Positions 1 to 64,000 of a DNA stretch of 64,000 nucleotides are shown here, piece by piece. The stretch spans positions 62,001 to 126,000 of the forward strand of contig JAHHHL010000013.1 in the NCBI GenBank assembly GCA_019359375.1, read 5' to 3'. Each line of letters opens with the position of its first letter. The first letter of the stretch is position 1. The notes below the pieces were generated by a model. The model worked only from the letters and a program-made list of their open reading frames with translations. It ran no database searches and was not told where the DNA came from. The stretch is from Lyngbya sp. HA4199-MV5 (GTDB lineage Bacteria; Cyanobacteriota; Cyanobacteriia; Leptolyngbyales; Leptolyngbyaceae). The translations under genes and the position numbers were made by a program.

Positions 1-426
1 AAGGGTATAGGTTCCGCTTGCAACGGCTGCACCATCTTCGCGCACGCTGGTCACGCGATAGGGCACTTTGCGATCAGGCTTCAACCCTGTGACTTCTGCC
101 TCATGTCGCCAGATGGGGCGCACCGTCACGCGATCGTATTTTTTTGCCAGTTTGGATGCGGCATCTTCACGGGTGCGGCTTAGCTGAGTTGTGTTCGCCG
201 TTGCAGTGCTGCTCAACCCATCCCCATAGGCAACCGTATGTTTCGTGCCTGCAAATTCAGTGAACCACACCACGCGCACAGAAGACTCTGAGGGCAATTG
301 CAAAAATGGCTCCGTCAGGAGGGTGGGTTTGGCAGACATTGCAGGCGCGAGGGTTGAGTAAACAAGACTGAGTATGACCAATAGCACAGCCACCAGCAGC
401 ATACGACGAGTCAGGTGTTTCAGCAT
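1..426 (-). CDS. Secreted purple-acid-phosphatase/metallophosphoesterase-like protein, N-terminal part (runs off left edge)
   Basis: An open frame on the minus strand starts at the ATG whose complement is 424-426 and continues past the window edge. The first ~33 residues are a signal peptide: basic start (MLKHLTRR), a long Leu/Val core and an Ala-rich end (STLAPAMSA). What follows (RVVWFTEFAGTKHTV, later VTGLKPDRKVPYRV) looks like the fibronectin-like domain that precedes the catalytic domain in purple acid phosphatases and related phosphoesterases. The catalytic part is outside the window, so activity cannot be judged. The protein would act outside the cytoplasm, perhaps in phosphate scavenging; that is inference from the domain resemblance only. 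Confidence 0.6.
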   Translation of the reverse strand, partial: MLKHLTRRMLLVAVLLVILSLVYSTLAPAMSAKPTLLTEPFLQLPSESSVRVVWFTEFAGTKHTVAYGDGLSSTATANTTQLSRTREDAASKLAKKYDRVTVRPIWRHEAEVTGLKPDRKVPYRVTSVREDGAAVASGTYTL

Positions 427-477
427 GGTTCCCTGGACGACATTAAGGGCAAACGGCAGGTTACTCAAACGCCAGGT

Positions 478-577
478 TACTCAACCCATTGCGGCATTAT
501 ACCAATTCTCTAAATTCGGTTTACAAATCCCCGTAGGGGCATACGGCCGTATGCCCCTACAGACGATCACTTCTGGG
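478..577. repeat. Palindromic intergenic repeat, family C copy 1
   Basis: The stretch contains TCTCTAAATTCGGTTTACAAAT followed by a strong palindrome, GTAGGGGCATACG-GC-CGTATGCCCCTAC. The same lead-in and a very similar palindrome recur at 24440-24500, so this is a dispersed repeat and not a gene-specific terminator. It runs into the 3' end of the small ORF at 567-689. Confidence 0.7.
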
Positions 578-689
578 TGAGTTGTGTAGAAGACAGGTCA
601 AACGGGGCTTTTGTGGCTCCACACAGCAAGAGAAACAGTTCAATTTTTGAGAGCTGTTTGAGCGTGCTTAAATCAACCTTGATCTTCAT
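567..689 (-). CDS. Possible 40-residue protein or gene remnant
   Basis: The minus-strand ORF starts MKIKVDLSTLKQLSKIELF and ends TQLTQK. It has a very good Shine-Dalgarno sequence (AAGGAG, about 6 bases before the ATG at 689). No family is recognised. Its 3' end lies in the family C repeat, so it may be a longer gene cut short by repeat insertion. It is read in the same direction as the phosphatase-like gene that starts at 426. Confidence 0.35.
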   Translation of the reverse strand: MKIKVDLSTLKQLSKIELFLLLCGATKAPFDLSSTQLTQK

Positions 690-835
690 GGCAACTCCTT
701 TGCTGGTGAAACGAAAGGCTGGTGAAGCCATTGACTTCACCAATGTCTCATAGCGTAGGAGTTGGTCTTGACCGATCGCATGAATCGGACTTCCTGAAGT
801 AGTTGATGACTAAAGTACTGAAGCGTTCTTCGTCC

Positions 836-2404
836 TTATGTCGTCGCGTGTTGATAGAAGGCTTGCATGGCAGTAAACCACTGCTGGCGCGATCGCTCCC
901 AGGTGTAGAACATGTGACCGCCCTCGTAATGCTGCAACGTGAGATTGGGACGCAGTTCGGGGTTGAGTTTCATCAACGCTGCCAGGTGGTTGGAGGCGAA
1001 ATAGGGTGTGACCAGATCAAAAAAGCCATGCGTGATGTAGACCTGCATGTAGGGATTGAGCGTCATCCCAACGCGTAAATCGTCTACGGCACCAATGAAC
1101 CCCTGCCTTAGCTCACCTTTGAGGTCAAACTTCCAGGCTTTGAAGACTTCGTAGTTGAGCAGGTGATACGACAGATCGGTTTCAATGGCAAGCGTATCCC
1201 GCAGATGGCTGTTAATGGCACCTGTGAATAGGCGATCGATGCCGTCCAGGGTGGGGTCAATGCCCTCGTAGTGGATGCGATCGGGAAAGGGATCGATCGC
1301 GGTCAAGGACGCATCGTACAGCCCCACAATCCGCTGCTGGTCGCGCAAGAGTTCACGAGCAAACACTTCGATGTCCACCCGTCCGCCCTGCCGTTCTACT
1401 AATGAGAGTGGCAAGCCGATCAATCTGGCAAGCTGTTGATACGCCGTCTGCCGCTCATCGGGTGAACTCAAGTCTCCCGCTGCCAATACGGGAATGAGGG
1501 TTTTGAGGGCAAAGCGTTCGGCAGCAGCGGTGTGTGCTTGCAGATCACCCGGATTGCCTGCCCACTGAGCGCGATCGTGATGCGCGGCTGAGGCGGCTAA
1601 GGAGGGCAGCAAGGTCGCCCAGGCGGTCAGGTCATAATCGCTGCCACCCAGTAAGCTAAACTCCAGCGCGGGCGAAATGAGAATGGCACCCGACAACCCA
1701 ATGCCAAATTCTTGCTGTAGCTTGCGGGCTAGACGCGCTACCCGAAAGCCACCATAGCTTTCGCCTGCAATAAAAATGGGCGAGAGCCAGCGCTTCTGAC
1801 GGGAGAGAAACCGCTGAATAAATTCTCCCAATGACTTTAGATCTCGTTCAACTTCCCAAAACTCGGTTTCTTTGGGTGTTTTTGAATCAGGTGAACTTTC
1901 TTTTTCTTCAGATGCTTTGTCAGACGGTAAGCTGCGGCTAAAGCCTGTGCCGATCGGATCGATGAACACTAAATCGGTAAAGCTCAGCCAGCTTTCCAGG
2001 TTATCTGCCAACTGGACGGGTGGTTTGGGCAGGCTACCGTTTTCACCAAACGCAATCCGTTTTGGTCCCAGTGCGCCCATATGCAGGTACGCTGAAGCCG
2101 CTCCAGGACCGCCATTAAAGACGAAGGTGAGCGATCGAGGTACGGTTGCTTCCACGTTAGCGATGTACGCCACATGAAACATTTCGGCAACGGGCTTTTC
2201 CTGCTCGTACAGAATTTGCCATTCGGCTGAAGCGGTGTAGCGCAGTTCCCCTTGAGGCAATGTCAACGTATGTTCCGTCTTCGTACCAGCGCGAGGAGTT
2301 GGGGTGGTGGGCGTATCGGTCATAGAACTAGGGGCTAAAGAATCATCGTTCTTCAGACCTCGGAGGTCTTTAGGATCTCCGAGGTCTATGTGGCTTGGCT
2401 TCAT
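836..2404 (-). CDS. Serine carboxypeptidase-like protein (peptidase family S10)
   Basis: This 522-residue protein has the S10 layout. An oxyanion-region motif FVFNGGPGAASAYLHMGALGP lies near residues 94-113, the nucleophile elbow FIAGESYGG has Ser at about 216, a late Asp sits in YITHGFFDLVTPY and the final His in HYEGGHMFYTW. All three catalytic residues are therefore present. The family removes C-terminal residues from peptides; no export signal is obvious. The ATG at 2404 overlaps the stop of the upstream methyltransferase gene (ATGA), so translation is probably coupled. A dispersed hairpin repeat (2355-2387) lies inside the first residues, and an alternative start at 2323 (MTDTPTTPTP) would exclude it. 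Confidence 0.85.
   Translation of the reverse strand: MKPSHIDLGDPKDLRGLKNDDSLAPSSMTDTPTTPTPRAGTKTEHTLTLPQGELRYTASAEWQILYEQEKPVAEMFHVAYIANVEATVPRSLTFVFNGGPGAASAYLHMGALGPKRIAFGENGSLPKPPVQLADNLESWLSFTDLVFIDPIGTGFSRSLPSDKASEEKESSPDSKTPKETEFWEVERDLKSLGEFIQRFLSRQKRWLSPIFIAGESYGGFRVARLARKLQQEFGIGLSGAILISPALEFSLLGGSDYDLTAWATLLPSLAASAAHHDRAQWAGNPGDLQAHTAAAERFALKTLIPVLAAGDLSSPDERQTAYQQLARLIGLPLSLVERQGGRVDIEVFARELLRDQQRIVGLYDASLTAIDPFPDRIHYEGIDPTLDGIDRLFTGAINSHLRDTLAIETDLSYHLLNYEVFKAWKFDLKGELRQGFIGAVDDLRVGMTLNPYMQVYITHGFFDLVTPYFASNHLAALMKLNPELRPNLTLQHYEGGHMFYTWERSRQQWFTAMQAFYQHATT
2355..2387. repeat. Perfect 11-bp inverted repeat inside the S10 N-terminus
   Basis: AGACCTCGGAG at 2355-2365 is matched by CTCCGAGGTCT at 2377-2387, with an 11-base loop. 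It encodes residues such as DLGDPKDLRGL if the 2404 start is used. It is either a repeat tolerated in the coding region or an intergenic hairpin between coupled genes. Confidence 0.6.
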
Positions 2405-3732
2405 CTATTCCATCGTAAAACTACCACTTCTTCACGCATCTGTTCATTGGTTGCGGTGGCAATGCGAGTGCGAAAGAGGTCGATCGCCAGCACCTCATAG
2501 CCGAGCGATCGCGCAATGTCAGCCAAAAGCTGTCCCGTCCGAATCATGACGCGCAGATAGGATGCCTGATCACCCACCACGTAGGCAAGCTGAGCACCGG
2601 GACGCAAGAACTGCCGCAGTTCTGCCAGATGACGCGCCATCCCGCCAAAATAAAGTTTAGTCGCACGGGCATAGAGTCGTTCAAAGCCGCTCGTTTTGCC
2701 CAACGCCAGTCGTCGCGCTTCAATTTCGTTGGCAATCCGCTGCACTTCGGCATGATCCGTCACCCAGCGATCGTCTTCATCGGCGGCATACACATTGCGC
2801 GTATTCGATCGCACCAGCCCTTGCTTGAGTGCCCGCAGATCTGCCTTCGTGTTGATAAAGCCCAACAAGACAGATTCTAGGCGAGTAGTACGGGTGTAGT
2901 CCTTTTCGTTGGGATAGGGGGGCGAAGTAATCACCGCATCAATAGAGCAGGGTTCCAGCACGTTCACTAGCTGGCGCGAATCGGCATGATGCACGATCGC
3001 CTCTACAGGAGAACACGACTTTAACTCCCGCAGATCGTTTGCCATTGTTGCGATCGCCTCTAGCCAGCACTCCACCACTGGCGCATCAGCCTTAGCTCGT
3101 CCTACGCCCACTTCAGGACCAAAGTGCAGATTGCTGATCGAGTTCACAATGGCTTTGGCTAATGCCAACCGTTCGTGGTCGTAGTAAGGGGCGGTTGCTT
3201 TCTGCGTCAGGTGTTCCAACAGCACCAGTGTTTTATGCAACGGAAGCGGACTGATTGAGTTCTTGAGAATCAGCGCGGCTTGCTCGTCGTTGAGCGATCG
3301 CAGCGGGGCGGCTCCAAGCGAACCGGGTTCTTCTGCTGGAGTAAGTGCTGCAAGGGCATCATCAGCGATCTGTTTGGCATGATTCAGCAGGCGATCGGGG
3401 TCAGGGTGCCAATTCGTTTTAACCCGTCCCGCAAAGTGCGCCATTGGGTTGGCTTCAACCCCAACGCTAGGAATGCCAAGTTTTTTGCATTCTACTACCG
3501 TTGTGCCCGTGCCACAGAAGGGATCGAGTACCCGCTGCTCTGACGTGATGCCAAACCGTTGCAGATAATCACGCACGAGATGGGGCGGAAACGAAAGCAC
3601 AAACCGATACCAGTTGTGCGCCGCGTGATCTTCAGCAAACAACTGATTGATTTCACTGCGGTAGCGCACTTGTTTTGCGGTTGTTACAGAAGCATCCAGA
3701 GGCAGCACAAGCAGATTCGAGCCTTCAGTCAT
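2401..3732 (-). CDS. Site-specific DNA methyltransferase (N4-cytosine/N6-adenine type)
   Basis: 443 residues. The S-adenosylmethionine-binding motif DPFCGTGTTVVECKKLG starts at residue 70 and the catalytic motif DAVITSPPY lies at about 265-273, so the order is motif I, then motif IV. That is the order of a gamma-like arrangement, with about 200 residues between them. No restriction endonuclease is adjacent, so this is probably a solitary methylase. A role in modifying a frequent site cannot be excluded, and structured-RNA methylases share similar motifs. The stop overlaps the start of the S10 gene by 4 bases. Confidence 0.75.
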   Translation of the reverse strand: MTEGSNLLVLPLDASVTTAKQVRYRSEINQLFAEDHAAHNWYRFVLSFPPHLVRDYLQRFGITSEQRVLDPFCGTGTTVVECKKLGIPSVGVEANPMAHFAGRVKTNWHPDPDRLLNHAKQIADDALAALTPAEEPGSLGAAPLRSLNDEQAALILKNSISPLPLHKTLVLLEHLTQKATAPYYDHERLALAKAIVNSISNLHFGPEVGVGRAKADAPVVECWLEAIATMANDLRELKSCSPVEAIVHHADSRQLVNVLEPCSIDAVITSPPYPNEKDYTRTTRLESVLLGFINTKADLRALKQGLVRSNTRNVYAADEDDRWVTDHAEVQRIANEIEARRLALGKTSGFERLYARATKLYFGGMARHLAELRQFLRPGAQLAYVVGDQASYLRVMIRTGQLLADIARSLGYEVLAIDLFRTRIATATNEQMREEVVVLRWNR

Positions 3733-3782
3733 ACACTAAAAGGACAGTCTAACCGACATTTGCCGCCTTGCTGCGATCGCGC

Positions 3783-4193
3783 TTATTTTGTCGAAATTGG
3801 AGCCTGAGGCGTTGCTTTGTTAGCCGTATCTCGGAGGTTGGGAGCTTCTGCAAGGATCGCAATGATTCCTGTTCGCTCAGTTGCAACGGTGGCATCACTC
3901 AGTAAGTCAATCACCTCAACCCCAACGACTTCTTCAATCAAGGCTTTAAGTTGCGGCTGAATGGCATCATCCAGTTCAGAACGGAGTTGTTCAACCAGTT
4001 CGTGTTTACCCTGCTCCGCTAAGAGTTGTTCGGGCTGGGTAACGGATTTTTCCAGGACGATCGCAATCTTTGTCTCCAATAGCTCGCAGTCAACCAGACT
4101 CAAGCGATGTCCAAGCTGGCTCCGGTAGAGTGCTTGAATCCGTTGTGAGAGCGATCGTTCAATCTGACCCTTCGTAGGCAATGTATCGACCAT
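3783..4193 (-). CDS. DUF2294 domain protein
   Basis: The best start is the ATG at 4193 (MVDTLPTKGQIERSLSQRI), giving about 136 residues; upstream in-frame sequence adds a non-typical extension. The body matches DUF2294 in pattern: an N-terminal helix, a central charged region and the segment GVEVIDLLSDATVATERTGIIAIL. The function of DUF2294 is not established. It has no membrane segment and is not closely coupled to its neighbours. Confidence 0.75.
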   Translation of the reverse strand: MVDTLPTKGQIERSLSQRIQALYRSQLGHRLSLVDCELLETKIAIVLEKSVTQPEQLLAEQGKHELVEQLRSELDDAIQPQLKALIEEVVGVEVIDLLSDATVATERTGIIAILAEAPNLRDTANKATPQAPISTK

Positions 4194-4577
4194 AACCAGC
4201 AGTGACAAACTAATCTCTACCAGGTAGATAGACGAAACCAAATCGTTCTAGCTATCTACCCTAAGAGGGATTTCGCTTATTCTATATCTGCTAGCAACGA
4301 AAATAGCGACCAATAATTCTTTGTTGCTAGAAAAACTCCAAGCCACATCCAAGCCGTATTCTCACGTAGAGAGTATTTACTTTAGAGCCGCGTGCGGTAA
4401 GATCGTAGTCTAATTATGTAAACCTAAGCATATACATTGACTTCACCAGCTTGTGCCCTGTTGGCATCCATCGAGTTGACCCACAGAGAAGCGCAACCTG
4501 GTTACATATCACGATGAGCAGCCAAAAGCGCCAGTTAGCCGCTTGAGGAGTTTCGTCCGATCTTCTTCAGAGATTGC

Positions 4578-4785
4578 TAAGGAACGAGAATTAAATAACA
4601 CCGAATTTTGTAGGATGTGTAAAGCCTACTCTTCGAGAAGCAAGCTACGGCATGGCTTTTCTAAAGTCGCTAGCCGTGACGCATCAAAGCCTAGAGGTGA
4701 TGCGTTACGTTACGCTTTTCTGGAATGCTGGAACGGCTATACGGCATCCTACGCAGAATTTCATGTGATTAAATTCACGATCCTG
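4578..4785. mobile_element. MITE-like element, family B copy 1
   Basis: The left end (AAGGAACGAGAATTAAATAAC) and the right end (ATTAAATTCACGATCCT) are imperfect inverted copies of each other, and they match the ends of three other elements in this window (5264, 31856, 36315). The inner arms are GTAGGATGTG and CATCCTACG. The interior encodes no transposase. It occupies most of the otherwise gene-free gap 4194-4813. Confidence 0.7.
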
Positions 4786-4813
4786 AGCAATCTAAATCTT
4801 TACTGAGTAGAGT

Positions 4814-5266
4814 ATGGCTGAAAAGAGTATGGACTGCCCGCGCTTTCCTGAACCTGGCGCTCCGGTAAGAATTTTAGTGGTGGATGACGATCAAGATAAC
4901 CTTCTGCTGCTTAACTATCAGTTGCTACAGTTGCTTGACTGCACCGTGATTAGCGCACAGGATGGGCAAACAGCCATTTCCCTGGCTCAAACATATGTGC
5001 CAGATTTGATCTTGCTCGATATCATGCTACCGACAATGGATGGTCTTGAGGTGGCGCGGGCTTTGAAGCAAACCTCTCAGACGGAGGCAATCCCAATTAT
5101 TGCCGTTACCGCAATGGCTCGATCGCTTGATCAAGAGCTTGCTACGGCGGCTGGCTGTGACGACTACGTTTGTAAGCCCTATGAGATGGAAACCCTGCTA
5201 GCCGCGATCGCGCGTCATCTCAACGCTCCCATCGTCCTTACTTCACCCCTGCTGGAGCAGGCTTAG
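4814..5266 (+). CDS. Single-domain response regulator (CheY-like receiver)
   Basis: 150 residues made of one receiver domain. The acidic pocket is in ILVVDDDQDN, the phosphoacceptor Asp in DLILLDIMLPTMDG, the switch Thr in IIAVTAMA and the conserved Lys in YVCKPYE. There is no output domain, so it must act by protein contact or in a phosphorelay. No cognate kinase is adjacent; the histidine kinase at 32012-33307 is far away. The stop codon TAG at 5264-5266 lies in the terminal sequence of a family B element, so the original C-terminus may have been changed by insertion. Confidence 0.9.
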   Translation: MAEKSMDCPRFPEPGAPVRILVVDDDQDNLLLLNYQLLQLLDCTVISAQDGQTAISLAQTYVPDLILLDIMLPTMDGLEVARALKQTSQTEAIPIIAVTAMARSLDQELATAAGCDDYVCKPYEMETLLAAIARHLNAPIVLTSPLLEQA

Positions 5267-5383
5267 GAATGAGAATTAAATGACACCAATTTTTGTAGGT
5301 TGGGTTGAGTTTACAAAACCCAACGCCTCCATTGATGTTGGGTTTCATGCTTCAACCCAACCTACGCGAGTTATTTAATCCGC
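5264..5383. mobile_element. MITE-like element, family B copy 2
   Basis: The element begins TTAGGAATGAGAATTAAAT and ends GAGTTATTTAAT, with an inner hairpin GTAGGTTGGGTTGAG / CAACCCAACCTAC and a second nested pair AAACCCAAC / GTTGGGTTT. It is nearly the same as copy 3 at 31856-31986. The left end overlaps the response-regulator stop codon. Confidence 0.75.
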
Positions 5384-5420
5384 TGGAGACGCGATTTCTT
5401 GAGACGCGATCGTGTTGAGG

Positions 5421-6485
5421 CTAACCCTTAGGTGCTGCTGCCTTTGCTTGAGCGATTTGCACCGCTCTGACTAACTGTGCTAAAGCGTACTCTAACTGCG
5501 CTCCAGCATCCATTGCGACCCAGCCCTCCGGCGTGAGTTGGCGAAATTCAAAGTGCAAGTGCGGTCCTGTAGACAACCCGGTGCTGCCCACACGCCCAAT
5601 CACCATCCCCTGTTTCACCCATTCTCCGGGCTTGACGAAGATTTCGGAAAGATGAGCATAAACGGTTTCTTGGGTGCCTTTGTTGTGATCGATCGCCACT
5701 GCCAGTCCGTAGCCGCCAAGAAAATCTGCGATCGCCACTTTACCCGCATACGCTGCCAGCACAGGTGTGCCCAGAGGTGCCGCTAAATCGGTACCCGAAT
5801 GAAGCCGCTGCGATCCGGTAATGGGATGGGTGCGCCAACCAAAGATCGACGAAATAGGAGCCGGAATCGAGAGTGGAAAAACCAGGCTAATATTGCCATT
5901 GCCCAGCCGTCCTGGTGGTCGCGCCGTCCGGTTGTAATAGGCTTGCCAGGTTGGTGTCGCGATCGTGCCAAGGCTTGTTATCCCCAAAGAAGCTACGCTG
6001 ACGGCTGGTAGGCTGCGGGGTGCAGGTGCATTAGCGGCTTGCCAACGGCTGTCCAGCGTGCAGGGGCTTCCGTCCAAGAGTTGTCCACCGCGCAAGACCG
6101 CACGACACCCGGTAGACCGCTCTGTTAGCACAATTGATGTGGGTGCATCATAGCCACTGCTTTCTGGGCGAGCAGTAGACGCTTTGGGCTGCGTGGCAGT
6201 AGGATTCACACGGCTGGGCTGCATGATGATCGGCTCTGGCACGGCAGGGATCGCCACAGCAGGCGTAACTTCTAGCGTCTGTGGTGCTACAGAAGGGGCG
6301 ATCGCGGCAGGACTCACCGCTGTGGCTGGTTCGGGAGAGGATGGCGCGATCGGGGTTGTGACTGCCTCCTGCGCTAGCACCATGCCACCACTCAAGAGAC
6401 CGAACCCACCCAGCAAACCAAGTCCACGGAGAAAAAGGGCATTACAGCGAGAATGGAGCAGCGTTTGGTGAGCGTTTGGAGTCAT
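5421..6485 (-). CDS. Secreted M23 (LytM-type) peptidoglycan endopeptidase
   Basis: The start is placed at the ATG at 6485 (MTPNAHQTLLHSRC) because it has an AGGA ribosome-binding site; the frame can be extended to 6533 only by reading into a MITE. An N-terminal hydrophobic segment (LFLRGLGLLGGFGLL...) ending before AQEA is a signal peptide. A Pro/Ala-rich linker follows, then the M23 domain: SIFGWRTHPITG, metal ligands in LHSGTDLAAP (HxxxD), HLSEIFVKPGEWV and HLHFEFR. The zinc site is complete. It should cut peptide cross-links in the cell wall. The 5' region carries a promoter-like pair and foldable RNA (6646-6822). Confidence 0.88.
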   Translation of the reverse strand: MTPNAHQTLLHSRCNALFLRGLGLLGGFGLLSGGMVLAQEAVTTPIAPSSPEPATAVSPAAIAPSVAPQTLEVTPAVAIPAVPEPIIMQPSRVNPTATQPKASTARPESSGYDAPTSIVLTERSTGCRAVLRGGQLLDGSPCTLDSRWQAANAPAPRSLPAVSVASLGITSLGTIATPTWQAYYNRTARPPGRLGNGNISLVFPLSIPAPISSIFGWRTHPITGSQRLHSGTDLAAPLGTPVLAAYAGKVAIADFLGGYGLAVAIDHNKGTQETVYAHLSEIFVKPGEWVKQGMVIGRVGSTGLSTGPHLHFEFRQLTPEGWVAMDAGAQLEYALAQLVRAVQIAQAKAAAPKG

Positions 6486-6517
6486 TTGCAGTTCCTGAGG
6501 GGCTATCGTTAAAGCAC

Positions 6518-6645
6518 TAGGGGCTGTCATCAATTACGACTACACGTTACTTTCAGCAAGGGTTCTAGCCCCTAGCCTGTGTGTTGGAACGGGCGCGACA
6601 AGGCTGATACCGCGAGGTCTCTGAGCTGAATCGACGACGCACCCC
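6518..6645 (-). mobile_element. MITE-like element, family A copy 1
   Basis: It starts CTAGGGGCTGTCATCAATTA and ends GACGACGCACCCC, with internal blocks (AGCCCCTAGCC, GGGCGCGACAAGGCTGATACCGC) shared in order with four other copies (22407, 27830, 40917, 52525). This copy is in the inverse orientation. Its terminal sequence supplies an artefactual N-terminal extension to the M23 gene. Confidence 0.75.
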
Positions 6646-6822
6646 AGCAATCCGGTCGTTCAAACGGGCTAGTTAGTTCCAGCAAAACCGATGTTTTACA
6701 CGGTACGAACAAGGGACTTTAGACTGGAAGCTGTAGGACTCAACTGACGCTCGACACGTCGATTCAGCATCAAACCTACGCTTTGGGGCTTCACAACTAA
6801 TGCGTCACCTCCAGCCCCGACC

Positions 6823-6853
6823 ATTGTACCCGGCTTTTTAAAACCTTCCTCAA
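6823..6853 (-). promoter_or_regulatory. Candidate promoter for the M23 gene
   Basis: On the minus strand TTGAGG (6848-6853) is followed after 19 bases by TACAAT (6823-6828). Transcription would begin about 320 bases before the ATG, giving a long leader that contains a GGGGCT/AGCCCC hairpin (6785-6818) and a GTAGG/CCTAC hairpin. The spacing is longer than ideal, so this is a weak call. Confidence 0.3.
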
Positions 6854-6976
6854 CAAGAATACGGTGATCAGTCTTGTTTGCCTCTCACATCGCCTTTCCT
6901 CTTACGCTTTTCCCTCTTACATGACCTTTCTTCTTACGCCTCTCCTCTTCGCTTTCCCTCTTACGCCTTTCCTCTT

Positions 6977-7762
6977 ATGCATACCTGGCACTGGCACACC
7001 TGGAACGATTTGCCCTATCTCACCTGTAGCTTGCTAGAGCCGTGGTCGCATGGCTTTTTTACCCAGCAATTTTGGCCGCGATCGCCCGCTGACCTGACCA
7101 GAGTGCTACATCCTACTGCACACGCCTATCGTGCGAAGCAAGTGCATGGTAATACGGTTTTGGCACCGTCTGACGTTGAAGCACACACAGCCGATGCCGA
7201 ACTTCCGCCAGCCGATGGGCTAGTAACAGAGCAGACCAATCAAGCGGTGTGGGCGTGTAGCGCCGATTGTACGCCCGTGCTGATTGCCGATCGCGTGACG
7301 GGACACGTTGCTGCGGTTCATGCAGGCTGGCGAGGCACGTCGCTAAAAGTTGTTCCTCAGGCGATCGCCCGTTTACGAGAGCAGGGTAGCGAAGTAAAAA
7401 ATTTGCGGGTGGCAATGGGACCCGCGATCGCGGGCGACGTGTATCAAGTGTCGGAACATGTCGCGGCTGAAGTGGGAGCGACCGTGGTGGCGATCGCCCC
7501 TGAAGACACCGCCACTCTACTGGCAACGTTGCGTCAGTTAGCAGATTCGCCCCTACTAGATGACCCAGAACCAGGGCGAGTACGGTTAGATGTACGGCGT
7601 ATCAATGCATTGCAGTTAGAGCAACTGGGTATGAGTGCAGACCAAATTGCGATCGCCCCATATTGCACGTACCAAACGCCCGATCGCTTTTTTTCCTATC
7701 GTCGTAGCCGTGAAAAGAAAGCGCAATGGTCTGGTATTGTCAGCCGAGAACGATTGACTTGA
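6977..7762 (+). CDS. pgeF: Multicopper-polyphenol-oxidase family protein PgeF/YfiH (peptidoglycan editing factor)
   Basis: The start at 6977 (MHTWHWHTWNDLPYL) is chosen because upstream in-frame codons are low-complexity CTCTTACGCC repeats. The 261-residue protein shows the family signatures: the AKQVHGNTV His, CSADCTPVLIAD with the metal/catalytic Cys, and VAAVHAGWRGT with the active-site His, followed by AMGPAIAGDVYQV and late APYCTYQTPDRFFSYRRS. The family includes PgeF, which corrects misincorporated amino acids in peptidoglycan precursors, and purine nucleoside phosphorylase activities. It stands next to a cell-wall peptidase gene on the opposite strand. Confidence 0.88.
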   Translation: MHTWHWHTWNDLPYLTCSLLEPWSHGFFTQQFWPRSPADLTRVLHPTAHAYRAKQVHGNTVLAPSDVEAHTADAELPPADGLVTEQTNQAVWACSADCTPVLIADRVTGHVAAVHAGWRGTSLKVVPQAIARLREQGSEVKNLRVAMGPAIAGDVYQVSEHVAAEVGATVVAIAPEDTATLLATLRQLADSPLLDDPEPGRVRLDVRRINALQLEQLGMSADQIAIAPYCTYQTPDRFFSYRRSREKKAQWSGIVSRERLT

Positions 7763-7804
7763 AAAGACATCACTTAGCGGTACAGCTTTCACGTAACAAA
7801 GCAT

Positions 7805-7844
7805 AAAAAGCTGGTGAAGTTTGAGGTGGAAGCACTTCACCAGC
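7805..7844 (-). terminator. Rho-independent terminator of the small gene 7961-8110
   Basis: An 11-bp stem (GCTGGTGAAGT at 7810-7820 with ACTTCACCAGC at 7834-7844) is followed on the minus strand by TTTTTATGC. This is a classical terminator downstream of the 49-residue gene, and it may serve both strands. Confidence 0.7.
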
Positions 7845-7960
7845 CCGATCAGGTACAAGCAGTAAAACCTTATCGAAAAACGCGCTGACGCTATGCGTCG
7901 ATCGCAGAATATTGGAACTCAATCAATGTATCAAAGCACAACAAACGTCTGCTCATTCAG

Positions 7961-8110
7961 TCAGTCGAATGATTTATGCTTTTTCATTGGTGTGCCATCA
8001 AACGGTTGCACACCCGTTGCTGGATAGGAATCGTCGTTGGGACCAAAAATGCGTACAAACGCACCGGAAAAATACTCAACAACATGGTCAAGCTGCTTAA
8101 AAATAGACAT
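7961..8110 (-). CDS. Conserved-looking 49-residue protein
   Basis: Reading the minus strand from the ATG at 8110 gives MSIFKQLDHVVEYFSG, then AFVRIFGPNDDSYPATG and VQPFDGTPMKKHKSFD, ending in TGA at 7961-7963. A GAGGG ribosome-binding site stands 5 bases before the ATG and a strong terminator lies downstream (7805-7844), so it forms a complete small transcription unit. Composition is protein-like: an amphipathic helix, then a Gly/Asn/Asp/Pro turn region and a basic tail. I do not recognise a named family. Confidence 0.6.
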   Translation of the reverse strand: MSIFKQLDHVVEYFSGAFVRIFGPNDDSYPATGVQPFDGTPMKKHKSFD

Positions 8111-8769
8111 AAGCATCCCTCAAAGAAACATCACTTCATTCAAAACGACAAACAAGCAATCGCCGTTGCAACGTAGCGCTATCTGTTTGCGAAAGTATCT
8201 GTCGCGACACTCTAATTATGCCGAGGAAAAAAGCGTTAATGCTAGTTTGAATTAATTGTTTATAGTCTGGTTTCACCGCTTAGGAAAATTTTGAGAGACA
8301 AGGAGACAGGAGACGGGAGGCAGAGGGGCAGAGGGGCAGAAGGCAGGTGCTTTGCATGAACGCTACGGTCACGCTGGTGTACAGCTTCTACCACGATCTC
8401 TGTCGAGACAACGAGGCTGTACTAGAGGCAGAGGAGAAGCCTTGTTCTGGCTTTTATTAGAATTCACTATAAAATCAGCGTGTTTAAATGGTGAAAGAAG
8501 CGCTAGCTTACTGGATTTAAAGGCGGTTTTGACGAGTCAACGGGAAAAAATACGCCTTAACCTTTTCTGTAACGTTGTCGATTTTGGTTTTTTTAACTAT
8601 AATGCGGTTATGCATCCGCAAGTTGATTCCGCGAAGCCATTGGCGATCGCACAACTGTCAATGTATAGAAGTAGTGCAGAGAAATAATGCAGCGAAACAG
8701 TGCTTTAATGCCAACTTCAGCAGCGGGTTGCTCCCTGCTGCGATCGCACCACATACAACCGCACGCCCT
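8111..8769. other. Gap between the small gene and pncB
   Basis: No convincing gene is seen in this 660-base stretch. It contains the purine-rich repeat GAGGCAGAGGGGCAGAGG near 8310-8345, of the type found in many gaps here, and AT-rich sequence that may hold promoters for the divergent small gene and for the NAD cluster. Possible coding upstream of 8770 is not supported because the frame lacks a plausible start there. Confidence 0.5.
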
Positions 8770-10293
8770 ATGACTAACCTGCGATCGCCTTCCAACACGC
8801 TCATTGATGATCGACTGCTGACCCTGTTGCCACAGGACTACAGCTTACTCACCGATCTTTATCAGCTCACCATGACCGCTTGTTACGTCGGTGAAGGGTT
8901 GGATCAGCGACGCGCCAGTTTTGAACTCTTTGCCCGTCGTCTACCGCAAAACTTCGGTTATTTAGTAGCGATGGGTTTGGAACAGGCGTTGGCGTACCTG
9001 GAGCAGTTTTCGTTCGATTCAGCGCAGGTTGAAGCGTTGCAGGCGAGTGGGATCTTTACCCATGCGCCCGATCGCTTCTGGTCGCTACTAGCCGAAAATC
9101 GGTTTACTGGTGATGTGTGGGCTGTTCCCGAAGGCACAGTTGTCTTTGCCAATGAACCCCTGCTGCGGATCGAAGCACCTCTTTGGCAGGCACAAATCGT
9201 CGAAACCTACTTGCTGAATACGCTCAACTATCAGACCTTGATCGCCACTCGTGCCGCCCGGTTACGGGATGTGGCAGGCGCACAAGCAACCTTATTTGAA
9301 TTTGGTACACGACGAGCCTTTAGTCCCCAAGCCTCGCTGTGGGCAGCCCGTGCAGCGTTGGCAGGAGGTCTGGATGCAACCTCTAACGTCCTGGCAGCGC
9401 TAAAACTGGGACGTAAACCTGTAGGCACAATGGCACATGCTTTGGTAATGGCATTAGCGGCAACCGAAGGCAGCGAAGCAGCAGCCTTTACCGCCTTTCA
9501 TCGCTACTTTCCCGGTGCGCCGCTGCTGATTGACACCTATGACACGATCGCCGCCGCCAAACAGCTCGCCACCCAATTGCAACAGCATGAAATAGAACTG
9601 GCTGGCGTTCGCTTGGATTCTGGCGACCTTGCAGCCTTATCCAAAGAAGTGCGCCAACTCCTACCAGATGTCCCCATTTTCGCCAGCGGTGATTTAGATG
9701 AAGCCAAAATTATTCAACTCAACGCCGCAGGAGCCTGCATCAATGGCTATGGCTTGGGAACCCAATTGGTAACAGGCGTGCCCGTAAACGGAGTCTATAA
9801 ACTGGTAGAAATTGATGGCATTCCCGTGATGAAAGAATCAACAAACAAAGCAACCTATCCAGGACGCAAACAGATCTTTCGCCGCTATGAGCAGGGGCAA
9901 GCAGTGGGCGATCGGTTGGGGTTGATGGAAGAAGGGGGAAGTCAAGAGGCAGAAGGCAGGAGGCAGGAGGCAGAAGGAAAGAGAGAGGAGTCAGGAGTCA
10001 GGAGTCAGGAGTCGAAAGGTGAGTCGTCACTAACAACTAACAACCAAAAACTAACAACTTCTCCACACCTCACACCCCACACCCCACTCCCCCTAATGCA
10101 CCTCGTTATGCAAAACGGTCAACGCTTGCATCCATCAGAATCGCTAAAGACGATCGCCCAACGCACCGCCCAATCCGTCGCCAGCCTTTCCGCCCCAATT
10201 CGTCAAATTCACGCACCGGTCTCCCTTCCCGTCGAACCCTCCACCGCCTTACTCAACCTCATCGCCACCACCCAACGCAAACGCCAGAAATAG
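8770..10293 (+). CDS. pncB: Nicotinate phosphoribosyltransferase
   Basis: The start at 8770 (MTNLRSPSNTLIDDR) leaves the family core LLTDLYQLTMTACYV near the N-terminus. Signature segments are FELFARRLPQNFGYLVAMG, TLFEFGTRRAFSPQ, GTMAHALVMA, LLIDTYDT, GVRLDSGDL and FASGDLDE. It makes nicotinate mononucleotide from nicotinate and phosphoribosyl pyrophosphate, feeding NadD encoded next. Residues ~385-445 are a low-complexity in-frame repeat insertion (GGSQEAEGRRQEAEG...), after which the normal C-terminus resumes (MHLVMQNGQRLHPSESL). A nicotinamide-specific activity is the alternative. It heads the cluster with nadD, nrtR and nadE. Confidence 0.88.
   Translation: MTNLRSPSNTLIDDRLLTLLPQDYSLLTDLYQLTMTACYVGEGLDQRRASFELFARRLPQNFGYLVAMGLEQALAYLEQFSFDSAQVEALQASGIFTHAPDRFWSLLAENRFTGDVWAVPEGTVVFANEPLLRIEAPLWQAQIVETYLLNTLNYQTLIATRAARLRDVAGAQATLFEFGTRRAFSPQASLWAARAALAGGLDATSNVLAALKLGRKPVGTMAHALVMALAATEGSEAAAFTAFHRYFPGAPLLIDTYDTIAAAKQLATQLQQHEIELAGVRLDSGDLAALSKEVRQLLPDVPIFASGDLDEAKIIQLNAAGACINGYGLGTQLVTGVPVNGVYKLVEIDGIPVMKESTNKATYPGRKQIFRRYEQGQAVGDRLGLMEEGGSQEAEGRRQEAEGKREESGVRSQESKGESSLTTNNQKLTTSPHLTPHTPLPLMHLVMQNGQRLHPSESLKTIAQRTAQSVASLSAPIRQIHAPVSLPVEPSTALLNLIATTQRKRQK
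9930..10095 (+). repeat. In-frame low-complexity repeat insertion in pncB
   Basis: Purine-rich units (GAGGCAGAAGGCAGGAGGC, GGAGTCAGGAGTCAGGAGTC) followed by CTAACAACTAACAACCAAAAACTAACAAC and CACCTCACACCCCACACCCC occur as pieces in many intergenic gaps of this window. Here they add about 55 codons without a stop. Confidence 0.75.
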
Positions 10294-10360
10294 AGGTTGG
10301 AACCCATTTCTAATGCCCTCTTGTCTAACAACCAACAACCAACAACCAACAACTAGCTCC

Positions 10361-10960
10361 ATGCTCACCATTGCTCTCTTTGGCACCAGCGCCGATCCAC
10401 CGACCGCAGGACATCAAGCAATTTTGGTTTGGTTGTCGCAGCATTTCGATCGTGTGGCGGTTTGGGCAGCCGACAATCCCTTTAAGTCGCATCAAACGCC
10501 GCTGCTCCATCGGATGGCAATGCTGCAACTATTAATTGATGACATCAACCCACCACGGCATAACTTGCAGCTTTATCCAGAACTCAGCAAATCCCGTACC
10601 ATTCACACGCTCGAAGTGGCTGAATCTCTTTGGAAAGAGGCGAGTTTCACCTTAGTGATTGGATCTGATTTGATTTACCAACTGCCCAACTGGTACCAAA
10701 GTGAAGCATTACTAGAACGCGTGAAGTTACTGATCATTCCACGACCAGGATTCGTCCCAAACGAAATGGCTCTGGCAGAATTAAGGCGAAGGGGCGCACG
10801 ACTGACGATCGCCGATTTGACGGGTCTCGATACATCCTCCACCGCGTATCGTGAGCATGGAGACACCGATGCTTTAACACCTCCCATCGAAGCTTATATC
10901 CACCGGGAACACCTATACCCATGCCAGACCGCGCCCAAAGAAAAACAGCCCATTCACTAA
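10361..10960 (+). CDS. nadD: Nicotinate(-nicotinamide) mononucleotide adenylyltransferase
   Basis: The start at 10361 (MLTIALFGTSADPPTAGHQAI) is used because the preceding codons are the CTAACAACC repeat. The nucleotidyltransferase motif GTSADPPTAGH is at residues 8-18 and the second signature, SSTAYREHG, is near the C-terminus (usual form ISSTxIR). It transfers AMP from ATP to the mononucleotide made by PncB, giving the substrate of NadE. About 199 residues is normal for the family. It overlaps the start of nrtR by 40 bases. Confidence 0.85.
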   Translation: MLTIALFGTSADPPTAGHQAILVWLSQHFDRVAVWAADNPFKSHQTPLLHRMAMLQLLIDDINPPRHNLQLYPELSKSRTIHTLEVAESLWKEASFTLVIGSDLIYQLPNWYQSEALLERVKLLIIPRPGFVPNEMALAELRRRGARLTIADLTGLDTSSTAYREHGDTDALTPPIEAYIHREHLYPCQTAPKEKQPIH

Positions 10961-11694
10961 CTCAACCCTTGGGCGATCGCGCCCTTGCAGACTTCGCTCT
11001 TGCAGACTTTAAGGTGGGCGTGGACAACGTGATTTTTTCCGTTGATACCGCGCAAAATCGGCTGCTGGTGCTGCTGGTGATGCGGCAAGAAGACCCCTTT
11101 CTGGGGCAATGGAGCTTCCCTGGCACCCTGGTACGCCGTGGCGAATCGCTGGAAGATGCCGCCTATCGCATCCTGGCAGAAAAAATACGCGCCCGAAACC
11201 TCTATTTGGAGCAGCTTTACACCTTTGGCGGACCAAACCGCGACCCGCGTGAATCGATGGACAGCTACGGCGTTCGCTATTTGTCGGTTAGCTACTTTGC
11301 CCTGGTGCGTTTTGCCGAAGCCGAACTCATTGCCGATGGGGTGAGCGGTATTGCCTGGTATCCTCTGGAGCAAGTGCCCCAACTCGCCTTTGACCACAAC
11401 GAAGTGCTGGAGTACGGTCATCGCCGCCTGCGAAACAAGCTTGAATACAGCCCCGTAGCGTTTGACGTTCTACCCGAATTGTTCACCCTCAGCGATTTAT
11501 ACCAGCTCTATACAACCGTTTTAGGCGAAAACTTTTCCGATTATTCCAACTTTCGATCGCGCCTTCTCAAGATGGGCTTTCTCTCCGACACAGGCGTAAA
11601 AGCGTCTAGAGGAGCAGGCAGACCCGCAAGCCTGTATCGCTTTGATGCTGAAGCGTTTGCACCGCTAAAAGATAAACCGCTGGTGTTTATCTAG
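10921..11694 (+). CDS. nrtR: NrtR-type Nudix-derived transcriptional regulator of NAD metabolism
   Basis: 257 residues with a Nudix-fold N-terminal half (LLVLLVMRQEDPFLGQWSFPGTLVRRGE) and a C-terminal winged-helix part (LFTLSDLYQLYTTVLGE, then RSRLLKMGFLSD and RPASLYRFD). The Nudix box is degenerate: where REUxEE is expected the sequence reads RILAEK, so two catalytic Glu are missing and hydrolysis is unlikely. NrtR proteins bind ADP-ribose and repress NAD genes; lying between nadD and nadE fits that role. The initiation codon sits inside the nadD coding region. Confidence 0.8.
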   Translation: MPDRAQRKTAHSLTQPLGDRALADFALADFKVGVDNVIFSVDTAQNRLLVLLVMRQEDPFLGQWSFPGTLVRRGESLEDAAYRILAEKIRARNLYLEQLYTFGGPNRDPRESMDSYGVRYLSVSYFALVRFAEAELIADGVSGIAWYPLEQVPQLAFDHNEVLEYGHRRLRNKLEYSPVAFDVLPELFTLSDLYQLYTTVLGENFSDYSNFRSRLLKMGFLSDTGVKASRGAGRPASLYRFDAEAFAPLKDKPLVFI

Positions 11695-11729
11695 TTTTTG
11701 GTTGTTAGTTGTTAGAAATAATATTTCCA

Positions 11730-12653
11730 ATGCTACATCGACGCAAGAAAAAGCTTTTCTTCAAAAGCGAACGAGATTTAGAAGATTTTGTTTGGGTTCA
11801 CTTGCATGAGCTGTTTTCGCTTCGAGGTTTAAAGCGTCAATATGCCATTAAACAAGATATATGCGATATTTTAGCCGTTGATGAAGCTAAACAGTTAACT
11901 ATACTTGAACTAAAGAATACGACAGACCGCTACATTGTCCAGCAACTCACACGCTATTACGATCGCCTCATCACCGAAAAACCATTTGTTTCAGAAATAA
12001 ATTACGATCTTCCCGTTCGCCTCATTGCGATTGCTCCTACATACCACGAACACAATTTAATCGATCAAAAATATAGCTTCTTAAACATTGAATTTTTGAC
12101 TTACGAAGTCTTAGAACTAGAAGATCAGTCAATTCGTTTTATGTTGAATGGTTTAGACCAATCGCGCCATACAGAAATTTTAATTCCCTCATCTCAAGAC
12201 CACGAAGAAAATCAGAGTGAGCGTTCTGAGGAAGAAATAAAGCAGGATAAAGTTGACAAAATTTTACACCATTATGTTAAAGTTCGTTGCGCCCATAAGC
12301 TTGGCTTACCAGATGTTAGCCCAGCAGAACTCGCAGCAAGCAGCGCAAAGTTTACTGCCAAAGGCTCTAAGGTTTATAAAATACAACTAGATGAATATAC
12401 TCCTTCTGGCAGTCCAAGATTTGTTTCAGTAAGAGTGCCTTCGACAATTGGAGTAATTAAGTTTTGGAGATGGGTTGCAGAAAACGTTCCAGCCGCTATA
12501 GGAGTTAAGGCAGAAGGAAGTACTCTACCTATTTACCATACAAGAGGTGAACAATTAAATCAAGTTGATGAAAGTAAGCTTGATCAAGTTGATATTGAAG
12601 TTGTTGATTGTCTAGTAGATAAAGATTTAGATATTTTAGACTCAGTAAAATAG
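11730..12653 (+). CDS. PD-(D/E)xK nuclease-like protein (NucS/DUF91-like)
   Basis: The ATG at 11730 (MLHRRKKKLFFKSERDLEDF) is preferred to an upstream TTG in repeat sequence. The N-terminal ~150 residues carry a restriction-endonuclease-like pattern: E in SERDLEDFVW, D in KQDICDILAVD, and the ExK in LTILELKNTTDRY. That is consistent with an active metal-dependent nuclease like NucS-family enzymes. The C-terminal ~150 residues are acidic and unassigned. Codon use is more A/T-rich than that of its neighbours, which suggests a later arrival in the NAD cluster. The target (mismatched DNA, foreign DNA or RNA) is unknown. Confidence 0.6.
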   Translation: MLHRRKKKLFFKSERDLEDFVWVHLHELFSLRGLKRQYAIKQDICDILAVDEAKQLTILELKNTTDRYIVQQLTRYYDRLITEKPFVSEINYDLPVRLIAIAPTYHEHNLIDQKYSFLNIEFLTYEVLELEDQSIRFMLNGLDQSRHTEILIPSSQDHEENQSERSEEEIKQDKVDKILHHYVKVRCAHKLGLPDVSPAELAASSAKFTAKGSKVYKIQLDEYTPSGSPRFVSVRVPSTIGVIKFWRWVAENVPAAIGVKAEGSTLPIYHTRGEQLNQVDESKLDQVDIEVVDCLVDKDLDILDSVK

Positions 12654-12665
12654 TTTCTTAAAATT

Positions 12666-13484
12666 ATGATTATGAGTAGAGAAGTGCAATTTAAGTCCGA
12701 TCGCCTTGCTGTGCTGATCGATGCGGATAATGCCAATGCGGATTTGATTGAGGCATTGCTGAAAGAAGTGGCAAAGTATGGCACGTCTCATGTGAAGCGG
12801 ATTTATGGGGATTGGACGAATACTCAGCTTGGTAAATGGAAAGATAAGCTCAACAAGTTTGCGATTCAACCCATGCAGCAATTTCGCTATACAACAGGCA
12901 AGAATGCGACCGATAGCGCTTTAATTATCGACGCGATGGATTTGCTTTACACGCGCAATTTTGATGGCTTTTGTATTGTTTCAAGCGATAGTGATTTTAC
13001 CAGGCTTGCCAGTCGTATTCGGGAATCTGGGTTGCTTGTCTATGGATTTGGTGAACGAAAAACGCCGCTAGCCTTCATCAGCGCTTGTGATAAGTTTATC
13101 TACACTGAAATTTTAGGACGATCGGACGAAACGGTGACAGTCAGTGCGTCTGACAGCGTAATCGAGAAAGAATCTAAAAGTTCAACGAAAGACAGCTCTA
13201 GCCAAAAGCCAGAAGCCTTAAATAGCCAAGCTTTGAAGCGCGATCGTGAATTTGTTGCTTTACTCAAAGATGCCTATAAAGCGATCGCCGAAGAAGATGG
13301 CTGGGCAAATTTAGGCTCGTTTGGGGCACAGCTCACTAAGATTTCACCCTCCTTTGACCAACGCAATTATGGCTATGAAAAGCTCGGAAGCTTGATTCGA
13401 GCCACTGACCTGTTTGAGGTTAAAGAAATCCCCCACGACAAGAATCCCGCTGCTAAGCAAATCCACATCAAACTCAAAGCTTGA
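12666..13484 (+). CDS. NYN-domain (LabA/DUF88-like) RNase with C-terminal LOTUS/OST-HTH domain
   Basis: Residues ~8-160 form a PIN-like NYN domain: LAVLIDADNANADL at the start, then the acidic positions in KNATDSALIIDAMDLLY and IVSSDSDFTRLASRI, and KTPLAFISACDKFIY. After a Ser/Lys linker, residues ~190-272 (FVALLKDAYKAIAEEDGWANL ... FDQRNYGYEKLGSLI) fit an OST-HTH/LOTUS RNA-binding domain. Such proteins are predicted RNases. It starts 13 bases after the nuclease-like gene and ends 4 bases before nadE, so it is in an operon with both. ATG at 12666 or 12672. Confidence 0.8.
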   Translation: MIMSREVQFKSDRLAVLIDADNANADLIEALLKEVAKYGTSHVKRIYGDWTNTQLGKWKDKLNKFAIQPMQQFRYTTGKNATDSALIIDAMDLLYTRNFDGFCIVSSDSDFTRLASRIRESGLLVYGFGERKTPLAFISACDKFIYTEILGRSDETVTVSASDSVIEKESKSSTKDSSSQKPEALNSQALKRDREFVALLKDAYKAIAEEDGWANLGSFGAQLTKISPSFDQRNYGYEKLGSLIRATDLFEVKEIPHDKNPAAKQIHIKLKA

Positions 13485-13487
13485 CCT

Positions 13488-15434
13488 ATGAAAATTGCGA
13501 TCGCACAGCTTAATCCAACTATTGGCGATCTGACAGGCAACGCTCAAAAAATTCTGGCTGCTGCACAACAAGCTGCCGATCAGGGCGCACGCCTCTTGCT
13601 TACACCAGAGCTTTCGCTGTGCGGCTACCCACCCCGCGATTTGTTGCTCAACCCCGGCTTTGTGGCTTCTATGTCAGAAACCTTGGAACAGTTGGCGCAC
13701 GACTTGCCGCGATCGCTCATCGTCCTGGTTGGCACCGTCGAGGTAAATCCCCATGCCGTACTAAAAGGTGGCAAACCCCTCTTCAACAGCATGGCACTCC
13801 TGGAAGACGGCAAAATTCAGCAAATCTTCCACAAGCGTCTTTTGCCCACCTATGACGTATTCGACGAAGACCGCTACTTTGAGCCGGGAAGAGAGGCGAA
13901 TCATTTTGTGTTGGAATTGCAGGAGGCAGGAGGGGACAGAGAGGAGAGAGGAGAGAGGAGAGAGGAGTCAGGAGTTAACGTGATTGGCTCTACAGGCGAA
14001 GCAGGAGCTAAGAGCATTAGAAGGAGTCAGAAGTCAGAAGTTAGGAGGCAGGAGGCAGAATTAACTCATAATTCAAAACTCATAACTCAAAACTCTTCCC
14101 CCTCACTCCTCACCCCTCACTCCTCACCCCTCACCTCCTCCCTCCGCATCGGCGTTACTATCTGCGAAGACCTGTGGAACGATGAAGAGTTTTGGGGCAA
14201 ACGGAGCTACACGGTAAATCCGATCGCCGAGTTGGCGCAGCAGAATGTGGATCTCACCATCAATTTGTCCGCGTCTCCTTACAGTGTGGGCAAGCAGAAA
14301 ATCCGTGAAGCGATGTTAAAGCATAGTGCGGTGCGATTTGCTCAACCTGTCATCTATGCCAATCAGGTGGGTGGGAACGATGACCTGATTTTTGATGGCT
14401 GTAGCGTTGCCTTTGACCGTCAGGGAGAGTTGGTGTGCCGCGCCCATGCTTTTGAAGCCGATCTCGTCCTGCTGGAGTTTCAGGATGGCGACTTGGAGTC
14501 GGGTGTGATTCACGCCTTGCCGGAGAGTGAAGATGCTGAAATCTGGGGTGCTTTGGTTTTAGGTGTGCGGGACTATGCCCAAAAGTGTGGCTTCTCAAAG
14601 GTGGTAATTGGCTTAAGTGGAGGCATTGATTCCGCATTGGTAGCCGCGATCGCCGTTGCCGCAGTGGGACATGAAAACGTGCTGGGTGTCCTGATGCCCT
14701 CCACCTACAGTTCCGATCATTCGATAAAGGATGCGTTGGCGCTGGCGGAAAACCTGGGTATTCAAACCGAAACCTTACCGATCGGCAACCTGATGCAGGC
14801 GTATGACCAGACCTTTGCCCATCTGTTTGCAGACACCGAGTTTGGCTTGGCAGAAGAAAACATCCAATCACGGATTCGTGGCAACCTGTTGATGGCAATC
14901 TCCAACAAGTTTGGACACCTGCTGCTTTCTACAGGCAACAAATCTGAGATGGCGGTTGGCTACTGCACCTTGTATGGCGATATGAACGGTGGATTAGCCG
15001 CGATCGCCGACGTGCCCAAAACCCGCGTTTATTCCCTCTGTCGATGGTTGAATGAAAGGATAAAGGATAAGGGAGAAAGGCTAAATCAGGATGCCATTTT
15101 ATCCTTTAGCCTTAATCCTTTAGCCTTTGAAATTATTCCCACTAACATCCTCACCAAGCCTCCCAGCGCTGAACTCAAGCCTGGGCAAGTCGATCAGGAC
15201 TCACTCCCCGATTACGATACGTTGGATGACATTCTGACGCGCTTGATCCACAACCATCAAACCGCAGATGAAATTGTGGCAGCAGGGTATGACGCTCAAA
15301 TTGTGCAGAAAGTTGTGAAACTGGTGACACGGGCTGAATTCAAGCGGCGACAGGCTCCCCCAGTGCTCAAAGTAACCGATCGCGCCTTTGGTACAGGTTG
15401 GCGGATGCCGATCGCCAGTCGGGTTACGCCATAA
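13488..15434 (+). CDS. nadE: Glutamine-dependent NAD+ synthetase
   Basis: N-terminal nitrilase/glutaminase domain: Glu in LTPELSLCGYPP, Lys in IFHKRLLPTYDVFDE, Cys in GVTICEDLWND. C-terminal ATP-pyrophosphatase domain: VVIGLSGGIDSALVAAIA, then LLSTGNKSEMAVGYCTLYGD and NILTKPPSAELKPGQ. It amidates nicotinate adenine dinucleotide, the last step of NAD synthesis. The catalytic residues are intact, but two stretches are foreign to the family: ~72 residues between the Lys and Cys motifs (13918-14137) and ~22 residues before NILTKPP (15050-15130), both encoded by repeats. Length (648) exceeds the usual ~550 by about that amount. Confidence 0.92.
   Translation: MKIAIAQLNPTIGDLTGNAQKILAAAQQAADQGARLLLTPELSLCGYPPRDLLLNPGFVASMSETLEQLAHDLPRSLIVLVGTVEVNPHAVLKGGKPLFNSMALLEDGKIQQIFHKRLLPTYDVFDEDRYFEPGREANHFVLELQEAGGDREERGERREESGVNVIGSTGEAGAKSIRRSQKSEVRRQEAELTHNSKLITQNSSPSLLTPHSSPLTSSLRIGVTICEDLWNDEEFWGKRSYTVNPIAELAQQNVDLTINLSASPYSVGKQKIREAMLKHSAVRFAQPVIYANQVGGNDDLIFDGCSVAFDRQGELVCRAHAFEADLVLLEFQDGDLESGVIHALPESEDAEIWGALVLGVRDYAQKCGFSKVVIGLSGGIDSALVAAIAVAAVGHENVLGVLMPSTYSSDHSIKDALALAENLGIQTETLPIGNLMQAYDQTFAHLFADTEFGLAEENIQSRIRGNLLMAISNKFGHLLLSTGNKSEMAVGYCTLYGDMNGGLAAIADVPKTRVYSLCRWLNERIKDKGERLNQDAILSFSLNPLAFEIIPTNILTKPPSAELKPGQVDQDSLPDYDTLDDILTRLIHNHQTADEIVAAGYDAQIVQKVVKLVTRAEFKRRQAPPVLKVTDRAFGTGWRMPIASRVTP
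13918..14137 (+). repeat. In-frame composite repeat insertion in the NadE glutaminase domain
   Basis: The insertion consists of GAGGAGAGAGGAGAG units, a 46-bp palindromic core (13975-14020), AGGAGTCAGAAGTCAG, CATAATTCAAAACTCATAACTC and CTCCTCACCCCTCACTCCTC. These pieces are typical intergenic repeats of this genome, here read through in frame. Confidence 0.8.
13975..14020 (+). repeat. 46-bp palindromic core shared by nadE and pdxA insertions (copy 1)
   Basis: By direct comparison it matches 19234-19279 at 34 of 46 positions, in the same reading frame: NVIGSTGEAGAKSIR here, [15 protein letters not shown] in PdxA. The pdxA copy is the better palindrome (TAACGTTGTTGACTCC / GGAGTTAATAACGTTA). 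Confidence 0.75.
15050..15130 (+). repeat. Second in-frame repeat in nadE
   Basis: AAAGGATAAAGGATAAGG and GAAAGGCTAAA are mirrored by TTTATCCTTTAGCC and CCTTTAGCCTTTG, giving an imperfect palindrome. Similar CCTTTAGCCTTTAGCC pieces lie in the gap near 62650. It encodes RIKDKGERLNQDAILSFSLN between the conserved RWLNE and EIIPTNILTKPP segments. Confidence 0.6.
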
Positions 15435-15469
15435 GCTTTTAGCCATCCTCAAAGAAACGCATCAACCAC

Positions 15470-15700
15470 TCACTGGGGTGTCTGCCCGTTGCCATAACGA
15501 TCGCGCATGATAGACCTTAACTCAGCGATTTCCTGCGTATTGATTTCCTGCTGTCGCGCTGTACGTTCCAGTGTTTGCTGAGTCTGTTGATTGCTTTGAG
15601 CTACCAACAGTAGAATTTCATGAATCTGGGCAATTGTCTGATCCTGACGTTGCATCCGCTGTTCAAGCTGCGTCAAGTGGTCTGAGGTTTGGTCACTCAT
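15470..15700 (-). CDS. Small coiled-coil protein of unknown function
   Basis: Starting at the ATG at 15700 (MSDQTSDHLTQLEQRMQRQ) this gives 76 residues rich in Gln and Glu with heptad spacing of Leu/Ile, predicting one long coiled coil, and a short polar tail (YGNGQTPQ). No family recognised. It is convergent with nadE. Confidence 0.5.
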   Translation of the reverse strand: MSDQTSDHLTQLEQRMQRQDQTIAQIHEILLLVAQSNQQTQQTLERTARQQEINTQEIAELRSIMRDRYGNGQTPQ

Positions 15701-16180
15701 TGCGTCCTTCGCCTTCTTCAAAAGTCTCACCCGTCAGTTTAAACCTACTTTCAGGCAGAAGGTCGGTCATCAGTCTGCACTACACGCAAACTGGCACAGC
15801 AGACTGATTCTCCTAGCGTCTCTTCACCGTGGGAACGCCGATGCGGAGAAGGGGGTGTGGGGTGTGGGGTGTAGCGTGTAGGGAAAGAGGTTTGAGTTGT
15901 TTGTGTCACCGTGTCACCGCGTCTCCGCGTCCTCCCCTTCTGCATCCTGCCTCCTGCCTCCTGCCTTCTGCTGTATCCATCATCGTCACAGTTCAAAATC
16001 GCCTCACTCGCCTTTGCAAACCCCTTACTCAAAATCGTTATGACTATGATATAGTTGTAACAGTTTGTAAGGGGTCAGCCGTTGTGAGCAGAAAACTGTG
16101 TACTTCTGACGCAGCAACTACTCTGTAACAACGTGTGCTGCCCGATCAAGAAGCACCCACTACTAGGAGACTACTATCTC
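15701..16180. other. Repeat-bearing gap upstream of the peroxiredoxin gene
   Basis: The part at 15845-15970 is low-complexity repeat (GGGTGTGGGGTGTGGGGTGT, then CCTGCCTCCTGCCTCCTGCC). The last 150 bases include AT-rich TATGACTATGATATAG, the likely promoter zone of the peroxiredoxin gene. No gene seen. Confidence 0.5.
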
Positions 16181-16780
16181 ATGACTCAAGAAGGATGCTT
16201 GCGCGTTGGGCAATCGGCTCCCGACTTCACAGCAACGGCTGTGGTAGACCAAGAGTTTAAGACGATTAAATTGTCTGAATACCGTGGCAAGTACGTTGTG
16301 CTTTTCTTCTACCCACTCGACTTTACCTTTGTTTGCCCTACCGAAATCACAGCATTCAGCGATCGCTATGATGAATTCAAACAACTGGGCGCTGAGGTTC
16401 TGGGTGCTTCGGTGGATAGCGAATTTTCGCACCTCGCCTGGATTCAAACCGATCGTAAGAGCGGTGGCGTGGGCGACCTCAACTATCCTCTTGTTGCCGA
16501 CATCAAGAAAGAAGTGAGCAGCGCTTACAATGTACTCGACCCTGATGCAGGTATTGCTCTGCGCGGTCTATTCATCATTGATAGAGACGGTATTATTCAG
16601 CATTCCACCATCAACAACCTGTCTTTTGGTCGGAGTGTTGATGAAACTCTGCGAACCCTGCAAGCCATTCAGTATGTGCAGTCTCACCCCGATGAGGTCT
16701 GCCCCGCTGGTTGGAAGCCTGGTGATGCGACGATGAACCCCGATCCGAAGAAGTCGAAGGAATACTTCGCGGCAGTCTAG
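16181..16780 (+). CDS. Typical 2-Cys peroxiredoxin
   Basis: The start at 16181 ([18 protein letters not shown]) follows a TAGGAGA ribosome-binding site. Peroxidatic Cys in [17 protein letters not shown], resolving Cys in [13 protein letters not shown], and the C-terminal YF-like tail (SKEYFAAV) identify an AhpC/Prx1-type enzyme that reduces H2O2 and alkyl hydroperoxides with thioredoxin as electron donor. 199 residues is the usual length. It is probably a single-gene unit, with a terminator at 16824. Confidence 0.93.
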
Positions 16781-16823
16781 CTTTAGACCGACACTTATTC
16801 GCGTTCAATCATCAAGCATGATT

Positions 16824-16853
16824 GTAGGGTGGGCTTTGGCTCACCCTGCCTTT
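16824..16853 (+). terminator. Rho-independent terminator after the peroxiredoxin gene
   Basis: GTAGGGTGGGC / GCTCACCCTGC pair over 11 positions (two G-U) around a TTTG loop and are followed by CTTTTTAT. Confidence 0.7.
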
Positions 16854-16925
16854 TTATGGGGAATGCTTACTCAATGGTTAAGCCCAGCAACCCTCTACGA
16901 TTCCTCATCTATCGAGACAGTGTTC

Positions 16926-18251
16926 ATGATTCCGGTTTGCGATCGCTATTGGCTCAGAAATGCTCACATTCCGCTGCCCTTATTAACGCCTCTTGCAACT
17001 GCGTCCGCTCTTGCCTTGGAAGCACAACGACCTTTTGGTGACGACTTTCAACTCGTCGATCTTGAAATTGTTGATGGAGTCATTGCCACGATCGCCCCAG
17101 CCGGAACAACTCCTGAAGGCAGTCCTTCGGTTGACCTTGGTAGCGGTATTGTGTTTCCTTGCTTTGCAGATTTGCACACGCATCTAGACAAGGGGCATAT
17201 CTGGGAGCGCACCCCAAATCCCGACTGCACGTTTGATGGCGCGATCGACACCATCCAGGCTGATGCTCAAAAACATTGGGATGCAGACGATGTGTATCGT
17301 CGGATGGAGTTTGGGCTGAAATGCAGCTATGCCCACGGCACCAAGGCTCTCCGCACTCACATTGACGCTTCAGGTGAGCAGGGAGACATCAGTTTCGGTA
17401 TTTTTAAAGCGCTCCAAACCGCCTGGAGCGATCGCTTAATCTTGCAGGCGGCATCTCTGGTGTCGTTGGATTACTACCTTACGCCGGAGGGCGAGCAGCT
17501 TGCCGATCATGTGGCTGATGCGAAGGGCATCCTGGGTGGCGTTGCCTACATGAATCCAGAGATTGAAGCACAGGTCGATCGTGCCTTTACCCTGGCAAAA
17601 GCACGTAACCTGAATTTGGACTTTCATGCAGACGAAACCAACGATCCCCATTCCATTACCCTGCGTATCATTGCTGAAACCGCCATTCGACACCAATTTC
17701 AAGGTCAAGTTGTCTGTGGACACTGCTGTAGCTTAGCGGTGCAAGATCCCGAAACGGCTCAGAGGACGATCGCCCTGGTCAAAGAAGCAGGCATTGGCAT
17801 TGTCAGCCTGCCCATGTGTAATTTGTATTTGCAAGATCGGCAAACGGGACGTACCCCTCGCTGGCGAGGCGTGACGTTGCTACACGAGTTAAAACAAGCA
17901 GGCGTACCCGTGGCGATCGCCAGCGACAACTGCCGCGACCCGTTTCATGGCTTTGGGGATCACGATGGGTTACAGGTCTTTAGCCTCTCAGTGAAGATTG
18001 CTCACCTTGATCAGCCCTATGGGTCGTGGTGTCGCGCCATCACCTCCAATCCGGCAGACTTGATGGGGCTGCCTACCGTAGGGCGCATTGGGGTAGGGCT
18101 ACCAGCCGATCTGGTGGTATTCAAGGCACGCCGCTATAGCGAATTGTTATCCCGTTCACAGCACGATCGCATGGTGTTGCGATCTGGTAGGGCGATCGAC
18201 ACAACCCTACCCGACTATGCTGAATTGGATGACGTGATGGCTAAAGCGTAG
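16926..18251 (+). CDS. Cytosine-deaminase-like amidohydrolase
   Basis: The ATG at 16926 (MIPVCDRYWLRNAHIPLPLL) is taken, since upstream codons overlap the terminator region. The metal site of the CodA branch of amidohydrolases is visible: HTHLDKGHIWERTPN (HxH), LDFHADETNDP, CGHCCSLAV and IASDNCRDPFHGFGD with the final Asp. It should deaminate cytosine or a related ring such as isoguanine; CodA-like paralogues also act on other heterocycles, so the substrate is open. It is about 440 residues and precedes pdxA without overlap. Confidence 0.82.
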   Translation: MIPVCDRYWLRNAHIPLPLLTPLATASALALEAQRPFGDDFQLVDLEIVDGVIATIAPAGTTPEGSPSVDLGSGIVFPCFADLHTHLDKGHIWERTPNPDCTFDGAIDTIQADAQKHWDADDVYRRMEFGLKCSYAHGTKALRTHIDASGEQGDISFGIFKALQTAWSDRLILQAASLVSLDYYLTPEGEQLADHVADAKGILGGVAYMNPEIEAQVDRAFTLAKARNLNLDFHADETNDPHSITLRIIAETAIRHQFQGQVVCGHCCSLAVQDPETAQRTIALVKEAGIGIVSLPMCNLYLQDRQTGRTPRWRGVTLLHELKQAGVPVAIASDNCRDPFHGFGDHDGLQVFSLSVKIAHLDQPYGSWCRAITSNPADLMGLPTVGRIGVGLPADLVVFKARRYSELLSRSQHDRMVLRSGRAIDTTLPDYAELDDVMAKA

Positions 18252-18280
18252 AAAGATGGGTGATGCGATCCTGTGGTTGA

Positions 18281-18308
18281 GTAGGGACGTGACATGTAAT
18301 GTCTCTAC
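18281..18308. repeat. Palindromic repeat, family D copy 1
   Basis: GTAGGGACGTGACATGTAATGTCTCTAC is a near palindrome, and 50354-50381 is the same sequence with few changes in inverse orientation. It lies between the amidohydrolase gene and pdxA. Confidence 0.7.
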
Positions 18309-18398
18309 AGACGGTCAATCAACCTATATCCTGGATGAGCGATACTATGCAGAGTCTCGCTACAGTAGTTCAAGGTGCTGTAAGAATGAATATCAATC

Positions 18399-19604
18399 AT
18401 GTCTGACCCGACTTCTTTTCGCCCTCAATTAGCTGTCACACTGGGTGATCCAGCAGGCATTGGTTCAGAAGTAGCACTTAAGGCGCTGGCAATGCCGCCT
18501 GGAGAGTGTGATGTCACCATTGTTGGAAGTCGATCGCTCCTGGACACAACCTACCAACATCTACGATCGCGCGATCCACAACTTGCCCTGGCACACCCAG
18601 ACACGCTGAACGTTCTCGATGTGCCGCTTCCTTCTATGGAAACCATTCTTTTGGGACACGAAAGCGCTGCCAGTGGTGCTGCCAGTTTTCGCTATCTTGA
18701 AACGGCGATCGCGCAGGCAATGGCAGGAACGTTCCACGGAATTGTGACGGGACCCATCTCTAAAGCCGCATGGAGCGCCGCCGGACATGCCTACCCTGGG
18801 CAAACGGAACTCTTAGCAGAACGGGCAGGCGTTGATCGCTTTGGGATGCTGTTTGTCGCGCGATCGCCGCATACTGGCTGGGTTTTGCGGACGCTGCTTG
18901 CCACCACGCACATTCCCCTGCGTCAAGTCGCAGATGCCCTTACGCCCGCACTCCTGACGCGTAAGCTCGAACTCTTAATCGAATGCCTGCAACACGATTT
19001 TGGGGTAGAGGCTCCCCGCATTGCGATCGCGGGATTGAATCCTCACAGTGGTGAGCAGGGCAAACTGGGGCAGGAAGAACAAGACTGGTTGATCCCCTGG
19101 CTGCGATCGATGCGCTTGCAGTTCCCTCACCTGACGCTGGAAGGTCTTGTGCCGCCTGATACGCTGTGGGTGAAGCCAGGGCAGGCGTGGTTTGATGGTA
19201 AGAAGGCAGAAGGCAGAGGGCAGAAGGCAGAGGGTAACGTTGTTGACTCCACAAGCAAGGCAGGAGTTAATAACGTTAGAGGAAGGCAGGAGGATTTGCC
19301 AGCTTCGAGTGCTAACGCTGCGGATGCTTATCTAGCGCTGTATCACGATCAGGGGTTAATTCCGGTGAAATTGATGGCGTTCGATCGCGCCGTCAATACC
19401 TCGATCGGCTTACCCTTTGTGCGTACATCACCCGATCATGGGACAGCGTTTGATCTTGCAGGTCAGGGAAAAGCAGACGCATCCAGCATGAGAGCGGCGC
19501 TTGAACTTGCAGTCGAGCTATGTTGCAAACGCCATTTTTTACAAGACAAACAAATACAGGAAAAACAAGGGCTTGTTAAGGCTTTAGTGCTCGATCGAGG
19601 GTAA
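18399..19604 (+). CDS. pdxA: 4-hydroxythreonine-4-phosphate dehydrogenase (with an in-frame insertion)
   Basis: Family segments in order: [112 protein letters not shown]. The metal-binding His and Asp are present. The enzyme is an NAD-dependent dehydrogenase of pyridoxal 5'-phosphate synthesis. Residues ~268-303 ([15 protein letters not shown]...) are an insertion encoded by a repeat, placed between QAWFDG and [14 protein letters not shown], which in relatives are close together. The active site appears intact. Confidence 0.92.
19200..19305 (+). repeat. In-frame repeat insertion in pdxA, with palindromic core copy 2
   Basis: Starts with GAAGGCAGAAGGCAGAGGGC units, then the core 19234-19279 (TAACGTTGTTGACTCC ... 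GGAGTTAATAACGTTA), then GGAAGGCAGGAGG. The core matches 13975-14020 in nadE and is read in the same frame. Confidence 0.8.
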
Positions 19605-19986
19605 AGCGAACCCTCTATTACGAGAGGCGACAGAGATCACCGCGCCCGGAAAGGGTGTGAGGTATGCTTATGAGTCTCATAGCATTTTTTAATCTATCGC
19701 AACAAAACCTTAAATTTAACCTTGAATTCACGGAACGTTGAGGGCTTCAATGCCAAAGTGATGAGAAATCTAGTGAGGATTTGATGACTTTTTCAACGGA
19801 TCTTAATACAATCAAAGAGTGAATAGCGCGAAAATGAAATCGGTTCAGTATAGACGATTACAATCCTACCGCTACTAAATTTAAGCCTCACTTTTTACCT
19901 ATTTCTATTTCTACAGCAACTTTGAGTTGCGCCAAATGAGCCATCAGTTTTGCACCACACTCCATTAGCCATTTAAAAGGGTGATT
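19605..19986. other. Gap with no gene seen
   Basis: 380 bases, AT-rich from about 19680. A short stem CCTCTATTACGAGAGG near 19611 could end pdxA transcription. The rest may carry the promoter for the DUF4327 gene. No repeats of the window's main families are present. Confidence 0.4.
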
Positions 19987-20208
19987 ATGCTTCAATCTGC
20001 ACAGTATTCTCTCAACATGATTCAGGACGAAGCCCGCGAACTCGTCCGCAAAGGTAAAGTTAGTCGGCAACAACCCATTTACATCCTGTGCCAGTACATC
20101 CCAGCACGCGAATGGGCTTGCGTTGAATGCGAACTGGAACGATGCAATTTTTTATTGCGCGATCGCATTGGTGATCTGGTGGGTCGTGAAGAGTGGGAAA
20201 ACGACTAA
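19987..20208 (+). CDS. DUF4327 family protein
   Basis: 73 residues from the ATG at 19987 (MLQSAQYSLNMIQDEARELV), preceded by AAGGG. The pattern fits DUF4327: an N-terminal helix, a central hydrophobic/aromatic part with EWACVECELERCNFLLRD and the ending DRIGDLVGREEWEND. The family is found in cyanobacteria and has no known function. Confidence 0.7.
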   Translation: MLQSAQYSLNMIQDEARELVRKGKVSRQQPIYILCQYIPAREWACVECELERCNFLLRDRIGDLVGREEWEND

Positions 20209-20244
20209 CCTTGAAGTCACTACTGTCTTCAAGAACTACTGTCT

Positions 20245-20622
20245 TCAAGAGGCGGCTTTCTCGTTTCGCAGTCGTTCTAGCTCAGCACGCATAGCAACAA
20301 TTTGCGCGGTCAGTTCTTGTAGCTCTAGTTGAATATCGGGTGGTGCCGCAGGAGTCGTCATTGTGGCGCTTGGTGCCCCCGTTGTTGTTTGACTTGTGCC
20401 ACGCTTGGTCAGCAGCGTATCCACAAAATTACGAGCTTCTTGCTCAGTCATCTCTCCTTTCTGCGCCCATTCTGTAGATAGAGCGCTCCATTCTTGATTT
20501 AATTTTGAAAGGTTCTCATCACGCTTTTCAGGATCTTGCAACACTTCCACCAAAGAAACGGTCGCGCCTAAAGTGACGCGAAACCCTTGCTGAACGAGTT
20601 GCACCAAGGTATCAGAATTCAT
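20245..20622 (-). CDS. Phasin-like small cytoplasmic protein
   Basis: 125 residues. A helical N-terminal half (VQLVQQGFRVTLGATVSLVEVLQDPEKR), a middle helix with EWAQKGEMTEQEARNFVDTLL, then a Thr/Pro-rich linker and a C-terminal coiled coil (ELQELTAQIVAMRAELERL). This layout resembles phasin-like proteins that coat polyhydroxyalkanoate granules, but the match is weak. AGGAG before the ATG. Convergent with DUF4327. Confidence 0.5.
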   Translation of the reverse strand: MNSDTLVQLVQQGFRVTLGATVSLVEVLQDPEKRDENLSKLNQEWSALSTEWAQKGEMTEQEARNFVDTLLTKRGTSQTTTGAPSATMTTPAAPPDIQLELQELTAQIVAMRAELERLRNEKAAS

Positions 20623-20797
20623 CTCAAGCGTCTCCTCTCGTTATCATGCGGTCAGTTTAAATCATGCAGACAGCTTATGCCTATTCTACAGAGGCGGGTT
20701 TTACAAATGCTGTCGTAGGGCACAAACACGCAAGGAAGCCACGCTACCGTGGTGGCGAAGGTTCAATGGATGGACACAAATAACCCGCACCAATACC

Positions 20798-21148
20798 CTA
20801 AACAGCTTGCTCCAAATACTGATTCACGTCTTCTACCAAACGGCTGAGTTCCGCTTCGGTGGTGAGCCGGATGCGATCGTCCCGCAACGTAATTAAAACC
20901 TTGGCAGCAAACGGTGTGGACCAGATATTAGGGTTGCAAAAAATTTCGAGAAACACGTCGCCTGTGTACTGATACTCCATCGGTTTCTGTGGGGTGGCGC
21001 GTCCAGCAGGAGCCGTTTTAGCGGCGATCGCTTTGAGGCTCTCCATCAAGCGAGAAAGTGCTAGTTGTAGATCCTTTGCTGCCTGGGGGGTAAAGCTAAT
21101 GGCAACAGATCCCTCGACAAGATTAATGGTGAACCGAGATGCAGACAT
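20798..21148 (-). CDS. Conserved-looking protein of unknown function
   Basis: 116 residues, soluble, alpha/beta-like (FTINLVEGSVAISFTPQAAKDLQLAL; later DVFLEIFCNPNIWSTPFAAKVLITLRDD; ending EDVNQYLEQAV). No family named. It shares strand and spacing with the phasin-like gene downstream and could be co-transcribed. Confidence 0.55.
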   Translation of the reverse strand: MSASRFTINLVEGSVAISFTPQAAKDLQLALSRLMESLKAIAAKTAPAGRATPQKPMEYQYTGDVFLEIFCNPNIWSTPFAAKVLITLRDDRIRLTTEAELSRLVEDVNQYLEQAV

Positions 21149-21395
21149 GCGCGGTGGAACTCAACGATCGGCACTCTAGATCGTACTGGCGATCGTAACT
21201 GAAAAGATCTTTTCTTTAGGAATTAGCTACTTTACCTGGTGAATGCCCTTAACGATTGAGTAGCGGTACGGTCGCGATTGCACTGCTGCCATTGGGTAAA
21301 CACAGCACTTGTAACCTACTGCGAAAGTTTACTGGTAAGGGCTAAACGCCAGTGGTGAAGGGGCAATTGCTGCCCTACAGTAAAGGAAAACGAGT

Positions 21396-22313
21396 TTGAT
21401 CAAAGCTGTGGTTATCGATCATCGATCGCAGGTGCGTAAAGTTCTTCTCATCACGCTTCTGCTCAACGTGTTTGTCATGCTGCTCAAGGCTGGCATTGGC
21501 TGGCTAACCGGATCACTCAGCTTACTGGCTGATGCGCTCCATAGTGTGACCGATAGCGCCAATAATATTTTGGGTCTGATTGCCAGCCGATTTTCGTCAC
21601 CCGAACCCGATCGCGATCATCCCTATGGGCATCAAAAGTTTGAAGCGGTTGGTGCGCTGGGAATTGCTGCCTTTTTGGGGATTGCCTGTTTCGAGATTTT
21701 GCAGGGCGCGATCGAGCACTTGATCACTCCGAACCACTCCCCCGTCAAAATTTCGCCCCAGGAATTGTGGCTTTTGCTGATTGTGCTGGGCATCAATATT
21801 TTTGTGGCGTTCTACGAGCGTCGTGAAGGGATGCGCGTTGGCAGTGCCATTTTGCTTGCTGACGCAAAACATACCATGAGTGACATTTGGGTCACGATCA
21901 GCGTTCTTGGTGGCTTGATTGGCATCTGGGCTTGGGGGTTGCAATGGCTGGATGTGGTGCTGGCTTTTCCGGTTGCTGTTCTGGTGTTTTATAGCGGCTG
22001 GTCTGTGCTGAAGGAAAATTTGCCGTCACTCGTTGATGAAATGGCGATCGCGCCCGAAGCCATTCATGCGATCGCCATGCAGGTGCCAGGGGTAATCAAC
22101 TGCCACGATATCGCGTCTAGAGGTATCGTTGGTCGTCAGATTTTCATTGAGATGCACCTGATCGTCAGCGCTGCCGATGTTGAAACCGCTCACCAAATTA
22201 CCGAAGCGGTCGAAGATCGGCTGGAAGAGCGCTTTAGCCCCGCTCGCATTTTGATTCACGTCGAGCCACCGTCTTACACCTCTGATCACATTACCTACGA
22301 CCCCAAACCGTGA
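21396..22313 (+). CDS. Cation diffusion facilitator (CDF) family metal transporter
   Basis: About 305 residues starting at a TTG preceded by AAGGA. Six membrane segments; the metal-site motifs are SLSLLADALHSVTDSANN (HxxxD type in TM2) and ILLADAKHTMSDIWVTIS (TM5), with DHPYGHQKFE between them. The C-terminal cytoplasmic domain (VPGVINCHDIASRGIVGRQIFIEMHL, ILIHVEP) is complete. It exports divalent cations such as Zn2+, Fe2+ or Mn2+ in exchange for protons; the AD..HT.SD residue set does not fix the metal here. Confidence 0.92.
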   Translation: MIKAVVIDHRSQVRKVLLITLLLNVFVMLLKAGIGWLTGSLSLLADALHSVTDSANNILGLIASRFSSPEPDRDHPYGHQKFEAVGALGIAAFLGIACFEILQGAIEHLITPNHSPVKISPQELWLLLIVLGINIFVAFYERREGMRVGSAILLADAKHTMSDIWVTISVLGGLIGIWAWGLQWLDVVLAFPVAVLVFYSGWSVLKENLPSLVDEMAIAPEAIHAIAMQVPGVINCHDIASRGIVGRQIFIEMHLIVSAADVETAHQITEAVEDRLEERFSPARILIHVEPPSYTSDHITYDPKP

Positions 22314-22406
22314 AGCGAGGCAACGCTTTTCATTGAGCCTTTTCCCTTCCCTAAGGCTTTAGGAGAAAGCCTGAACCGCTTCTAACCGACATTCCGTGAC
22401 AGGCTC

Positions 22407-22535
22407 TAGGGCGTGTCATCAATTAGCTCCGAGACCTTGCAGTATCAGCAGTGTCACGCCCGTCCCAACACACCAGGCTAGGGGCTGGAACCCTTGCTGC
22501 AAGCAATATGTAGTATTAATTGATGACAGCCCCTA
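22407..22535 (+). mobile_element. MITE-like element, family A copy 2 (best intact copy)
   Basis: TA-GGGCGTGTCATCAATTAGC at the left and ATTAATTGATGACAGCCCC-TA at the right are inverted repeats flanked by TA. About 129 bp, no coding capacity. It is almost identical to the copies at 40917 and 52525. Confidence 0.8.
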
Positions 22536-22598
22536 GAGTTCTGCTGCAAAGGCGTACATCTAGCCAAAGAATGAAACGCTCCGCCTTTAAAATGAAAG

Positions 22599-22620
22599 CC
22601 CCAGGTTGCCCTGGGGTTTT
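22599..22620 (+). terminator. Hairpin terminator-like element
   Basis: GCCCCAGG-TTGC-CCTGGGGTTTT: a 7-8 bp GC stem with a 4-base loop followed by TTTT. It stands between family A copy 2 and the phosphoesterase gene. Confidence 0.55.
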
Positions 22621-22842
22621 GGAGTCATCAGCTCTTTGCACTTATGAAGGTAAGAGAAATCGGAGGGCAATTACTCTGCCTAAAGACGGAGTAATGACGA
22701 ACACGAGGTAAAACTGTCTTGACTGACCCGCAGCAAGATTGAAGTCAAGTGGATTTGGTCGCTACAATCGGCACGAGCGATCGCCCGCTCGTTGTGCGAT
22801 GCTGAAACGGCGTGAAAGGCTGAAATAGGGAGCGAGGCTGTC

Positions 22843-24417
22843 ATGGAATTTGTGATCGACCCACCGATCGCGACGAAAATCCGCAAGATGGAGCAACGAG
22901 TGCGCTGGCGTGACCCGGCGATCGTGCGACGGGGCATCGATCAAACGCGCCTTGCACTGGACGACGGACAAGAAGACAACCCAGAGTTTTCCTTTCTCGT
23001 GCTGGGTGACAGTGGTTCTGGTCCTCATCGCGGTCACAACCCGCAGCGCCGCATTGCGGAACAAATGCTGGAGCATCAGGACGAATGCCGCTTTGTGCTG
23101 CATACTGGCGATGTTATTTACCTGACCGGATCGAGTGCCTACTATCCTGCCAACTTTATTGAACCCTATCGAGAATTTTTAGTTGGGGGCGAGCAGTTTA
23201 AGCGGATTGCGTACGATCGCATGGTCTTCAAGCAGCCGTTTTTACCCGTTCCAGGCAACCACGACTACTACGACATGTCGCTGCTGTATGGCATGCTGTC
23301 ACAACTCACCATACCGCTGCGGCAACTGCTCCAATCGCAGATCGACCTGGATGTAAGCTGGCGAGGCTCCGTGCAGGGCAACGCCTATGCTCGTGCTTTT
23401 CTGGACTACTTGAAAGCCCTGAAGTCTGGTGCCGATTTAGAACGCCATCTGGACACGCATTACACGGCTAAAACGGATACAGGGCGCTGCCTGAGCTATC
23501 AGCCAGGACAGTTCACCCGACTCCCAAACCGTTATTACACCTTTCGATCGGGCGGCATCGATTTTTTTGCGTTGGATTCAAACACCATCAACGCGCCGAT
23601 TCCCCTGCCAGACAACCCTGCGGGAGCCAAGTATCGCCGCCATCTGGAAGAGCAGCGAACCGATGTAGACAATCAAATCCAGGAAATTTTGATTACCCTG
23701 GCGAAGCTTAATCCCAACGATGCGGACGATGCTGAGCGGATTGATGACCTGCAAGCCAAATTGGAACAGCTTACGGAAGTTAAAAAAGACATCACCAAAC
23801 AACTGGAATCTAACGAAACCACCGAAACCGATTTACATCAGCTTGATTGGCTTCAGCAAAAACTTATTGAATCGTGGCAAAACGAGGCGGTAAGAGGACG
23901 GATCCTCTTTTTTCATCACCCACCTTACGTGACAGAAGCGACCAAATGGCATCAGGCACAAACGCTAGCGGTGCGCTATCGGCTGCGGCAAGTGCTGGAT
24001 GGAGTCGCGGCTGCGATCGACGATCGTTCTCAGGGGCGCTCCATAGTCGACCTGGTGCTATGTGGACATGCTCACTGTCTGGAATATCTGCACACAGTAG
24101 AAACCGGACATGCGGATGCTCACACCAACTGGATCGTGTGTGGTGGCAGCGGCTTCAGTTTACGGCGACAGCGCGAAGAAGGTCCAGATATCACAGAAGT
24201 GTTTGGACAATCGAAGGGAGAGGAAGAACGCCTGGTTGCCCGATCAAAGCTATTCATCGGGCGCAGTGGGCAAGGCTTACACCGACGACGACCCTATTCC
24301 TTCATCCGAATTGACGTGCAGGCGGGAACACCACCCACGTTTGTAGTACGTCCCTATGTAGCAGAACGCTTCCACAAGCAATGGGAGGATTACGCGATCG
24401 ATCCCTTTGCGATTTAG
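22843..24417 (+). CDS. Calcineurin-like metallophosphoesterase
   Basis: 524 residues. The dimetal-site series is readable: FLVLGDSGSGPH, VLHTGDVIYLTGSS, PVPGNHDYYDMS, FFALDSNTI, ILFFHHPPYVT and DLVLCGHAHCLEYL. All metal ligands are present. A helical, charged insertion (~260-320, DVDNQIQEILITLAKLN...) is predicted to be a coiled coil within the catalytic domain. No signal peptide is seen, so it is likely cytoplasmic; the substrate is unknown. Confidence 0.85.
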   Translation: MEFVIDPPIATKIRKMEQRVRWRDPAIVRRGIDQTRLALDDGQEDNPEFSFLVLGDSGSGPHRGHNPQRRIAEQMLEHQDECRFVLHTGDVIYLTGSSAYYPANFIEPYREFLVGGEQFKRIAYDRMVFKQPFLPVPGNHDYYDMSLLYGMLSQLTIPLRQLLQSQIDLDVSWRGSVQGNAYARAFLDYLKALKSGADLERHLDTHYTAKTDTGRCLSYQPGQFTRLPNRYYTFRSGGIDFFALDSNTINAPIPLPDNPAGAKYRRHLEEQRTDVDNQIQEILITLAKLNPNDADDAERIDDLQAKLEQLTEVKKDITKQLESNETTETDLHQLDWLQQKLIESWQNEAVRGRILFFHHPPYVTEATKWHQAQTLAVRYRLRQVLDGVAAAIDDRSQGRSIVDLVLCGHAHCLEYLHTVETGHADAHTNWIVCGGSGFSLRRQREEGPDITEVFGQSKGEEERLVARSKLFIGRSGQGLHRRRPYSFIRIDVQAGTPPTFVVRPYVAERFHKQWEDYAIDPFAI

Positions 24418-24439
24418 CCAGGTGACGCTGGCTTTCGGC

Positions 24440-24510
24440 ATCTCTAAATTCGGTTCACAAATTCTGGTAGGGGCATACGATCGTACGCCCTTACTGGTAT
24501 AAGTTCACCC
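24440..24510. repeat. Palindromic intergenic repeat, family C copy 2
   Basis: TCTCTAAATTCGGTTCACAAAT, then GTAGGGGCATACGATCGTACGCCCTTAC. It shares lead-in and palindrome with 478-577. Confidence 0.7.
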
Positions 24511-24653
24511 AAACGAAGGATGGCTCATTCCGGGAAGGGTAATGGTCGCACTGTAGCCCCCAAAGAGCCAGGTTCATCCCCTACTTGCTGTAAGAATGAA
24601 CCCGCTTTCGTTGCAAACTTAGCTGCTTTGCTTATAAGCAAGGTTTAGGCTTT

Positions 24654-24872
24654 ATGGGTGAACATCAAGTGGAACACGCTATGAAATGGTTGCTGACTCT
24701 TTTGGAATTTATTGAGTTCATCGTTACACCCTTTGGGTTAGCCGTTGGTCTTTGGGCTGGCTTCTACTTTCCACTGGTGCAACTCCTCAATTTCAATCTG
24801 GAAATAGCGTCACTGCTTCCAGCCGTTTTGGCAATCAATCTCTACTTTGCACTGACGCAGCTCAGCGATTAG
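24654..24872 (+). CDS. Small membrane protein, unknown
   Basis: 72 residues from 24654 (or 63 from the ATG at 24681, MKWLLTLLEFIEF). Two hydrophobic segments (FIVTPFGLAVGLWAGFYF and ASLLPAVLAINLYFAL) separated by LVQLLNFNLEI suggest a two-pass membrane protein. No family recognised. Confidence 0.45.
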   Translation: MGEHQVEHAMKWLLTLLEFIEFIVTPFGLAVGLWAGFYFPLVQLLNFNLEIASLLPAVLAINLYFALTQLSD

Positions 24873-25046
24873 ATCAGCGGAATGATTTGCAGCGGTTTGC
24901 AGCTAGATGGAGTATGGTCTCAGTCCAAAAGCCAGATGAAAATCTCTTTTTACTCCTGCCCTCTGCCTTCTTCTAACAACCATAAAAACCAGCAACTTTA
25001 CTTTCTCTGCCTCCTGCCTTCTGCTTCCTGCCTCCTACTGTAAGGC

Positions 25047-26642
25047 TCAACTCAGTTGCACTACGGGTTGGTCATCAATGAGCGTTTGCAAGGCGAGAAG
25101 ATCTTCCACTGTAATGCGGAGAAAGCGCTGCTCATCCACACGAAACAGCACTTTAACCCGATCGCTCCCTGGATGTCCGGGTGGATCGAGCTTGGCAATA
25201 TTGCGGGCACCGTCACGATCGTTCAGTGGTTGAACTTGCTGATTACCGTCCACGCGCCGAGTCAACAGGCGATCGCCATCAAAATACACCTCGGTTTGAT
25301 TCGTATCCACACCCAATTCCCCAATCACGAGTTCGATGCTGGGTTGGTTATCCAACGACGCGCCGAGCAGCAGTTGCACCGGATCGCTCATCGGGTAGGA
25401 CTGTCCCGCTTTAATAAGGGGATGCCAGCTATGGCGGCTGTGGCGACGATCCCAGTAGCGAATGCCGTAGCCGTGATAGAGAAAGTCTTTGATTTCAACG
25501 CCCTGGCTGAGTTGCAACGCACCGTGCGCGATCGCTTCAAACGGTTTTTCGCACCGTACTTTACTCGCCTCAAACGCTTGCTTGACCCAGCTTTGCACCG
25601 CTGGAATTTGCGCTGTTCCGCCCACCAACAAGATGGCATCAATGTCGCTCAGTTCCACCCCCTGTCGTCGCGCCTGTTGGGAGATTTGCGCCAGACAATC
25701 CTCCAGTTGGTCAAAAAACTGATGCTGTTGCAAGATTGACTCAAAACGATCGCGGCTCAATTGCAACTCGTAGCTTTCAAACGTCTCATCGTCAAAGTAC
25801 ACTTCCTGCGCCTGCGTTTGCAGCGAAAGCTGAATCTTCAACCGTTCTGCCAGCCGTGTGGTGAGGGATGTCACCGCTAAACCCTGCGTTTCGGCAAAGT
25901 AATCGACCAACCAGTGATCAATATCTGACCCGCCCAGGTTTTGCCCTGCTTTTGCCAGCACTCTCGCGGTTTTGGGCTTCTGTCCCGACTGTTCGGCAAA
26001 GGATTTTTGTCCCCACTTGAGGATGAACCCCAGCGGTTTTGTCTGCGCTTGAGCCGTATCAAGCCGCACCAGCGAAAGATCCAGCGTGCCGCCACCAAAG
26101 TCAATGACCAGCAGCGTTTCTCGATCGGCTAACCCATACCCCAATGCCGCTGCCGTCGGTTCATCCAGTAGCCGCACCTGCTCGACCTGGAGCGACTCGC
26201 ACACCGTCCCTAACCAGAGACGATATGCCTCAAAGCTGTCAACGGGCACCGTGAAAACGATCGACTGTCTTGCATCGGGTTCAACCGTCTTAAGCTGCTG
26301 CACCAACTGCGTGAGAAACCATTGCCCCACCTGCTCAAACGTCACGGTGCGTCCATCCAGTTCAGGTAAAAAGCCCTGCACGCTAGACCCAATGCCGCGC
26401 TTGAAGTTGCGAAAGAACCGCGGATCAATGGTCAAATCAAGGGCACGATCGCGCACAGCCTGACCCACCACAATCTTCTCCTGGCTGGCATCTTCGACGT
26501 AGAGCAAGCTGGGTATAAGGGGTGGATTCTGACCGGAGCGATCGCTCATGCCAGGGAGAGAAAGATTTTCTGGTTGCTGTGTTGCCCGATTCCAACGCGC
26601 AATCACCGTATTACTGGTGCCAAAGTCGATCGCAATGCCCAT
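25047..26642 (-). CDS. Hsp70-like ATPase
   Basis: 531 residues. The actin-fold ATPase motifs are all present: IAIDFGTSNTVIARW at the N-terminus, RLLDEPTAAALGYGL, LLVIDFGGGTLDLSL and ILLVGGTAQIPAVQSWVKQAF. The region after the ATPase domain (~400-531) is short and has only a small beta-rich part (PSIELVIGELGVDTNQTEVYFD...). It lacks a normal lid, so it is not a housekeeping DnaK but one of the Hsp70-related proteins frequent in cyanobacteria. No DnaJ or GrpE gene is adjacent. Confidence 0.85.
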   Translation of the reverse strand: MGIAIDFGTSNTVIARWNRATQQPENLSLPGMSDRSGQNPPLIPSLLYVEDASQEKIVVGQAVRDRALDLTIDPRFFRNFKRGIGSSVQGFLPELDGRTVTFEQVGQWFLTQLVQQLKTVEPDARQSIVFTVPVDSFEAYRLWLGTVCESLQVEQVRLLDEPTAAALGYGLADRETLLVIDFGGGTLDLSLVRLDTAQAQTKPLGFILKWGQKSFAEQSGQKPKTARVLAKAGQNLGGSDIDHWLVDYFAETQGLAVTSLTTRLAERLKIQLSLQTQAQEVYFDDETFESYELQLSRDRFESILQQHQFFDQLEDCLAQISQQARRQGVELSDIDAILLVGGTAQIPAVQSWVKQAFEASKVRCEKPFEAIAHGALQLSQGVEIKDFLYHGYGIRYWDRRHSRHSWHPLIKAGQSYPMSDPVQLLLGASLDNQPSIELVIGELGVDTNQTEVYFDGDRLLTRRVDGNQQVQPLNDRDGARNIAKLDPPGHPGSDRVKVLFRVDEQRFLRITVEDLLALQTLIDDQPVVQLS

Positions 26643-27100
26643 GCCGTCTTAAACAATCCCAAATGCGTGTCTCTACTTAAGACAATAGCAACCATCCGCT
26701 GGCAAAAACACACTCTGAAGGCGCGATCGCGTTCAATTCTCGCTTGAGTGTAAGAAAGCTATTTGGTGGGCGTGGGGTAGGAACAGATTTCATGCTCAAG
26801 GAGCCGGAAAGAGCAGCGATCGCTCGATTATCACATTCAACCGTTTGATGACTAAGTTATTGGCTCAGCGGCGATCGTACAATGTAGAACTTTTCTGCCG
26901 ATTCACCCATTCGGAAGGCTATACGAAAACTTTCCGTATAAACAATAGTTGTGCAGATCAATCTATCGGTTGGGGTAGTAGTTGAAAGGTTATCTGTTAG
27001 CTGCAAATGTCTCAGGAATTTCTCATGAAGGTGATGGGAAATTTTAACGTTAGTGCTTGAATCATGGAGGAAAATGTAAAAGCCTTAACTGAAAATTGCT
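26643..27100. other. Gap between Hsp70-like and GNAT genes
   Basis: 460 bases holding the divergent promoter regions. AT-rich sequence and several HIP1-like sites are seen, but no family A-D repeat and no convincing gene. A 20-codon ORF at 27064 overlaps the GNAT start and is probably chance. Confidence 0.4.
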
Positions 27101-27580
27101 ATGGTTCGATTGACCACACCCAATGACACAAAAGCATTACTTGCTTTGGCAGAGGCGACAGGACTTTTCGAGTCAAATCAAATTGAAGAACTCGCTCAAC
27201 TGCTCAATCAGCATTTCAGTAACGAAACAGACAGCCAAGGGGTATGGCTGACCGACTACGATAATGAGCCAGTGGGTGTTGCCTACGTTGCGCCAGAACG
27301 GATGACGGATGGGACATGGAATCTTTATCTGATTGCTATTCATCCTGACCACCAAAAACAGGGGCGCGGAGCGGTGTTGTTGCGATACGTCGAGCAAATG
27401 CTCGCTGGGCGCGGTGAGCGTGTGCTACTGGTGGAAACGTCTGGAACGAGCGACTTTGAATACGTCCGCGCATTTTACCGCAACAATGGTTACGCAGAGG
27501 AAGCAAGAATTCGCGATTTCTACACAGATGGAGTCGATAAAATTGTCTTTCGCAAGTTATTAGGAAGTACTGCTGCATAA
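27101..27580 (+). CDS. GNAT family N-acetyltransferase
   Basis: 159 residues. The acetyl-CoA binding motif is HPDHQKQGRGAVLLRYVEQML (Q/RxxGxG/A), preceded by the beta strand WNLYLIAI and followed by RVLLVETSGTSDFEYVRAFYRNNGY and a C-terminal FRKLL. The substrate cannot be told from sequence. It stands alone between repeats. Confidence 0.82.
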   Translation: MVRLTTPNDTKALLALAEATGLFESNQIEELAQLLNQHFSNETDSQGVWLTDYDNEPVGVAYVAPERMTDGTWNLYLIAIHPDHQKQGRGAVLLRYVEQMLAGRGERVLLVETSGTSDFEYVRAFYRNNGYAEEARIRDFYTDGVDKIVFRKLLGSTAA

Positions 27581-27669
27581 CAATCCCGTTGCACGCCGAC
27601 CGTATACAAGTTGGTTGCTGAGTATGAGAGGCTGATTGACTGGCAAAACTCTCAAAATCCCGATTCTTG

Positions 27670-27795
27670 CGTAGGTTAGGTAAAGCCGTTCCGGCATACC
27701 AGAGAAGTGCTAGCGTAACTCAACAAGATCAAGGCTGCTATTGGGTTTCACGATGTACTGCTACGCAGAAGCAAGCTACAACCCAACCTACAAAA
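27670..27795. repeat. Decayed palindromic repeat with GTAGGTTGGGTT-type arms
   Basis: GCGTAGGTTAGGTAAAGC on the left and GCTACAACCCAACCTAC on the right are imperfect inverse copies, and the inner sequence (TTGGGTTTCACGATG) resembles the hairpin core of family B copies 2 and 3. The family B ends are missing. Confidence 0.5.
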
Positions 27796-27829
27796 AAGAT
27801 TTGTCAGTCAACCAGGTACGAGAGGTTAC

Positions 27830-27956
27830 TAGGAGCTGTCATCAATTACGATTACATATCAATTGCAGCGAGAATTCCAGCCCCTAGCCGTGTGTTGGGA
27901 TGGGCGCGATCAGGCTGATACCGCAAGGTTTTGGAGCTAATTGATGACGCGCCTTA
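27830..27956 (-). mobile_element. MITE-like element, family A copy 3
   Basis: Flanked by TA on both sides; ends are GGAGCTGTCATCAATTACG and AGCTAATTGATGACGCGCC. Inverse orientation to copy 2. Internal sequence is diverged but in the same order (CAGCCCCTAGCCGTGTGTTGGGA, GGCTGATACCGCAAGG). Confidence 0.75.
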
Positions 27957-28059
27957 GCAGCGGCGGGTGAACGGGATTGTTAGTACGATCGCTCCTAGCA
28001 ATTCATGCTGTAATCAGCTATTGCAGTAAAATTGAGCTAATGTAACAGAAAATCGCCTC

Positions 28060-28266
28060 ATGGATCTGACGATCGAGCTTGAGCAAGAAGATGACGGACG
28101 TTGGATTGCAGAAATTCTCAATCTACCCGGCGTGCTTGCCTATGGGGATAGCCAAGAAGATGCTATGGCAAGAGTGAAGGCATTGGCATTTCGCGTCTTA
28201 GCTGAGCAAATTGAAAATGGCGAGGAGTCATCTAAACTTGAACGCGTTGCTTTTCTTGCCGCATGA
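28060..28266 (+). CDS. hicB: HicB-type antitoxin
   Basis: 68 residues with the HicB partial RNase-H-like fold: LTIELEQEDDGRWIAEILNLPGVLAYGDSQEDA. It is shorter than HicB proteins that carry a DNA-binding domain. The stop overlaps the start of hicA by 4 bases (ATGA). It should neutralise the neighbouring HicA. Confidence 0.8.
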   Translation: MDLTIELEQEDDGRWIAEILNLPGVLAYGDSQEDAMARVKALAFRVLAEQIENGEESSKLERVAFLAA

Positions 28267-28478
28267 GTCAGTGGAAAGCAACCAAAGCGAGGCGAGTGCT
28301 GTCAGCTTTATTACGCGTCGGCTGGACTGTGAAGCGGGAAACGGGCGGTTCACATAAAGTTTTGTCGCGTTCTGGTTGGGCAGATGTTGTGTTTGCGTTC
28401 CACGATGGCGAAGAGGTTGGACCCAAAATGCTGGCGCGGATTGCGAAACGTACTGGGCTGAAACCAGAAGATTTATAG
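28263..28478 (+). CDS. hicA: HicA-type mRNA interferase toxin
   Basis: 71 residues of dsRBD-like fold: VLSALLRVGWTVKRETGGSHKVLSRSGW, with the catalytic His in GSHK. It cleaves mRNA when not bound by HicB. The gene order here, antitoxin before toxin, is the reverse of the commonest hicAB order. Confidence 0.82.
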   Translation: MSQWKATKARRVLSALLRVGWTVKRETGGSHKVLSRSGWADVVFAFHDGEEVGPKMLARIAKRTGLKPEDL

Positions 28479-28592
28479 CCAGTTCCTATCGAATGATCAG
28501 CAATGCGATCACCTGTGTAGTGAACAAACCGCAGGATACACCTGGAGGTTCAATGTCAGACTATCCTAGAAAAGCTGATGTGACGAACCGCA

Positions 28593-30947
28593 ATGCTGAA
28601 CATTTCTCAACTGCTGGCAGACGAGCTTGACCTCAAACCATTTCAGGTGAGCAACGCGCTCGAACTTTTTGCCGAAGGGTCAACGGTGCCGTTTATCGCT
28701 CGTTACCGCAAAGAGCGCACGGGTGAGATGGATGAAACCCAGTTGCGGGATCTGTCCGATCGCTACACCTACCTGACCGAACTGGAAGAGCGGAAGAAAG
28801 CCATCCTGGAGTCGATCGCCCAGCAGGACAAACTCACGCCCGAACTGGAAGCCAAAATTACGGCGTGCTTGCAGAAAAACGAACTCGAAGATCTCTACTT
28901 GCCCTGTCGTCCCAAGCGCCGCACCCGCGCCACGATCGCCCGTGAGAAAGGACTAGAACCGCTGGCAGCCTTCATCAAAACGCTCAACACCCCAACGGCT
29001 GCACCTGCTAATCTGACAGCCGAAGCTGCGAAGTACATTTCCATAGAAAAAGGGGTGACAACGGTGGAAGATGCGTTGAAAGGAGCATCCGATATTCTGG
29101 CGGAAGAAGTGGCAGAGAAGGCGAACCTCCGGGCGTATTTGCGCGAATACTTCATGGCAGACGGGGTGTTAACCTCCAAAGTGAAGGGAGACCATCCCGA
29201 AGGGTCTACCAAGTTTGAGATGTATCGCAGCTATCAGGCAAAGGTAAAGGCGATCGCGTCCCACAACCTGCTGGCGCTGTATCGAGGTGAGGACGAAGGA
29301 ATCTTGGATGTCGAATTGACCTTTGATGAAGACTCTGTTCTTTCCTCTTTGGAAGCTCAAGAACTACACGCCAAACAGCGGGAAATTCGTGCGTTTTATC
29401 GTGACCTGCTCAAAGATGCGTTCCATCGGTTGATGAAAAACTCTCTGATTACAGAAGTCCGCGCCGCCAAGAAAGTGGAAGCCGATGTGGAATCCATCAG
29501 CACCTTTGAGGCGAACTTACGGGAACTATTGCTGTCTGCTCCGGCTGGCATGAAGCCTACACTGGCGATCGACCCTGGTTTCCGCACAGGTTGTAAAGTT
29601 GCTGTGCTGGATCAAACAGGCAAGTTTCTGGAATACCAAACCATCTTTCCCCACCAGGCGGCAGGACAACGGGTACAGGCAGGCAAAACACTTTCCACAT
29701 TAATTGAACGCTATCAGGTGGAACTAATTGCGATCGGCAACGGCACGGCAGGACGGGAGACCGATGAATTTGTCACCGAAGTGTTGCAATCCTTGGAACG
29801 CAAACCCATCAAAGTGATGGTGAATGAATCCGGTGCATCCATTTATTCTGCCAGTCCAGTGGCGATCGCCGAATTTCCTGATCAAGACATCACGGTGCGC
29901 GGTGCCATCAGCATTGGTCGTCGGCTGCAAGATCCATTGGCAGAACTGGTGAAAATCGATCCCAAGTCGATCGGCGTAGGGCAGTATCAGCATGATGTGG
30001 ATCAGAAGTTGCTGAAAAAGAAGCTGGATGAAACGGTGGAAAGCTGCGTGAACTATGTGGGTGTGGATCTCAACATGGCTTCTAAAGAACTACTCACGTT
30101 TGTTTCGGGCATTACGCCCACCATTGCCAATAATATTGTTGCCTATCGCAATGAGAATGGTGCCTTTGGCGATCGGCGGCAGTTGCTCAAAGTCCCCAAA
30201 CTGGGACCCAAAGCCTTTGAGCAAGCAGCGGGCTTCTTGCGGATTCGGAATGGCAAAAATCCACTAGACAATACAGCCGTTCATCCCGAAAGCTACAAGG
30301 TGGTGGAAACCATTGCCACAGATCTCAGCGTTCCCCTGACCCAAATCACGCAAGTAGCAGAGCGATTGAAGAAGACCGATTTGAAGAAATATACAACGGA
30401 GGCGATCGGCGAACCCACGTTACGAGACATTCTCGCCGAACTGGAAAAACCGGGACGCGATCCTCGCGCAGAATTCAAATATGCCACCTTCAAAGAGGGC
30501 GTGAAGGAAATGTCTGATCTTGCGGTGGGGATGGAATTGGAAGGCATTGTCACAAACGTGGCAAACTTTGGTGCTTTTGTGGATATTGGGGTGCATCAAG
30601 ATGGGTTGGTGCATGTCTCGCAACTCGCCGATCGCTTCGTCAGCGACCCCAAACAAATTGTGAAAGTCGGTCAGGTGGTGAAGGTGCGCGTGCTGGAAGT
30701 GAACGAAAAACTCAAGCGCATCAGTCTTTCCATGCGTGCCAATTCGTCTAATGAGCAAGCGCAGAATCAAGCCAGGTCTAATCCATCAGCAGCCAATCCA
30801 TCAGCAACCAATCCATCATCCACACCGAAACCATCGCCTAAAGTGAATCCATCGCCCAAAGTCAATCCATCACAGCCCAAAGCTGCTACTGAAACGAAAC
30901 CCGCAACGCTAGATGATCTGAAGGCGAAGTTTGGCAAGAAACGGTAG
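28593..30947 (+). CDS. tex: Tex family RNA-binding transcription accessory protein
   Basis: 784 residues with the Tex layout: N-terminal helical domain (NISQLLADELDLKPFQV, ARYRKERTGEMDETQLRDL), a YqgF-like RNase-H fold (LAIDPGFRTGCKVAVLD, AIGNGTAGRETDEF), HhH segments (VSGITPTIANNIVAYRNENGAF, AFEQAAGFLRI) and an S1 domain near 650-715 (GIVTNVANFGAFVDIGVHQDGLVH). The last ~60 residues are a Ser/Pro/Asn-rich repeat tail (PSAANPSATNPS, PSPKVNPSPKV) not typical of Tex. Roles in transcription and RNA handling are known for the family. Confidence 0.95.
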   Translation: MLNISQLLADELDLKPFQVSNALELFAEGSTVPFIARYRKERTGEMDETQLRDLSDRYTYLTELEERKKAILESIAQQDKLTPELEAKITACLQKNELEDLYLPCRPKRRTRATIAREKGLEPLAAFIKTLNTPTAAPANLTAEAAKYISIEKGVTTVEDALKGASDILAEEVAEKANLRAYLREYFMADGVLTSKVKGDHPEGSTKFEMYRSYQAKVKAIASHNLLALYRGEDEGILDVELTFDEDSVLSSLEAQELHAKQREIRAFYRDLLKDAFHRLMKNSLITEVRAAKKVEADVESISTFEANLRELLLSAPAGMKPTLAIDPGFRTGCKVAVLDQTGKFLEYQTIFPHQAAGQRVQAGKTLSTLIERYQVELIAIGNGTAGRETDEFVTEVLQSLERKPIKVMVNESGASIYSASPVAIAEFPDQDITVRGAISIGRRLQDPLAELVKIDPKSIGVGQYQHDVDQKLLKKKLDETVESCVNYVGVDLNMASKELLTFVSGITPTIANNIVAYRNENGAFGDRRQLLKVPKLGPKAFEQAAGFLRIRNGKNPLDNTAVHPESYKVVETIATDLSVPLTQITQVAERLKKTDLKKYTTEAIGEPTLRDILAELEKPGRDPRAEFKYATFKEGVKEMSDLAVGMELEGIVTNVANFGAFVDIGVHQDGLVHVSQLADRFVSDPKQIVKVGQVVKVRVLEVNEKLKRISLSMRANSSNEQAQNQARSNPSAANPSATNPSSTPKPSPKVNPSPKVNPSQPKAATETKPATLDDLKAKFGKKR

Positions 30948-31024
30948 GAGGGGCGATCGCGCATCATTGCCTGACGATGGATAAACAGAAACAAGGTTGT
31001 TTAAGTTTGTCTATTAGATGAAAA

Positions 31025-31648
31025 CTACACTTCAGTCATTGCAATGATTTGAGCGATCGCCAACTCTAACTGCGGAAAGGTTGGAGAGGTAATAGGGGTT
31101 TCTCCTTGATATCGCTGCGCCTGGTATTCACCCTCAATGAGGTGATTAATGGTGATAGTGGGTTGCTTGGGAGAGCCGATGTACTGAACCCCTCCTAGCC
31201 CTGCATAATCGACAATCCAATACTCCTCAACTCCTAACGTTTCATATTCATTGAGTTTGATGCGGTAGTCGTCTCGCCAATTGGTACTGACAACCTCAAT
31301 GACCAAAGGTGGTGGAATGTAGGCGGCAGCAGAGGCAGAGCTTTGACGCATTCTGTCCCATTCTTCTTTGGCAAAGACCACAATGTCGGCTTTACGACTC
31401 GATTCATTTTCACCAGGAGCAGGGTTCAACCGAACTTGCTTACTCTGGCGGGGAACGTAAGGGAGGTTTAAGGATTGGCAGTGGTCAATCAGGAGGCGGC
31501 ATAGCCCATCGACGACATCCTCATGTTTCGCGGTGGGTTCGCTGAGGGGCATGGCAACTCCATTGACTAGCTCGAATGACCTGCCGGAGCCGTCATCCCA
31601 GTTGAGAAATGCCTCGAAGGTGAGGTTTTTTTGGACGATCGCAACCAT
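31025..31648 (-). CDS. Uma2 family (DUF820) predicted nuclease
   Basis: 207 residues. The Uma2 pattern is clear: FELVNGVAMPLSEPTAKHEDVV near the start, KADIVVFAKEEWDRM, PPLVIEVVSTNWRDD with the catalytic Glu, and YRIKLNEYETLGVEEYWIVDY. This is a PD-(D/E)xK-fold family much expanded in cyanobacteria and without a settled biological role. Confidence 0.88.
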   Translation of the reverse strand: MVAIVQKNLTFEAFLNWDDGSGRSFELVNGVAMPLSEPTAKHEDVVDGLCRLLIDHCQSLNLPYVPRQSKQVRLNPAPGENESSRKADIVVFAKEEWDRMRQSSASAAAYIPPPLVIEVVSTNWRDDYRIKLNEYETLGVEEYWIVDYAGLGGVQYIGSPKQPTITINHLIEGEYQAQRYQGETPITSPTFPQLELAIAQIIAMTEV

Positions 31649-31855
31649 TGCTACTGACCTCTGGCACAGATTAGCTCTCTGTTGTCTGTTTCTAGCTTAA
31701 AACAATTCGCCCTGCTCCACGGCTTCTGGCTCTGTCGCTCCTGATTTTTACCCGTTGCCTTCTGCCCTTTCCCTTTTGCCTTTTTCCTGAAGATGTGGTT
31801 GCAGAGGTGCAAGCTAAGCTCCTGCCGTTGCTTCTGTAAAAGCATTTCTAAACAG

Positions 31856-31986
31856 CTTAGGAACAAGAATTAAATAACATCGACTTTTGTAGGTTGGGTT
31901 GAGTCCGCGAAACCCAACATTTGCGAGGGTGTTGGGTTTCATGCTTCAACCCAACCTACGCAAGTTATTTAATTCACGATCCTTAG
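31856..31986. mobile_element. MITE-like element, family B copy 3
   Basis: Ends CTTAGGAACAAGAATTAAAT and TTATTTAATTCACGATCCTT, each preceded or followed by TA-containing sequence. The inner hairpin has arms GTAGGTTGGGTTGAG / CAACCCAACCTACG. It is the most symmetrical family B copy and fills the gap between the Uma2 and histidine kinase genes together with low-complexity sequence. Confidence 0.8.
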
Positions 31987-32011
31987 ACGGTGTTCCATCA
32001 TCACGATCGCC

Positions 32012-33307
32012 TCATCCCTGGGACGATCGCTCTCCAGTTGGTAGCGAAACCTTAAACGTGGTGCCTGTTTCAACGCTGCTTTCTACAGATAGATCGCCGC
32101 CATGCTGATCGACCGCTTGCTTCACAAACGCCAGACCCAAGCCGATTCCAGCCGTATGTACCGTGTTCTCCAGGCGATAGAACGGCTCAAAGAGTTTAGC
32201 TTGCTGCTCTGGAGGAATGTAGGTGCCTGCGTTATGCACACTGAAGCAAATACGATCGTGCTCACAGTGCAGCATGACCCGTACTGTCGTGCCTTCAGGT
32301 GAATAGGTGACTGCGTTAGAAAGGAGGCGATCGAGCATTTGCTGCACCAGCACGCTATCGACACAAGCAGCATCACAGGCTCCACTACTGTTGATGGTGA
32401 TGGCATGGTGATCGTGGTCATGGTCTCGTTGTTTTTGCAGCCGCTCGGCACATAGCGCTTCTAAATTCATCGGTGCAGGGTTAAAGGCGGCAGGATCAGA
32501 CTCCGCCTCGGCATAGAGCAGCACATCGTTGATGAGGGCGTTCATTCGCCAGATTGCCTGGTGAATGCGATCGAAATAGGTTTGCTGTCTGGTGTCGATC
32601 TCCCCCTTTGCTGCGCTGTAACGAACCAGCAGCTCTAGCGCGATCAGAATGGTTGTCATGGGCGTTCGCAGTTCATGCGATACCACCTGAACAAAGGTTG
32701 CACGCAGGTCATCTACTCCTGCTTGGGTCGCGGAGGCACTTTGATTAGCGCATGCCTGCTTGAGTTCGGTGATGTCTCGCACCAGCCAGCGCCAACCTGT
32801 TAGCGTGCCCTGAGCCGATCGCATGGCTGACGTAGTGATCACCACCGGAAATTCGCCACCCTGGCGGGATTTAAACCGAAAATCCCAATTGCGTTGCGGT
32901 GGCGCTGCTTCTAAACGGCTGAAGTAGGTGAGAAACGCTCGGCGATCGGCTTCTGCGACCAAAATTGACAGGGGTTTGTTGACCAAAAACGTTTGCATCA
33001 TGCCAAATAAGCTGGCGGCTGACTGGTTTGCTTCTCGAATCACCCCCTGCTCATCTGTGACAAGGTAGCCATCGGGGGCAAAGTCAAAGAGTTCTTGATA
33101 GCGCTGCCGCTGTTGTTCTAGAGTTTGCCGCGTAACGAGCACTTCCTCGTACTGCTGCTCGACTTCTTCCAGGACGACAGCAAGTTCTTCCAGCACGGTC
33201 GAGAGTAACGTCGGTTGGGTGAGAAACTCTTCCGCATGGCGCGACAGAACTTCGACTCGGTGCTGGGCGTTGTGTAGCTTGCTTCCCATCGCTTCGATGT
33301 TGTTCAT
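32012..33307 (-). CDS. PAS-domain sensor histidine kinase
   Basis: 431 residues: N-terminal coiled coil (VLEELAVVLEEVEQQYEEV), a PAS domain (~75-185, LFDFAPDGYLVTDEQGVIREAN), HisKA with the phospho-His in VVSHELRTPMTTIL, and an ATPase domain with N box LLSNAVTYSPEG and G box GIGLGLAFVKQAVDQHGG. No transmembrane segment, so it is cytoplasmic. It overlaps the upstream CheR gene by 4 bases (ATGA) and is most likely made together with it. No response regulator is adjacent. Confidence 0.9.
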   Translation of the reverse strand: MNNIEAMGSKLHNAQHRVEVLSRHAEEFLTQPTLLSTVLEELAVVLEEVEQQYEEVLVTRQTLEQQRQRYQELFDFAPDGYLVTDEQGVIREANQSAASLFGMMQTFLVNKPLSILVAEADRRAFLTYFSRLEAAPPQRNWDFRFKSRQGGEFPVVITTSAMRSAQGTLTGWRWLVRDITELKQACANQSASATQAGVDDLRATFVQVVSHELRTPMTTILIALELLVRYSAAKGEIDTRQQTYFDRIHQAIWRMNALINDVLLYAEAESDPAAFNPAPMNLEALCAERLQKQRDHDHDHHAITINSSGACDAACVDSVLVQQMLDRLLSNAVTYSPEGTTVRVMLHCEHDRICFSVHNAGTYIPPEQQAKLFEPFYRLENTVHTAGIGLGLAFVKQAVDQHGGDLSVESSVETGTTFKVSLPTGERSSQG

Positions 33308-35148
33308 ATGCTCACGTCTTCCATGATGAGAATCACCCCTTGATGGACACGCTTAGCGCCAATCAGGGGATGGCAGGCGACACGACAACGAAACGATCGC
33401 CCCCGTCGGTTGACCGCTTCAACGTTCGCTTCCAGGGACTCGGTTCCTGCGATACTGCGCTGGATCGTTTCGCGCAGTTGGTCAACGGGTAAGCCAATTT
33501 CCAGGTTAAAAAAGGGCTGTCCTGTGACTTCTTCGGCGCGTAGCCCCCACAGGTCTTCGGTTTGCTTGTTCCAGCTCAGAATGTTGCACTGGTTATCGAT
33601 CACCACCACACCTGAGCTGATGCTGGCAAGGATGGATTGGAGAAACGCGTTTAACTGGCTGGCTTGCTCGGTTTGCTTGAGCAGTTCGTCGTTGATGGCT
33701 TGCAGTTCGGTGTTGGTAGACTGGAGTTCTTCATTCATGGTCTCCAGTTCTTCGTTGGTCGATTGCAGTTCTTCGTTCGTGGTTTCGAGTTCCTCGTTGG
33801 TCGATTGCAGTTCTTCATTCGTGGTTTCGAGTTCTTCGTTGCTCGACTGGAGTTCTTCATTCGCCGTTTCAAGTTCCTGGCTCGATCGCTGGAGTTCGGC
33901 TTGCAGCGTATGATAGAGACCCACATCTATAAAACTGATGCTCATACCCAGCCGATCGCCATCCGCCTGGAGCGGGATAAATTGCACATCAAAGTATTGC
34001 ACGATGCCATCTGGCAAGAAGCGAGCCACATCTCTCACCGTGAGCGTTTGCCCATCGCCGTATGCCTGTTCTATGCGTGCCCGTAGTTCTAAGGGACGGT
34101 AGGAAAGTTCTAGATCTTGCAGCGGACTCCCCAGATCGCGATCGTGCAGCCCAAACAGCGATCGTGCCAGGATATTGGCTAGCACCAGCTTACCGTCGCG
34201 ATCGACGATGATTTGTGCGGTGGGTGCCGTATCAAACGCCTGCTCCCGCAACTGTACATATGCCGACAGTTGACTGCTGACGACAGCATTCACAGTCTGA
34301 GACGATCCTAAAAGGTGATCGCGGGGACTAGACACAAGCACCTTGGCGAAGATGCGGTATGGGAGACTGATGGGTGTAAACAGGTCGGTATGGGTCAGCA
34401 GCATTTCTGCCTTGCCCAAAAAGAGTACTCCAGTATTGCTCAGGGCAAAGTGCAGCCGCGACAAAATGCGAGACTGCGCCTCGGCGTTGAAATACATCAA
34501 TGTGTTGCGGCAGACCAGCAAATCTAGCCGCGAAATGGGCGCATCTTGCATCAGGTCATGGCGACCAAAGATCACGACACGCCGTAGTTCTGCCCGAAAG
34601 GTGTAGCGATCGCCGCTCGGCTCAAAATAACTATCTCGGAGTCCATTGGGCAGAGTCTCCAAATCATGACTGCTGTAGGTCGCTTGCCGAGCCTGCTGCA
34701 ACGCGTCTTCATCAATATCGGTAGCATAAATTTTGACGCGCTGCCGAAAGTCGTTGGCACCGAGCAATTCAGTCAGCATCATTGCCAGAGTATATGCCTC
34801 TTCGCCAGAGGCACAGCCCACAATCCAAACGCGAATCGGTTCATTGGCAGGCTTTGCCCTCAGCAGCGCGGGCAATACTTGCTCTTGCAGATAAGTCCAG
34901 GCAGCCGTATCTCGGAAAAAACTTGTGACGTTGATTAGGATGGTATTGAAGAGGCTGACAAATTCCTCTGGATGCACTTCCAGATAATCGATGTAATCTC
35001 CATAGGTCGTGACGCTTCTAAAGTGCATTTGCTTTTGCACACGTCGCTGAAAGCTCGATCGTTTATAGCCTGAAAAGTCAAAGCCCCGCGATTGCTTTAG
35101 ATACTCCAGCAACGCTTCAAACGCCTTATCATCATCGTCTGGATTCAC
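33304..35148 (-). CDS. CheR-type methyltransferase with PAS domains and a central heptad repeat
   Basis: 614 residues. Residues 1-270 are CheR: FDFSGYKRSSFQRRVQKQM, LINVTSFFRD, VWIVGCASGEEAYTLAMM (SAM binding), YATDIDEDAL and LDLLVCRNTLMYF. A PAS domain follows, then a repetitive coiled coil (ELQSSNEELETTNEELQS and on) and a second PAS domain. In many bacteria CheB, CheR, this coiled coil, PAS and kinase are one polypeptide; here they are split into three genes. Likely targets are receptor glutamates or a partner in signalling, but no MCP gene is in the window. Confidence 0.92.
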   Translation of the reverse strand: MNPDDDDKAFEALLEYLKQSRGFDFSGYKRSSFQRRVQKQMHFRSVTTYGDYIDYLEVHPEEFVSLFNTILINVTSFFRDTAAWTYLQEQVLPALLRAKPANEPIRVWIVGCASGEEAYTLAMMLTELLGANDFRQRVKIYATDIDEDALQQARQATYSSHDLETLPNGLRDSYFEPSGDRYTFRAELRRVVIFGRHDLMQDAPISRLDLLVCRNTLMYFNAEAQSRILSRLHFALSNTGVLFLGKAEMLLTHTDLFTPISLPYRIFAKVLVSSPRDHLLGSSQTVNAVVSSQLSAYVQLREQAFDTAPTAQIIVDRDGKLVLANILARSLFGLHDRDLGSPLQDLELSYRPLELRARIEQAYGDGQTLTVRDVARFLPDGIVQYFDVQFIPLQADGDRLGMSISFIDVGLYHTLQAELQRSSQELETANEELQSSNEELETTNEELQSTNEELETTNEELQSTNEELETMNEELQSTNTELQAINDELLKQTEQASQLNAFLQSILASISSGVVVIDNQCNILSWNKQTEDLWGLRAEEVTGQPFFNLEIGLPVDQLRETIQRSIAGTESLEANVEAVNRRGRSFRCRVACHPLIGAKRVHQGVILIMEDVSI

Positions 35149-35629
35149 ATGTTTGGGAAGATAAACGGTTGGCGAGATAAACGGGTGGCGAGATAAACAG
35201 TTGGGGAGATCAAGGAGAATAGGGAGATAATTGAGTCCCGTTCGGTAAAAGCACTGGAGGTAAATGCCGCACGAGCCCCAATGTTTCTCTTAAAGGTACC
35301 ATCAGTAAACGCTCCCAGAAGGGCAACCTATCTTAAGCAGTCATAGTTCAATTTCATCTTACTGTAGCGTAAATGAATGTTCATGCCTGTGTAGCAGGTA
35401 GCAACAATCTGTTGCGTGTCTTGACCTACTTTCTACCGCTTTAGTACAGTTGCGAAAAGGCAGAAGGCAGAGGGCAGAGGGCAGAAGGGAAAACATCACC
35501 TGTCAGCGCTTTGAGCCTAACGTTGCGTCCTAACTAACCTGCGTACTGCTATAAAACCTCAGCCTTTGTGCCGCACTCAAACGAGAACTGCTCTATGAGC
35601 AAAAACAGCGGCTCATCCGACATGCTTGA
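35149..35629. other. Gap between cheB-like and cheR-like genes
   Basis: 480 bases. Near-tandem GAGATAAACGG and GGGAGATAA... units at 35155-35230, and the purine repeat GGCAGAAGGCAGAGGGCAG at 35459-35488. The intervening part is AT-rich and may hold the promoter for the CheR-kinase pair. No gene seen. Confidence 0.45.
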
Positions 35630-36241
35630 CTAAGGCGTGTGCTCAACGAGTGCGATCAGCTTCGTGGAGATTTCAGCCAGCGGCAGCACAAAATCAACCA
35701 CACCCGTCCGCATGGCAGCATTCGGCATCCCAAAGTATTCCGCCGTCGCTTCATCTTGAGCGATGACCAGCCCACCATGCTGTTTGATCGCTCGCACACC
35801 CAGCGCGCCATCTTTGCCCGTGCCCGTCAAGACGACCGCGATCGCTCGTTCACCATAACTGGCGGCTACAGACTCAAACAGGCGATCGGCAGAGGGACGC
35901 ACAAAATTGGTTCGCTCGGACTGCGTAAGGGCAAAGGTGCCGTCTGGCTTGACTAACGTATGGTAATTGGGTGGTGCAATATAGATCACGCTGGGGCAGA
36001 GGCGATCGTTCTGGTGCGCCTGCTGCACTGGTAAAGCCGTCCGCCGCTTAAGAATCTCCACCATGAGCGATCGATGATTGGGATCGAGATGCTGCACCAC
36101 AACCGTTGCGGCTGGAAAGTTAGGCGGCAACCCCGCAAGCACCTTGGACAAGGCTTGCAGACCTCCAGCAGAAGCGGTTAGCGCCACAATCTTCAATGCC
36201 ACTGGTTGGGGTTGATTCGCATCATCAGCGGCAACAGCCAC
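35630..36241 (-). CDS. CheB-type methylesterase catalytic domain protein
   Basis: 203 residues comprising only the catalytic domain. Ser in TASAGGLQAL, His in VVVQHLDPNHRS and Asp in VVLTGTGKDGALGVRAI form the triad, and YIAPPNYH is also conserved. The receiver domain that controls CheB in chemotaxis is absent, so activity would be constitutive or controlled by partners. It is upstream of, and co-directional with, the CheR-PAS and kinase genes. Confidence 0.9.
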   Translation of the reverse strand: MAVAADDANQPQPVALKIVALTASAGGLQALSKVLAGLPPNFPAATVVVQHLDPNHRSLMVEILKRRTALPVQQAHQNDRLCPSVIYIAPPNYHTLVKPDGTFALTQSERTNFVRPSADRLFESVAASYGERAIAVVLTGTGKDGALGVRAIKQHGGLVIAQDEATAEYFGMPNAAMRTGVVDFVLPLAEISTKLIALVEHTP

Positions 36242-36314
36242 AGGTACTCACTCCACAGGGGTTAAGAAGCCGATTTTGGGAGCGACAGTCCCACCCATCC
36301 CCGAAACTTGCCCG

Positions 36315-36470
36315 GTTAAGGATCATGAATTAAATAACTTCGACAACCTCAGCCTTTTAGTTGTACGGGCGCGGCATTCGGTAGAAAGTCCTCGCCCTCG
36401 CCCAGAGAAATCTGCCGAATGCCACGCCCCTACTCAGAGAATGACACCTTAATAGATCCACGATCCTAAG
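36315..36470. mobile_element. MITE-like element, family B copy 4 (different core)
   Basis: Left end TTAAGGATCATGAATTAAAT and right end CCACGATCCTAAG match family B, but the core is a different palindrome: GGGCGCGGCATTCGGTAGA / TCTGCCGAATGCCACGCCC. A similar GGGGCGAAGCATTCGG core stands alone at 60204-60275. Confidence 0.7.
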
Positions 36471-36563
36471 ACAGATCTTACTGCCTGCTCCCAGTATGTG
36501 TCGCCTCTGCCTCTACGATCGATTTAACTTGTCACACTACGCCCCTGAAAAATGGTCACAGAC

Positions 36564-37142
36564 CTATGACGGCTGAAAAATCGTCTTCCAGGCTTTGACG
36601 GTATCTTTGCCAATTTCTGTATCCTTCGTCTTGCCATCATTCCAGATCAACCGAATGGGAATGTTGCCCGGTGGAGCAGTCGCTAGAGCGGTGGCTAATT
36701 CGGGTGAGACGGGTCCACTGGCGTAGGTGTAAACCTTGCCCCCGATCGCTAGACTAATCGAGTCGGGCACGCTTTCGGTGAGGTAATAGCGGTAAACAGA
36801 CGCAACATCCGAAGACAAACCGAAGTCCAGACCCAAGCCAAAGCCTCTTCGATAATGCCCAAAGCCTCCGCCATAGCGCCCAAAGCCACCGTCATAGCCA
36901 ATCAGCGTTGACCCAATGCGGTTATACGTCACGCCAATACCGTTCTTTGACCAACTGCTGACGAAAACAAAGCCTGATTTGTAGTTGCGATCGTACACAA
37001 TCTTGCCGTCAAACGGATTGTCGATCACTTTCGACCACGCCACATTATCGCCAGCCTCAACTGTCGCTGGTTGCACCGCCAGAGCAGGCATCGCAGTGCA
37101 AACGGTGAAGCTTAGCCCCAAGCCTAATAATTGCCACTTCAC
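36564..37142 (-). CDS. Secreted protein of unknown function
   Basis: The start is set at the GTG at 37142 because GGAGG stands 7 bases upstream and a signal peptide begins there (MKWQLLGLGLSFTVCTAMPALAV). The ATG at 37199 would put 19 residues ahead of it. The mature protein (~165 residues) has a Gly/Tyr-rich patch (YDGGFGRYGGGFGHYRRGFGLG) and a beta-like C-terminus (IPIRLIWNDGKTKDTEIGKDTVKAWKTIF). No named family. Confidence 0.6.
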   Translation of the reverse strand: MKWQLLGLGLSFTVCTAMPALAVQPATVEAGDNVAWSKVIDNPFDGKIVYDRNYKSGFVFVSSWSKNGIGVTYNRIGSTLIGYDGGFGRYGGGFGHYRRGFGLGLDFGLSSDVASVYRYYLTESVPDSISLAIGGKVYTYASGPVSPELATALATAPPGNIPIRLIWNDGKTKDTEIGKDTVKAWKTIFQPS

Positions 37143-37328
37143 ACGCAGACCTCCGTATCTTGTGATTGCTTTTTGCAAAGAAAGAGAGTCGATCGCCACA
37201 GCACCCAGACTGCATAAACGGCGATACCGTTCAGAGCACCGCCGAAGCTTGGCGATCGCTCATACCTCTATTGTGAAAGATCTGCTTTCATCTCGGCAAG
37301 ATTGGGAGAGGGAAGTAGGGGTAGAGAG

Positions 37329-37808
37329 GGTAGAGGGCAGAAGGTAGAGAGCAGAAGGTAGAGGGCAGAAGGCAGAGGGCAGAGGGCAGAGGGCAGAGGG
37401 CAGAAGGCAGAAGGTAGAGGGCAGAGGGCAGAAGGTCGAGCTTGAAGATTGGAAGATCGAGCTTTGAACCCGAAAGGCTGAGCTTTGAACTCGGAAGGTC
37501 GAGCTTGAAGATTGGAAGATCGAGCTTTGAACTCGAAAGGCTGAGCTTTGGACTTGGAAGGTCGAGCTTGAAGGTTGGAACGTTGAGCTTGAAGGTCGAA
37601 GGGTCGAGCTTTGAACTCGGAAGGTCGAGCTTGAAGGTTGAAAGATCAATCTTTGAACCCGGAACGTGGCAGCTTAAACTCGGAAGGTCAAGCTTGAAGG
37701 TTGGAACGTTGAGCTTGAAAGCCGAAGGGTAGTGCTTTGAACTCGGAAGATGAAGGATTGAACTCGCAGGATCAATCTTTGAACCTGGCAAGCCAAGCTT
37801 AAAGCCTG
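37329..37808. repeat. Heptamer-phased tandem array (7-bp units passing into 21-bp units)
   Basis: 37329-37440 is 16 tandem 7-mers of the type GGCAGAG, GGCAGAA, GGTAGAG. From 37431 to 37808 there are 18 consecutive 21-bp units such as GAAGGTCGAGCTTGAAGATTG and GAAGATCGAGCTTTGAACTCG. The 21-mers keep the 7-bp phase of the first part exactly. The array is open on both strands (minus: FKLDLPS-like heptapeptides) but has no start signal that stands out. It resembles the short tandemly repeated repetitive (STRR) sequences known in cyanobacteria. Confidence 0.9.
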
Positions 37809-37984
37809 AACGTAAAGCCTCGAATGGTATCTCTACCTCCTGCCTCCTGCCTCCTGCCTCCTGCCTTCTACTCCCTACTTCCACTTCGCCCTAGAGTTGT
37901 TTTGTTGATAAAGGTTCTGGTAGCATTTGAACCAGAGACAATAGCCTACTTGCCAGCTTAAACACACACCACAGGGAAGACGCT

Positions 37985-38845
37985 ATGAAATGGAGCGACA
38001 TGCGCCGCAGTGGCAACGTAGAAGACACGCGCGGTGGATCTGGTCGGGTTCCTGGCGGAGTGGGTGGTGCGAGCATTGGCGGCATTGTTATTGCGGTCAT
38101 TGCAGGCTTGATCTTTGGGGTGAACCCTTTAGAAATCTTGAGCTTGATGCAAGGAGGAGATGTTGCCCAACCACCGCAACAGCAGGGGCAACCGATTCAA
38201 GATCGGGATTCAGATTTTGTGAAAGCGGTTTTGGGTGACACCGAAGATACGTGGAGTCGCGTCTTTAAGCAGCAGCTAGGTGAAACGTATCAACCGCCCA
38301 AGTTGGTGCTGTTTAACGATCGTGTGAATTCAGCCTGTGGTTCTGCCAAGGCAGCAGCGGGTCCGTTCTACTGTCCTGCTGATGACAAAGTGTACTTGGA
38401 TATGAGTTTCTTTCGGCAGGTCAAGGCGACGGCGGGTGAGAATGCTGATTTTGCTCGTGCTTACGCGATCGCTCATGAAGTGGGGCATCATATCCAGAAC
38501 CAACTTGGCATTGCAGGTAAGGTTAGCCAACTACAAGCCCGCTCAAACAAAACAACAGCCAACAATTTATCCGTCCGTCTTGAGCTTCAAGCCGATTGTT
38601 TTGCAGGTATTTGGGGGCATTACACCGCTGAGCGCAATCTAATTGATGGGCAAGATGTGAAAGGGGCAATGGATACCGCCGCCCAGATTGGTGATGACTA
38701 TTTGCAAAAGCAATCCAGTGGCTATGTGGTGCCAGAAGCGTTTACGCATGGGTCGTCTGAGCAGCGTGTCTCGTGGTTTTCCCGCGGTTTGAAGTCAGGC
38801 AGCGTGAAGCAATGTGATACTTTTAGCGCGAACCAAGGCGGGTAG
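37985..38845 (+). CDS. ypfJ: YpfJ-like putative neutral zinc metallopeptidase
   Basis: 286 residues. Start MKWSDMRRSGNVEDTRGG is typical of the family, with a single membrane segment (SIGGIVIAVIAGLIFGV) at ~37-55. The zinc motif AHEVGHHIQNQLGI and the downstream ELQADCFAGIWGHY are intact, and the late segment FTHGSSEQRVSWFSRGL is present. It should be an inner-membrane-anchored protease; the substrate is unknown in this family. A hairpin terminator follows at 38903. Confidence 0.9.
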   Translation: MKWSDMRRSGNVEDTRGGSGRVPGGVGGASIGGIVIAVIAGLIFGVNPLEILSLMQGGDVAQPPQQQGQPIQDRDSDFVKAVLGDTEDTWSRVFKQQLGETYQPPKLVLFNDRVNSACGSAKAAAGPFYCPADDKVYLDMSFFRQVKATAGENADFARAYAIAHEVGHHIQNQLGIAGKVSQLQARSNKTTANNLSVRLELQADCFAGIWGHYTAERNLIDGQDVKGAMDTAAQIGDDYLQKQSSGYVVPEAFTHGSSEQRVSWFSRGLKSGSVKQCDTFSANQGG

Positions 38846-38902
38846 CCCCGGTTCTACTGAGGAGACGCTTGAACGGTTGACTGGGCGAAGCCATAGTAGA
38901 TT

Positions 38903-38932
38903 AGGAGTCGGATTTCTTCAAACCCGACTCCT
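38903..38932. terminator. Bidirectional terminator between ypfJ and the sulfate-binding gene
   Basis: AGGAGTCGG / CCGACTCCT form a 9-bp stem with a 12-base loop, between two convergent genes; TTTC follows on the plus strand. Confidence 0.55.
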
Positions 38933-38938
38933 TTCAAG

Positions 38939-40090
38939 CTACTTCTTGCCGATCGTGTCTTCGATCTGGTCAAAGATAGCGCCATCTTCAAAGAACTTCT
39001 TCTGGAAGTCGCTCCAGCCGCCGTAGTCTTTGATGGTTCCAAGCGTCTTCACGGCTGGGAATCTGTCGGCATTTTCCTTCGTTTTGGCTGTGTCAGCGTC
39101 CAGTGGTCTATAGCCTAGCTTCACAAACTCTGCTTGGGCTTCTGGGGTGAAAAGGTACTTGACAAAGGCTTCAGCCGCTTCACGCGTGCCGTGTTTATCG
39201 ACGTTTTTGTCTACAACGGCGATGGGTGTGTCGATCGAGACGTTGATGTCTGGCACTACGTATGCAACTTTCTCACCTTTGCTTTGCGCCAGGATAATTT
39301 CGTTTTCGTAGTTCAACAGCGCATCACCCTGCCCCTGCTTGGCAAAGGAATCAGTCGATTCTCGCGCATCTTTTGCCAACACCGCTACATTCTTAAACGC
39401 TTTGGTGACAAACTCCTTCGTTTTTGCCTCGTCTTTCGTCGTTTTTAGCCCGTAGTCCCACAGGGCGAGGAAATTCCAACGAGCACCACCAGATGTTTTC
39501 GGGTTTGCAGTCACCCATTTCACATCATTTCTGGTTAGATCGGTGAAGGTTTTGATCTGCTTGGGGTTGCCTTCACGGGTCACGATCGCCACAACCGATT
39601 TTGCTACAATGCCGTTGTTAGGCACCTTCTTGTCCCAATCAGGGCTGACAAAACCTGCTTTTACGAGCTTGTCTGTATCAGCGGCAAGTGCCAGGTGAGT
39701 AATATCTGCTTCCAGCCCGTCAATAATGGCACGGGTCTGGGTGCCAGAACCAGCATAGCTTTGCTTAAAGGTCACAGTTTGACCGCCGTGGTCTGTCTTC
39801 CACTTTTCCACAAACTTAGGAATGATGGCATCGTGGGCAGGCTTGGGAATCGCGTAAGCCACTAACGTCAGCTCAATATCTTTTTTCTGATCGGCAACAG
39901 GGCTGGCGCTACCACCTGCACCGGGGGCTGATGCGGTATCGTTACTAGAGCAAGCGGCGATCGCAGCGCTCAGTACAACTCCCATCACCATCAGGGAGAC
40001 GAACTGTCTGAACGAGCTGAATCTTAGTCTGTCTGTAAATTGATGGATCAATGTACCCAAAGGATTGGGCTTGTGCTGCCGGAGGGTCAT
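38939..40090 (-). CDS. sbpA: Sulfate/thiosulfate-binding lipoprotein of an ABC transporter
   Basis: 383 residues. Hydrophobic segment ending in a lipobox (LSAAIAAC, Cys at ~47), then the family pattern: LTLVAYAIPKPAHDAIIPKF, SYAGSGTQTRAIIDGLEADI, NPKTSGGARWNFLALWDYG, LLNYENEIILA and PDINVSIDTPIAVVDKNVDKHGT. It captures sulfate outside the inner membrane for a CysTWA permease. No permease genes are adjacent, so it is an orphan component or works with a distant transporter. Confidence 0.9.
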   Translation of the reverse strand: MTLRQHKPNPLGTLIHQFTDRLRFSSFRQFVSLMVMGVVLSAAIAACSSNDTASAPGAGGSASPVADQKKDIELTLVAYAIPKPAHDAIIPKFVEKWKTDHGGQTVTFKQSYAGSGTQTRAIIDGLEADITHLALAADTDKLVKAGFVSPDWDKKVPNNGIVAKSVVAIVTREGNPKQIKTFTDLTRNDVKWVTANPKTSGGARWNFLALWDYGLKTTKDEAKTKEFVTKAFKNVAVLAKDARESTDSFAKQGQGDALLNYENEIILAQSKGEKVAYVVPDINVSIDTPIAVVDKNVDKHGTREAAEAFVKYLFTPEAQAEFVKLGYRPLDADTAKTKENADRFPAVKTLGTIKDYGGWSDFQKKFFEDGAIFDQIEDTIGKK

Positions 40091-40184
40091 TCCATGTCTC
40101 CTTAATGTACGAATAATCAGTCGGAATAACGTAGGTTGCGTGACAATATGCCATCATACAACAATCATCGGCAAACATAATAAA

Positions 40185-40211
40185 AAAACCCGCATTTTAA
40201 CGTCGGGTTTT
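40185..40211 (-). terminator. Rho-independent terminator of the PNPOx-like gene
   Basis: On the minus strand AAAACCCG-ACGTTAAAATG-CGGGTTTT TTTATT: an 8-bp stem followed by a T-run, 60 bases after the PNPOx-like stop. Confidence 0.75.
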
Positions 40212-40272
40212 GAGGAATTCAACAATTTTCGTTTCGGCGCTGGCAGCAGACCGCTTCTCTGGCAAGAGCCGC

Positions 40273-40779
40273 TCAGAGAGTCATTTTCTTGTTTTCGCCA
40301 CCATTTGCGGGTTCGCCTGTTGCAACCGCTTTCAGCAAGCCAAGGGTATGGGCAACAAAGCCAGAGGGCGCATCCCAATACTCAGCTTTGGCGATCGTCA
40401 CTTTGAGTAAGGCAATAGTCGGATCCTCCAGACCTTTGGGAAACCATGCTTGCAACGTTGGTCGCCATCGTCGCTGAAGCTGCTGTTGATCCTGAACGAT
40501 CTGTGCCGTTCCAGAGAGCGAGACGTATTCTTGCTTGTTAGGATCGGCGAAACTGACATTGACTTGCTGTTGGCGATCGATCTCATCCACTTTAGGCGAT
40601 TGGCTGGAGGTGAAAAACCAGAGCGTCCCGTCATCATCGAATTCACCATTGCATGACATAGGGCGACTGTGTAGATTGCCGCTTTTGTCGATCGTCGTCA
40701 GCATCGCAATGTCAATGCGTTTGACCATTGCCTGTAGTTTTTGAAACGATTCTGTTTGTTGAGGAGCTTGAGTTGTCAT
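40273..40779 (-). CDS. Pyridoxamine-5'-phosphate-oxidase-fold protein (general stress protein 26-like)
   Basis: 168 residues with the split-barrel flavin-binding pattern: IDIAMLTTIDKSGNLHSRPMS, DDGTLWFFTSSQSPKVDEI, QQVNVSFADPNKQEYVSLSGTA and the tail segment WFPKGLEDPTIALLKVTIAKAEYWD. Family members bind FMN or F420 and are often stress-induced. It is probably not true PdxH. Own terminator at 40185. Confidence 0.82.
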   Translation of the reverse strand: MTTQAPQQTESFQKLQAMVKRIDIAMLTTIDKSGNLHSRPMSCNGEFDDDGTLWFFTSSQSPKVDEIDRQQQVNVSFADPNKQEYVSLSGTAQIVQDQQQLQRRWRPTLQAWFPKGLEDPTIALLKVTIAKAEYWDAPSGFVAHTLGLLKAVATGEPANGGENKKMTL

Positions 40780-40916
40780 TCGCTTACACTCGCATGGTTC
40801 TCTTTCAGGCTAAAAAGAACCCGCTATCGTTGCGTCTTACCACAGACTTAAAAGGTCAAACGGTAATAGACTTGTTGAGAAATAATGCACCGATCCCCGA
40901 CTGCTGCGATTGAACG

Positions 40917-41147
40917 AGGGCGTGTCATCAATTAGCTCCGAAACCTTGCAGTATCAGCAGTATCACGCCCGTCCTAACACACCAGGCTAGTACAGCAAAC
41001 ACTTAATTTTGCAACATGAAAGCTTTGGAGCTGTTGGGTTTCGCTATCACTCTACCCAACCTACGTTGCAGAACTTTTAAGTTGCTCTACTAGGGGCTGG
41101 AACCCTTGCTGCAAGCAATATGTAGTATTAATTGATGACAGCCCCTA
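40917..41147 (+). mobile_element. MITE-like element, family A copy 4, interrupted
   Basis: The sequence is nearly the same as copy 2 at 22407, but it is split after ACCAGGC-TA by a 101-bp element (40990-41090), after which the copy resumes with TA-GGGGCTGGAACCC. Its ends are GGGCGTGTCATCAATTAGC and ATTGATGACAGCCCC. Confidence 0.85.
40990..41090. mobile_element. 101-bp element inserted in the family A copy, with TA duplication
   Basis: Terminal inverted repeats: GTACAGCAAACACTTAATTT at the left, and AACTTTTAAGTTGCTCTAC at the right, whose complement begins GTAGAGCAACTTAAAAGTT. A TA at 40988-40989 and another at 41091-41092 match the single TA in the intact copy, so the insertion and its target duplication are directly visible. 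Interior: TGTTGGGTTTCGC / CTACCCAACCTACG hairpin pieces. Confidence 0.85.
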
Positions 41148-41170
41148 GAAGTCAGGGATCTGATTTCTGG

Positions 41171-41590
41171 TTATTTAACGGTTGGGTCTACGCCAAGCTG
41201 CTGTAAGATGCCGAGTTGATCGGAGCTTCCCCACCGCTCTATCATCTGACCATTCTCGAAGCGGGCGATCTGCATTCCCCGTGCGCTAATTTTACGACCT
41301 GTGGCTGGCACACCCAGAAAGTCACCCTGATGGGTACCCGTGATGGTGTAGGCGATCGCAATATTGTCATCATCGGCAACGGCATGATCGACCGCTACAG
41401 CCAGATCAGGAAACGCTGCACGGAAGCCTGTGAAAAATCTGATGAAGCCCTCTGGTCCCAACTCCTGGTCAGGTGCTGGATCATGATCCAGGGCAGTAGG
41501 CGCAATCACATCCCGTAAGGCGGCGAGATTACCGCTATTAACAGCTTCCCCAAAGTGTTGCATTGCAGCAAAGTTTTCTTGCTGGCTCAT
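41171..41590 (-). CDS. SnoaL-like / ester cyclase family protein
   Basis: The ATG at 41590 (MSQQENFAAMQHFGEAVNSG) follows GAGGAAA and gives 139 residues. The NTF2-like pattern is seen: APTALDHDPAPDQELGPEGFIRFFTGFRAAFPDL, VADDDNIAIAYTITGTHQGDFLGVPATGRKI and GMQIARFENGQMIERWG. Enzymes of this fold cyclise or hydrolyse varied small molecules; no substrate can be named. Confidence 0.82.
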   Translation of the reverse strand: MSQQENFAAMQHFGEAVNSGNLAALRDVIAPTALDHDPAPDQELGPEGFIRFFTGFRAAFPDLAVAVDHAVADDDNIAIAYTITGTHQGDFLGVPATGRKISARGMQIARFENGQMIERWGSSDQLGILQQLGVDPTVK

Positions 41591-41744
41591 AGATTTCCTC
41601 TCGTGTGAATGGATGGATTGATCGAAAAAGTAACTGACTGGTTTGAGTCTCCTGTTCATTAAGGACACTCAAAAGGTTTCCGCAATAGACACTCAAACTT
41701 TCTCATACCGATTTAACCAACAATCGCTACAGATGAATTGTTGG

Positions 41745-41773
41745 GTAGGGGCAAGGCAATGCCTTGCCCCTAC
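41745..41773. repeat. Perfect 14-bp inverted repeat in a 530-base gap
   Basis: GTAGGGGCAAGGCA-A-TGCCTTGCCCCTAC. It is a typical cyanobacterial GTAGGGGC palindrome. The rest of the gap 41591-42122 holds the promoter region of the PEP-CTERM gene and no other gene that I can see. Confidence 0.75.
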
Positions 41774-42122
41774 AGAATGTGTCGCATCTTCATTTAATTT
41801 GGTATCACTTCAAACTTTCTTACTATAGAGGGATGATCGAGCACTCACGTCCTCCAATCGGAGTAGCTTTAGCGTGAAATGAAGGCGTTGAGTGATTAAC
41901 TTCACACACAGTCGATCGCGGTTTAAATCCAATTTATTCTTTCGGTCGTAATTAGAGCGAAGGCATCGCAGCGATCGTCAAGATTTGGTAGCAATAAACG
42001 GTAGCGTAGCTTGTCGGCTTATGCCCACATCCGCTTTAAGCTGCGTCGTTTTGGGATGCCAGGTTTTTTCCTGCTGATGGCTTCTCATGCCCCACCGCAC
42101 TCAGCTTGAGGTAACTCGTTCT

Positions 42123-42854
42123 ATGAACACATTGACACAGACAGTGGCTCTATCCATCTTTGCGGTCGCGCTGTTTTCTGGTCAGGTACAAGCCGTGACG
42201 TTTAGCCAGGTTGGCGACACCGGACAAACTCTCGATACCGCTCAAATTATTCCAGAGGGATCGCAATCCCTTGATGCCATCACGGGTAGCCTTTCCAGTG
42301 CCAATGTCATCAATCTCTTTCGCATCGTACTAACGGGTGGTCAAACCTTTTCGGCAACCACGCTTAATGCCAATACCTTGATTGAATTGCCGATCGATCA
42401 GCAGTTGGGGGCACCAACGGCTCTATTGCCCGATCCGCAGCTCTTTTTGTTTGACGCTGTTGGGCGGGGTGTCTATGGCAGTGACGACAGCTTCGGCACG
42501 GCTCAAGCATCGCTGACATCGGGTGGTTTTTCGCCTACGGCACCCGGCACCTATTTTCTGGCGATCGCCAGTGCTGGTTACACCCCTGTAAGCGCAGGTG
42601 GCAGCATTTTTGGTGATGCCGATGCTAATGGTGTGCTTGCTGCAACAGGGACAGGAGCTGCTTCACCCTTTACTGGCTTTATAGGCAGTGGCACCGCAGG
42701 CGGCGATTACCAGATCAGTTTGACGGGTGTTTCTGCGAATGCGCAGGGGGTTCCGGAACCCAGCGAAACAGCAGGTTTACTCGCTGTTGGCATTTTAGGC
42801 ATCGGCTACCAGGTTAGAAAAGCACTGCGGCAAAGACAGCGATCGACCCTTTAA
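42123..42854 (+). CDS. PEP-CTERM sorting-domain secreted protein
   Basis: The ATG at 42123 begins a signal peptide (MNTLTQTVALSIFAVALFSG, cut near VQAV). The mature part has TFSQVGDTGQTLDTAQIIP and a Gly/Thr/Ala-rich middle (PGTYFLAIASAGYTPVSAGGS) like prepeptidase C-terminal folds. The C-terminus is a PEP-CTERM-type signal: VPEPSETAGLLAVGILGIGYQV then RKALRQRQR. Such proteins are processed by an exosortase and exported. 243 residues. Confidence 0.85.
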   Translation: MNTLTQTVALSIFAVALFSGQVQAVTFSQVGDTGQTLDTAQIIPEGSQSLDAITGSLSSANVINLFRIVLTGGQTFSATTLNANTLIELPIDQQLGAPTALLPDPQLFLFDAVGRGVYGSDDSFGTAQASLTSGGFSPTAPGTYFLAIASAGYTPVSAGGSIFGDADANGVLAATGTGAASPFTGFIGSGTAGGDYQISLTGVSANAQGVPEPSETAGLLAVGILGIGYQVRKALRQRQRSTL

Positions 42855-43019
42855 GTCATCTGATTGTGTTTCAACCCTATAGCAGACGGCAGCCACATCA
42901 TTCGTCAGCGGCTCTGGTTGCACCCACGTTCTCATGGATGACTTCTCAGGTGCATTGGTACACGTCAGCGAATTCAGGATACGACCACTCAAACCACTAG
43001 CATTCAGGACACTACCACT

Positions 43020-44321
43020 ATGTTGCTCAAGCCCCGCCCCCCAAAAAATCTCACGGAAACAGCTTCAAAGGCTGCTCGATCGCGCTGGCAGAGGTTTTTG
43101 ACTGCTGCACCGCTGCGACTGGGCTTAATTGCCCTTGGCGTGATCATTACGGCTGGAGTGGCGACCCAGTACGTGCGATCGTCTGACCATGACGATGGCG
43201 AAGTGGATACCAAAGGTCGCAATTTGAACCTCACAGATTTATTTGTGTTTCGTGAGAAAGACCAGAACCCAACGGCTTCAGACAGCGATCTGGTGTTTGT
43301 GATGAATACCAATCCACGATCGCTTGCCCGTCAGCAGTATTACTTCAGCACCCGCGCACGCTATGAGTTTAAGGTGACTCGTGCAGCCGATAAAGATACA
43401 ACCCCAACCGGACAAACCGACGTACTGTTGCGCTTTGAATTTGGTGCCCCTGATGCCAACAACCAGCAGGCTATTAAGCTTACGACGATTCGGGATGGCA
43501 GCAAGCAGACCACAGTTATAGGCAAAACCACGCCTCTCGCGGCAAATCCCAGCGCAGAGCCGATCGTGAATCAGGTGGCGTTGGGAGATGCCAATTTGTC
43601 GGTGTTTGCAGGTTTGCGAGAAGATCCCTTTTTCTTTGATGTGGAGCAATATTTCCGCGTCCGGGCAGGAGCGGCAGGCACAGGTCCCGCTGTTGGCTTC
43701 CGCTCACCCGCCACCGCAATCGATTTTGCCAAGGGTTACAACGTGAATGCGATCGTCGTGCGCGTACCCATCAAGTTTTTGCAAGGCGGCAGTCAGGCAA
43801 AGGTCTTTGATGTGTGGGAGACGATTTCTGTGCCTGGTACAAACGGCAAATATACTCAGGTAGAACAGCTTGCACGACCAGGGATTAACGAAGCCCTGCT
43901 GCGAACCAACGCTCTGCTCAACGCTTACAACAGCGTCGGACCTGACTTTGTTGCAGCAGCCTTGGCTGGTCAGCAGCCCGCCGCCAACATTGCCGCACCG
44001 ATCGTCACCGAAGCCAAGCAAACCTTGCTAGCAGTGGGCAACACGGATGCCCGCGCGAATGCCTTGCTGGGCGCATTTTTGCCAGATGTGATGCGGATTG
44101 ATACCACAGGTGCCAGCGGCTATGCCAATGATCTGAATGCCAAAGGTAGCCCTGTACGCGGTCGTCTGCTCAAAGATGATGTCATTGATATCACGTTGAG
44201 TGTGGTGACGAATGGTGCCATTGCAAGCGATAACGTCTCCTACGATGGCGCTCCTGGCAATCCATCGCAAGGGCATAATCCGCTCGTGCCTGCGTTCCCT
44301 TACCTGGCGTTGCCAAATTAG
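43020..44321 (+). CDS. DUF4331 domain protein, membrane-anchored
   Basis: 433 residues. An N-terminal membrane segment (LRLGLIALGVIITAGVATQYV) precedes SSDHDDGEVDTKGRNLNLTDLFVF, the start of the DUF4331 domain, which continues with DLVFVMNTNPRS, RYEFKVTRAADKD and VGPDFVAAALAGQQPAA and ends in PGNPSQGHNPLVPAFPYL. The function is unknown. It is followed by TPR and NicO genes on the same strand, an arrangement that suggests a shared role at the cell envelope. Confidence 0.85.
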   Translation: MLLKPRPPKNLTETASKAARSRWQRFLTAAPLRLGLIALGVIITAGVATQYVRSSDHDDGEVDTKGRNLNLTDLFVFREKDQNPTASDSDLVFVMNTNPRSLARQQYYFSTRARYEFKVTRAADKDTTPTGQTDVLLRFEFGAPDANNQQAIKLTTIRDGSKQTTVIGKTTPLAANPSAEPIVNQVALGDANLSVFAGLREDPFFFDVEQYFRVRAGAAGTGPAVGFRSPATAIDFAKGYNVNAIVVRVPIKFLQGGSQAKVFDVWETISVPGTNGKYTQVEQLARPGINEALLRTNALLNAYNSVGPDFVAAALAGQQPAANIAAPIVTEAKQTLLAVGNTDARANALLGAFLPDVMRIDTTGASGYANDLNAKGSPVRGRLLKDDVIDITLSVVTNGAIASDNVSYDGAPGNPSQGHNPLVPAFPYLALPN

Positions 44322-44341
44322 GTCTCCCGGCGATTGAGCCA

Positions 44342-44385
44342 GTGGAAGGACGGATAGGCATGATCGTCGCTCTTTGTCCTTCCAC
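44342..44385 (+). terminator. Hairpin after the DUF4331 gene
   Basis: GTGGAAGGAC / GTCCTTCCAC, a 10-bp stem with a 24-base loop and no T-run after it. A weak terminator or an RNA-processing/attenuation structure between DUF4331 and TPR genes. Confidence 0.35.
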
Positions 44386-44453
44386 CGCTCTGATAGGTTC
44401 GTCTAACCGGATCAGTCCCTACAGGTCAACCAACGCACAGGAAGCAGAAAACC

Positions 44454-45839
44454 ATGGAGTCTAGCCAGAACGGAGCGGTACATGCAGCGGTTAACCGCTT
44501 GCGTCGAGTGCCGCTGGTCATCGTGTCGATCGCAGTGCTAGCCGTAGCCCTGCCGATCGGATTGAAGCTATGGACAGAGTTCGATCGCGTCCAACTAGCT
44601 GCCCCCTACCGCTATTCGTTGGAGCGCCCCACACCAGGCAGCGTTACCCAGAAGCTAGAGCAAGAAGTCGCTTTCTATCAAGAGCGGATTCGCCACGATG
44701 CAGACGGGGGCATGAACCGTGCCCTGCTTGCCACAAGCTATATCAAAATGGCACGGGCAACCGGAGAAACCAGTTGGTATTTGCTAGCAGAACAAACCGC
44801 ACAGGAATCGCTGCTGAAACTGCCATTTTCTAATGACGGTGCACTGATGGCGCTGGCGAGAGTTGCAACAGCCAAGCACAACTTCGGGGAGGCAATCCGT
44901 TTAGCGAACAAGGCGACCCCCAACGAAGAGACGCTAGCCATGCAGGTGACAACCAACCTAGCAATGGGCAAGGTAAAGGATGCCAGCAGGGCTACCGATC
45001 GCCTGGTCGCCCAAAACCCCGACCTGGCATCACTGACGCTGGAGGCTCTGGTTGAGGTATCGCAAGGGCAAGACCAGAAGGCTATGCAGGCGTTTCAACA
45101 AGGGCTAGCTGCCGAGGAACCCGAAGAAACGGGTAGTTCTGTCTGGGCACGCACCTTACTGGGACGGCTCTATTTCAAGCGTGGGCAACTAGATACGGCA
45201 GAAAAGCTCTATCAGGAAGCCTTGCGCGTGTTACCCCAGTACCCGCCAGCCGTGCTGAATCTAGCCGAATTAGAAGTCCGGCGCGGAAACTACAGCGTCG
45301 CTGAAGACCTCTACTCGAAGATTTTTCTGACCTCGCAACGATCGCCCACAGTTTACGATCACATCGTTTTTCGAGGTATGGCGCGAGTCAGAGAATTGCA
45401 GGGTGATCCGCAGCGTGCCAGCGAATGGCGCGATCGAGCAGAAGCCCGATTGAGAACCGATTTAACCGGGTTTGGGCACCGACGCGAACTGGCACGACTT
45501 TTGCTGGAACGGGGTCGCCCTCAAGACCTCGCAGAAGCACTCCGCTTGATGCAGCAAGAAGTGCAGGTACGACGCGATGCCGAAACAATGGACACGCTTG
45601 CCTGGGTGCTGTCTCGTATGGGGCGCTGGCAGGAAGCACAGCAGGCGATGCAGGAAGCGCTCCGCTGGGGCATCCGCGATGCCGCCTTGTTTCAACGGGC
45701 AGGGACGATCGCGCAGTCTTTGGGCAAAACCACGAAGGCACAGGCGTACTTCAAGCAGGCTCAAGCAACTGACCCGACGTTCGATGAGCAGGCGCAAAAA
45801 GCGTTGGGACTTGGCGTTGGGCTGCTTGGGTTGAATTGA
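44454..45839 (+). CDS. Membrane-anchored tetratricopeptide repeat protein
   Basis: 461 residues. An N-terminal membrane anchor (VPLVIVSIAVLAVALPIGLKLW) is followed by TPR pairs, for example NRALLATSYIKMARATGETSW, NDGALMALARVATAKHNFGEAI, ARTLLGRLYFKRGQLDTAEKLYQEAL and LAWVLSRMGRWQEAQQAMQEAL. TPRs make protein contacts; the position between DUF4331 and NicO suggests it scaffolds that system outside the membrane. Confidence 0.85.
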   Translation: MESSQNGAVHAAVNRLRRVPLVIVSIAVLAVALPIGLKLWTEFDRVQLAAPYRYSLERPTPGSVTQKLEQEVAFYQERIRHDADGGMNRALLATSYIKMARATGETSWYLLAEQTAQESLLKLPFSNDGALMALARVATAKHNFGEAIRLANKATPNEETLAMQVTTNLAMGKVKDASRATDRLVAQNPDLASLTLEALVEVSQGQDQKAMQAFQQGLAAEEPEETGSSVWARTLLGRLYFKRGQLDTAEKLYQEALRVLPQYPPAVLNLAELEVRRGNYSVAEDLYSKIFLTSQRSPTVYDHIVFRGMARVRELQGDPQRASEWRDRAEARLRTDLTGFGHRRELARLLLERGRPQDLAEALRLMQQEVQVRRDAETMDTLAWVLSRMGRWQEAQQAMQEALRWGIRDAALFQRAGTIAQSLGKTTKAQAYFKQAQATDPTFDEQAQKALGLGVGLLGLN

Positions 45840-45889
45840 GGTGAGGAGTGAGGAGTGAGGGGTGAAAAGTAGGGAGTAGGGAGTAGGGT

Positions 45890-47476
45890 ATGAAGCGAAA
45901 ATGGGGTTTGATTCGGGTTGGCATTTTCTCGTTTTTGGGTGCTTTGCTGCTGTCGATCGCGCTGGCGGCACCCAGTCAGGCTCATTGGGCTGATCTGGCT
46001 GTGGCAAATGTGGAGGTTGGTCAAGCGGCTACACACATCACGCTGACGTTTCCAACGGGGTTGGTCGCATCGGCGGATGATAACCGTGATGGCACGCTTT
46101 CTCCTGGAGAAGTGCAGAGGCATCAGGCAGCCTTGGCGGCTTTTTTGGGCGATCGCATTCGCCTGACCGATAGCAAGGGCGATCGCGGCAGGCTGACGAT
46201 CGAGCCATCGAACACGACTGTTTTACCCCCTGATCAGCAGGTGACGGCTGGCACACACAGCACGCTGAGGCTGACATACATCTGGTCAAAGCCTGTAGAA
46301 GGATTAACCCTTCACTACGATTTATTCTTGCCTGGAGTGTCAACGGCTCGTTGCTTGACCACCATCAACGCGTCTGGTCAAACGCAAAGCGTGATCTTCA
46401 GTCCCGACAGCAAAGATGCTGCGTTGATGGAGAAAACACCGTGGTATTTTGCGGGAGGCATTCCTCTGGCGATCGTCGGCTGTTTTGTGTGGGGAGCCAT
46501 GCACGCGATGGCACCCGGACATGGGAAGACGATCGTGGGAGCTTACCTGGTTGGAGCACATGCAACGCCTCAACATGCCGTGTTCCTGGGGTTGACGACC
46601 ACCATCACCCATACAGCAGGCGTGTTTGCGCTGGGGTTGGGAACGCTGTTTTTCTCCCAGTATGTGCTGCCAGAACGTCTGTATCCCTGGCTCAGCTTCA
46701 TTTCAGGATTGATTGTAGTGGATATTGGGTTGCGCCAATTGCTCCACCGCTTGCACCGAAACCGCCTATCTGTCAAAGGCACATTAAATAAAGGGACAGC
46801 AAACCATATCCATGACGATCGCGCGCATCACTTGCACGAGCCTGCTGCCAGTCATCACCCTGCATCCGCTCACCATCATGTGGGTGAATCTGCCCACGTT
46901 CATGCTCCTGCACCGTCCCATAGCCCTTCCCACGCAGTTGCTCACGCGCATGAACACAGCTATGACGGTCATCACCACAGCCACGGACTGGCTCAGCACC
47001 GTCACGAGCACTCGCATGAGCACGACCATCATCACAACCACGATCATTACAACCACGATCGTCACGAACACGTCCATGATCATGGGGATGGCACCGTCCA
47101 CTCCCACGCGTTACCAGGCAGCGATGGTGCCCCAGTCACCTGGCGTAGCCTCTTAGCATTAGGCATTTCAGGCGGCATGGTGCCCTGTCCATCGGCTTTG
47201 GTGATGCTGTTGAGCGCGATCGCGCTGGGTCGGGTTGGCTTTGGATTGCTGATGGTTCTGGTCTTTAGTCTGGGGTTGGCTGGAACCTTGACGGCGTTGG
47301 GGTTAATGCTGGTGAGCGCCCGTCATCTGTTTGAGCGGCTCCCCACTCAACTTCGCGTTACCAGATTACTGCCTGCGGTGAGTGCGCTGGTCATTACGCT
47401 GCTTGGGATAGGCATTTCGATGCAAGCCGTCATGCAAATTGGGCTATTGAAGTTGAACGTTGGTGCTTTTGGTTGA
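45890..47476 (+). CDS. NicO/RcnA-type nickel-cobalt transporter with a long His-rich loop
   Basis: 528 residues. Signal-like start (FSFLGALLLSIALAAPSQAHW) and an extracytoplasmic domain of ~200 residues (VANVEVGQAATHITLTFPTGLV). The transporter part has WGAMHAMAPGHGKTIVGAYLVG, GLTTTITHTAGVFALGLG and ALGISGGMVPCPSALVMLL, as in NicO/RcnA. Residues ~300-410 are a His-rich loop (HEHSYDGHHHSHGLAQHRHEHS type) that would bind metal ions. RcnA-type members export Ni/Co; the direction here is not provable from sequence. It overlaps the next gene's start by one base. Confidence 0.88.
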   Translation: MKRKWGLIRVGIFSFLGALLLSIALAAPSQAHWADLAVANVEVGQAATHITLTFPTGLVASADDNRDGTLSPGEVQRHQAALAAFLGDRIRLTDSKGDRGRLTIEPSNTTVLPPDQQVTAGTHSTLRLTYIWSKPVEGLTLHYDLFLPGVSTARCLTTINASGQTQSVIFSPDSKDAALMEKTPWYFAGGIPLAIVGCFVWGAMHAMAPGHGKTIVGAYLVGAHATPQHAVFLGLTTTITHTAGVFALGLGTLFFSQYVLPERLYPWLSFISGLIVVDIGLRQLLHRLHRNRLSVKGTLNKGTANHIHDDRAHHLHEPAASHHPASAHHHVGESAHVHAPAPSHSPSHAVAHAHEHSYDGHHHSHGLAQHRHEHSHEHDHHHNHDHYNHDRHEHVHDHGDGTVHSHALPGSDGAPVTWRSLLALGISGGMVPCPSALVMLLSAIALGRVGFGLLMVLVFSLGLAGTLTALGLMLVSARHLFERLPTQLRVTRLLPAVSALVITLLGIGISMQAVMQIGLLKLNVGAFG

Positions 47477-47838
47477 TGGAAATGTTAAATTGTCTTTTCT
47501 TCACAGGTCTTGTTGCCTGCGCCACTGTCGGCACATCTGTTCTAGCTAAAGCCGCGATCGCCTCGCCACAAACAATGCCATCAGTACCGAAAGCTGGAAC
47601 AGCAGCACCTGTGGAGATGAATGCACCCATTTGCTACATCCAGTTTCAAGGTGGTAGCGCGATCGATGTGAGTCGCGTCTGTGGCAAAGCACCGGGTGAG
47701 GCACCTGCGAGCGCGTCTACTGTAGCTGTGTCTAATGCGTCAACTCCACCTGTCTTTGATCCAAATGTGACCAATGCTTCCACGACAGGGCAATGTAATT
47801 TTGTAGATGCCAGCGGCAACCCCTGTCCGCAGAAATGA
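47476..47838 (+). CDS. Small secreted protein, unknown
   Basis: About 120 residues. The ATG at 47476 overlaps the NicO stop (TGATG), indicating coupling. Signal peptide MEMLNCLFFTGLVACATVGT, then an Ala/Pro/Ser-rich mature region with Cys in ICYIQFQGG, SRVCGKAP, GQCNFVDASGNPCPQ. Four Cys and the operon position suggest an exported companion of the transporter. Confidence 0.65.
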   Translation: MEMLNCLFFTGLVACATVGTSVLAKAAIASPQTMPSVPKAGTAAPVEMNAPICYIQFQGGSAIDVSRVCGKAPGEAPASASTVAVSNASTPPVFDPNVTNASTTGQCNFVDASGNPCPQK

Positions 47839-47848
47839 GCTGTGTTGC

Positions 47849-49090
47849 TTATGCTTTTTGATCCAACCGCAACGCCTGTTCTAGTGCCGCTTTTTCTCGT
47901 GCCCGATCGACATAAGGTTGAAGCTTTGCCGCATCCCACCCTGTGAGCAGACGTAGATTGGCTAAAGTCATACCACGCATCAATAATTCCACACACCAGG
48001 TTTGCTGAGCCTGTGCGATCGTAGGCGGCTGTCCGTCTGGAGTCAGCAAACCATCCACGATCGCCTGCCAAAGCTGGAGCAAATCGCTTTCAGATAGAGT
48101 CTGTCCAGATGGATTCAAAAACATGGCTGGGTGATGGTCTTTACGACTTCTCAACCATTGCGTGAGTGGATTGCGTGTGTAAGAGCCGTAGCGCTTGCCC
48201 ATTAACCACTGGTTAACGGGCACCTGTCGCACAGCACCCTGCGTGATTTGCAAAAGCTGCTGATGGGGATCGCTGATGTGGTGCGATCGTTCTAATTGGC
48301 AAAGCTCTAAGGCACTTAGTCCGGCACCGAAAAGGACATAGGCGATCGCATACTCTTGCAGCCCCAGCTTTTTGGCGTGTTGCAGGATGGTATGGGCGAT
48401 CGACGCTGGCAGATCAGCAACTTTTTCCATAGCGGTAGCAGTCCGGTTCAATGGAAGCCGCTCAAACGCCTCTGCACTGGCTTCCGAGTGGGGCGACACC
48501 GCACCTTGAAGAAACAACGTAATCAGGTTTTCGAGAAAGTCATCCCGGTCTTGCCAAAGCTGATGGAACTCGCTGGTGAACTCGATGACAGCGTATCCCA
48601 ACAACATGCCATTGAGTAAACTTGCCAGCTTTTCGGCAGGAATATGAGTATCGAGTTGTCCTCGCTTGATCACCGTTTCAAAATATTTGGCGACATAGCG
48701 ATTGGCTTGCGTAAACCCACGCCCGATCGCCTCTCGGTTTTTGGCAGGATATTGCCCCGCTTCACCCACGACCGATCGCACTACAGCGGGCACCTGATCC
48801 ATCGCGGCTAAGGACGCTGTGGCATAGTCTTTGAGTGCCTGGTAGATGTTGCTAGTCTGGTTTGCCTTCCGAATTAATGTTTGTCCGAGATGAGCAAAGA
48901 CACCAGCATCTTCAATGACTGCCAGCAACAGACCATGCTTATTGCCAAAGTGGCGAAAAAGCGTGACTTCATTCACGTCGGCTAATTCGGCAATCTGCCG
49001 CGTGGTGGTATCGGTGACACCCTGAACGGCAAACAACTCCAGCGCGGCATGGATTAAACGCTGTCGAGTTGGGTTTCGTTGAGCAGACAT
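47849..49090 (-). CDS. TetR-type regulator fused to an apparent inactive tyrosine-recombinase-like domain
   Basis: 413 residues from the ATG at 49090 (MSAQRNPTRQRLIHAALELF). Residues ~1-50 are a TetR helix-turn-helix (TTTRQIAELADVNEVTLFRHFGNK), then a TetR ligand domain to ~200. The remaining ~190 residues are unusual: YAIAYVLFGAGLSALELCQLE, VRQVPVNQWLMGKRYGSYTRNPL, and AQQTWCVELLMRGMTLANLRLL-TGW...PYVDRA align in pattern with the catalytic domain of XerC/D integrases, but the Arg of GLRxSEL is Ser, HxLRH reads AQAQQ, and the His of LLGH is Trp. It is likely a DNA-binding or sensory module without catalysis. It lies divergent to a desaturase gene. Confidence 0.75.
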   Translation of the reverse strand: MSAQRNPTRQRLIHAALELFAVQGVTDTTTRQIAELADVNEVTLFRHFGNKHGLLLAVIEDAGVFAHLGQTLIRKANQTSNIYQALKDYATASLAAMDQVPAVVRSVVGEAGQYPAKNREAIGRGFTQANRYVAKYFETVIKRGQLDTHIPAEKLASLLNGMLLGYAVIEFTSEFHQLWQDRDDFLENLITLFLQGAVSPHSEASAEAFERLPLNRTATAMEKVADLPASIAHTILQHAKKLGLQEYAIAYVLFGAGLSALELCQLERSHHISDPHQQLLQITQGAVRQVPVNQWLMGKRYGSYTRNPLTQWLRSRKDHHPAMFLNPSGQTLSESDLLQLWQAIVDGLLTPDGQPPTIAQAQQTWCVELLMRGMTLANLRLLTGWDAAKLQPYVDRAREKAALEQALRLDQKA

Positions 49091-49098
49091 GGGCAAAA

Positions 49099-49115
49099 TG
49101 TAAGTAACACTTGCA
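49099..49115. promoter_or_regulatory. Operator-like palindrome 1
   Basis: TGTAAGT-AAC-ACTTGCA: 7-base half sites with one mismatch. It lies 9 bases upstream of the TetR ATG and is repeated exactly at 49145-49161. Confidence 0.6.
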
Positions 49116-49129
49116 AGATCTGAACTTCG

Positions 49130-49144
49130 CTGTTAGGCTAACAG
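49130..49144. promoter_or_regulatory. 15-bp palindrome between the two operators
   Basis: CTGTTAG-G-CTAACAG, directly abutting operator-like palindrome 2. It may be part of the operator or a hairpin. Confidence 0.4.
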
Positions 49145-49161
49145 TGTAAGTAACACTTGCA
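49145..49161. promoter_or_regulatory. Operator-like palindrome 2
   Basis: Identical to 49099-49115 over 17 bases, 46 bases apart. Two copies between divergent genes fit binding by the TetR protein to control itself and possibly the desaturase. Confidence 0.6.
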
Positions 49162-49373
49162 TTCTCTCCTACTGTAACGGGTTCTTTTGCAAACGAGCCG
49201 CTGATAGATTCATTAAAGGCGCGATCGCTTGGACAGGAGCATTGAAATCTACCTCATACGGCATTTTGCCGCTTGCATGAGGCAGATGAGATAGGAGACA
49301 GATGAGAGAGTAAGCCTGCCAGTGCTGCAAGGTTAGACACTGGTTCGTTTCGGTCATTTTGACAAGGATTTTC

Positions 49374-50213
49374 ATGACTTCTAATTCTCTTGAAACTGCC
49401 TCCGACAGGCAGTCGGTTGCGCTGAGCTGGGTCAATGTGGTGTTTTTTGGAGCGTTCCACGCACTGGCACTGCTGGCACCCTGGTTCTTCTCCTGGTCAG
49501 CGCTTGGTGTCACGCTTGTTTTGCACTGGCTCTTTGGCAGTATTGGCATTTGTTTGGGCTATCACCGTCTGTTGACGCACCGGAGCTTTCAGGTACCCAA
49601 GTGGCTTGAACGGACGATTACGCTGATTGGTGCGTTGGCACTTCAGGGTGGTCCGACGTTTTGGGTCGCTGGTCATCGGATGCATCACCTTTACACCGAA
49701 GATAACGAAAAAGACCCCTACTCAGCTCAAAAGGGCTTTTGGTGGAGCCACATGATGTGGTTGTTCTACCCCCAGACTCGCTTTTTCGATCGCGAATCGT
49801 ATCGACAGTTCGCACCAGATATTGATAAAGATCCGTTCTACCGCTTTCTCGATCGCTACTTTTTGCTGCTGCAAGTGCCAGTCGGTGTCGCGCTCTACCT
49901 GGCTGGTGGCTGGTCATTCGTCATCTATGGCGTGTTTCTCAGAGCGGTATTGCTTTGGCACAGCACCTGGCTCATCAACTCGGCAAGCCACATGAGAGGC
50001 TACCGCACGTTTAATCCTGACGATAATTCCCGGAACCTCTGGTGGGCAGCCATTCTCACCTATGGCGAAGGCTGGCATAACAACCACCACGCCTACCCCA
50101 ACGTGGCAAAGGCTGGGCTGAAATGGTGGGAAATCGACATGACCTGGTGGTCGATTCAAGTCCTCAAGAGCCTTGGCTTGGCGAAAAGAATCGTCATGCC
50201 GCCAGCGAATTAG
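49374..50213 (+). CDS. desC: Acyl-lipid/acyl-CoA fatty acid desaturase (delta-9 type)
   Basis: The ATG at 49374 (MTSNSLETASDRQS) has AAGGA before it; the upstream TTG is not used. The three His boxes are complete: YHRLLTHRSF (HxxxxH), HRMHH and HNNHH, and the membrane segments and WFFSWSALGVTLVLHWLFG order match DesC-type desaturases. It introduces a double bond, probably at delta-9 in membrane-lipid acyl chains. The divergent TetR gene may regulate it. Confidence 0.88.
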   Translation: MTSNSLETASDRQSVALSWVNVVFFGAFHALALLAPWFFSWSALGVTLVLHWLFGSIGICLGYHRLLTHRSFQVPKWLERTITLIGALALQGGPTFWVAGHRMHHLYTEDNEKDPYSAQKGFWWSHMMWLFYPQTRFFDRESYRQFAPDIDKDPFYRFLDRYFLLLQVPVGVALYLAGGWSFVIYGVFLRAVLLWHSTWLINSASHMRGYRTFNPDDNSRNLWWAAILTYGEGWHNNHHAYPNVAKAGLKWWEIDMTWWSIQVLKSLGLAKRIVMPPAN

Positions 50214-50353
50214 GGAATGGAAATCAAATAGGCTCCAGTCTTGGGTTAGGGGCGAGTTTTGCCGTCAAAGCCAATGCAGAGGCAGATTGATCTGCTAAAC
50301 CCGCCCGTATAGTTGCTCATTGGGTCGTGTTTCAAACGTGTGGTCGGCGATCT

Positions 50354-50381
50354 GTAGAGACGTTACATGTAACGTCCCTAC
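50354..50381. repeat. Palindromic repeat, family D copy 2
   Basis: GTAGAGACGTTACATGTAACGTCCCTAC, the inverse counterpart of 18281-18308. Confidence 0.7.
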
Positions 50382-50449
50382 GGAAATCGTAACCAACATT
50401 TCTAGAACACCACCTGCTCATTGCTTGCAGTGGATAGTAAAACCACACC

Positions 50450-50485
50450 AACATTGACTCGATCCGCTTGGATCGAGTCAATGTT
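50450..50485. terminator. Perfect 16-bp hairpin between desC and the cyclase gene
   Basis: AACATTGACTCGATCC-GCTT-GGATCGAGTCAATGTT. A very stable stem between convergent genes, with GCTTT on the plus side, so it may end transcription in one or both directions. Confidence 0.55.
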
Positions 50486-50531
50486 GCTTTCTGACCATTA
50501 TTTTTCACTCGCATTGTTGAAAGCTACGCTC

Positions 50532-52487
50532 TCAGGTGTGCTGCTCGCTGGCATACCCTAACACCCGATACACATCAATCAACTGCTGCTTGCCCTTCAA
50601 CGCTAGGGGTCCCCACGGTTCAACCGTAAAGCGGTCTTGCAAATGCACCAGGGTATCTTTGGCAATGAGAATGCGGCAGAGTTCGATTTGCTGATCTTTG
50701 GCGTAGCTTTCCAACCGGGAGGCAATGTTCACGCTATCGCCAATCACGCCGTATTCCAGCCGATCTTTGCCGCCCAAACTGCCTGCGACGATCGGTCCAG
50801 TAAAAATGCCCACTCGCATTTGTGCCGTTGGCAATTGGCGCGTCTGCCAGTCTTCATTGAGTGCTTGTAGACGATCGCTCATCGCCAGGGCACATTCAAC
50901 CGCTAACCGGGCATCTTGCGAGACTTCGATCGGCGTAACCCGGTTAATCGGCACGCCAAATACGGCTAACAAGCCATCGCCCGTAAATTTGTTGATAATG
51001 CCGTGATTGGCTTTCACTTCCTCTGTAATGGCGCTCAGATACTCGTTCAGCCATTCCAGCAACGCTTCAGGCGGCATCTGTTCTGACAGCGTGCTGAAAT
51101 GTCGAATATCGGTGAACAGCATCGTGGCAATTAAGCGCTGCCCTGGGAGTTTGCCAGATTTCAGCAGGCGATCGCGGCTTTTCCATAGGGTCGTCGCAAT
51201 TTCAGGAGAGGTATTCTGCCCCAACAGTTTCATCATCATCATCTGTTGCTGCTGAGCCTGTTGTGCCCGATAGGATACGACCAGCGTTGCAACAACCATG
51301 ACACCCAAAGCAGGCGCGGCTGTGGGCACCCACCCTTGAGACAAAAAGATGGTGTAGCAAATGCCTAACAGCACCGTGATCGTAAGCGTGATGACCAGAC
51401 ATAGCCCCAACGGATGGCGAATGAACCAGGCAAGGCTACTACCCAGCACCACCCAGGCTCCAATCCAGCACCACTCCACCCAATCCGACCAAACCCAAAC
51501 GAGCGACTGCTGATTCAGAGCGGCATCCAAAATCTGGCTGACCATCTGAGCGTGAATCACCACACCTGGCATCAAAGCCGTCTGTTTCTCAGCCATGCTG
51601 TAGGGGGTGAGAAAACGGTCTTTCGCACTCTCAGCGGTCGTACCAAGCAGCACAATTTTGCCGTTGACCCAATCTGGCTCGATCGTGCCATTGAGTACTT
51701 GAGTTAACGTGACCTGCCGTGCTAACTGGTTACGCGCACGGTAATTGAGCAACACTTGATACCCCTTTGCATCCACCGTTTGATATTGCCCAGAGGTCGC
51801 CTCCCACGGCATAAATTCTGCGTTACCCAGCCGCAAATAGCTGGAATCGAGCAAACCTGCCTGGGGTGAAATGCCTTGGTTGTGCAGATACGTGAGTGCC
51901 AAACGAAGCGAAAACGCATACAGCGTCTCAGTATCGGTATCCACAAACAGCAACCCACGACGAATCACGCCATCGGGATCACTGGCAATGTCGTTAAAGC
52001 CAATGCGATTTTCTGGCACTCCTGGTGGTGGCTTTACCCCCAAATCATCGGCATCCTGAGCCTTGGTAATCGCAATCACATTGGGCTGCTGCAATTGTTT
52101 TGCCAGTGCCGCTGTTCCGGGAGCCTGAGGCAAATCTCGGTAAATGTCTAAGCCGATCGCAGTGGGTTTGAACTGTTGCAGCGTTTGCAGGGCTGTGGCG
52201 ATCGTACCGTCTGAAAGCGGCCATCGCTGCTGGGCTTTGATATCTGCTTCGGTGACAGTGACCAGCAGCAAGCGTGGGTCAGCCGCCCGATCGGGTCGCA
52301 GACGCACCATCAGGTCATAGCTCACCAGTTCTAGTGGCTGCAAGCCTCCAAGCTGACGGATACCCAGCAAACAAGCCGTCACCGCAGCACTTGTCGCCAC
52401 GATCGCTAAAGGCACTCGCGCGATCGTGGGTAGCGCCGCTAGCTGCATCCAGCCATTCCGGCAGTGTTGAAAGAATTTAGCAGTCAC
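50532..52487 (-). CDS. CHASE2-domain adenylate/guanylate cyclase
   Basis: 651 residues. An N-terminal membrane segment, an extracytoplasmic CHASE2 domain (RPDRAADPRLLLVTVTEADIKAQQRWPL, KPTAIGLDIYRDLPQ, VNGKIVLLGTTAESAKDRFLTPY), three further membrane segments (WCWIGAWVVLGSSLAWF...) and a class III cyclase domain with FTDIRHFSTLSE, FTGDGLLAVFG and YGVIGDSVNIASRLESYAK. Both metal Asp are present. It makes cAMP (or cGMP) in response to an outside signal. Confidence 0.93.
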   Translation of the reverse strand: MTAKFFQHCRNGWMQLAALPTIARVPLAIVATSAAVTACLLGIRQLGGLQPLELVSYDLMVRLRPDRAADPRLLLVTVTEADIKAQQRWPLSDGTIATALQTLQQFKPTAIGLDIYRDLPQAPGTAALAKQLQQPNVIAITKAQDADDLGVKPPPGVPENRIGFNDIASDPDGVIRRGLLFVDTDTETLYAFSLRLALTYLHNQGISPQAGLLDSSYLRLGNAEFMPWEATSGQYQTVDAKGYQVLLNYRARNQLARQVTLTQVLNGTIEPDWVNGKIVLLGTTAESAKDRFLTPYSMAEKQTALMPGVVIHAQMVSQILDAALNQQSLVWVWSDWVEWCWIGAWVVLGSSLAWFIRHPLGLCLVITLTITVLLGICYTIFLSQGWVPTAAPALGVMVVATLVVSYRAQQAQQQQMMMMKLLGQNTSPEIATTLWKSRDRLLKSGKLPGQRLIATMLFTDIRHFSTLSEQMPPEALLEWLNEYLSAITEEVKANHGIINKFTGDGLLAVFGVPINRVTPIEVSQDARLAVECALAMSDRLQALNEDWQTRQLPTAQMRVGIFTGPIVAGSLGGKDRLEYGVIGDSVNIASRLESYAKDQQIELCRILIAKDTLVHLQDRFTVEPWGPLALKGKQQLIDVYRVLGYASEQHT

Positions 52488-52524
52488 AGAGGCTCTCAGC
52501 GTTGGCTAACCGAGGATAGACGTT

Positions 52525-52653
52525 TAGGGCGTGTCATCAACTAGCTCCGAAACCTTGCAGTATCAGCAGTGTCACGCCCGTCCTAACACATCAGGCTAGG
52601 GGCTGGAACCCTCGCGACAAGTAATGTGTAGTAGTAATTGATGACAGCCCGTA
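52525..52653 (+). mobile_element. MITE-like element, family A copy 5
   Basis: TA-GGGCGTGTCATCAACTAGC ... TAATTGATGACAGCCCG-TA, about 129 bp, same orientation and order as copy 2. Confidence 0.78.
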
Positions 52654-52898
52654 GTGTCAGGACGTTGCAGTATGTACCGAAATGTGGGCTTGTTACGAGT
52701 AAGCCCCAAGCCACTAAAGAGCTAACGGTTTCTTGCCTAAACCAAGCAGTTGATGCACCAGGACTCGCGAAGCGATCTATTCTCCCATTAAAGCGATACA
52801 TCTCTCACGCGACAAGATCCCGACGATTGAGCAAAAGCTCCCGCTGAACGTAGATAGACCAATCAACATAGGACAACCACAGCAGGTGTAGAAGTAAC

Positions 52899-53360
52899 TC
52901 AAGCCATTTTTTTTAGTAGACGCTCCAGGATGGCTTTTGCAGGTTCTACGATCGCCCACGTACCATTCGGCTGCTTGCGTAAAGCGGCAAAGAGCAGCAA
53001 ATCGCCCTTCCCGATCGCCTCCCCCTGCTTGACATCGCCTAAGCGCGGTTCCTTCAAACCACACAAACGAAAGAGGTAAGCAGGCACATCCGGGCTAGAA
53101 AAAATCAGGCAACGGCGATTGTCAAGCTGAGCAAGACCGTCAAAGGGGGCATATACCTGGTTGCCATCCAATGCAATCGCAATGTCGCCAAGACCACCAA
53201 GAACTGCGCGATCGGCAATCTTATCACCCGGTTGCAGTTCCCAACTCTGATACAGCTTGATGTTAAGCGGTGATTCAGGGCTAGGAGCCTTTGTACACCC
53301 GATCGGCAATAGCGTTGCCACCAGCAGACCAACGTTGAGCAAGGTAGCCCTGACCTTCAT
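52899..53360 (-). CDS. Putative lipoprotein with a degenerate M23-like (lipoyl-fold) domain
   Basis: The ATG at 53360 (MKVRATLLNVGLLVATLLPIG) gives a lipoprotein signal with lipobox LPIGC. The mature part (~130 residues) contains YQSWELQPGDKIADR, VYAPFDGLAQLD and GDVKQGEAIGKGDLLLFAALR, a pattern like the beta-sandwich of M23 proteins, but no HxxxD or HxH zinc ligands are visible, so it would be non-catalytic. Follows the next gene by a few bases. Confidence 0.6.
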   Translation of the reverse strand: MKVRATLLNVGLLVATLLPIGCTKAPSPESPLNIKLYQSWELQPGDKIADRAVLGGLGDIAIALDGNQVYAPFDGLAQLDNRRCLIFSSPDVPAYLFRLCGLKEPRLGDVKQGEAIGKGDLLLFAALRKQPNGTWAIVEPAKAILERLLKKMA

Positions 53361-53386
53361 GAATGGAATCCTATCAAAATGCAATC

Positions 53387-53791
53387 CTATCGAACGTTGA
53401 AGCGGTAGCCCGCATACTGGTCGCCTTCGTACAAAATGACTAGCCAGGTTTGCGGTTCAAACTCTAGAGGATACGCCTCCCGCTGAGCCGTTGCTCCTGT
53501 CCGTACCTGAAGGTCAGCCAGTTTACAGTAGGGTTCTTTCAGAATTTCCTGCACTTTCTGCTTTTTACCGCCTTCTGGCACCGTGAGCAGCCGCGCTAAC
53601 TGCTGTCTCGACAACTTTGCCTGAGACTGCATCACTTCCTGGCACGGCTCACCAGAGCTTTTTTTACTAAAATTTTTGCTAAAAAGCGAAGGTAACCTAT
53701 TCAGGTCTAACAAAAGCCCAAACGCTAGTAAAACAGCGCCTACAGCCAGCAATTGCTTTGAAATTAAAGGCGCAGACTTTGAGTATCCCAT
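53387..53791 (-). CDS. Membrane-anchored protein of unknown function
   Basis: 134 residues from the ATG at 53791, which has GGAGG before it. One membrane segment (LLAVGAVLLAFGLLLDL), then a Cys-containing part: SGEPCQEVMQSQAKLSRQQLARLL, KVQEILKEPYCKLADLQVRTGATAQRE, and a beta-like end EPQTWLVILYEGDQYAGYRF. It is just upstream of the lipoprotein gene, likely one operon. Confidence 0.6.
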   Translation of the reverse strand: MGYSKSAPLISKQLLAVGAVLLAFGLLLDLNRLPSLFSKNFSKKSSGEPCQEVMQSQAKLSRQQLARLLTVPEGGKKQKVQEILKEPYCKLADLQVRTGATAQREAYPLEFEPQTWLVILYEGDQYAGYRFNVR

Positions 53792-53991
53792 CCATCCTCC
53801 TAAGCAATTGGTTGGTCTAAGTATTCGGCAGTCAGAAGCCAGAAGACTTTTGCATGAGCGCGTTTTAGCTTCTAGCGGACTCACAGTCACACAGGTACCA
53901 GGAGCGTATGCTTGAACTACCGTATGGTAGACAACAACACAGGTTCAAGCTAGCCAGCATGACTCAGGGCAAGCTGGTTAGGGCAAGCTGG

Positions 53992-55296
53992 TTAAAGTCT
54001 GCCGCCCAGAAGCAACCCCAGCATGATGAGAAACAGGCGGTAGATGGAAACAAAACCAGTTTTGGGTACGAACATGACTAGATAGACGGCAAGCACAGCA
54101 GGCGCAAACATCAGCACCGCAAAAACGGGGGTAAGCGCTGGCACCATTGCGAGCAAAAATCTTGCTCCTACCCGAATAGCCGCAGCCAGTACAATCCACA
54201 GCACCGCATCACCCACTTTGTCCACCGACTTTTGCGGTACTTGCAGCCATTGCCGCAGTTGCACCCCGTAGCGTCGGAGTGAGAAGAGACCTGGTGCCGA
54301 CTGAGCCGTGCGCGATCGCCCACGACGCGATTCAGGATAACCAGGGGCGATCGCCGTCTCTCCCAATGTGCGAATACCCTCACGACTAGCCAGAGAGCGT
54401 AATGCTTGAGCCGTTTCCGTTGCCTCCTGCTGGGCTTTTTGGTCTGCATTGAGTGCTGACGGTGGCTGGGCTGTCATGGAATGACCACTCGCTCCATAGC
54501 GATACGTGCTAGACGCAAAGGGTTCTACCCCAGAGGGCGGCTGAGCAGGGGTAGTGAGATTGGACTGGCTGCGCTCAGAGGCATTCTTATGAGAAGTATT
54601 CTCATGAGGGGCATTTCCATAAAAGGCGTTTCTATGAGCGGTATTCTCAGGGGCGATCGCCTCTTCAGGCGGTGCTGCGTCTCCCTCCGTTAGCGCGGTT
54701 TCTAACTCCCTTAACAATTGCTTGATCCGCTCTGCCTGTGCTTCCAATGCTGCCGTATCATCATCCTGAGCGGGCATAGGTGAAACCTCTCGTTGGGGCG
54801 ATCGGGTTGATTGCTTACTACCTCTCGTAGCCTTCTTCTTAGGTGTAGACGCAGGAGGTGATACGGGCGAAGCACTGCCAGTCGGTGTGTCTGCTTCAGC
54901 TTGCGCTTTCTTCCGTTTGCGCTCTGCCAGCAATTGATTGATCCGTTCTGCCTGGGCTTCTAATCGCTTTAGCTCATCGATATATGGCTGTTGATGTCCA
55001 TCGCGCATCTGCCGGAAGGGAAACGCCGTCTGGGCGGCGGCAGCAGGCTTACGCTTGGCGGCAGGCTTGCGTTTGGAGGATGCGCTTTGTGAGGATGCTT
55101 CAGATGAAGTTTCCTGCCTCTGTCGCTGGGGCATTTCCACAACATTGATGTCACTCTGCTGCCCCCCTGCGCCCGAATTCTCAAACTCTGAGTCTTCAAA
55201 ATCTGAGTCCTCAAAATCTGGATAGGGCTGCTTGGCGAGATTCATCTCTGTTGGCAGCGATCGTCTTGCTCTAAACCGTGCTTGAAGTTCGTCCAT
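53992..55296 (-). CDS. Long disordered protein with coiled coils and C-terminal membrane segments
   Basis: 434 residues. An acidic start (PDFEDSDFEDSEFENSG), Lys/Ala-rich tract (KRKPAAKRKPAAAA), two copies of LEAQAERINQLL / LEAQAERIKQLLREL, an Asn/His repeat region (NTAHRNAFYGNAPHENTSHKN), then a globular-looking part (LRQWLQVPQKSVDKVGDAVL) and two or three membrane segments (LWIVLAAAIRVGARFLLAM, PVFAVLMFAPAVLAVYLVMF). No family recognised. Confidence 0.6.
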   Translation of the reverse strand: MDELQARFRARRSLPTEMNLAKQPYPDFEDSDFEDSEFENSGAGGQQSDINVVEMPQRQRQETSSEASSQSASSKRKPAAKRKPAAAAQTAFPFRQMRDGHQQPYIDELKRLEAQAERINQLLAERKRKKAQAEADTPTGSASPVSPPASTPKKKATRGSKQSTRSPQREVSPMPAQDDDTAALEAQAERIKQLLRELETALTEGDAAPPEEAIAPENTAHRNAFYGNAPHENTSHKNASERSQSNLTTPAQPPSGVEPFASSTYRYGASGHSMTAQPPSALNADQKAQQEATETAQALRSLASREGIRTLGETAIAPGYPESRRGRSRTAQSAPGLFSLRRYGVQLRQWLQVPQKSVDKVGDAVLWIVLAAAIRVGARFLLAMVPALTPVFAVLMFAPAVLAVYLVMFVPKTGFVSIYRLFLIMLGLLLGGRL

Positions 55297-55370
55297 GGTC
55301 GGGGGATAGCCACTGCAATCAACAAAAAGCCCCTCGGCAAACGCGAATGAGAGAGACTTCTACTGGTATT

Positions 55371-55384
55371 AGTACAATGGTACT
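55371..55384. promoter_or_regulatory. LexA-like box candidate
   Basis: AGTAC-AAT-G-GTAC-T fits the RGTACnnnDGTWCB pattern reported for cyanobacterial LexA, 75 bases upstream of the disordered-protein gene. About one such match per 64 kb is expected by chance, so this is only a candidate. Confidence 0.25.
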
Positions 55385-55642
55385 ATAGAAGGATGAAAAT
55401 TGGCGACAAATTTTTTGCGGCTTTGTGAACTACCTTTAAGCAATCTTCACGGTCAGCCTGCTCAAGAGAAGTTTTTGGTTGTTAGAGAAGGGGGAGTAGG
55501 GAGTGGGGAGTGGGGCTAGAAAGATGAAGCTCTGAGTTCTCGCTGTTCGCTAACTCCTGCCTTCTGCCTTCTGCCCTCTGCCTTCTGCCTCCTTCTAAAA
55601 ACTAACAACCAAAAACTAAAAACTTCCTCGCCTTCTACACCA
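55385..55642. other. Repeat-bearing gap
   Basis: No gene seen. It carries GGGAGTAGGGAGTGGGGAGTGG (about 55500), CTTCTGCCTTCTGCCCTCTGCC (about 55565) and CTAAAAACTAACAACCAAAAAC (about 55600), pieces common to many gaps here. Confidence 0.5.
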
Positions 55643-56551
55643 CTAGGGAATCGCAATAGTATTCAAGAGTCGATCGACGACGGTTCGTGCCCTGCGACCA
55701 CCCATTGGAATCATGCGGTGAGCCAGTACATGGGGTGCTAGAAACTTAACATCGTCGGGGATGGCGTAATCGCGATCGTCCAAAAACGCGAGGGCTTGAG
55801 TGGCGCGATGAAGGGCAACGGTGCCTCTGGGACTGACTCCCAGCGTAATCTCCTCATCTTGTCGGGTTGCCCGCACTAAGTTGAGCATGTACTGTTGCAG
55901 CGTGGGTTCTACCGTTACCAGCCCACAGAGGCGACGGAGTTCCTGAATGTCGGCGATCGACAAACAGGGCTGTAGTTCCTCTACGCTGGCTTGGCTATGC
56001 AGTCGTTGCAACATTTGCAGTTCTTCTGTTTCCGACGGATACCCCAGCGAGAGGGATAGCATAAAGCGATCCATCTGCGCTTCTGGGAGCGGAAATGTGC
56101 CCTGATATTCCACCGGGTTTTGCGTGGCAATGACAAAGAACGGATCGGGTACCTGACGCGATCGCCCGTCTACCGTTACCTGATGTTCTTCCATCACCTC
56201 CAGCAATGCCGACTGAGTGCGGGGTGTGGCGCGGTTGATTTCATCCGCCAGCAAGATATTGGCAAAGACAGGTCCCGGCAAAAATTCAAACGCGCCTGTG
56301 CTGGGATTCCAGATGTTTGTCCCCGTGACATCGCTAGGCAACAGATCGGGCGTACATTGGATGCGCTGAAACTTGCCGTCGATCGAGCGTGCTAGTGACT
56401 TCGCCAACAGGGTTTTACCCACACCGGGAACGTCTTCTAATAGCGTGTGCCCACCTGAGATCAGGGCGACCAGCACCAGCCGCATCGCGTCGTGTTTCCC
56501 CACGATCGCCTGTCCCAGGTTTTCTGTTAATGCTTGAATGCGCGCTCTCAT
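55643..56551 (-). CDS. moxR: MoxR family AAA+ ATPase
   Basis: 302 residues. Walker A GVPGVGKTLLAKSLARSI, Walker B ILLADEINRATPRTQSALLEVMEE, sensor-1 FFVIATQNP, and sensor-2 area GVSPRGTVALHRATQAL, with the MoxR region FMLSLSLGYPSETEELQ. MoxR proteins are chaperone-like and often act with DUF58 and VWA proteins; none of these is visible next to it. Confidence 0.9.
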   Translation of the reverse strand: MRARIQALTENLGQAIVGKHDAMRLVLVALISGGHTLLEDVPGVGKTLLAKSLARSIDGKFQRIQCTPDLLPSDVTGTNIWNPSTGAFEFLPGPVFANILLADEINRATPRTQSALLEVMEEHQVTVDGRSRQVPDPFFVIATQNPVEYQGTFPLPEAQMDRFMLSLSLGYPSETEELQMLQRLHSQASVEELQPCLSIADIQELRRLCGLVTVEPTLQQYMLNLVRATRQDEEITLGVSPRGTVALHRATQALAFLDDRDYAIPDDVKFLAPHVLAHRMIPMGGRRARTVVDRLLNTIAIP

Positions 56552-56706
56552 ACTGATGCAGGTTCCAAAAATGTGGCAGAACAGATTTCTTTCAGTGTGC
56601 CCTAGTTACGGTTGTCAAGCGATTACAGACGGTAAAAGACTGGAGGTTGCCCTTAAGTAGAGGTTAACCTGTGGAGAGGTAGGTCTATCGAAGACGAGTG
56701 ATCGAG

Positions 56707-57351
56707 ATGAAATCAAGACTTTTAGAGGCGATCGAAGCCTTTTCTGGTATCTACAGCGGTTGGATTCTGTGGAACCTTTTTTTAGCGTTCATTCCCTTAG
56801 TCTTAAGCTTCTGGCTGTTTCGACGCAAAACGAACGATCGCCCGGTTGTGTGGTGGTTGGGATGGCTTGTCTTCCTGGCGTTTTTGCCCAATGCTCCTTA
56901 CCTGTTAACGGATATTATTCACCTGATTCGGGGGACACGGGTGGGATATGCCACCTGGATTATTGCGCTGGTGTTCATTCCCTTGCACATTGCTGCCATT
57001 GTGAGCGGGTTTGAGGCGTATGTCATCTCGCTGATCAACCAGGGACACTACTTGAAGCGACAGGGGCAGCGTTCGCTTGTCATGTGGAGTGAATTAGCGG
57101 TACATGGGCTTTGCGCGATCGGCATTTACCTGGGCAGATTTCGGCGCTTCAACAGTTGGGATCTGGTGACTGATCCGGGGAATGTGCTGCTGGTTACGAT
57201 CGACGACCTGACAGCAAAGATGCCGCTCCTTGTCATTGTGATTACGTTTGTCATTCTCACCGTCCTGTACTGGGTTATGAAGCAGATTACCCTGGGTCTG
57301 GTTTTACGTTTTAGGGAGACGCACCGAGAGAAGCTGATTAATTCTGATTAA
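56707..57351 (+). CDS. DUF1361 membrane protein
   Basis: About 214 residues from the ATG at 56707 (GTG at 56698 possible). Several membrane segments, with the family signature FLPNAPYLLTDIIHL and the later IGIYLGRFRRFNSWD. Unknown function; found widely in cyanobacteria and firmicutes. Confidence 0.85.
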   Translation: MKSRLLEAIEAFSGIYSGWILWNLFLAFIPLVLSFWLFRRKTNDRPVVWWLGWLVFLAFLPNAPYLLTDIIHLIRGTRVGYATWIIALVFIPLHIAAIVSGFEAYVISLINQGHYLKRQGQRSLVMWSELAVHGLCAIGIYLGRFRRFNSWDLVTDPGNVLLVTIDDLTAKMPLLVIVITFVILTVLYWVMKQITLGLVLRFRETHREKLINSD

Positions 57352-57659
57352 TAGTTGTTAGTTTTTGGTTGTTAGTTTTTAGTTGTTAGAAGGAGGCAGA
57401 AGTCAGGAGCCAGGAGTCAGAAGTTAGGAGTTGGCGGGCAGCAAGAACTCAGAGCTTCATCCTTCAGCCCTACTCTCTACTTCCTCCTCTAACAACCAAC
57501 AACTAACAACTAACTGTTTGACAAGCCCAAGGCAATCTTTTGACCTGTTCTGCTCACTGGAGGGTATTATGTCAGCGTAGGATGGCTGGTTTAAGCGTCG
57601 CTGGCGGTTTGCGATCGCGACCAGCCGTTCCCAGGGAATCGCTATGCCAGGGAAGAAAC
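57352..57659. other. Gap of low-complexity repeats
   Basis: TTAGTTTTTGGTTGTTAGTTT at the left, GGAGGCAGAAGTCAGGAGCC in the middle and CTAACAACCAACAACTAACAAC at the right. The ends are inverse copies, so the whole can form a long hairpin. No gene seen. Confidence 0.5.
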
Positions 57660-58352
57660 ATGAGCCGTCGCGTTGCGAAGCATCACTGCAAGCGTCCAGT
57701 TGGCGCGATTGTAAAACTCAGGTTAATCAGCCTTGTTTGTGCCGTTTTGATGGCAAGTTGCGGTAAATCTGATCCAACCCTAAACCCCGACCCACTGGCA
57801 CCCTTCGTCCAAGCCCGCTACAACGTTGAAGGCGCAGTCGCAACCTTCAAGCAAGAATTTCAACCAACCAACCCCAGTGACAGCCTGAGCGAAACAGACT
57901 GGAACAAATATCGACGCGGACGGCAACTCTACAATCAGGCTGCGTCTTCCATCAATGCGGTGATTGTGCAGGTCATGTTGGCAAATCAAACGCGTACAGA
58001 ACTGTCTCCAGTTGATTTTAAGCAACGGCTAGAAGTCGCCATCAATCAAGCCGCTGCCTTTCGAGAATATGCCGAAACCGTCCGGCGAGAACCACCCGGA
58101 GCACGCGATGGTTCTGCTACCCAGGCGCAACCGTTTTACTTCTCCATTCCCGTCAACCCGATCGGCGTGCCCGATCTGCTCAATTCCATCTTTGGTCAAA
58201 TCAATACCGCGCTGGGACAGGCGAGAAATGCCGAACAAGACAAGCGCGATCGCATTGAAGGTGTGCTTAAAAGTCTCTTGCTGCCTCCCTTTGATGAAGT
58301 GGGTCGAAAACCAGCAGATTCGTTTAGCCCACCCACCATACGCGCTAAATGA
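57660..58352 (+). CDS. Putative lipoprotein, unknown
   Basis: The ATG at 57660 (MSRRVAKHHCKRPVG) follows AGGGAAG. The segment LRLISLVCAVLMASC is a lipoprotein signal. The mature ~195 residues are helical (ARYNVEGAVATFKQEFQ, YNQAASSINAVIVQVML, QRLEVAINQAAAFREYAETV). No family recognised. Confidence 0.6.
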   Translation: MSRRVAKHHCKRPVGAIVKLRLISLVCAVLMASCGKSDPTLNPDPLAPFVQARYNVEGAVATFKQEFQPTNPSDSLSETDWNKYRRGRQLYNQAASSINAVIVQVMLANQTRTELSPVDFKQRLEVAINQAAAFREYAETVRREPPGARDGSATQAQPFYFSIPVNPIGVPDLLNSIFGQINTALGQARNAEQDKRDRIEGVLKSLLLPPFDEVGRKPADSFSPPTIRAK

Positions 58353-58563
58353 GTTGAGACTTGAGCAGTCAGCTATCGCTCCCCATCCAAACTGAGAAAC
58401 CGCTGAGAAACACCTGAGCTCGCCATTGGCTTAATTTCAGGCAATTTCTTGTTGAGCTTCAGAGGGGCTTCAGTGCGGGCTGCGATGCTTGAGCAGTGAA
58501 TCGATCGCGGTTCATCTCATACACACCACAATCACAATCCACATCTTCAAGTAGGAGTGTCTT

Positions 58564-58938
58564 ATGAAATTAGCTTCTTTGCTGACGGGTATTGCAATGG
58601 TTGGTTTGGTTACGGTTGGTGATGCATCGCTCAAGGCATTCAATCCTTCGGTAGGTACAGCGATCGCTGCTGAAGCGAAGCAATCAGGTCCCAGCGTTCA
58701 AGAAAAAATTGCTTTGATCACCAAAAACAAAGGACAAATTGGTGGCGGCGATCAGCTACGTCGTTTTTTCTACGGTGATTTGGAGCCGATCGGCATCCAG
58801 GTAGGCGGTGCTGGTCATGTGGTTAACCTGTATAACAAAGCGAATGATGTCACCTTCTCTTACTGCTCTACGTATGATGTTGTGGTTGCCGTTAAGAAGG
58901 GAAAAGTCGCTCAATTTCCCGCTGCTGAAGTGAAGTAA
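58564..58938 (+). CDS. Small secreted protein, unknown
   Basis: 124 residues. Signal peptide MKLASLLTGIAMVGLVTVGDAS; mature part QEKIALITKNKGQIGGGDQL, LEPIGIQVGGAGHVVNLYNKAND. AGGAG stands 8 bases before the ATG. It is followed by the Met-rich lipoprotein gene. Confidence 0.6.
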   Translation: MKLASLLTGIAMVGLVTVGDASLKAFNPSVGTAIAAEAKQSGPSVQEKIALITKNKGQIGGGDQLRRFFYGDLEPIGIQVGGAGHVVNLYNKANDVTFSYCSTYDVVVAVKKGKVAQFPAAEVK

Positions 58939-59056
58939 TCCACGCATAAACATCGTGTCTCTACAAGCGATCTGATTAGCACTTTTGTTCGTAAGCCAAG
59001 TGTTGCCAGCTTAATCAAAAGCAGCCTTTGTCCAACTTAATTACTCTAGGATCATC

Positions 59057-59365
59057 ATGAAAGCTAAACTCTTGTGTCTTTTTGTGGGTCTGACAATGGC
59101 TAGCCTCGCTGCCTGCTCCAGTACTCCCACTACAAATCAAGCTCCTAGTAGCGCGCCTGCCGCCAGCACCAGCCCTGAGGGCGCAATGAAGAATGATGCC
59201 ATGAAAGGTGGCGATGCGATGAAAGGCGATGCCAAGGGTGATGCCATGAAGGGCGATGCCATGAAGAAAGATGCGACTAAAGGCGATGCCATGAAGGGCG
59301 ATGCCATGAAGGGTGATGCCATGAAGGGTGATGCCATGAAGAAAGAAACAACGACTAAGCCATAG
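59057..59365 (+). CDS. Met-rich pentapeptide-repeat lipoprotein (MKGDA repeats)
   Basis: 102 residues. Lipoprotein signal MKAKLLCLFVGLTMASLAAC with Cys at 20, a Ser/Pro/Ala linker, then about eleven copies of the pentapeptide AMKGD (with AMKKD, ATKGD, AKGD variants). The mature region has 9 Met in 83 residues, with alternating Lys and Asp. It resembles the MxKDx pentapeptide-repeat proteins. It lies just upstream of the thioredoxin-like, CcdA, MsrA and molybdopterin-enzyme genes, and a role as a methionine sink for oxidants is inferred from that. Confidence 0.75.
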   Translation: MKAKLLCLFVGLTMASLAACSSTPTTNQAPSSAPAASTSPEGAMKNDAMKGGDAMKGDAKGDAMKGDAMKKDATKGDAMKGDAMKGDAMKGDAMKKETTTKP

Positions 59366-59509
59366 CCGATCGCTCCATTGGGGTAGAGGTTTGGCGTTGA
59401 AGCAACCCGTACCTCAATGACGGCTGTTCTCTTGTCGATGCTTGTGATGGTTGGTAGCGTCAGTTGTCGATCGCACACACTTTGTCATCCCGTTTTTGAA
59501 GGAGCAGAC

Positions 59510-60151
59510 ATGGAACTTTCGCGTCGTAGGCGACAACTCTTGCTCTACCTTGGTTTAGGCGTAGCAGGCGCAGGGGCTGCAACCGCTCTAGGAGTGGCTG
59601 CAAAACGATCGATTTCAGATACCGCGATCGCCCCTTCTGATGCGGCTTCCAATCGTTCTCCATTAGAAGCAGCATCTGGTGAAGCAGCAGCATCTGGTGA
59701 CAGTGCCGTGGCAGCTTCCAGCAAAGGTTTACCGGAGTTTCAGGGCATTAGCCAGTGGCTTAACTCTGCACCGCTAACCGTTGGCGATTTAAAGGGGAGC
59801 GTTGTATTGGTACAGTTCTGGACGTTTGCCTGCATCAACTGTCAGCGAACGTTGCCCTACATTGTGCAGTGGCATCAGCGCTACGCCGATAAGGGCTTGA
59901 AGGTGATTGGCATTCACACACCAGAGTTTGCTTTCGAGCGCGATCTCAACAACGTCAAGCAGGCATTGCAAAAGCACAACATCACCTACCCTGTGCCGAT
60001 CGACAACGAGTTCAAAACCTGGAGAGCCTACAGCAACGAATATTGGCCTCATCTCTTTCTCGCCGATCGTCAAGGCTTAGTCCGCTACGACCACATCGGC
60101 GAAGGCGCATACGACACTACAGAGCAAACAATCCGTAAGCTGTTGGGCTAG
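59510..60151 (+). CDS. Membrane-anchored thioredoxin-like protein (TlpA/DipZ-like)
   Basis: The ATG at 59510 (MELSRRRRQLLLYLGLGVAG) follows AAGGAG. The start is a twin-Arg/N-anchor segment, then an Ala/Ser linker. The thioredoxin domain has VVLVQFWTFACINCQRTLPYI with the CxxC pair C108/C111, and IGIHTPEFAFERDLNNVKQAL, as in the thioredoxin part of DipZ. It would be outside the inner membrane and receive electrons from the CcdA-type protein encoded next. Confidence 0.85.
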   Translation: MELSRRRRQLLLYLGLGVAGAGAATALGVAAKRSISDTAIAPSDAASNRSPLEAASGEAAASGDSAVAASSKGLPEFQGISQWLNSAPLTVGDLKGSVVLVQFWTFACINCQRTLPYIVQWHQRYADKGLKVIGIHTPEFAFERDLNNVKQALQKHNITYPVPIDNEFKTWRAYSNEYWPHLFLADRQGLVRYDHIGEGAYDTTEQTIRKLLG

Positions 60152-60203
60152 AGGGAGAGTTTTGAGTTAAGGCGGTTTCCAGAGAAGTTTATACCCGCAT
60201 ATC

Positions 60204-60275
60204 GTAGGGGCGAAGCATTCGGGCAGTATCTTTCGCCTCTTATCAAAGGTTATTTGCCGAATGCTTCGCCCGTAC
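60204..60275. repeat. Palindromic repeat with a GGCGAAGCATTCGG core
   Basis: GTAGGGGCGAAGCATTCGGG at 60204 is matched by TGCCGAATGCTTCGCCCGTAC at 60255-60275, with a 30-base loop. The core resembles that of family B copy 4 (36315-36470) but lacks its ends. Confidence 0.65.
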
Positions 60276-60394
60276 ATGAGGTATCTTCTTTCTCAGAAAT
60301 CTCCTAAGAGTTTTGAGTTGATTAAGCACTCAGCGGTCAGTAGTCAGCTTTTTAGCCTTTATCCTTCATCCCTCATCTCTTTGCCTTCTTCCCC

Positions 60395-61087
60395 ATGCCT
60401 CCTTCCTCCCTCTCTACCGGACTCGCCTTTCTCGGTGGCATACTAACCGTGCTTTCGCCATGTGTGTTGCCCATCTTGCCTGTGTTGGTGGGTCGATCGC
60501 TCCAGTCTCACAGGTACGGTCCGATTGCCCTAGTGGTTGGGCTGGTGGGTGGCTTTGCCGTAGCGGGCAGTCTGTTAGGCATTACGGCAAGCTGGTTTGC
60601 AGCGCTGGCAAGTATTTTGCGGTATGTTGCGATCGCCGTTCTACTGCTTCTGGGCTTGCTAGCCATTTTCCCTGATTGGAGCTATCGTGCCTTTAGCTAT
60701 CTCCCCATCCACCATTGGGTAAAGGAACCAAAGCATGGTGGGCTAACGGGTGAATTTTGGTTGGGGACGCAACTGGGGCTTTTGTGGACTCCGTGTGCTG
60801 GTCCTGTGTTAGGCGGCATTTTGGTGCTGGCAGCCGTCAACCATAATGTAGCTAGTGCCTTTGGCTTACTCGTTTCTTATGGCATCGGGGCGGCTTTACC
60901 GCTGTTGGCGATCGCCTATGGTGGTCGTGCAGTCAGCCGACGTTTACTCAATCTGCGTGCTCACACCGCTACCTTACAGCGAACTGGAGGTGTGATGATC
61001 GTTGTCACCGCGATCGCCATTCTGCTGGGGTGGGATGTGCAGATTCAGCTCTGGCTGGCACCACTGTTTCCATCTTTACCGCTTTAA
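60395..61087 (+). CDS. ccdA: CcdA-type transmembrane electron carrier
   Basis: 230 residues, about six membrane segments. The two redox Cys are in VLSPCVLPILPVLVG and LLWTPCAGPVLGGILVL, as in CcdA/DsbD. It passes electrons from cytoplasmic thioredoxin across the inner membrane. Gene order (thioredoxin-like, ccdA, msrA) indicates that it feeds the upstream and downstream exported redox proteins. Confidence 0.9.
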   Translation: MPPSSLSTGLAFLGGILTVLSPCVLPILPVLVGRSLQSHRYGPIALVVGLVGGFAVAGSLLGITASWFAALASILRYVAIAVLLLLGLLAIFPDWSYRAFSYLPIHHWVKEPKHGGLTGEFWLGTQLGLLWTPCAGPVLGGILVLAAVNHNVASAFGLLVSYGIGAALPLLAIAYGGRAVSRRLLNLRAHTATLQRTGGVMIVVTAIAILLGWDVQIQLWLAPLFPSLPL

Positions 61088-61119
61088 CCACAACTCAATC
61101 CCCATATCCCTTACGACCT

Positions 61120-61845
61120 ATGTCATCGTCTACTGCAAACCTTGTGATGCGCTCTCTACGTAAACTATCGATCCTTTCACTGGTGGCGATCGCCCTGATG
61201 GGTGGAGTGTCTTATTTCCGAGCCTCCCAGTCTGCGGCTAACACTTCAGTCGCAATGGTGCATAAAGTCTTTCCTGATCCGGCTACTGACATGCCAGCGA
61301 CCAAAGTAAGCATTGTGCAGACCGCTGTTTTTGCAGGGGGATGCTTTTGGGGAGTAGAAGCCGTGTTTGAACATCTCAAAGGAGTCTCCGATGTGGTGTC
61401 TGGCTACTCTGGCGGCAGTGCAGAAACGGCTCACTATGGGCTGGTGAGCTTTGGGCAAACAGGACACGCAGAATCCGTGAAAATTACCTACGATCCTACC
61501 CAGATTACCTACGGTCAGTTACTTAAGGTTTACTTCGCTGTCGCACATGATCCCACACAGTTAAATCGCCAGGGACCTGATTCGGGGACGCAGTACCGCT
61601 CTGCCATCTTTTTTGCGAACAACGAGGAAAAGCAGGTGGCGCAGGCATACATTGATCAACTAAACCAGGCGCATGTGTTTCAGAAGCCGATCGCAACTCA
61701 GATTGCTCCCCTGACAGGTTTCTATGCGGCTGAAACAGAGCATCAGAACTTCATCGTCAACCATCCAAACCACCCCTACGTGGTCATTCACGATCTGCCC
61801 AAGCTTGATCAACTTAAGACCAAGTTTGCTGCTCTTTATCAGTAG
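61120..61845 (+). CDS. msrA: Exported peptide methionine sulfoxide reductase A
   Basis: The start at 61120 (MSSSTANLVMRSLRKL) gives a basic N-terminus and a membrane segment (~16-30), so the catalytic domain would lie outside the cytoplasm. The active site is FAGGCFWGVEAVFEHLKGV with Cys at 75; the usual VVSGYSGG, HAESVKITYDP, HDPTQLNRQGPDSGTQYRSA and FYAAETEHQNF follow. It reduces methionine-S-sulfoxide in proteins. It starts 33 bases after ccdA. Confidence 0.92.
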   Translation: MSSSTANLVMRSLRKLSILSLVAIALMGGVSYFRASQSAANTSVAMVHKVFPDPATDMPATKVSIVQTAVFAGGCFWGVEAVFEHLKGVSDVVSGYSGGSAETAHYGLVSFGQTGHAESVKITYDPTQITYGQLLKVYFAVAHDPTQLNRQGPDSGTQYRSAIFFANNEEKQVAQAYIDQLNQAHVFQKPIATQIAPLTGFYAAETEHQNFIVNHPNHPYVVIHDLPKLDQLKTKFAALYQ

Positions 61846-61866
61846 CCCTCACATTGGTTGTCGCTC

Positions 61867-62469
61867 ATGGATTCTTCCATCCCGGCTAAACGCAAAGTAA
61901 AAGCACCCAGCCAGGCGATCGCAGCAAAAGCCTTTCACTGGATCAACATCGTGAGTCTGCTGTTGATGATTGTCAGCGGCTTACGCATCTACAACGCAAA
62001 TCCTGTCTTTGGAGGGCGCGCAGGGTGGCATTTTCCGCGCTTCTTGCTGATTGGTAATGGCTTGGCAGAGGGACGCGATTGGCATTTTGCATTCATGTGG
62101 GTCTATGCCTTGAATCTACTTGGCTATGGACTGTACGTGTTTATTACGCGGCGGTGGCAGCACCGTTTTGCCAGTAGTAATGATGTGAAAGCTATCCAGG
62201 TAAGCCAAAATGCCAAACGCAAAACCTACGCATGGCATCGGTTAGTGTATACCGCGATCGTGCCGATTTTGCTGTTGGCGATCGCCAGCGGTCTTGCCAT
62301 GTATAAACCCGCCCAACTGCATTGGCTCGCCGCCCTTTTTGGCGACTGGCAAACCCTCCGCACCATCCATTTCATCACTGTCCCTACCGTTCTGCTCTTT
62401 ACGTTTGTTCATTCCCTCCTCGCGCTCCGAGTGGGTACCCTGCGGCTGGTTAAGTCGATGTTTTTGTAA
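61867..62469 (+). CDS. Cytochrome b561-like four-helix membrane protein
   Basis: The ATG at 61867 (MDSSIPAKRKVKAPSQ) is 21 bases after msrA. Four membrane segments with conserved His: AFHWINIVSLLLMIVSG, DWHFAFMWVYALNLLGY, WHRLVYTAIVPILLLAIASG and TIHFITVPTVLLFTFVHSLLAL. These fit the heme-b ligands of cytochromes that pass electrons to periplasmic molybdopterin enzymes. It likely serves the oxidoreductase at 62728. Confidence 0.85.
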   Translation: MDSSIPAKRKVKAPSQAIAAKAFHWINIVSLLLMIVSGLRIYNANPVFGGRAGWHFPRFLLIGNGLAEGRDWHFAFMWVYALNLLGYGLYVFITRRWQHRFASSNDVKAIQVSQNAKRKTYAWHRLVYTAIVPILLLAIASGLAMYKPAQLHWLAALFGDWQTLRTIHFITVPTVLLFTFVHSLLALRVGTLRLVKSMFL

Positions 62470-62727
62470 GGGCAAGGGAGTGGTTGGTTGTTAGAAGGAG
62501 GCAGAAGGCAGGAGGCAGGAGGCAGGAGGCAAGAGGTTTTTAGTTTTTGGTTTTTAGTTTTTAGAAGGAGTCATCAATCATCAGTTTTCAGCCTTCAGTT
62601 TTGCCACGTCATCTACTGGAGACTGGTTCACTGTTCGCTGACGACTGTTGAAACCTTTTAGCCTTTAGCCTTCCCTTATCCCTCATTCCTACACCTCACA
62701 CCCCACTCCCCACTCCCCACTCCCCCC
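62470..62727. other. Repeat-filled gap inside the redox cluster
   Basis: GGAGGCAGAAGGCAGGAGGC, TTTTTAGTTTTTGGTTTTTAG, CCTTTAGCCTTCCC and CACCCCACTCCCCACTCCCC, all seen in other gaps. It separates the cytochrome and molybdopterin-enzyme genes. Confidence 0.55.
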
Positions 62728-63447
62728 ATGAACCCAATTCTCCCCCAACGCACGCTCTCCCGTCGCCGACTCCTGCAATGGTCTGGTATCTCTGGTGCGG
62801 GGTTGCTGCTAAACGGCTGTGCGTCGTCGCTGTTTGCAGAGCAGGTGGGTCAATTTTCTGAACCGTTAAATCAGCGGATTGAAGCACTGATGCTTTCTCA
62901 GAAGCCCGTGCCAGAATTTGCTGCCAGTGCGCTTGATCCAGCTGAGAAATTGCTCATTAACACCTTTGACTTTACGCCCAGGTTTGACCCAACGACCTTC
63001 AAATTGACGATCGATGGTGAAGTGAATCGCCCCATGCAGTTGAGTCTCGCAGACCTGCAAAAGATGCCGCTTACGTCGATGAATATTCGCCATGTGTGCG
63101 TTGAAGGATGGGCGGCGATCGTGCAGTGGAACGGTGTCCGGTTACGCGATTTGGTCACTTTAGTACAACCCAAAAACACGGTTCGCTATGTCTACTTCAC
63201 GTCAGCCGATGGCTACTACGAAAGCTGGGATCTTGCCTCAGCCGTCCATCCCCAAACGTTGATGGCTTACTGGCGCAACGGCAAGCCACTCACGCCTGAT
63301 AATGGCGCACCCTTGCGGCTGGCATCTCCCATCAAATTGGGCTACAAGCAAAGCAAATGGGTGACGCAAATCACCTTCTTAAGTAATCTGACACCCATGA
63401 AAGGCTATTGGGAAGACCAGGGCTACGAGTGGTTTGGAGGATTGTAG
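62728..63447 (+). CDS. Tat-exported molybdopterin oxidoreductase (sulfite-oxidase/MsrP-like)
   Basis: 239 residues. A Tat signal (SRRRLLQWSG) and a lipobox (LLNGC, Cys 31) predict an anchored extracytoplasmic protein. The sulfite-oxidase-fold domain has FTPRFDPTTFKLTIDGEVNR, MPLTSMNIRHVCVEGW with the molybdenum-binding Cys at ~124, WNGVRLRDLV, YVYFTSADGYYESWDL and MKGYWEDQGYEWF. Its closest functional relative by context is MsrP (YedY), which repairs protein methionine sulfoxide. The genuine substrate is not proven. Confidence 0.85.
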   Translation: MNPILPQRTLSRRRLLQWSGISGAGLLLNGCASSLFAEQVGQFSEPLNQRIEALMLSQKPVPEFAASALDPAEKLLINTFDFTPRFDPTTFKLTIDGEVNRPMQLSLADLQKMPLTSMNIRHVCVEGWAAIVQWNGVRLRDLVTLVQPKNTVRYVYFTSADGYYESWDLASAVHPQTLMAYWRNGKPLTPDNGAPLRLASPIKLGYKQSKWVTQITFLSNLTPMKGYWEDQGYEWFGGL

Positions 63448-63480
63448 GAAGGGTTGCTTGGGGGACACGCATCTTGCCTG

Positions 63481-64000
63481 CTACCAAAACCACTCGCGTT
63501 CTAACTCTTCAATCACTTGCAATCCGCGTGGGTCGCCTACTTTGAGCAGCGCGGCTTTGGCATCTTCCCGCACGCCCAGTTCGCCATCTTCGGCAAATAC
63601 TTCTAAAAGCGCATCGATCGCTGTCCCGTAGATGACGTTTGAGGGGAGTTCGCGGCAGAGTTGCCCCAGTGTCCAGGCGCAATTACTTCGCACGGCTGCG
63701 ATCGGGTCTTGCCGCACCGACTCAATCAAGGGTGGAATTGCGGCAATCACAGCCTCATAGCTCACGGCTGCAAGCTGAGCTAGCGAACTGGCTGCCCACA
63801 ACCGCACGGCTGAGATATCCGTTTTGAGTGCCTCAATCAGGGTTGGTAGCGCGCGGCGATCGCGGCAGTTGCCCAACGCCCATATCACTCCTTTACGGAC
63901 GTAGCCATTCCAGTCATCATTAAACCGCCTGATCAACGGCTCCACCGCATCCACGCTAGGATTGCGACCCAGCGCATAGGCGGCACTCACCCGCACCAAC
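63481..64000 (-). CDS. HEAT-repeat protein, C-terminal part (runs off right edge)
   Basis: 172 residues of PBS-lyase/HEAT-type repeats: VRVSAAYALGRNPSVDAVEPL, VRKGVIWALGNCRDRRALPTL, VRLWAASSLAQLAAVSY, VRSNCAWTLGQLCRELPS and VREDAKAALLKVGDPRG. In cyanobacteria such proteins include bilin lyases and phycobilisome-related factors as well as general scaffolds. The first codon at the edge is not a proper start, so the 5' part is missing. Confidence 0.82.
   Translation of the reverse strand, partial: LVRVSAAYALGRNPSVDAVEPLIRRFNDDWNGYVRKGVIWALGNCRDRRALPTLIEALKTDISAVRLWAASSLAQLAAVSYEAVIAAIPPLIESVRQDPIAAVRSNCAWTLGQLCRELPSNVIYGTAIDALLEVFAEDGELGVREDAKAALLKVGDPRGLQVIEELEREWFW

Follow-up and report, generated by a model that had tools for sequence, protein, structure and literature searches.

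The window, a 64,000-nucleotide stretch of Lyngbya sp. HA4199-MV5, carries near its end six open reading frames, all on the + strand, in the order lipoprotein, exported thioredoxin (Trx), CcdA, MsrA, b561-type cytochrome (CytB) and molybdoenzyme (MoOx). One further gene, upstream of the lipoprotein gene, may also belong to the set.

58564..58938, + strand: possible extra member, an exported 124-amino-acid protein, a neighbour of the cluster in 7 of 78 loci
59057..59365, + strand: Met-rich lipoprotein with repeats of the MXKDX/DAM type, a putative sacrificial sink for oxidants (TIGR02953, lipobox)
59510..60151, + strand: exported thioredoxin with CINC, DipZ-type (N-terminal hydrophobic segment with RR)
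60395..61087, + strand: CcdA/DsbD-type membrane thiol electron carrier (DsbD_TM)
61120..61845, + strand: 1-Cys MsrA with an N-terminal hydrophobic segment, an occasional member (PMSF, TIGR00401)
61867..62469, + strand: cytochrome b of the b561 type, which would pass electrons to the molybdoenzyme (PF01292)
62728..63447, + strand: molybdoenzyme of the sulfite-oxidase/MsrP fold, C3567-like, proposed methionine-sulfoxide reductase (PF00174)

The gene order and motifs given in the first-pass annotation hold throughout, as does the spacing of msrA, which is flanked by gaps of 33 and 21 bases. The set as a whole is less compact than described there, because ORF coordinates leave about 144 bases between lipoprotein and Trx, 243 between Trx and CcdA, and 258 between cytochrome and molybdoenzyme. 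The last of these gaps has a median of 11 bases in 59 related loci, with starts guessed. Scanning for promoters gave no hit, against a chance expectation of 4.2. Export of the cluster's proteins was read from their sequences.

Conservation of the neighbourhood

The first-pass annotation proposed searching cyanobacterial genomes for the same neighbourhood, and it is indeed conserved. Among the 78 related loci, defined as those found with the thioredoxin, Trx, CcdA, CytB and MoOx occur together in 64 and are collinear in 57; a Met-rich gene is recognised in 50, and in 47 it accompanies all four. Since most of these loci repeat the arrangement, the association is more than chance, and the conserved module appears from gene content to consist of a Met-rich lipoprotein, a DipZ-like Trx, CcdA, a b561-type cytochrome and a Tat-signal molybdoenzyme. 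No Met-rich gene was counted in 17 of the 59 loci with enough flank, one of which (L152) has a version with four Met, and in two loci (L036 and L074) the Met-rich gene is present but Trx-CcdA is not. In one genome (L077), a fused CcdA-Trx adjoins CytB-MoOx. Some copies are adjoined by ECF sigma/anti-sigma or histidine kinase/regulator pairs, which may control the cluster.

The thiol branch

Translated from its likely start, ATG 59510, Trx scores over the cut-off for AhpC-TSA and Redoxin, and its two cysteines and an RR are invariant in 7 of 7 aligned sequences. Its closest solved relatives are the structures 5cyy and 2hyx of Mycobacterium DipZ (E 6e-53 and 7e-53); the thioredoxin part of DipZ is the best solved match, although the window, unlike DipZ, encodes CcdA and Trx as separate genes. 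CcdA is a member of the CcdA/DsbD family (DsbD_TM 50.6 bits, cut-off 27.1; SPCVLP and WTPCAGP present) and in 71 of 78 loci is no more than 6 kb away from Trx.

MsrA, read from ATG 61120, is also a clear family member (PMSF 194.2 bits; TIGR00401 166 bits, cut-off 108.1), with the catalytic motif GCFWG, a single Cys and, by eye, one hydrophobic segment at its N-terminus. Its presence in the unit and its N-terminal segment are as previously described, but it is an occasional component: msrA was rejected as a core member, lying within 6 kb of Trx in only 7 of 78 loci (L093, L094, L095, L099, L109, L155 and L156) and also near Trx on Kovacikia plasmid pA. MsrB joins the cluster in L102, L047 and L156, and one locus combines MsrB, MsrA and the whole module. 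These Msr genes recur across several lineages, and the cluster-joined MsrA and MsrB have export-type N-termini. A window-like MsrA (at least 54% identity) occurs in 4 of 7 genomes with Trx versus 6 of 285 without (p 2e-5, kinship ignored). Msr genes are found in 10 of 86 Trx-type loci versus 1 of 40 CytB-MoOx loci without Trx, a difference that is not significant (p 0.17; a few genomes occur in both sets).

Elsewhere, CcdA and TlpA/ResA relatives help to reduce envelope disulfides or assemble cytochromes, and Trx-CcdA might do such general work here without feeding methionine-sulfoxide repair. Most cluster loci indeed have neither MsrA nor MsrB beside Trx-CcdA. However, msrA sits between ccdA and the cytochrome gene in the window, L093, L094, L095, L099 and Kovacikia, and L109 has Trx-CcdA-MsrA without CytB-MoOx, so we consider a purely general thiol role improbable.

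The cytochrome and molybdoenzyme

From ATG 61867, the cytochrome scores 56.6 bits against PF01292 (cut-off 30.1), and at E <= 0.1 it has no match to PF01794, the MsrQ family. The annotation as a b-type cytochrome therefore stands, but the protein is of the b561 type, not the MsrQ of the known MsrP pair. His24, His73, His168 and His182 are invariant in 14 of 14 aligned sequences. Of 48 loci, 45 have the cytochrome beside MoOx, the match in L079 being weak, and L035 has a fragment of it.

A PF00174 score of 123.7 bits, the conserved Mo-ligand Cys124 and fold matches place MoOx in the sulfite-oxidase fold; Cys31 and Cys124 (in CVEGW) are invariant in 46 of 46 aligned sequences. The fold assignment made at first reading is therefore sound, but the family is separate from MsrP: the window protein scores 100.7 bits against the MsrP model NF003767, whose cut-off is 207, and on this NCBIfam cut-off its identity as MsrP was rejected. 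Across 292 genomes, the same model gives 76-111 bits for MoOx-type proteins versus 379-437 for true MsrP. True MsrP occurs in 46 of these 292 genomes of the phylum and together with MoOx in 4, versus 6.5 expected with kinship ignored; a complementary distribution was dropped as a test of function, this difference being too weak. In a tree with long branches, MoOx groups with relatives from E. coli and other proteobacteria and not with MsrP (support 88/90).

Export by the Tat route, also claimed at first reading, retains its twin Arg and hydrophobic stretch and rests on these features, since the Pfam TAT_signal model scores 14.0, below its cut-off of 22.7. The window protein also has a lipobox-like Cys. 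Among 61 MoOx proteins searched by regular expression from guessed starts, a lipobox-like site is present in 49 and RR within 22 residues in 50, figures less strong than the 46-row alignment would imply by itself. In L068, a paralogue from the genome of the window, the lipobox-like place lacks a Cys, so MoOx is not a lipoprotein everywhere. Phage records gave 4 matches to MoOx relatives.

What MoOx acts on is central to any interpretation. CytB-MoOx could reduce or oxidise a small molecule (an S-oxide, an N-oxide or sulfite), with the thiol branch and Met-rich protein being merely co-regulated stress genes. The predicted MoOx structure (mean pLDDT 68) is about equally near SorA sulfite dehydrogenase (Z 19.5) and MsrP (Z 18.0), so fold comparison fails to separate the two activities, and 40 of 48 sampled MoOx loci lack Trx, with a Met-rich gene in only 2 of those 40. 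By sequence, however, MoOx is nearer MsrP (E 8e-30) than SorA (6e-17), and its active-site CVEGW resembles the CVEAW of cyanobacterial MsrP and not the C-x-G-N-x-R form in which sulfite oxidases carry their active-site Cys. Additionally, Met-rich peptides adjoin 4 of 7 proteobacterial MoOx homologues, all 7 of which adjoin a cytochrome matching that of the window. A small-molecule substrate is thus unlikely, though far from negligible.

The Met-rich lipoprotein

The window lipoprotein has the lipobox LAAC and a mature part of 83 residues with 9 Met and 11 MKGDA-like units, matching the roughly eleven repeats first noted. At 43.2 bits (cut-off 41), it is a member of NCBIfam TIGR02953, 'pentapeptide MXKDX repeat protein'. 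This model covers the cyanobacterial set poorly, as only 2 of ten further cyanobacterial copies pass, 2 fall below the cut-off and 6 have no match; used to search 292 genomes, it found 5, one over the cut-off. It was replaced by a DAM-repeat DNA pattern, with which 80 genomes (41 with MoOx, 39 without) were scanned. The pattern matched 9 of the 80 genomes and none of the 39 without MoOx. Eight of the matched arrays, from 7 genomes, correspond to Met-rich genes, none of them more than about 4 kb from MoOx; further matches in G125, G167 and G068, to arrays with a 21-base period, were left out of the eight. Three Met-repeat places from the TIGR02953 search (L083, L084 and L085) were dropped, their listed ORFs having no lipobox by the test used, and the stretch at a fourth (L086, in G236) gave no match.

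In 45 lipoproteins picked for Met content, the Met share is 11.1%, partly owing to that selection, and Asp-Ala precedes 391 of 459 Met. Trp and Phe are absent, and there are 2 Tyr overall. Cu(I) can be bound by exported proteins rich in Met, and the lipoprotein might accordingly be a copper or silver buffer, not an oxidant sink; in Rhizobium sp. K1/93, cueR and a heavy-metal ATPase lie about 4 kb or less from the MoOx homologue. Yet His is absent from 42 of the 45 lipoproteins and Cys is confined to the lipobox in 44, and a partial survey of cyanobacterial neighbours recognised no copper gene. We give metal buffering very little credence.

Relation to known systems

By gene neighbourhood, the cluster is a little-studied known triad (cytochrome, molybdoenzyme and Met-rich peptide) to which cyanobacteria add a CcdA-thioredoxin branch and, in some cases, MsrA/MsrB. 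Among the open-licence papers listed, we recognised no description of it in cyanobacteria. The cytochrome-molybdoenzyme-MXKDX triad itself is known in proteobacteria.

The counterpart in E. coli is apparently c3566-c3568, an operon matched here by gene order and not through the CFT073 record. Excerpts of one report describe c3566-c3567-c3568 as an operon under OrhK/OrhR, c3568 as a Met-rich peptide, the MoOx homologue as a putative Msr, and mutants in c3566 and c3567, the genes for the cytochrome and the molybdoenzyme, as growing more poorly with tert-butyl hydroperoxide (PMC8550376). Common to E. coli and cyanobacteria are thus a b-type cytochrome, a MoOx of the same subfamily and a Met-rich peptide, with the peroxide link coming from E. 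coli; a histidine kinase/regulator pair, as with OrhK/OrhR, also adjoins some cyanobacterial copies. The window MoOx shares 36-39% identity with two versions from E. coli and can be assigned by sequence to the C3567-like subfamily, the CFT073 proteins lying outside this comparison. Unlike the cyanobacterial loci, the two E. coli stretches examined gave no match to Trx, CcdA, MsrA or MsrB, and their peptides have, by eye, a plain signal where the cyanobacterial lipoprotein has a lipobox.

Two other systems, Brucella bcrXQP (an MXKDX peptide plus MsrQP, induced by HOCl) and Azospira yedYZ-mrpX, resemble the cluster in having an MXKDX-type Met-rich peptide, a molybdoenzyme and a membrane cytochrome, and are under ECF sigma/anti-sigma control, such a pair also lying beside some cyanobacterial copies (PMC8315932, PMC5748585). 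They use MsrP with MsrQ, however, and the available portions of these reports mention no CcdA/thioredoxin branch. The thiol side has a counterpart in Streptococcus pneumoniae, in which CcdA-Etrx feeds MsrAB2, an exported Msr supplied through CcdA and an exported thioredoxin; there, MsrA and MsrB form one protein, and the excerpted text speaks of neither a molybdoenzyme nor a cytochrome, nor of a Met-rich protein as substrate (PMC3914529). Cyanobacterial MsrP, such as that of Limnospira, shares the fold family and the CVE-W motif with MoOx; the parts consulted of PMC8400943 deal with MsrA, MsrB and an MsrP for which no MsrQ partner was found. By score and tree, MsrP and MoOx are separate families.

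A proposed methionine redox cycle

From the genes present, their conservation and linkage, the catalytic cysteines and the export-type N-termini, we think it reasonably probable that the cluster supports an extracytoplasmic methionine redox cycle. The Met chain of the lipoprotein, which is almost without other oxidisable residues, would react with oxidants. Methionine sulfoxide could then be reduced by two routes, one passing from quinol or another membrane donor through the b561-type cytochrome to the molybdoenzyme, the other from cytoplasmic thioredoxin through CcdA and the exported CINC thioredoxin to the 1-Cys MsrA, as in the window, or to a lipoprotein MsrB elsewhere. The same enzymes may also repair other envelope proteins. 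We infer the substrate, the electron flow and the role of the lipoprotein as main client; methionine sulfoxide is favoured as the target because export-type MsrA and MsrB join the cluster and the E. coli homologue has a peroxide phenotype.

The first-pass annotation placed both electron routes around a sacrificial Met-rich protein. The routes do usually travel together and, in the 80 genomes scanned, the Met-rich arrays adjoin them, but msrA is only occasional. That the lipoprotein is itself reduced by both a respiratory or photosynthetic heme route and the thiol route, as a feature conserved in cyanobacteria, is a tentative proposal to which we would give somewhat less than an even chance; if true, either NADPH or the quinone pool of the membrane could recharge the sink as illumination varies.

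The workings of extracytoplasmic methionine-sulfoxide repair are established for proteobacteria and streptococci. In oxygen-producing cells, the cluster is a concrete candidate for such repair in the envelope or the thylakoid lumen, beyond the MsrA, MsrB and MsrP with which the cyanobacterial work excerpted from PMC8400943 is concerned, and would extend a stress system partly known from E. coli and Brucella. It also offers a testable substrate for C3567-like molybdoenzymes, in E. coli as in other bacteria, and makes the electron source feeding envelope protein repair a directly testable question in a phototroph.

The 124-amino-acid neighbour matched no Pfam or NCBIfam model over the cut-off and, with a low-confidence structural model, no PDB fold at E <= 0.001. 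Its copy in L096 itself carries GDSM repeats.

Gene content and conservation of the cluster

The cyanobacterial genome that holds the window (6.9 Mb) carries six consecutive genes, at 59057-63447 and all on the + strand, that most likely serve extracytoplasmic methionine-sulfoxide repair centred on a sacrificial lipoprotein, with methionine sulfoxide as the putative substrate.

59057-59365, +, Met-rich repeat lipoprotein of the MXKDX/DAM type
59510-60151, +, exported DipZ-type thioredoxin with a CINC motif (Trx)
60395-61087, +, CcdA
61120-61845, +, MsrA with a hydrophobic segment at its N terminus
61867-62469, +, b561-type cytochrome (CytB)
62728-63447, +, molybdoenzyme of the sulfite-oxidase/MsrP fold (MoOx)

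Recounting bore out the figures of the first-pass annotation, namely 9 Met in 83 mature residues and 11 repeat units in the lipoprotein, and gaps of 33 and 21 bases around msrA. A short tandem repeat of the GGAGGCA type lies between the cytochrome and molybdoenzyme genes (62497-62540). Directly upstream of the cluster (58564-58938) is a gene for a 124-aa exported protein without a known family; a relative in another fetched locus (L096, 355-816), in which GDSM repeats separate the signal from the domain, resembles a fusion with a Met-rich segment.

The neighbourhood search proposed in that annotation finds the cluster recurring in cyanobacteria. Scanning a thioredoxin alignment over named genomes gave 78 Trx loci, nearly all titled cyanobacteria, of which 57 are collinear. 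Within 6 kb of Trx, CcdA occurs in 71, a cytochrome in 68, MoOx in 65 and MsrA in 7, and 50 of the loci have a recognisable Met-rich gene. Restricting the count to the 59 loci whose flanks reach at least 1.5 kb upstream and 3 kb downstream gives 56, 54, 52 and 6, and 42 with a Met-rich gene. Across 292 genomes of the phylum, MoOx relatives at 53% identity or more are found in 41, and a cytochrome match adjoins MoOx in 45 of 48 fetched loci comprising the best matches and the window's own place (one match is weak), with a cytochrome fragment in one more. Trx is rarer, with intact relatives (at least 60%) in 7 of the 292 genomes, the window's own included; in six of these no more than 3 kb separates it from MoOx, and in the seventh, G215, the two are on separate contigs. 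On the thioredoxin tree, the closest relatives of the window's Trx are from Stenomitos.

Several loci depart from this pattern. A fused, DipZ-like CcdA-thioredoxin gene adjoins CytB-MoOx in L077 (6080-7516), and two Tolypothrichaceae loci (L121, L132) retain Trx-CcdA-CytB with no MoOx recognised in either. In L043 and L218 (4268-4907) the thioredoxin sequence is split between two frames or interrupted by stops, which may reflect a damaged gene or a misassembly. Two copies about 23 kb apart on one Pseudanabaena frigida contig (L130, L131), with identical thioredoxins, reflect either duplication or an assembly artefact. L098 is filed under a Tatlockia MAG, yet its cluster groups with cyanobacteria, and the filing is probably a binning error.

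Other neighbours include a DM13 protein (17 loci) and candidate regulators. An ECF sigma factor with an RskA-type anti-sigma factor flanks the cluster, in one of three arrangements, in 17 of the 78 loci (L102, L137, L142, L146, L150, L152, L155, L163 and nine Pseudanabaena-type loci), and related histidine kinases (at least 41% identity) in nine others; neither was seen among the window genes examined (57540-63999).

The Met-rich lipoprotein

Repeat units vary by lineage (KGDAM, KSPDAM, SKDKAGDAM, QGDAM, ESPDAM), and the Met after Asp-Ala is kept (391 of 459 Met in 45 lipoproteins, with 5 to 21 each). Their 11.1% Met is partly a product of selection, because the 45 were picked for at least 5 Met and at least 5.5% Met. 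The selection does not account for the scarcity of other oxidisable residues: Trp 0, Phe 0 and Tyr 2 in total, no His in 42 of 45, and Cys confined to the lipobox in 44 of 45. A DNA pattern of three DAM units, biased to this repeat type, was run over 80 genomes (41 with MoOx, 39 without) and matched nine, every one with MoOx; eight arrays, spread over seven of these genomes, are the Met-rich genes and sit no more than about 4 kb from MoOx. Further matches in G125, G167 and G068, outside these eight, are arrays of 21-base units containing GATGCAATG, away from MoOx.

Identity of the molybdoenzyme

With 100.7 bits against the MsrP model, whose cut-off is 207, MoOx was rejected as MsrP itself. By sequence it is closer to MsrP than to sulfite dehydrogenases, and comparison of its predicted fold (mean pLDDT 68) does not separate the two. 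Two cysteines, Cys31 at the lipobox position and Cys124, are shared by all 46 aligned proteins; a cruder test of 61 proteins with guessed starts recognised a lipobox in 49 of them, and in 50 an RR near the start. A MoOx paralogue in the window's own genome lacks the lipobox Cys. True MsrP occurs in 46 of the 292 genomes, four of which also have MoOx. Three cyanobacterial true-MsrP genes (L213, L214, L215) likewise have RR and a lipobox-like Cys, and by eye no MsrQ-like gene was evident among ORFs about 1.5 kb either side.

Relatives extend to plasmids of Rhizobium, Escherichia, Agrobacterium, Klebsiella, Rahnella and others (235 of 72,556 records, E <= 1e-20) and to 350 of 5,426 E. coli genomes. 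Each of the seven proteobacterial neighbourhoods analysed (4.8 to 12.8 kb) has an adjoining cytochrome related to the window's, and four an adjoining Met-rich peptide gene, two annotated as MXKDX protein; none of the seven contains a match to Trx, CcdA or MsrA of the window, or to MsrB. In a tree the relatives from these neighbourhoods join cyanobacterial MoOx and are separate from MsrP (88/90, with long branches).

According to PMC8550376, the uropathogenic E. coli genes c3566 (cytochrome b), c3567 (27.6% identical to MsrP) and c3568 (a Met-rich peptide) are switched on by a kinase/regulator pair, and tert-butyl hydroperoxide impairs the growth of c3566 and c3567 mutants. The E. coli loci analysed here have the same gene order, from which, rather than from the CFT073 record, we infer that they are c3566-c3568. 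Two other papers describe an MXKDX peptide with MsrQP, induced by HOCl, in Brucella (PMC8315932) and an exported Msr fed by CcdA and Etrx in pneumococcus (PMC3914529).

Msr genes and the proposed electron supply

Repair around the putatively sacrificial lipoprotein would draw on two routes, one via heme and one via thiols. The msrA gene lies between ccdA and the cytochrome gene in the window, L093, L094, L095, L099 and Kovacikia minuta plasmid pA, and MsrA-bearing loci occupy about five places on a thioredoxin tree built on few columns. L156 has MsrB, MsrA, the Met-rich gene, Trx, CcdA, cytochrome and MoOx in a row; L109 has Trx-CcdA-MsrA and no MoOx; a lipoprotein-like MsrB adjoins MoOx in L102 and L047; and in L040, MsrA and a partial match to MsrB lie at a distance of about 7 kb from CytB-MoOx. 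Seven of eight MsrA proteins (the window's and those of seven loci) have a single Cys, and in the eighth the one additional Cys falls in the N-terminal segment; a thioredoxin would therefore need to act on the sulfenic acid itself.

Of the 7 genomes with Trx, 4 have a window-like MsrA (at least 54%, counted irrespective of export), compared with 6 of the 285 without Trx. Against this, the frequency of Msr genes is not significantly higher next to Trx-type loci than next to plain CytB-MoOx loci (p 0.17). Elsewhere in the window's own genome (L087, C74, 1092-3903), a second thioredoxin, 53% identical to Trx, is encoded with an MsrA gene (42%) about 1 kb away.
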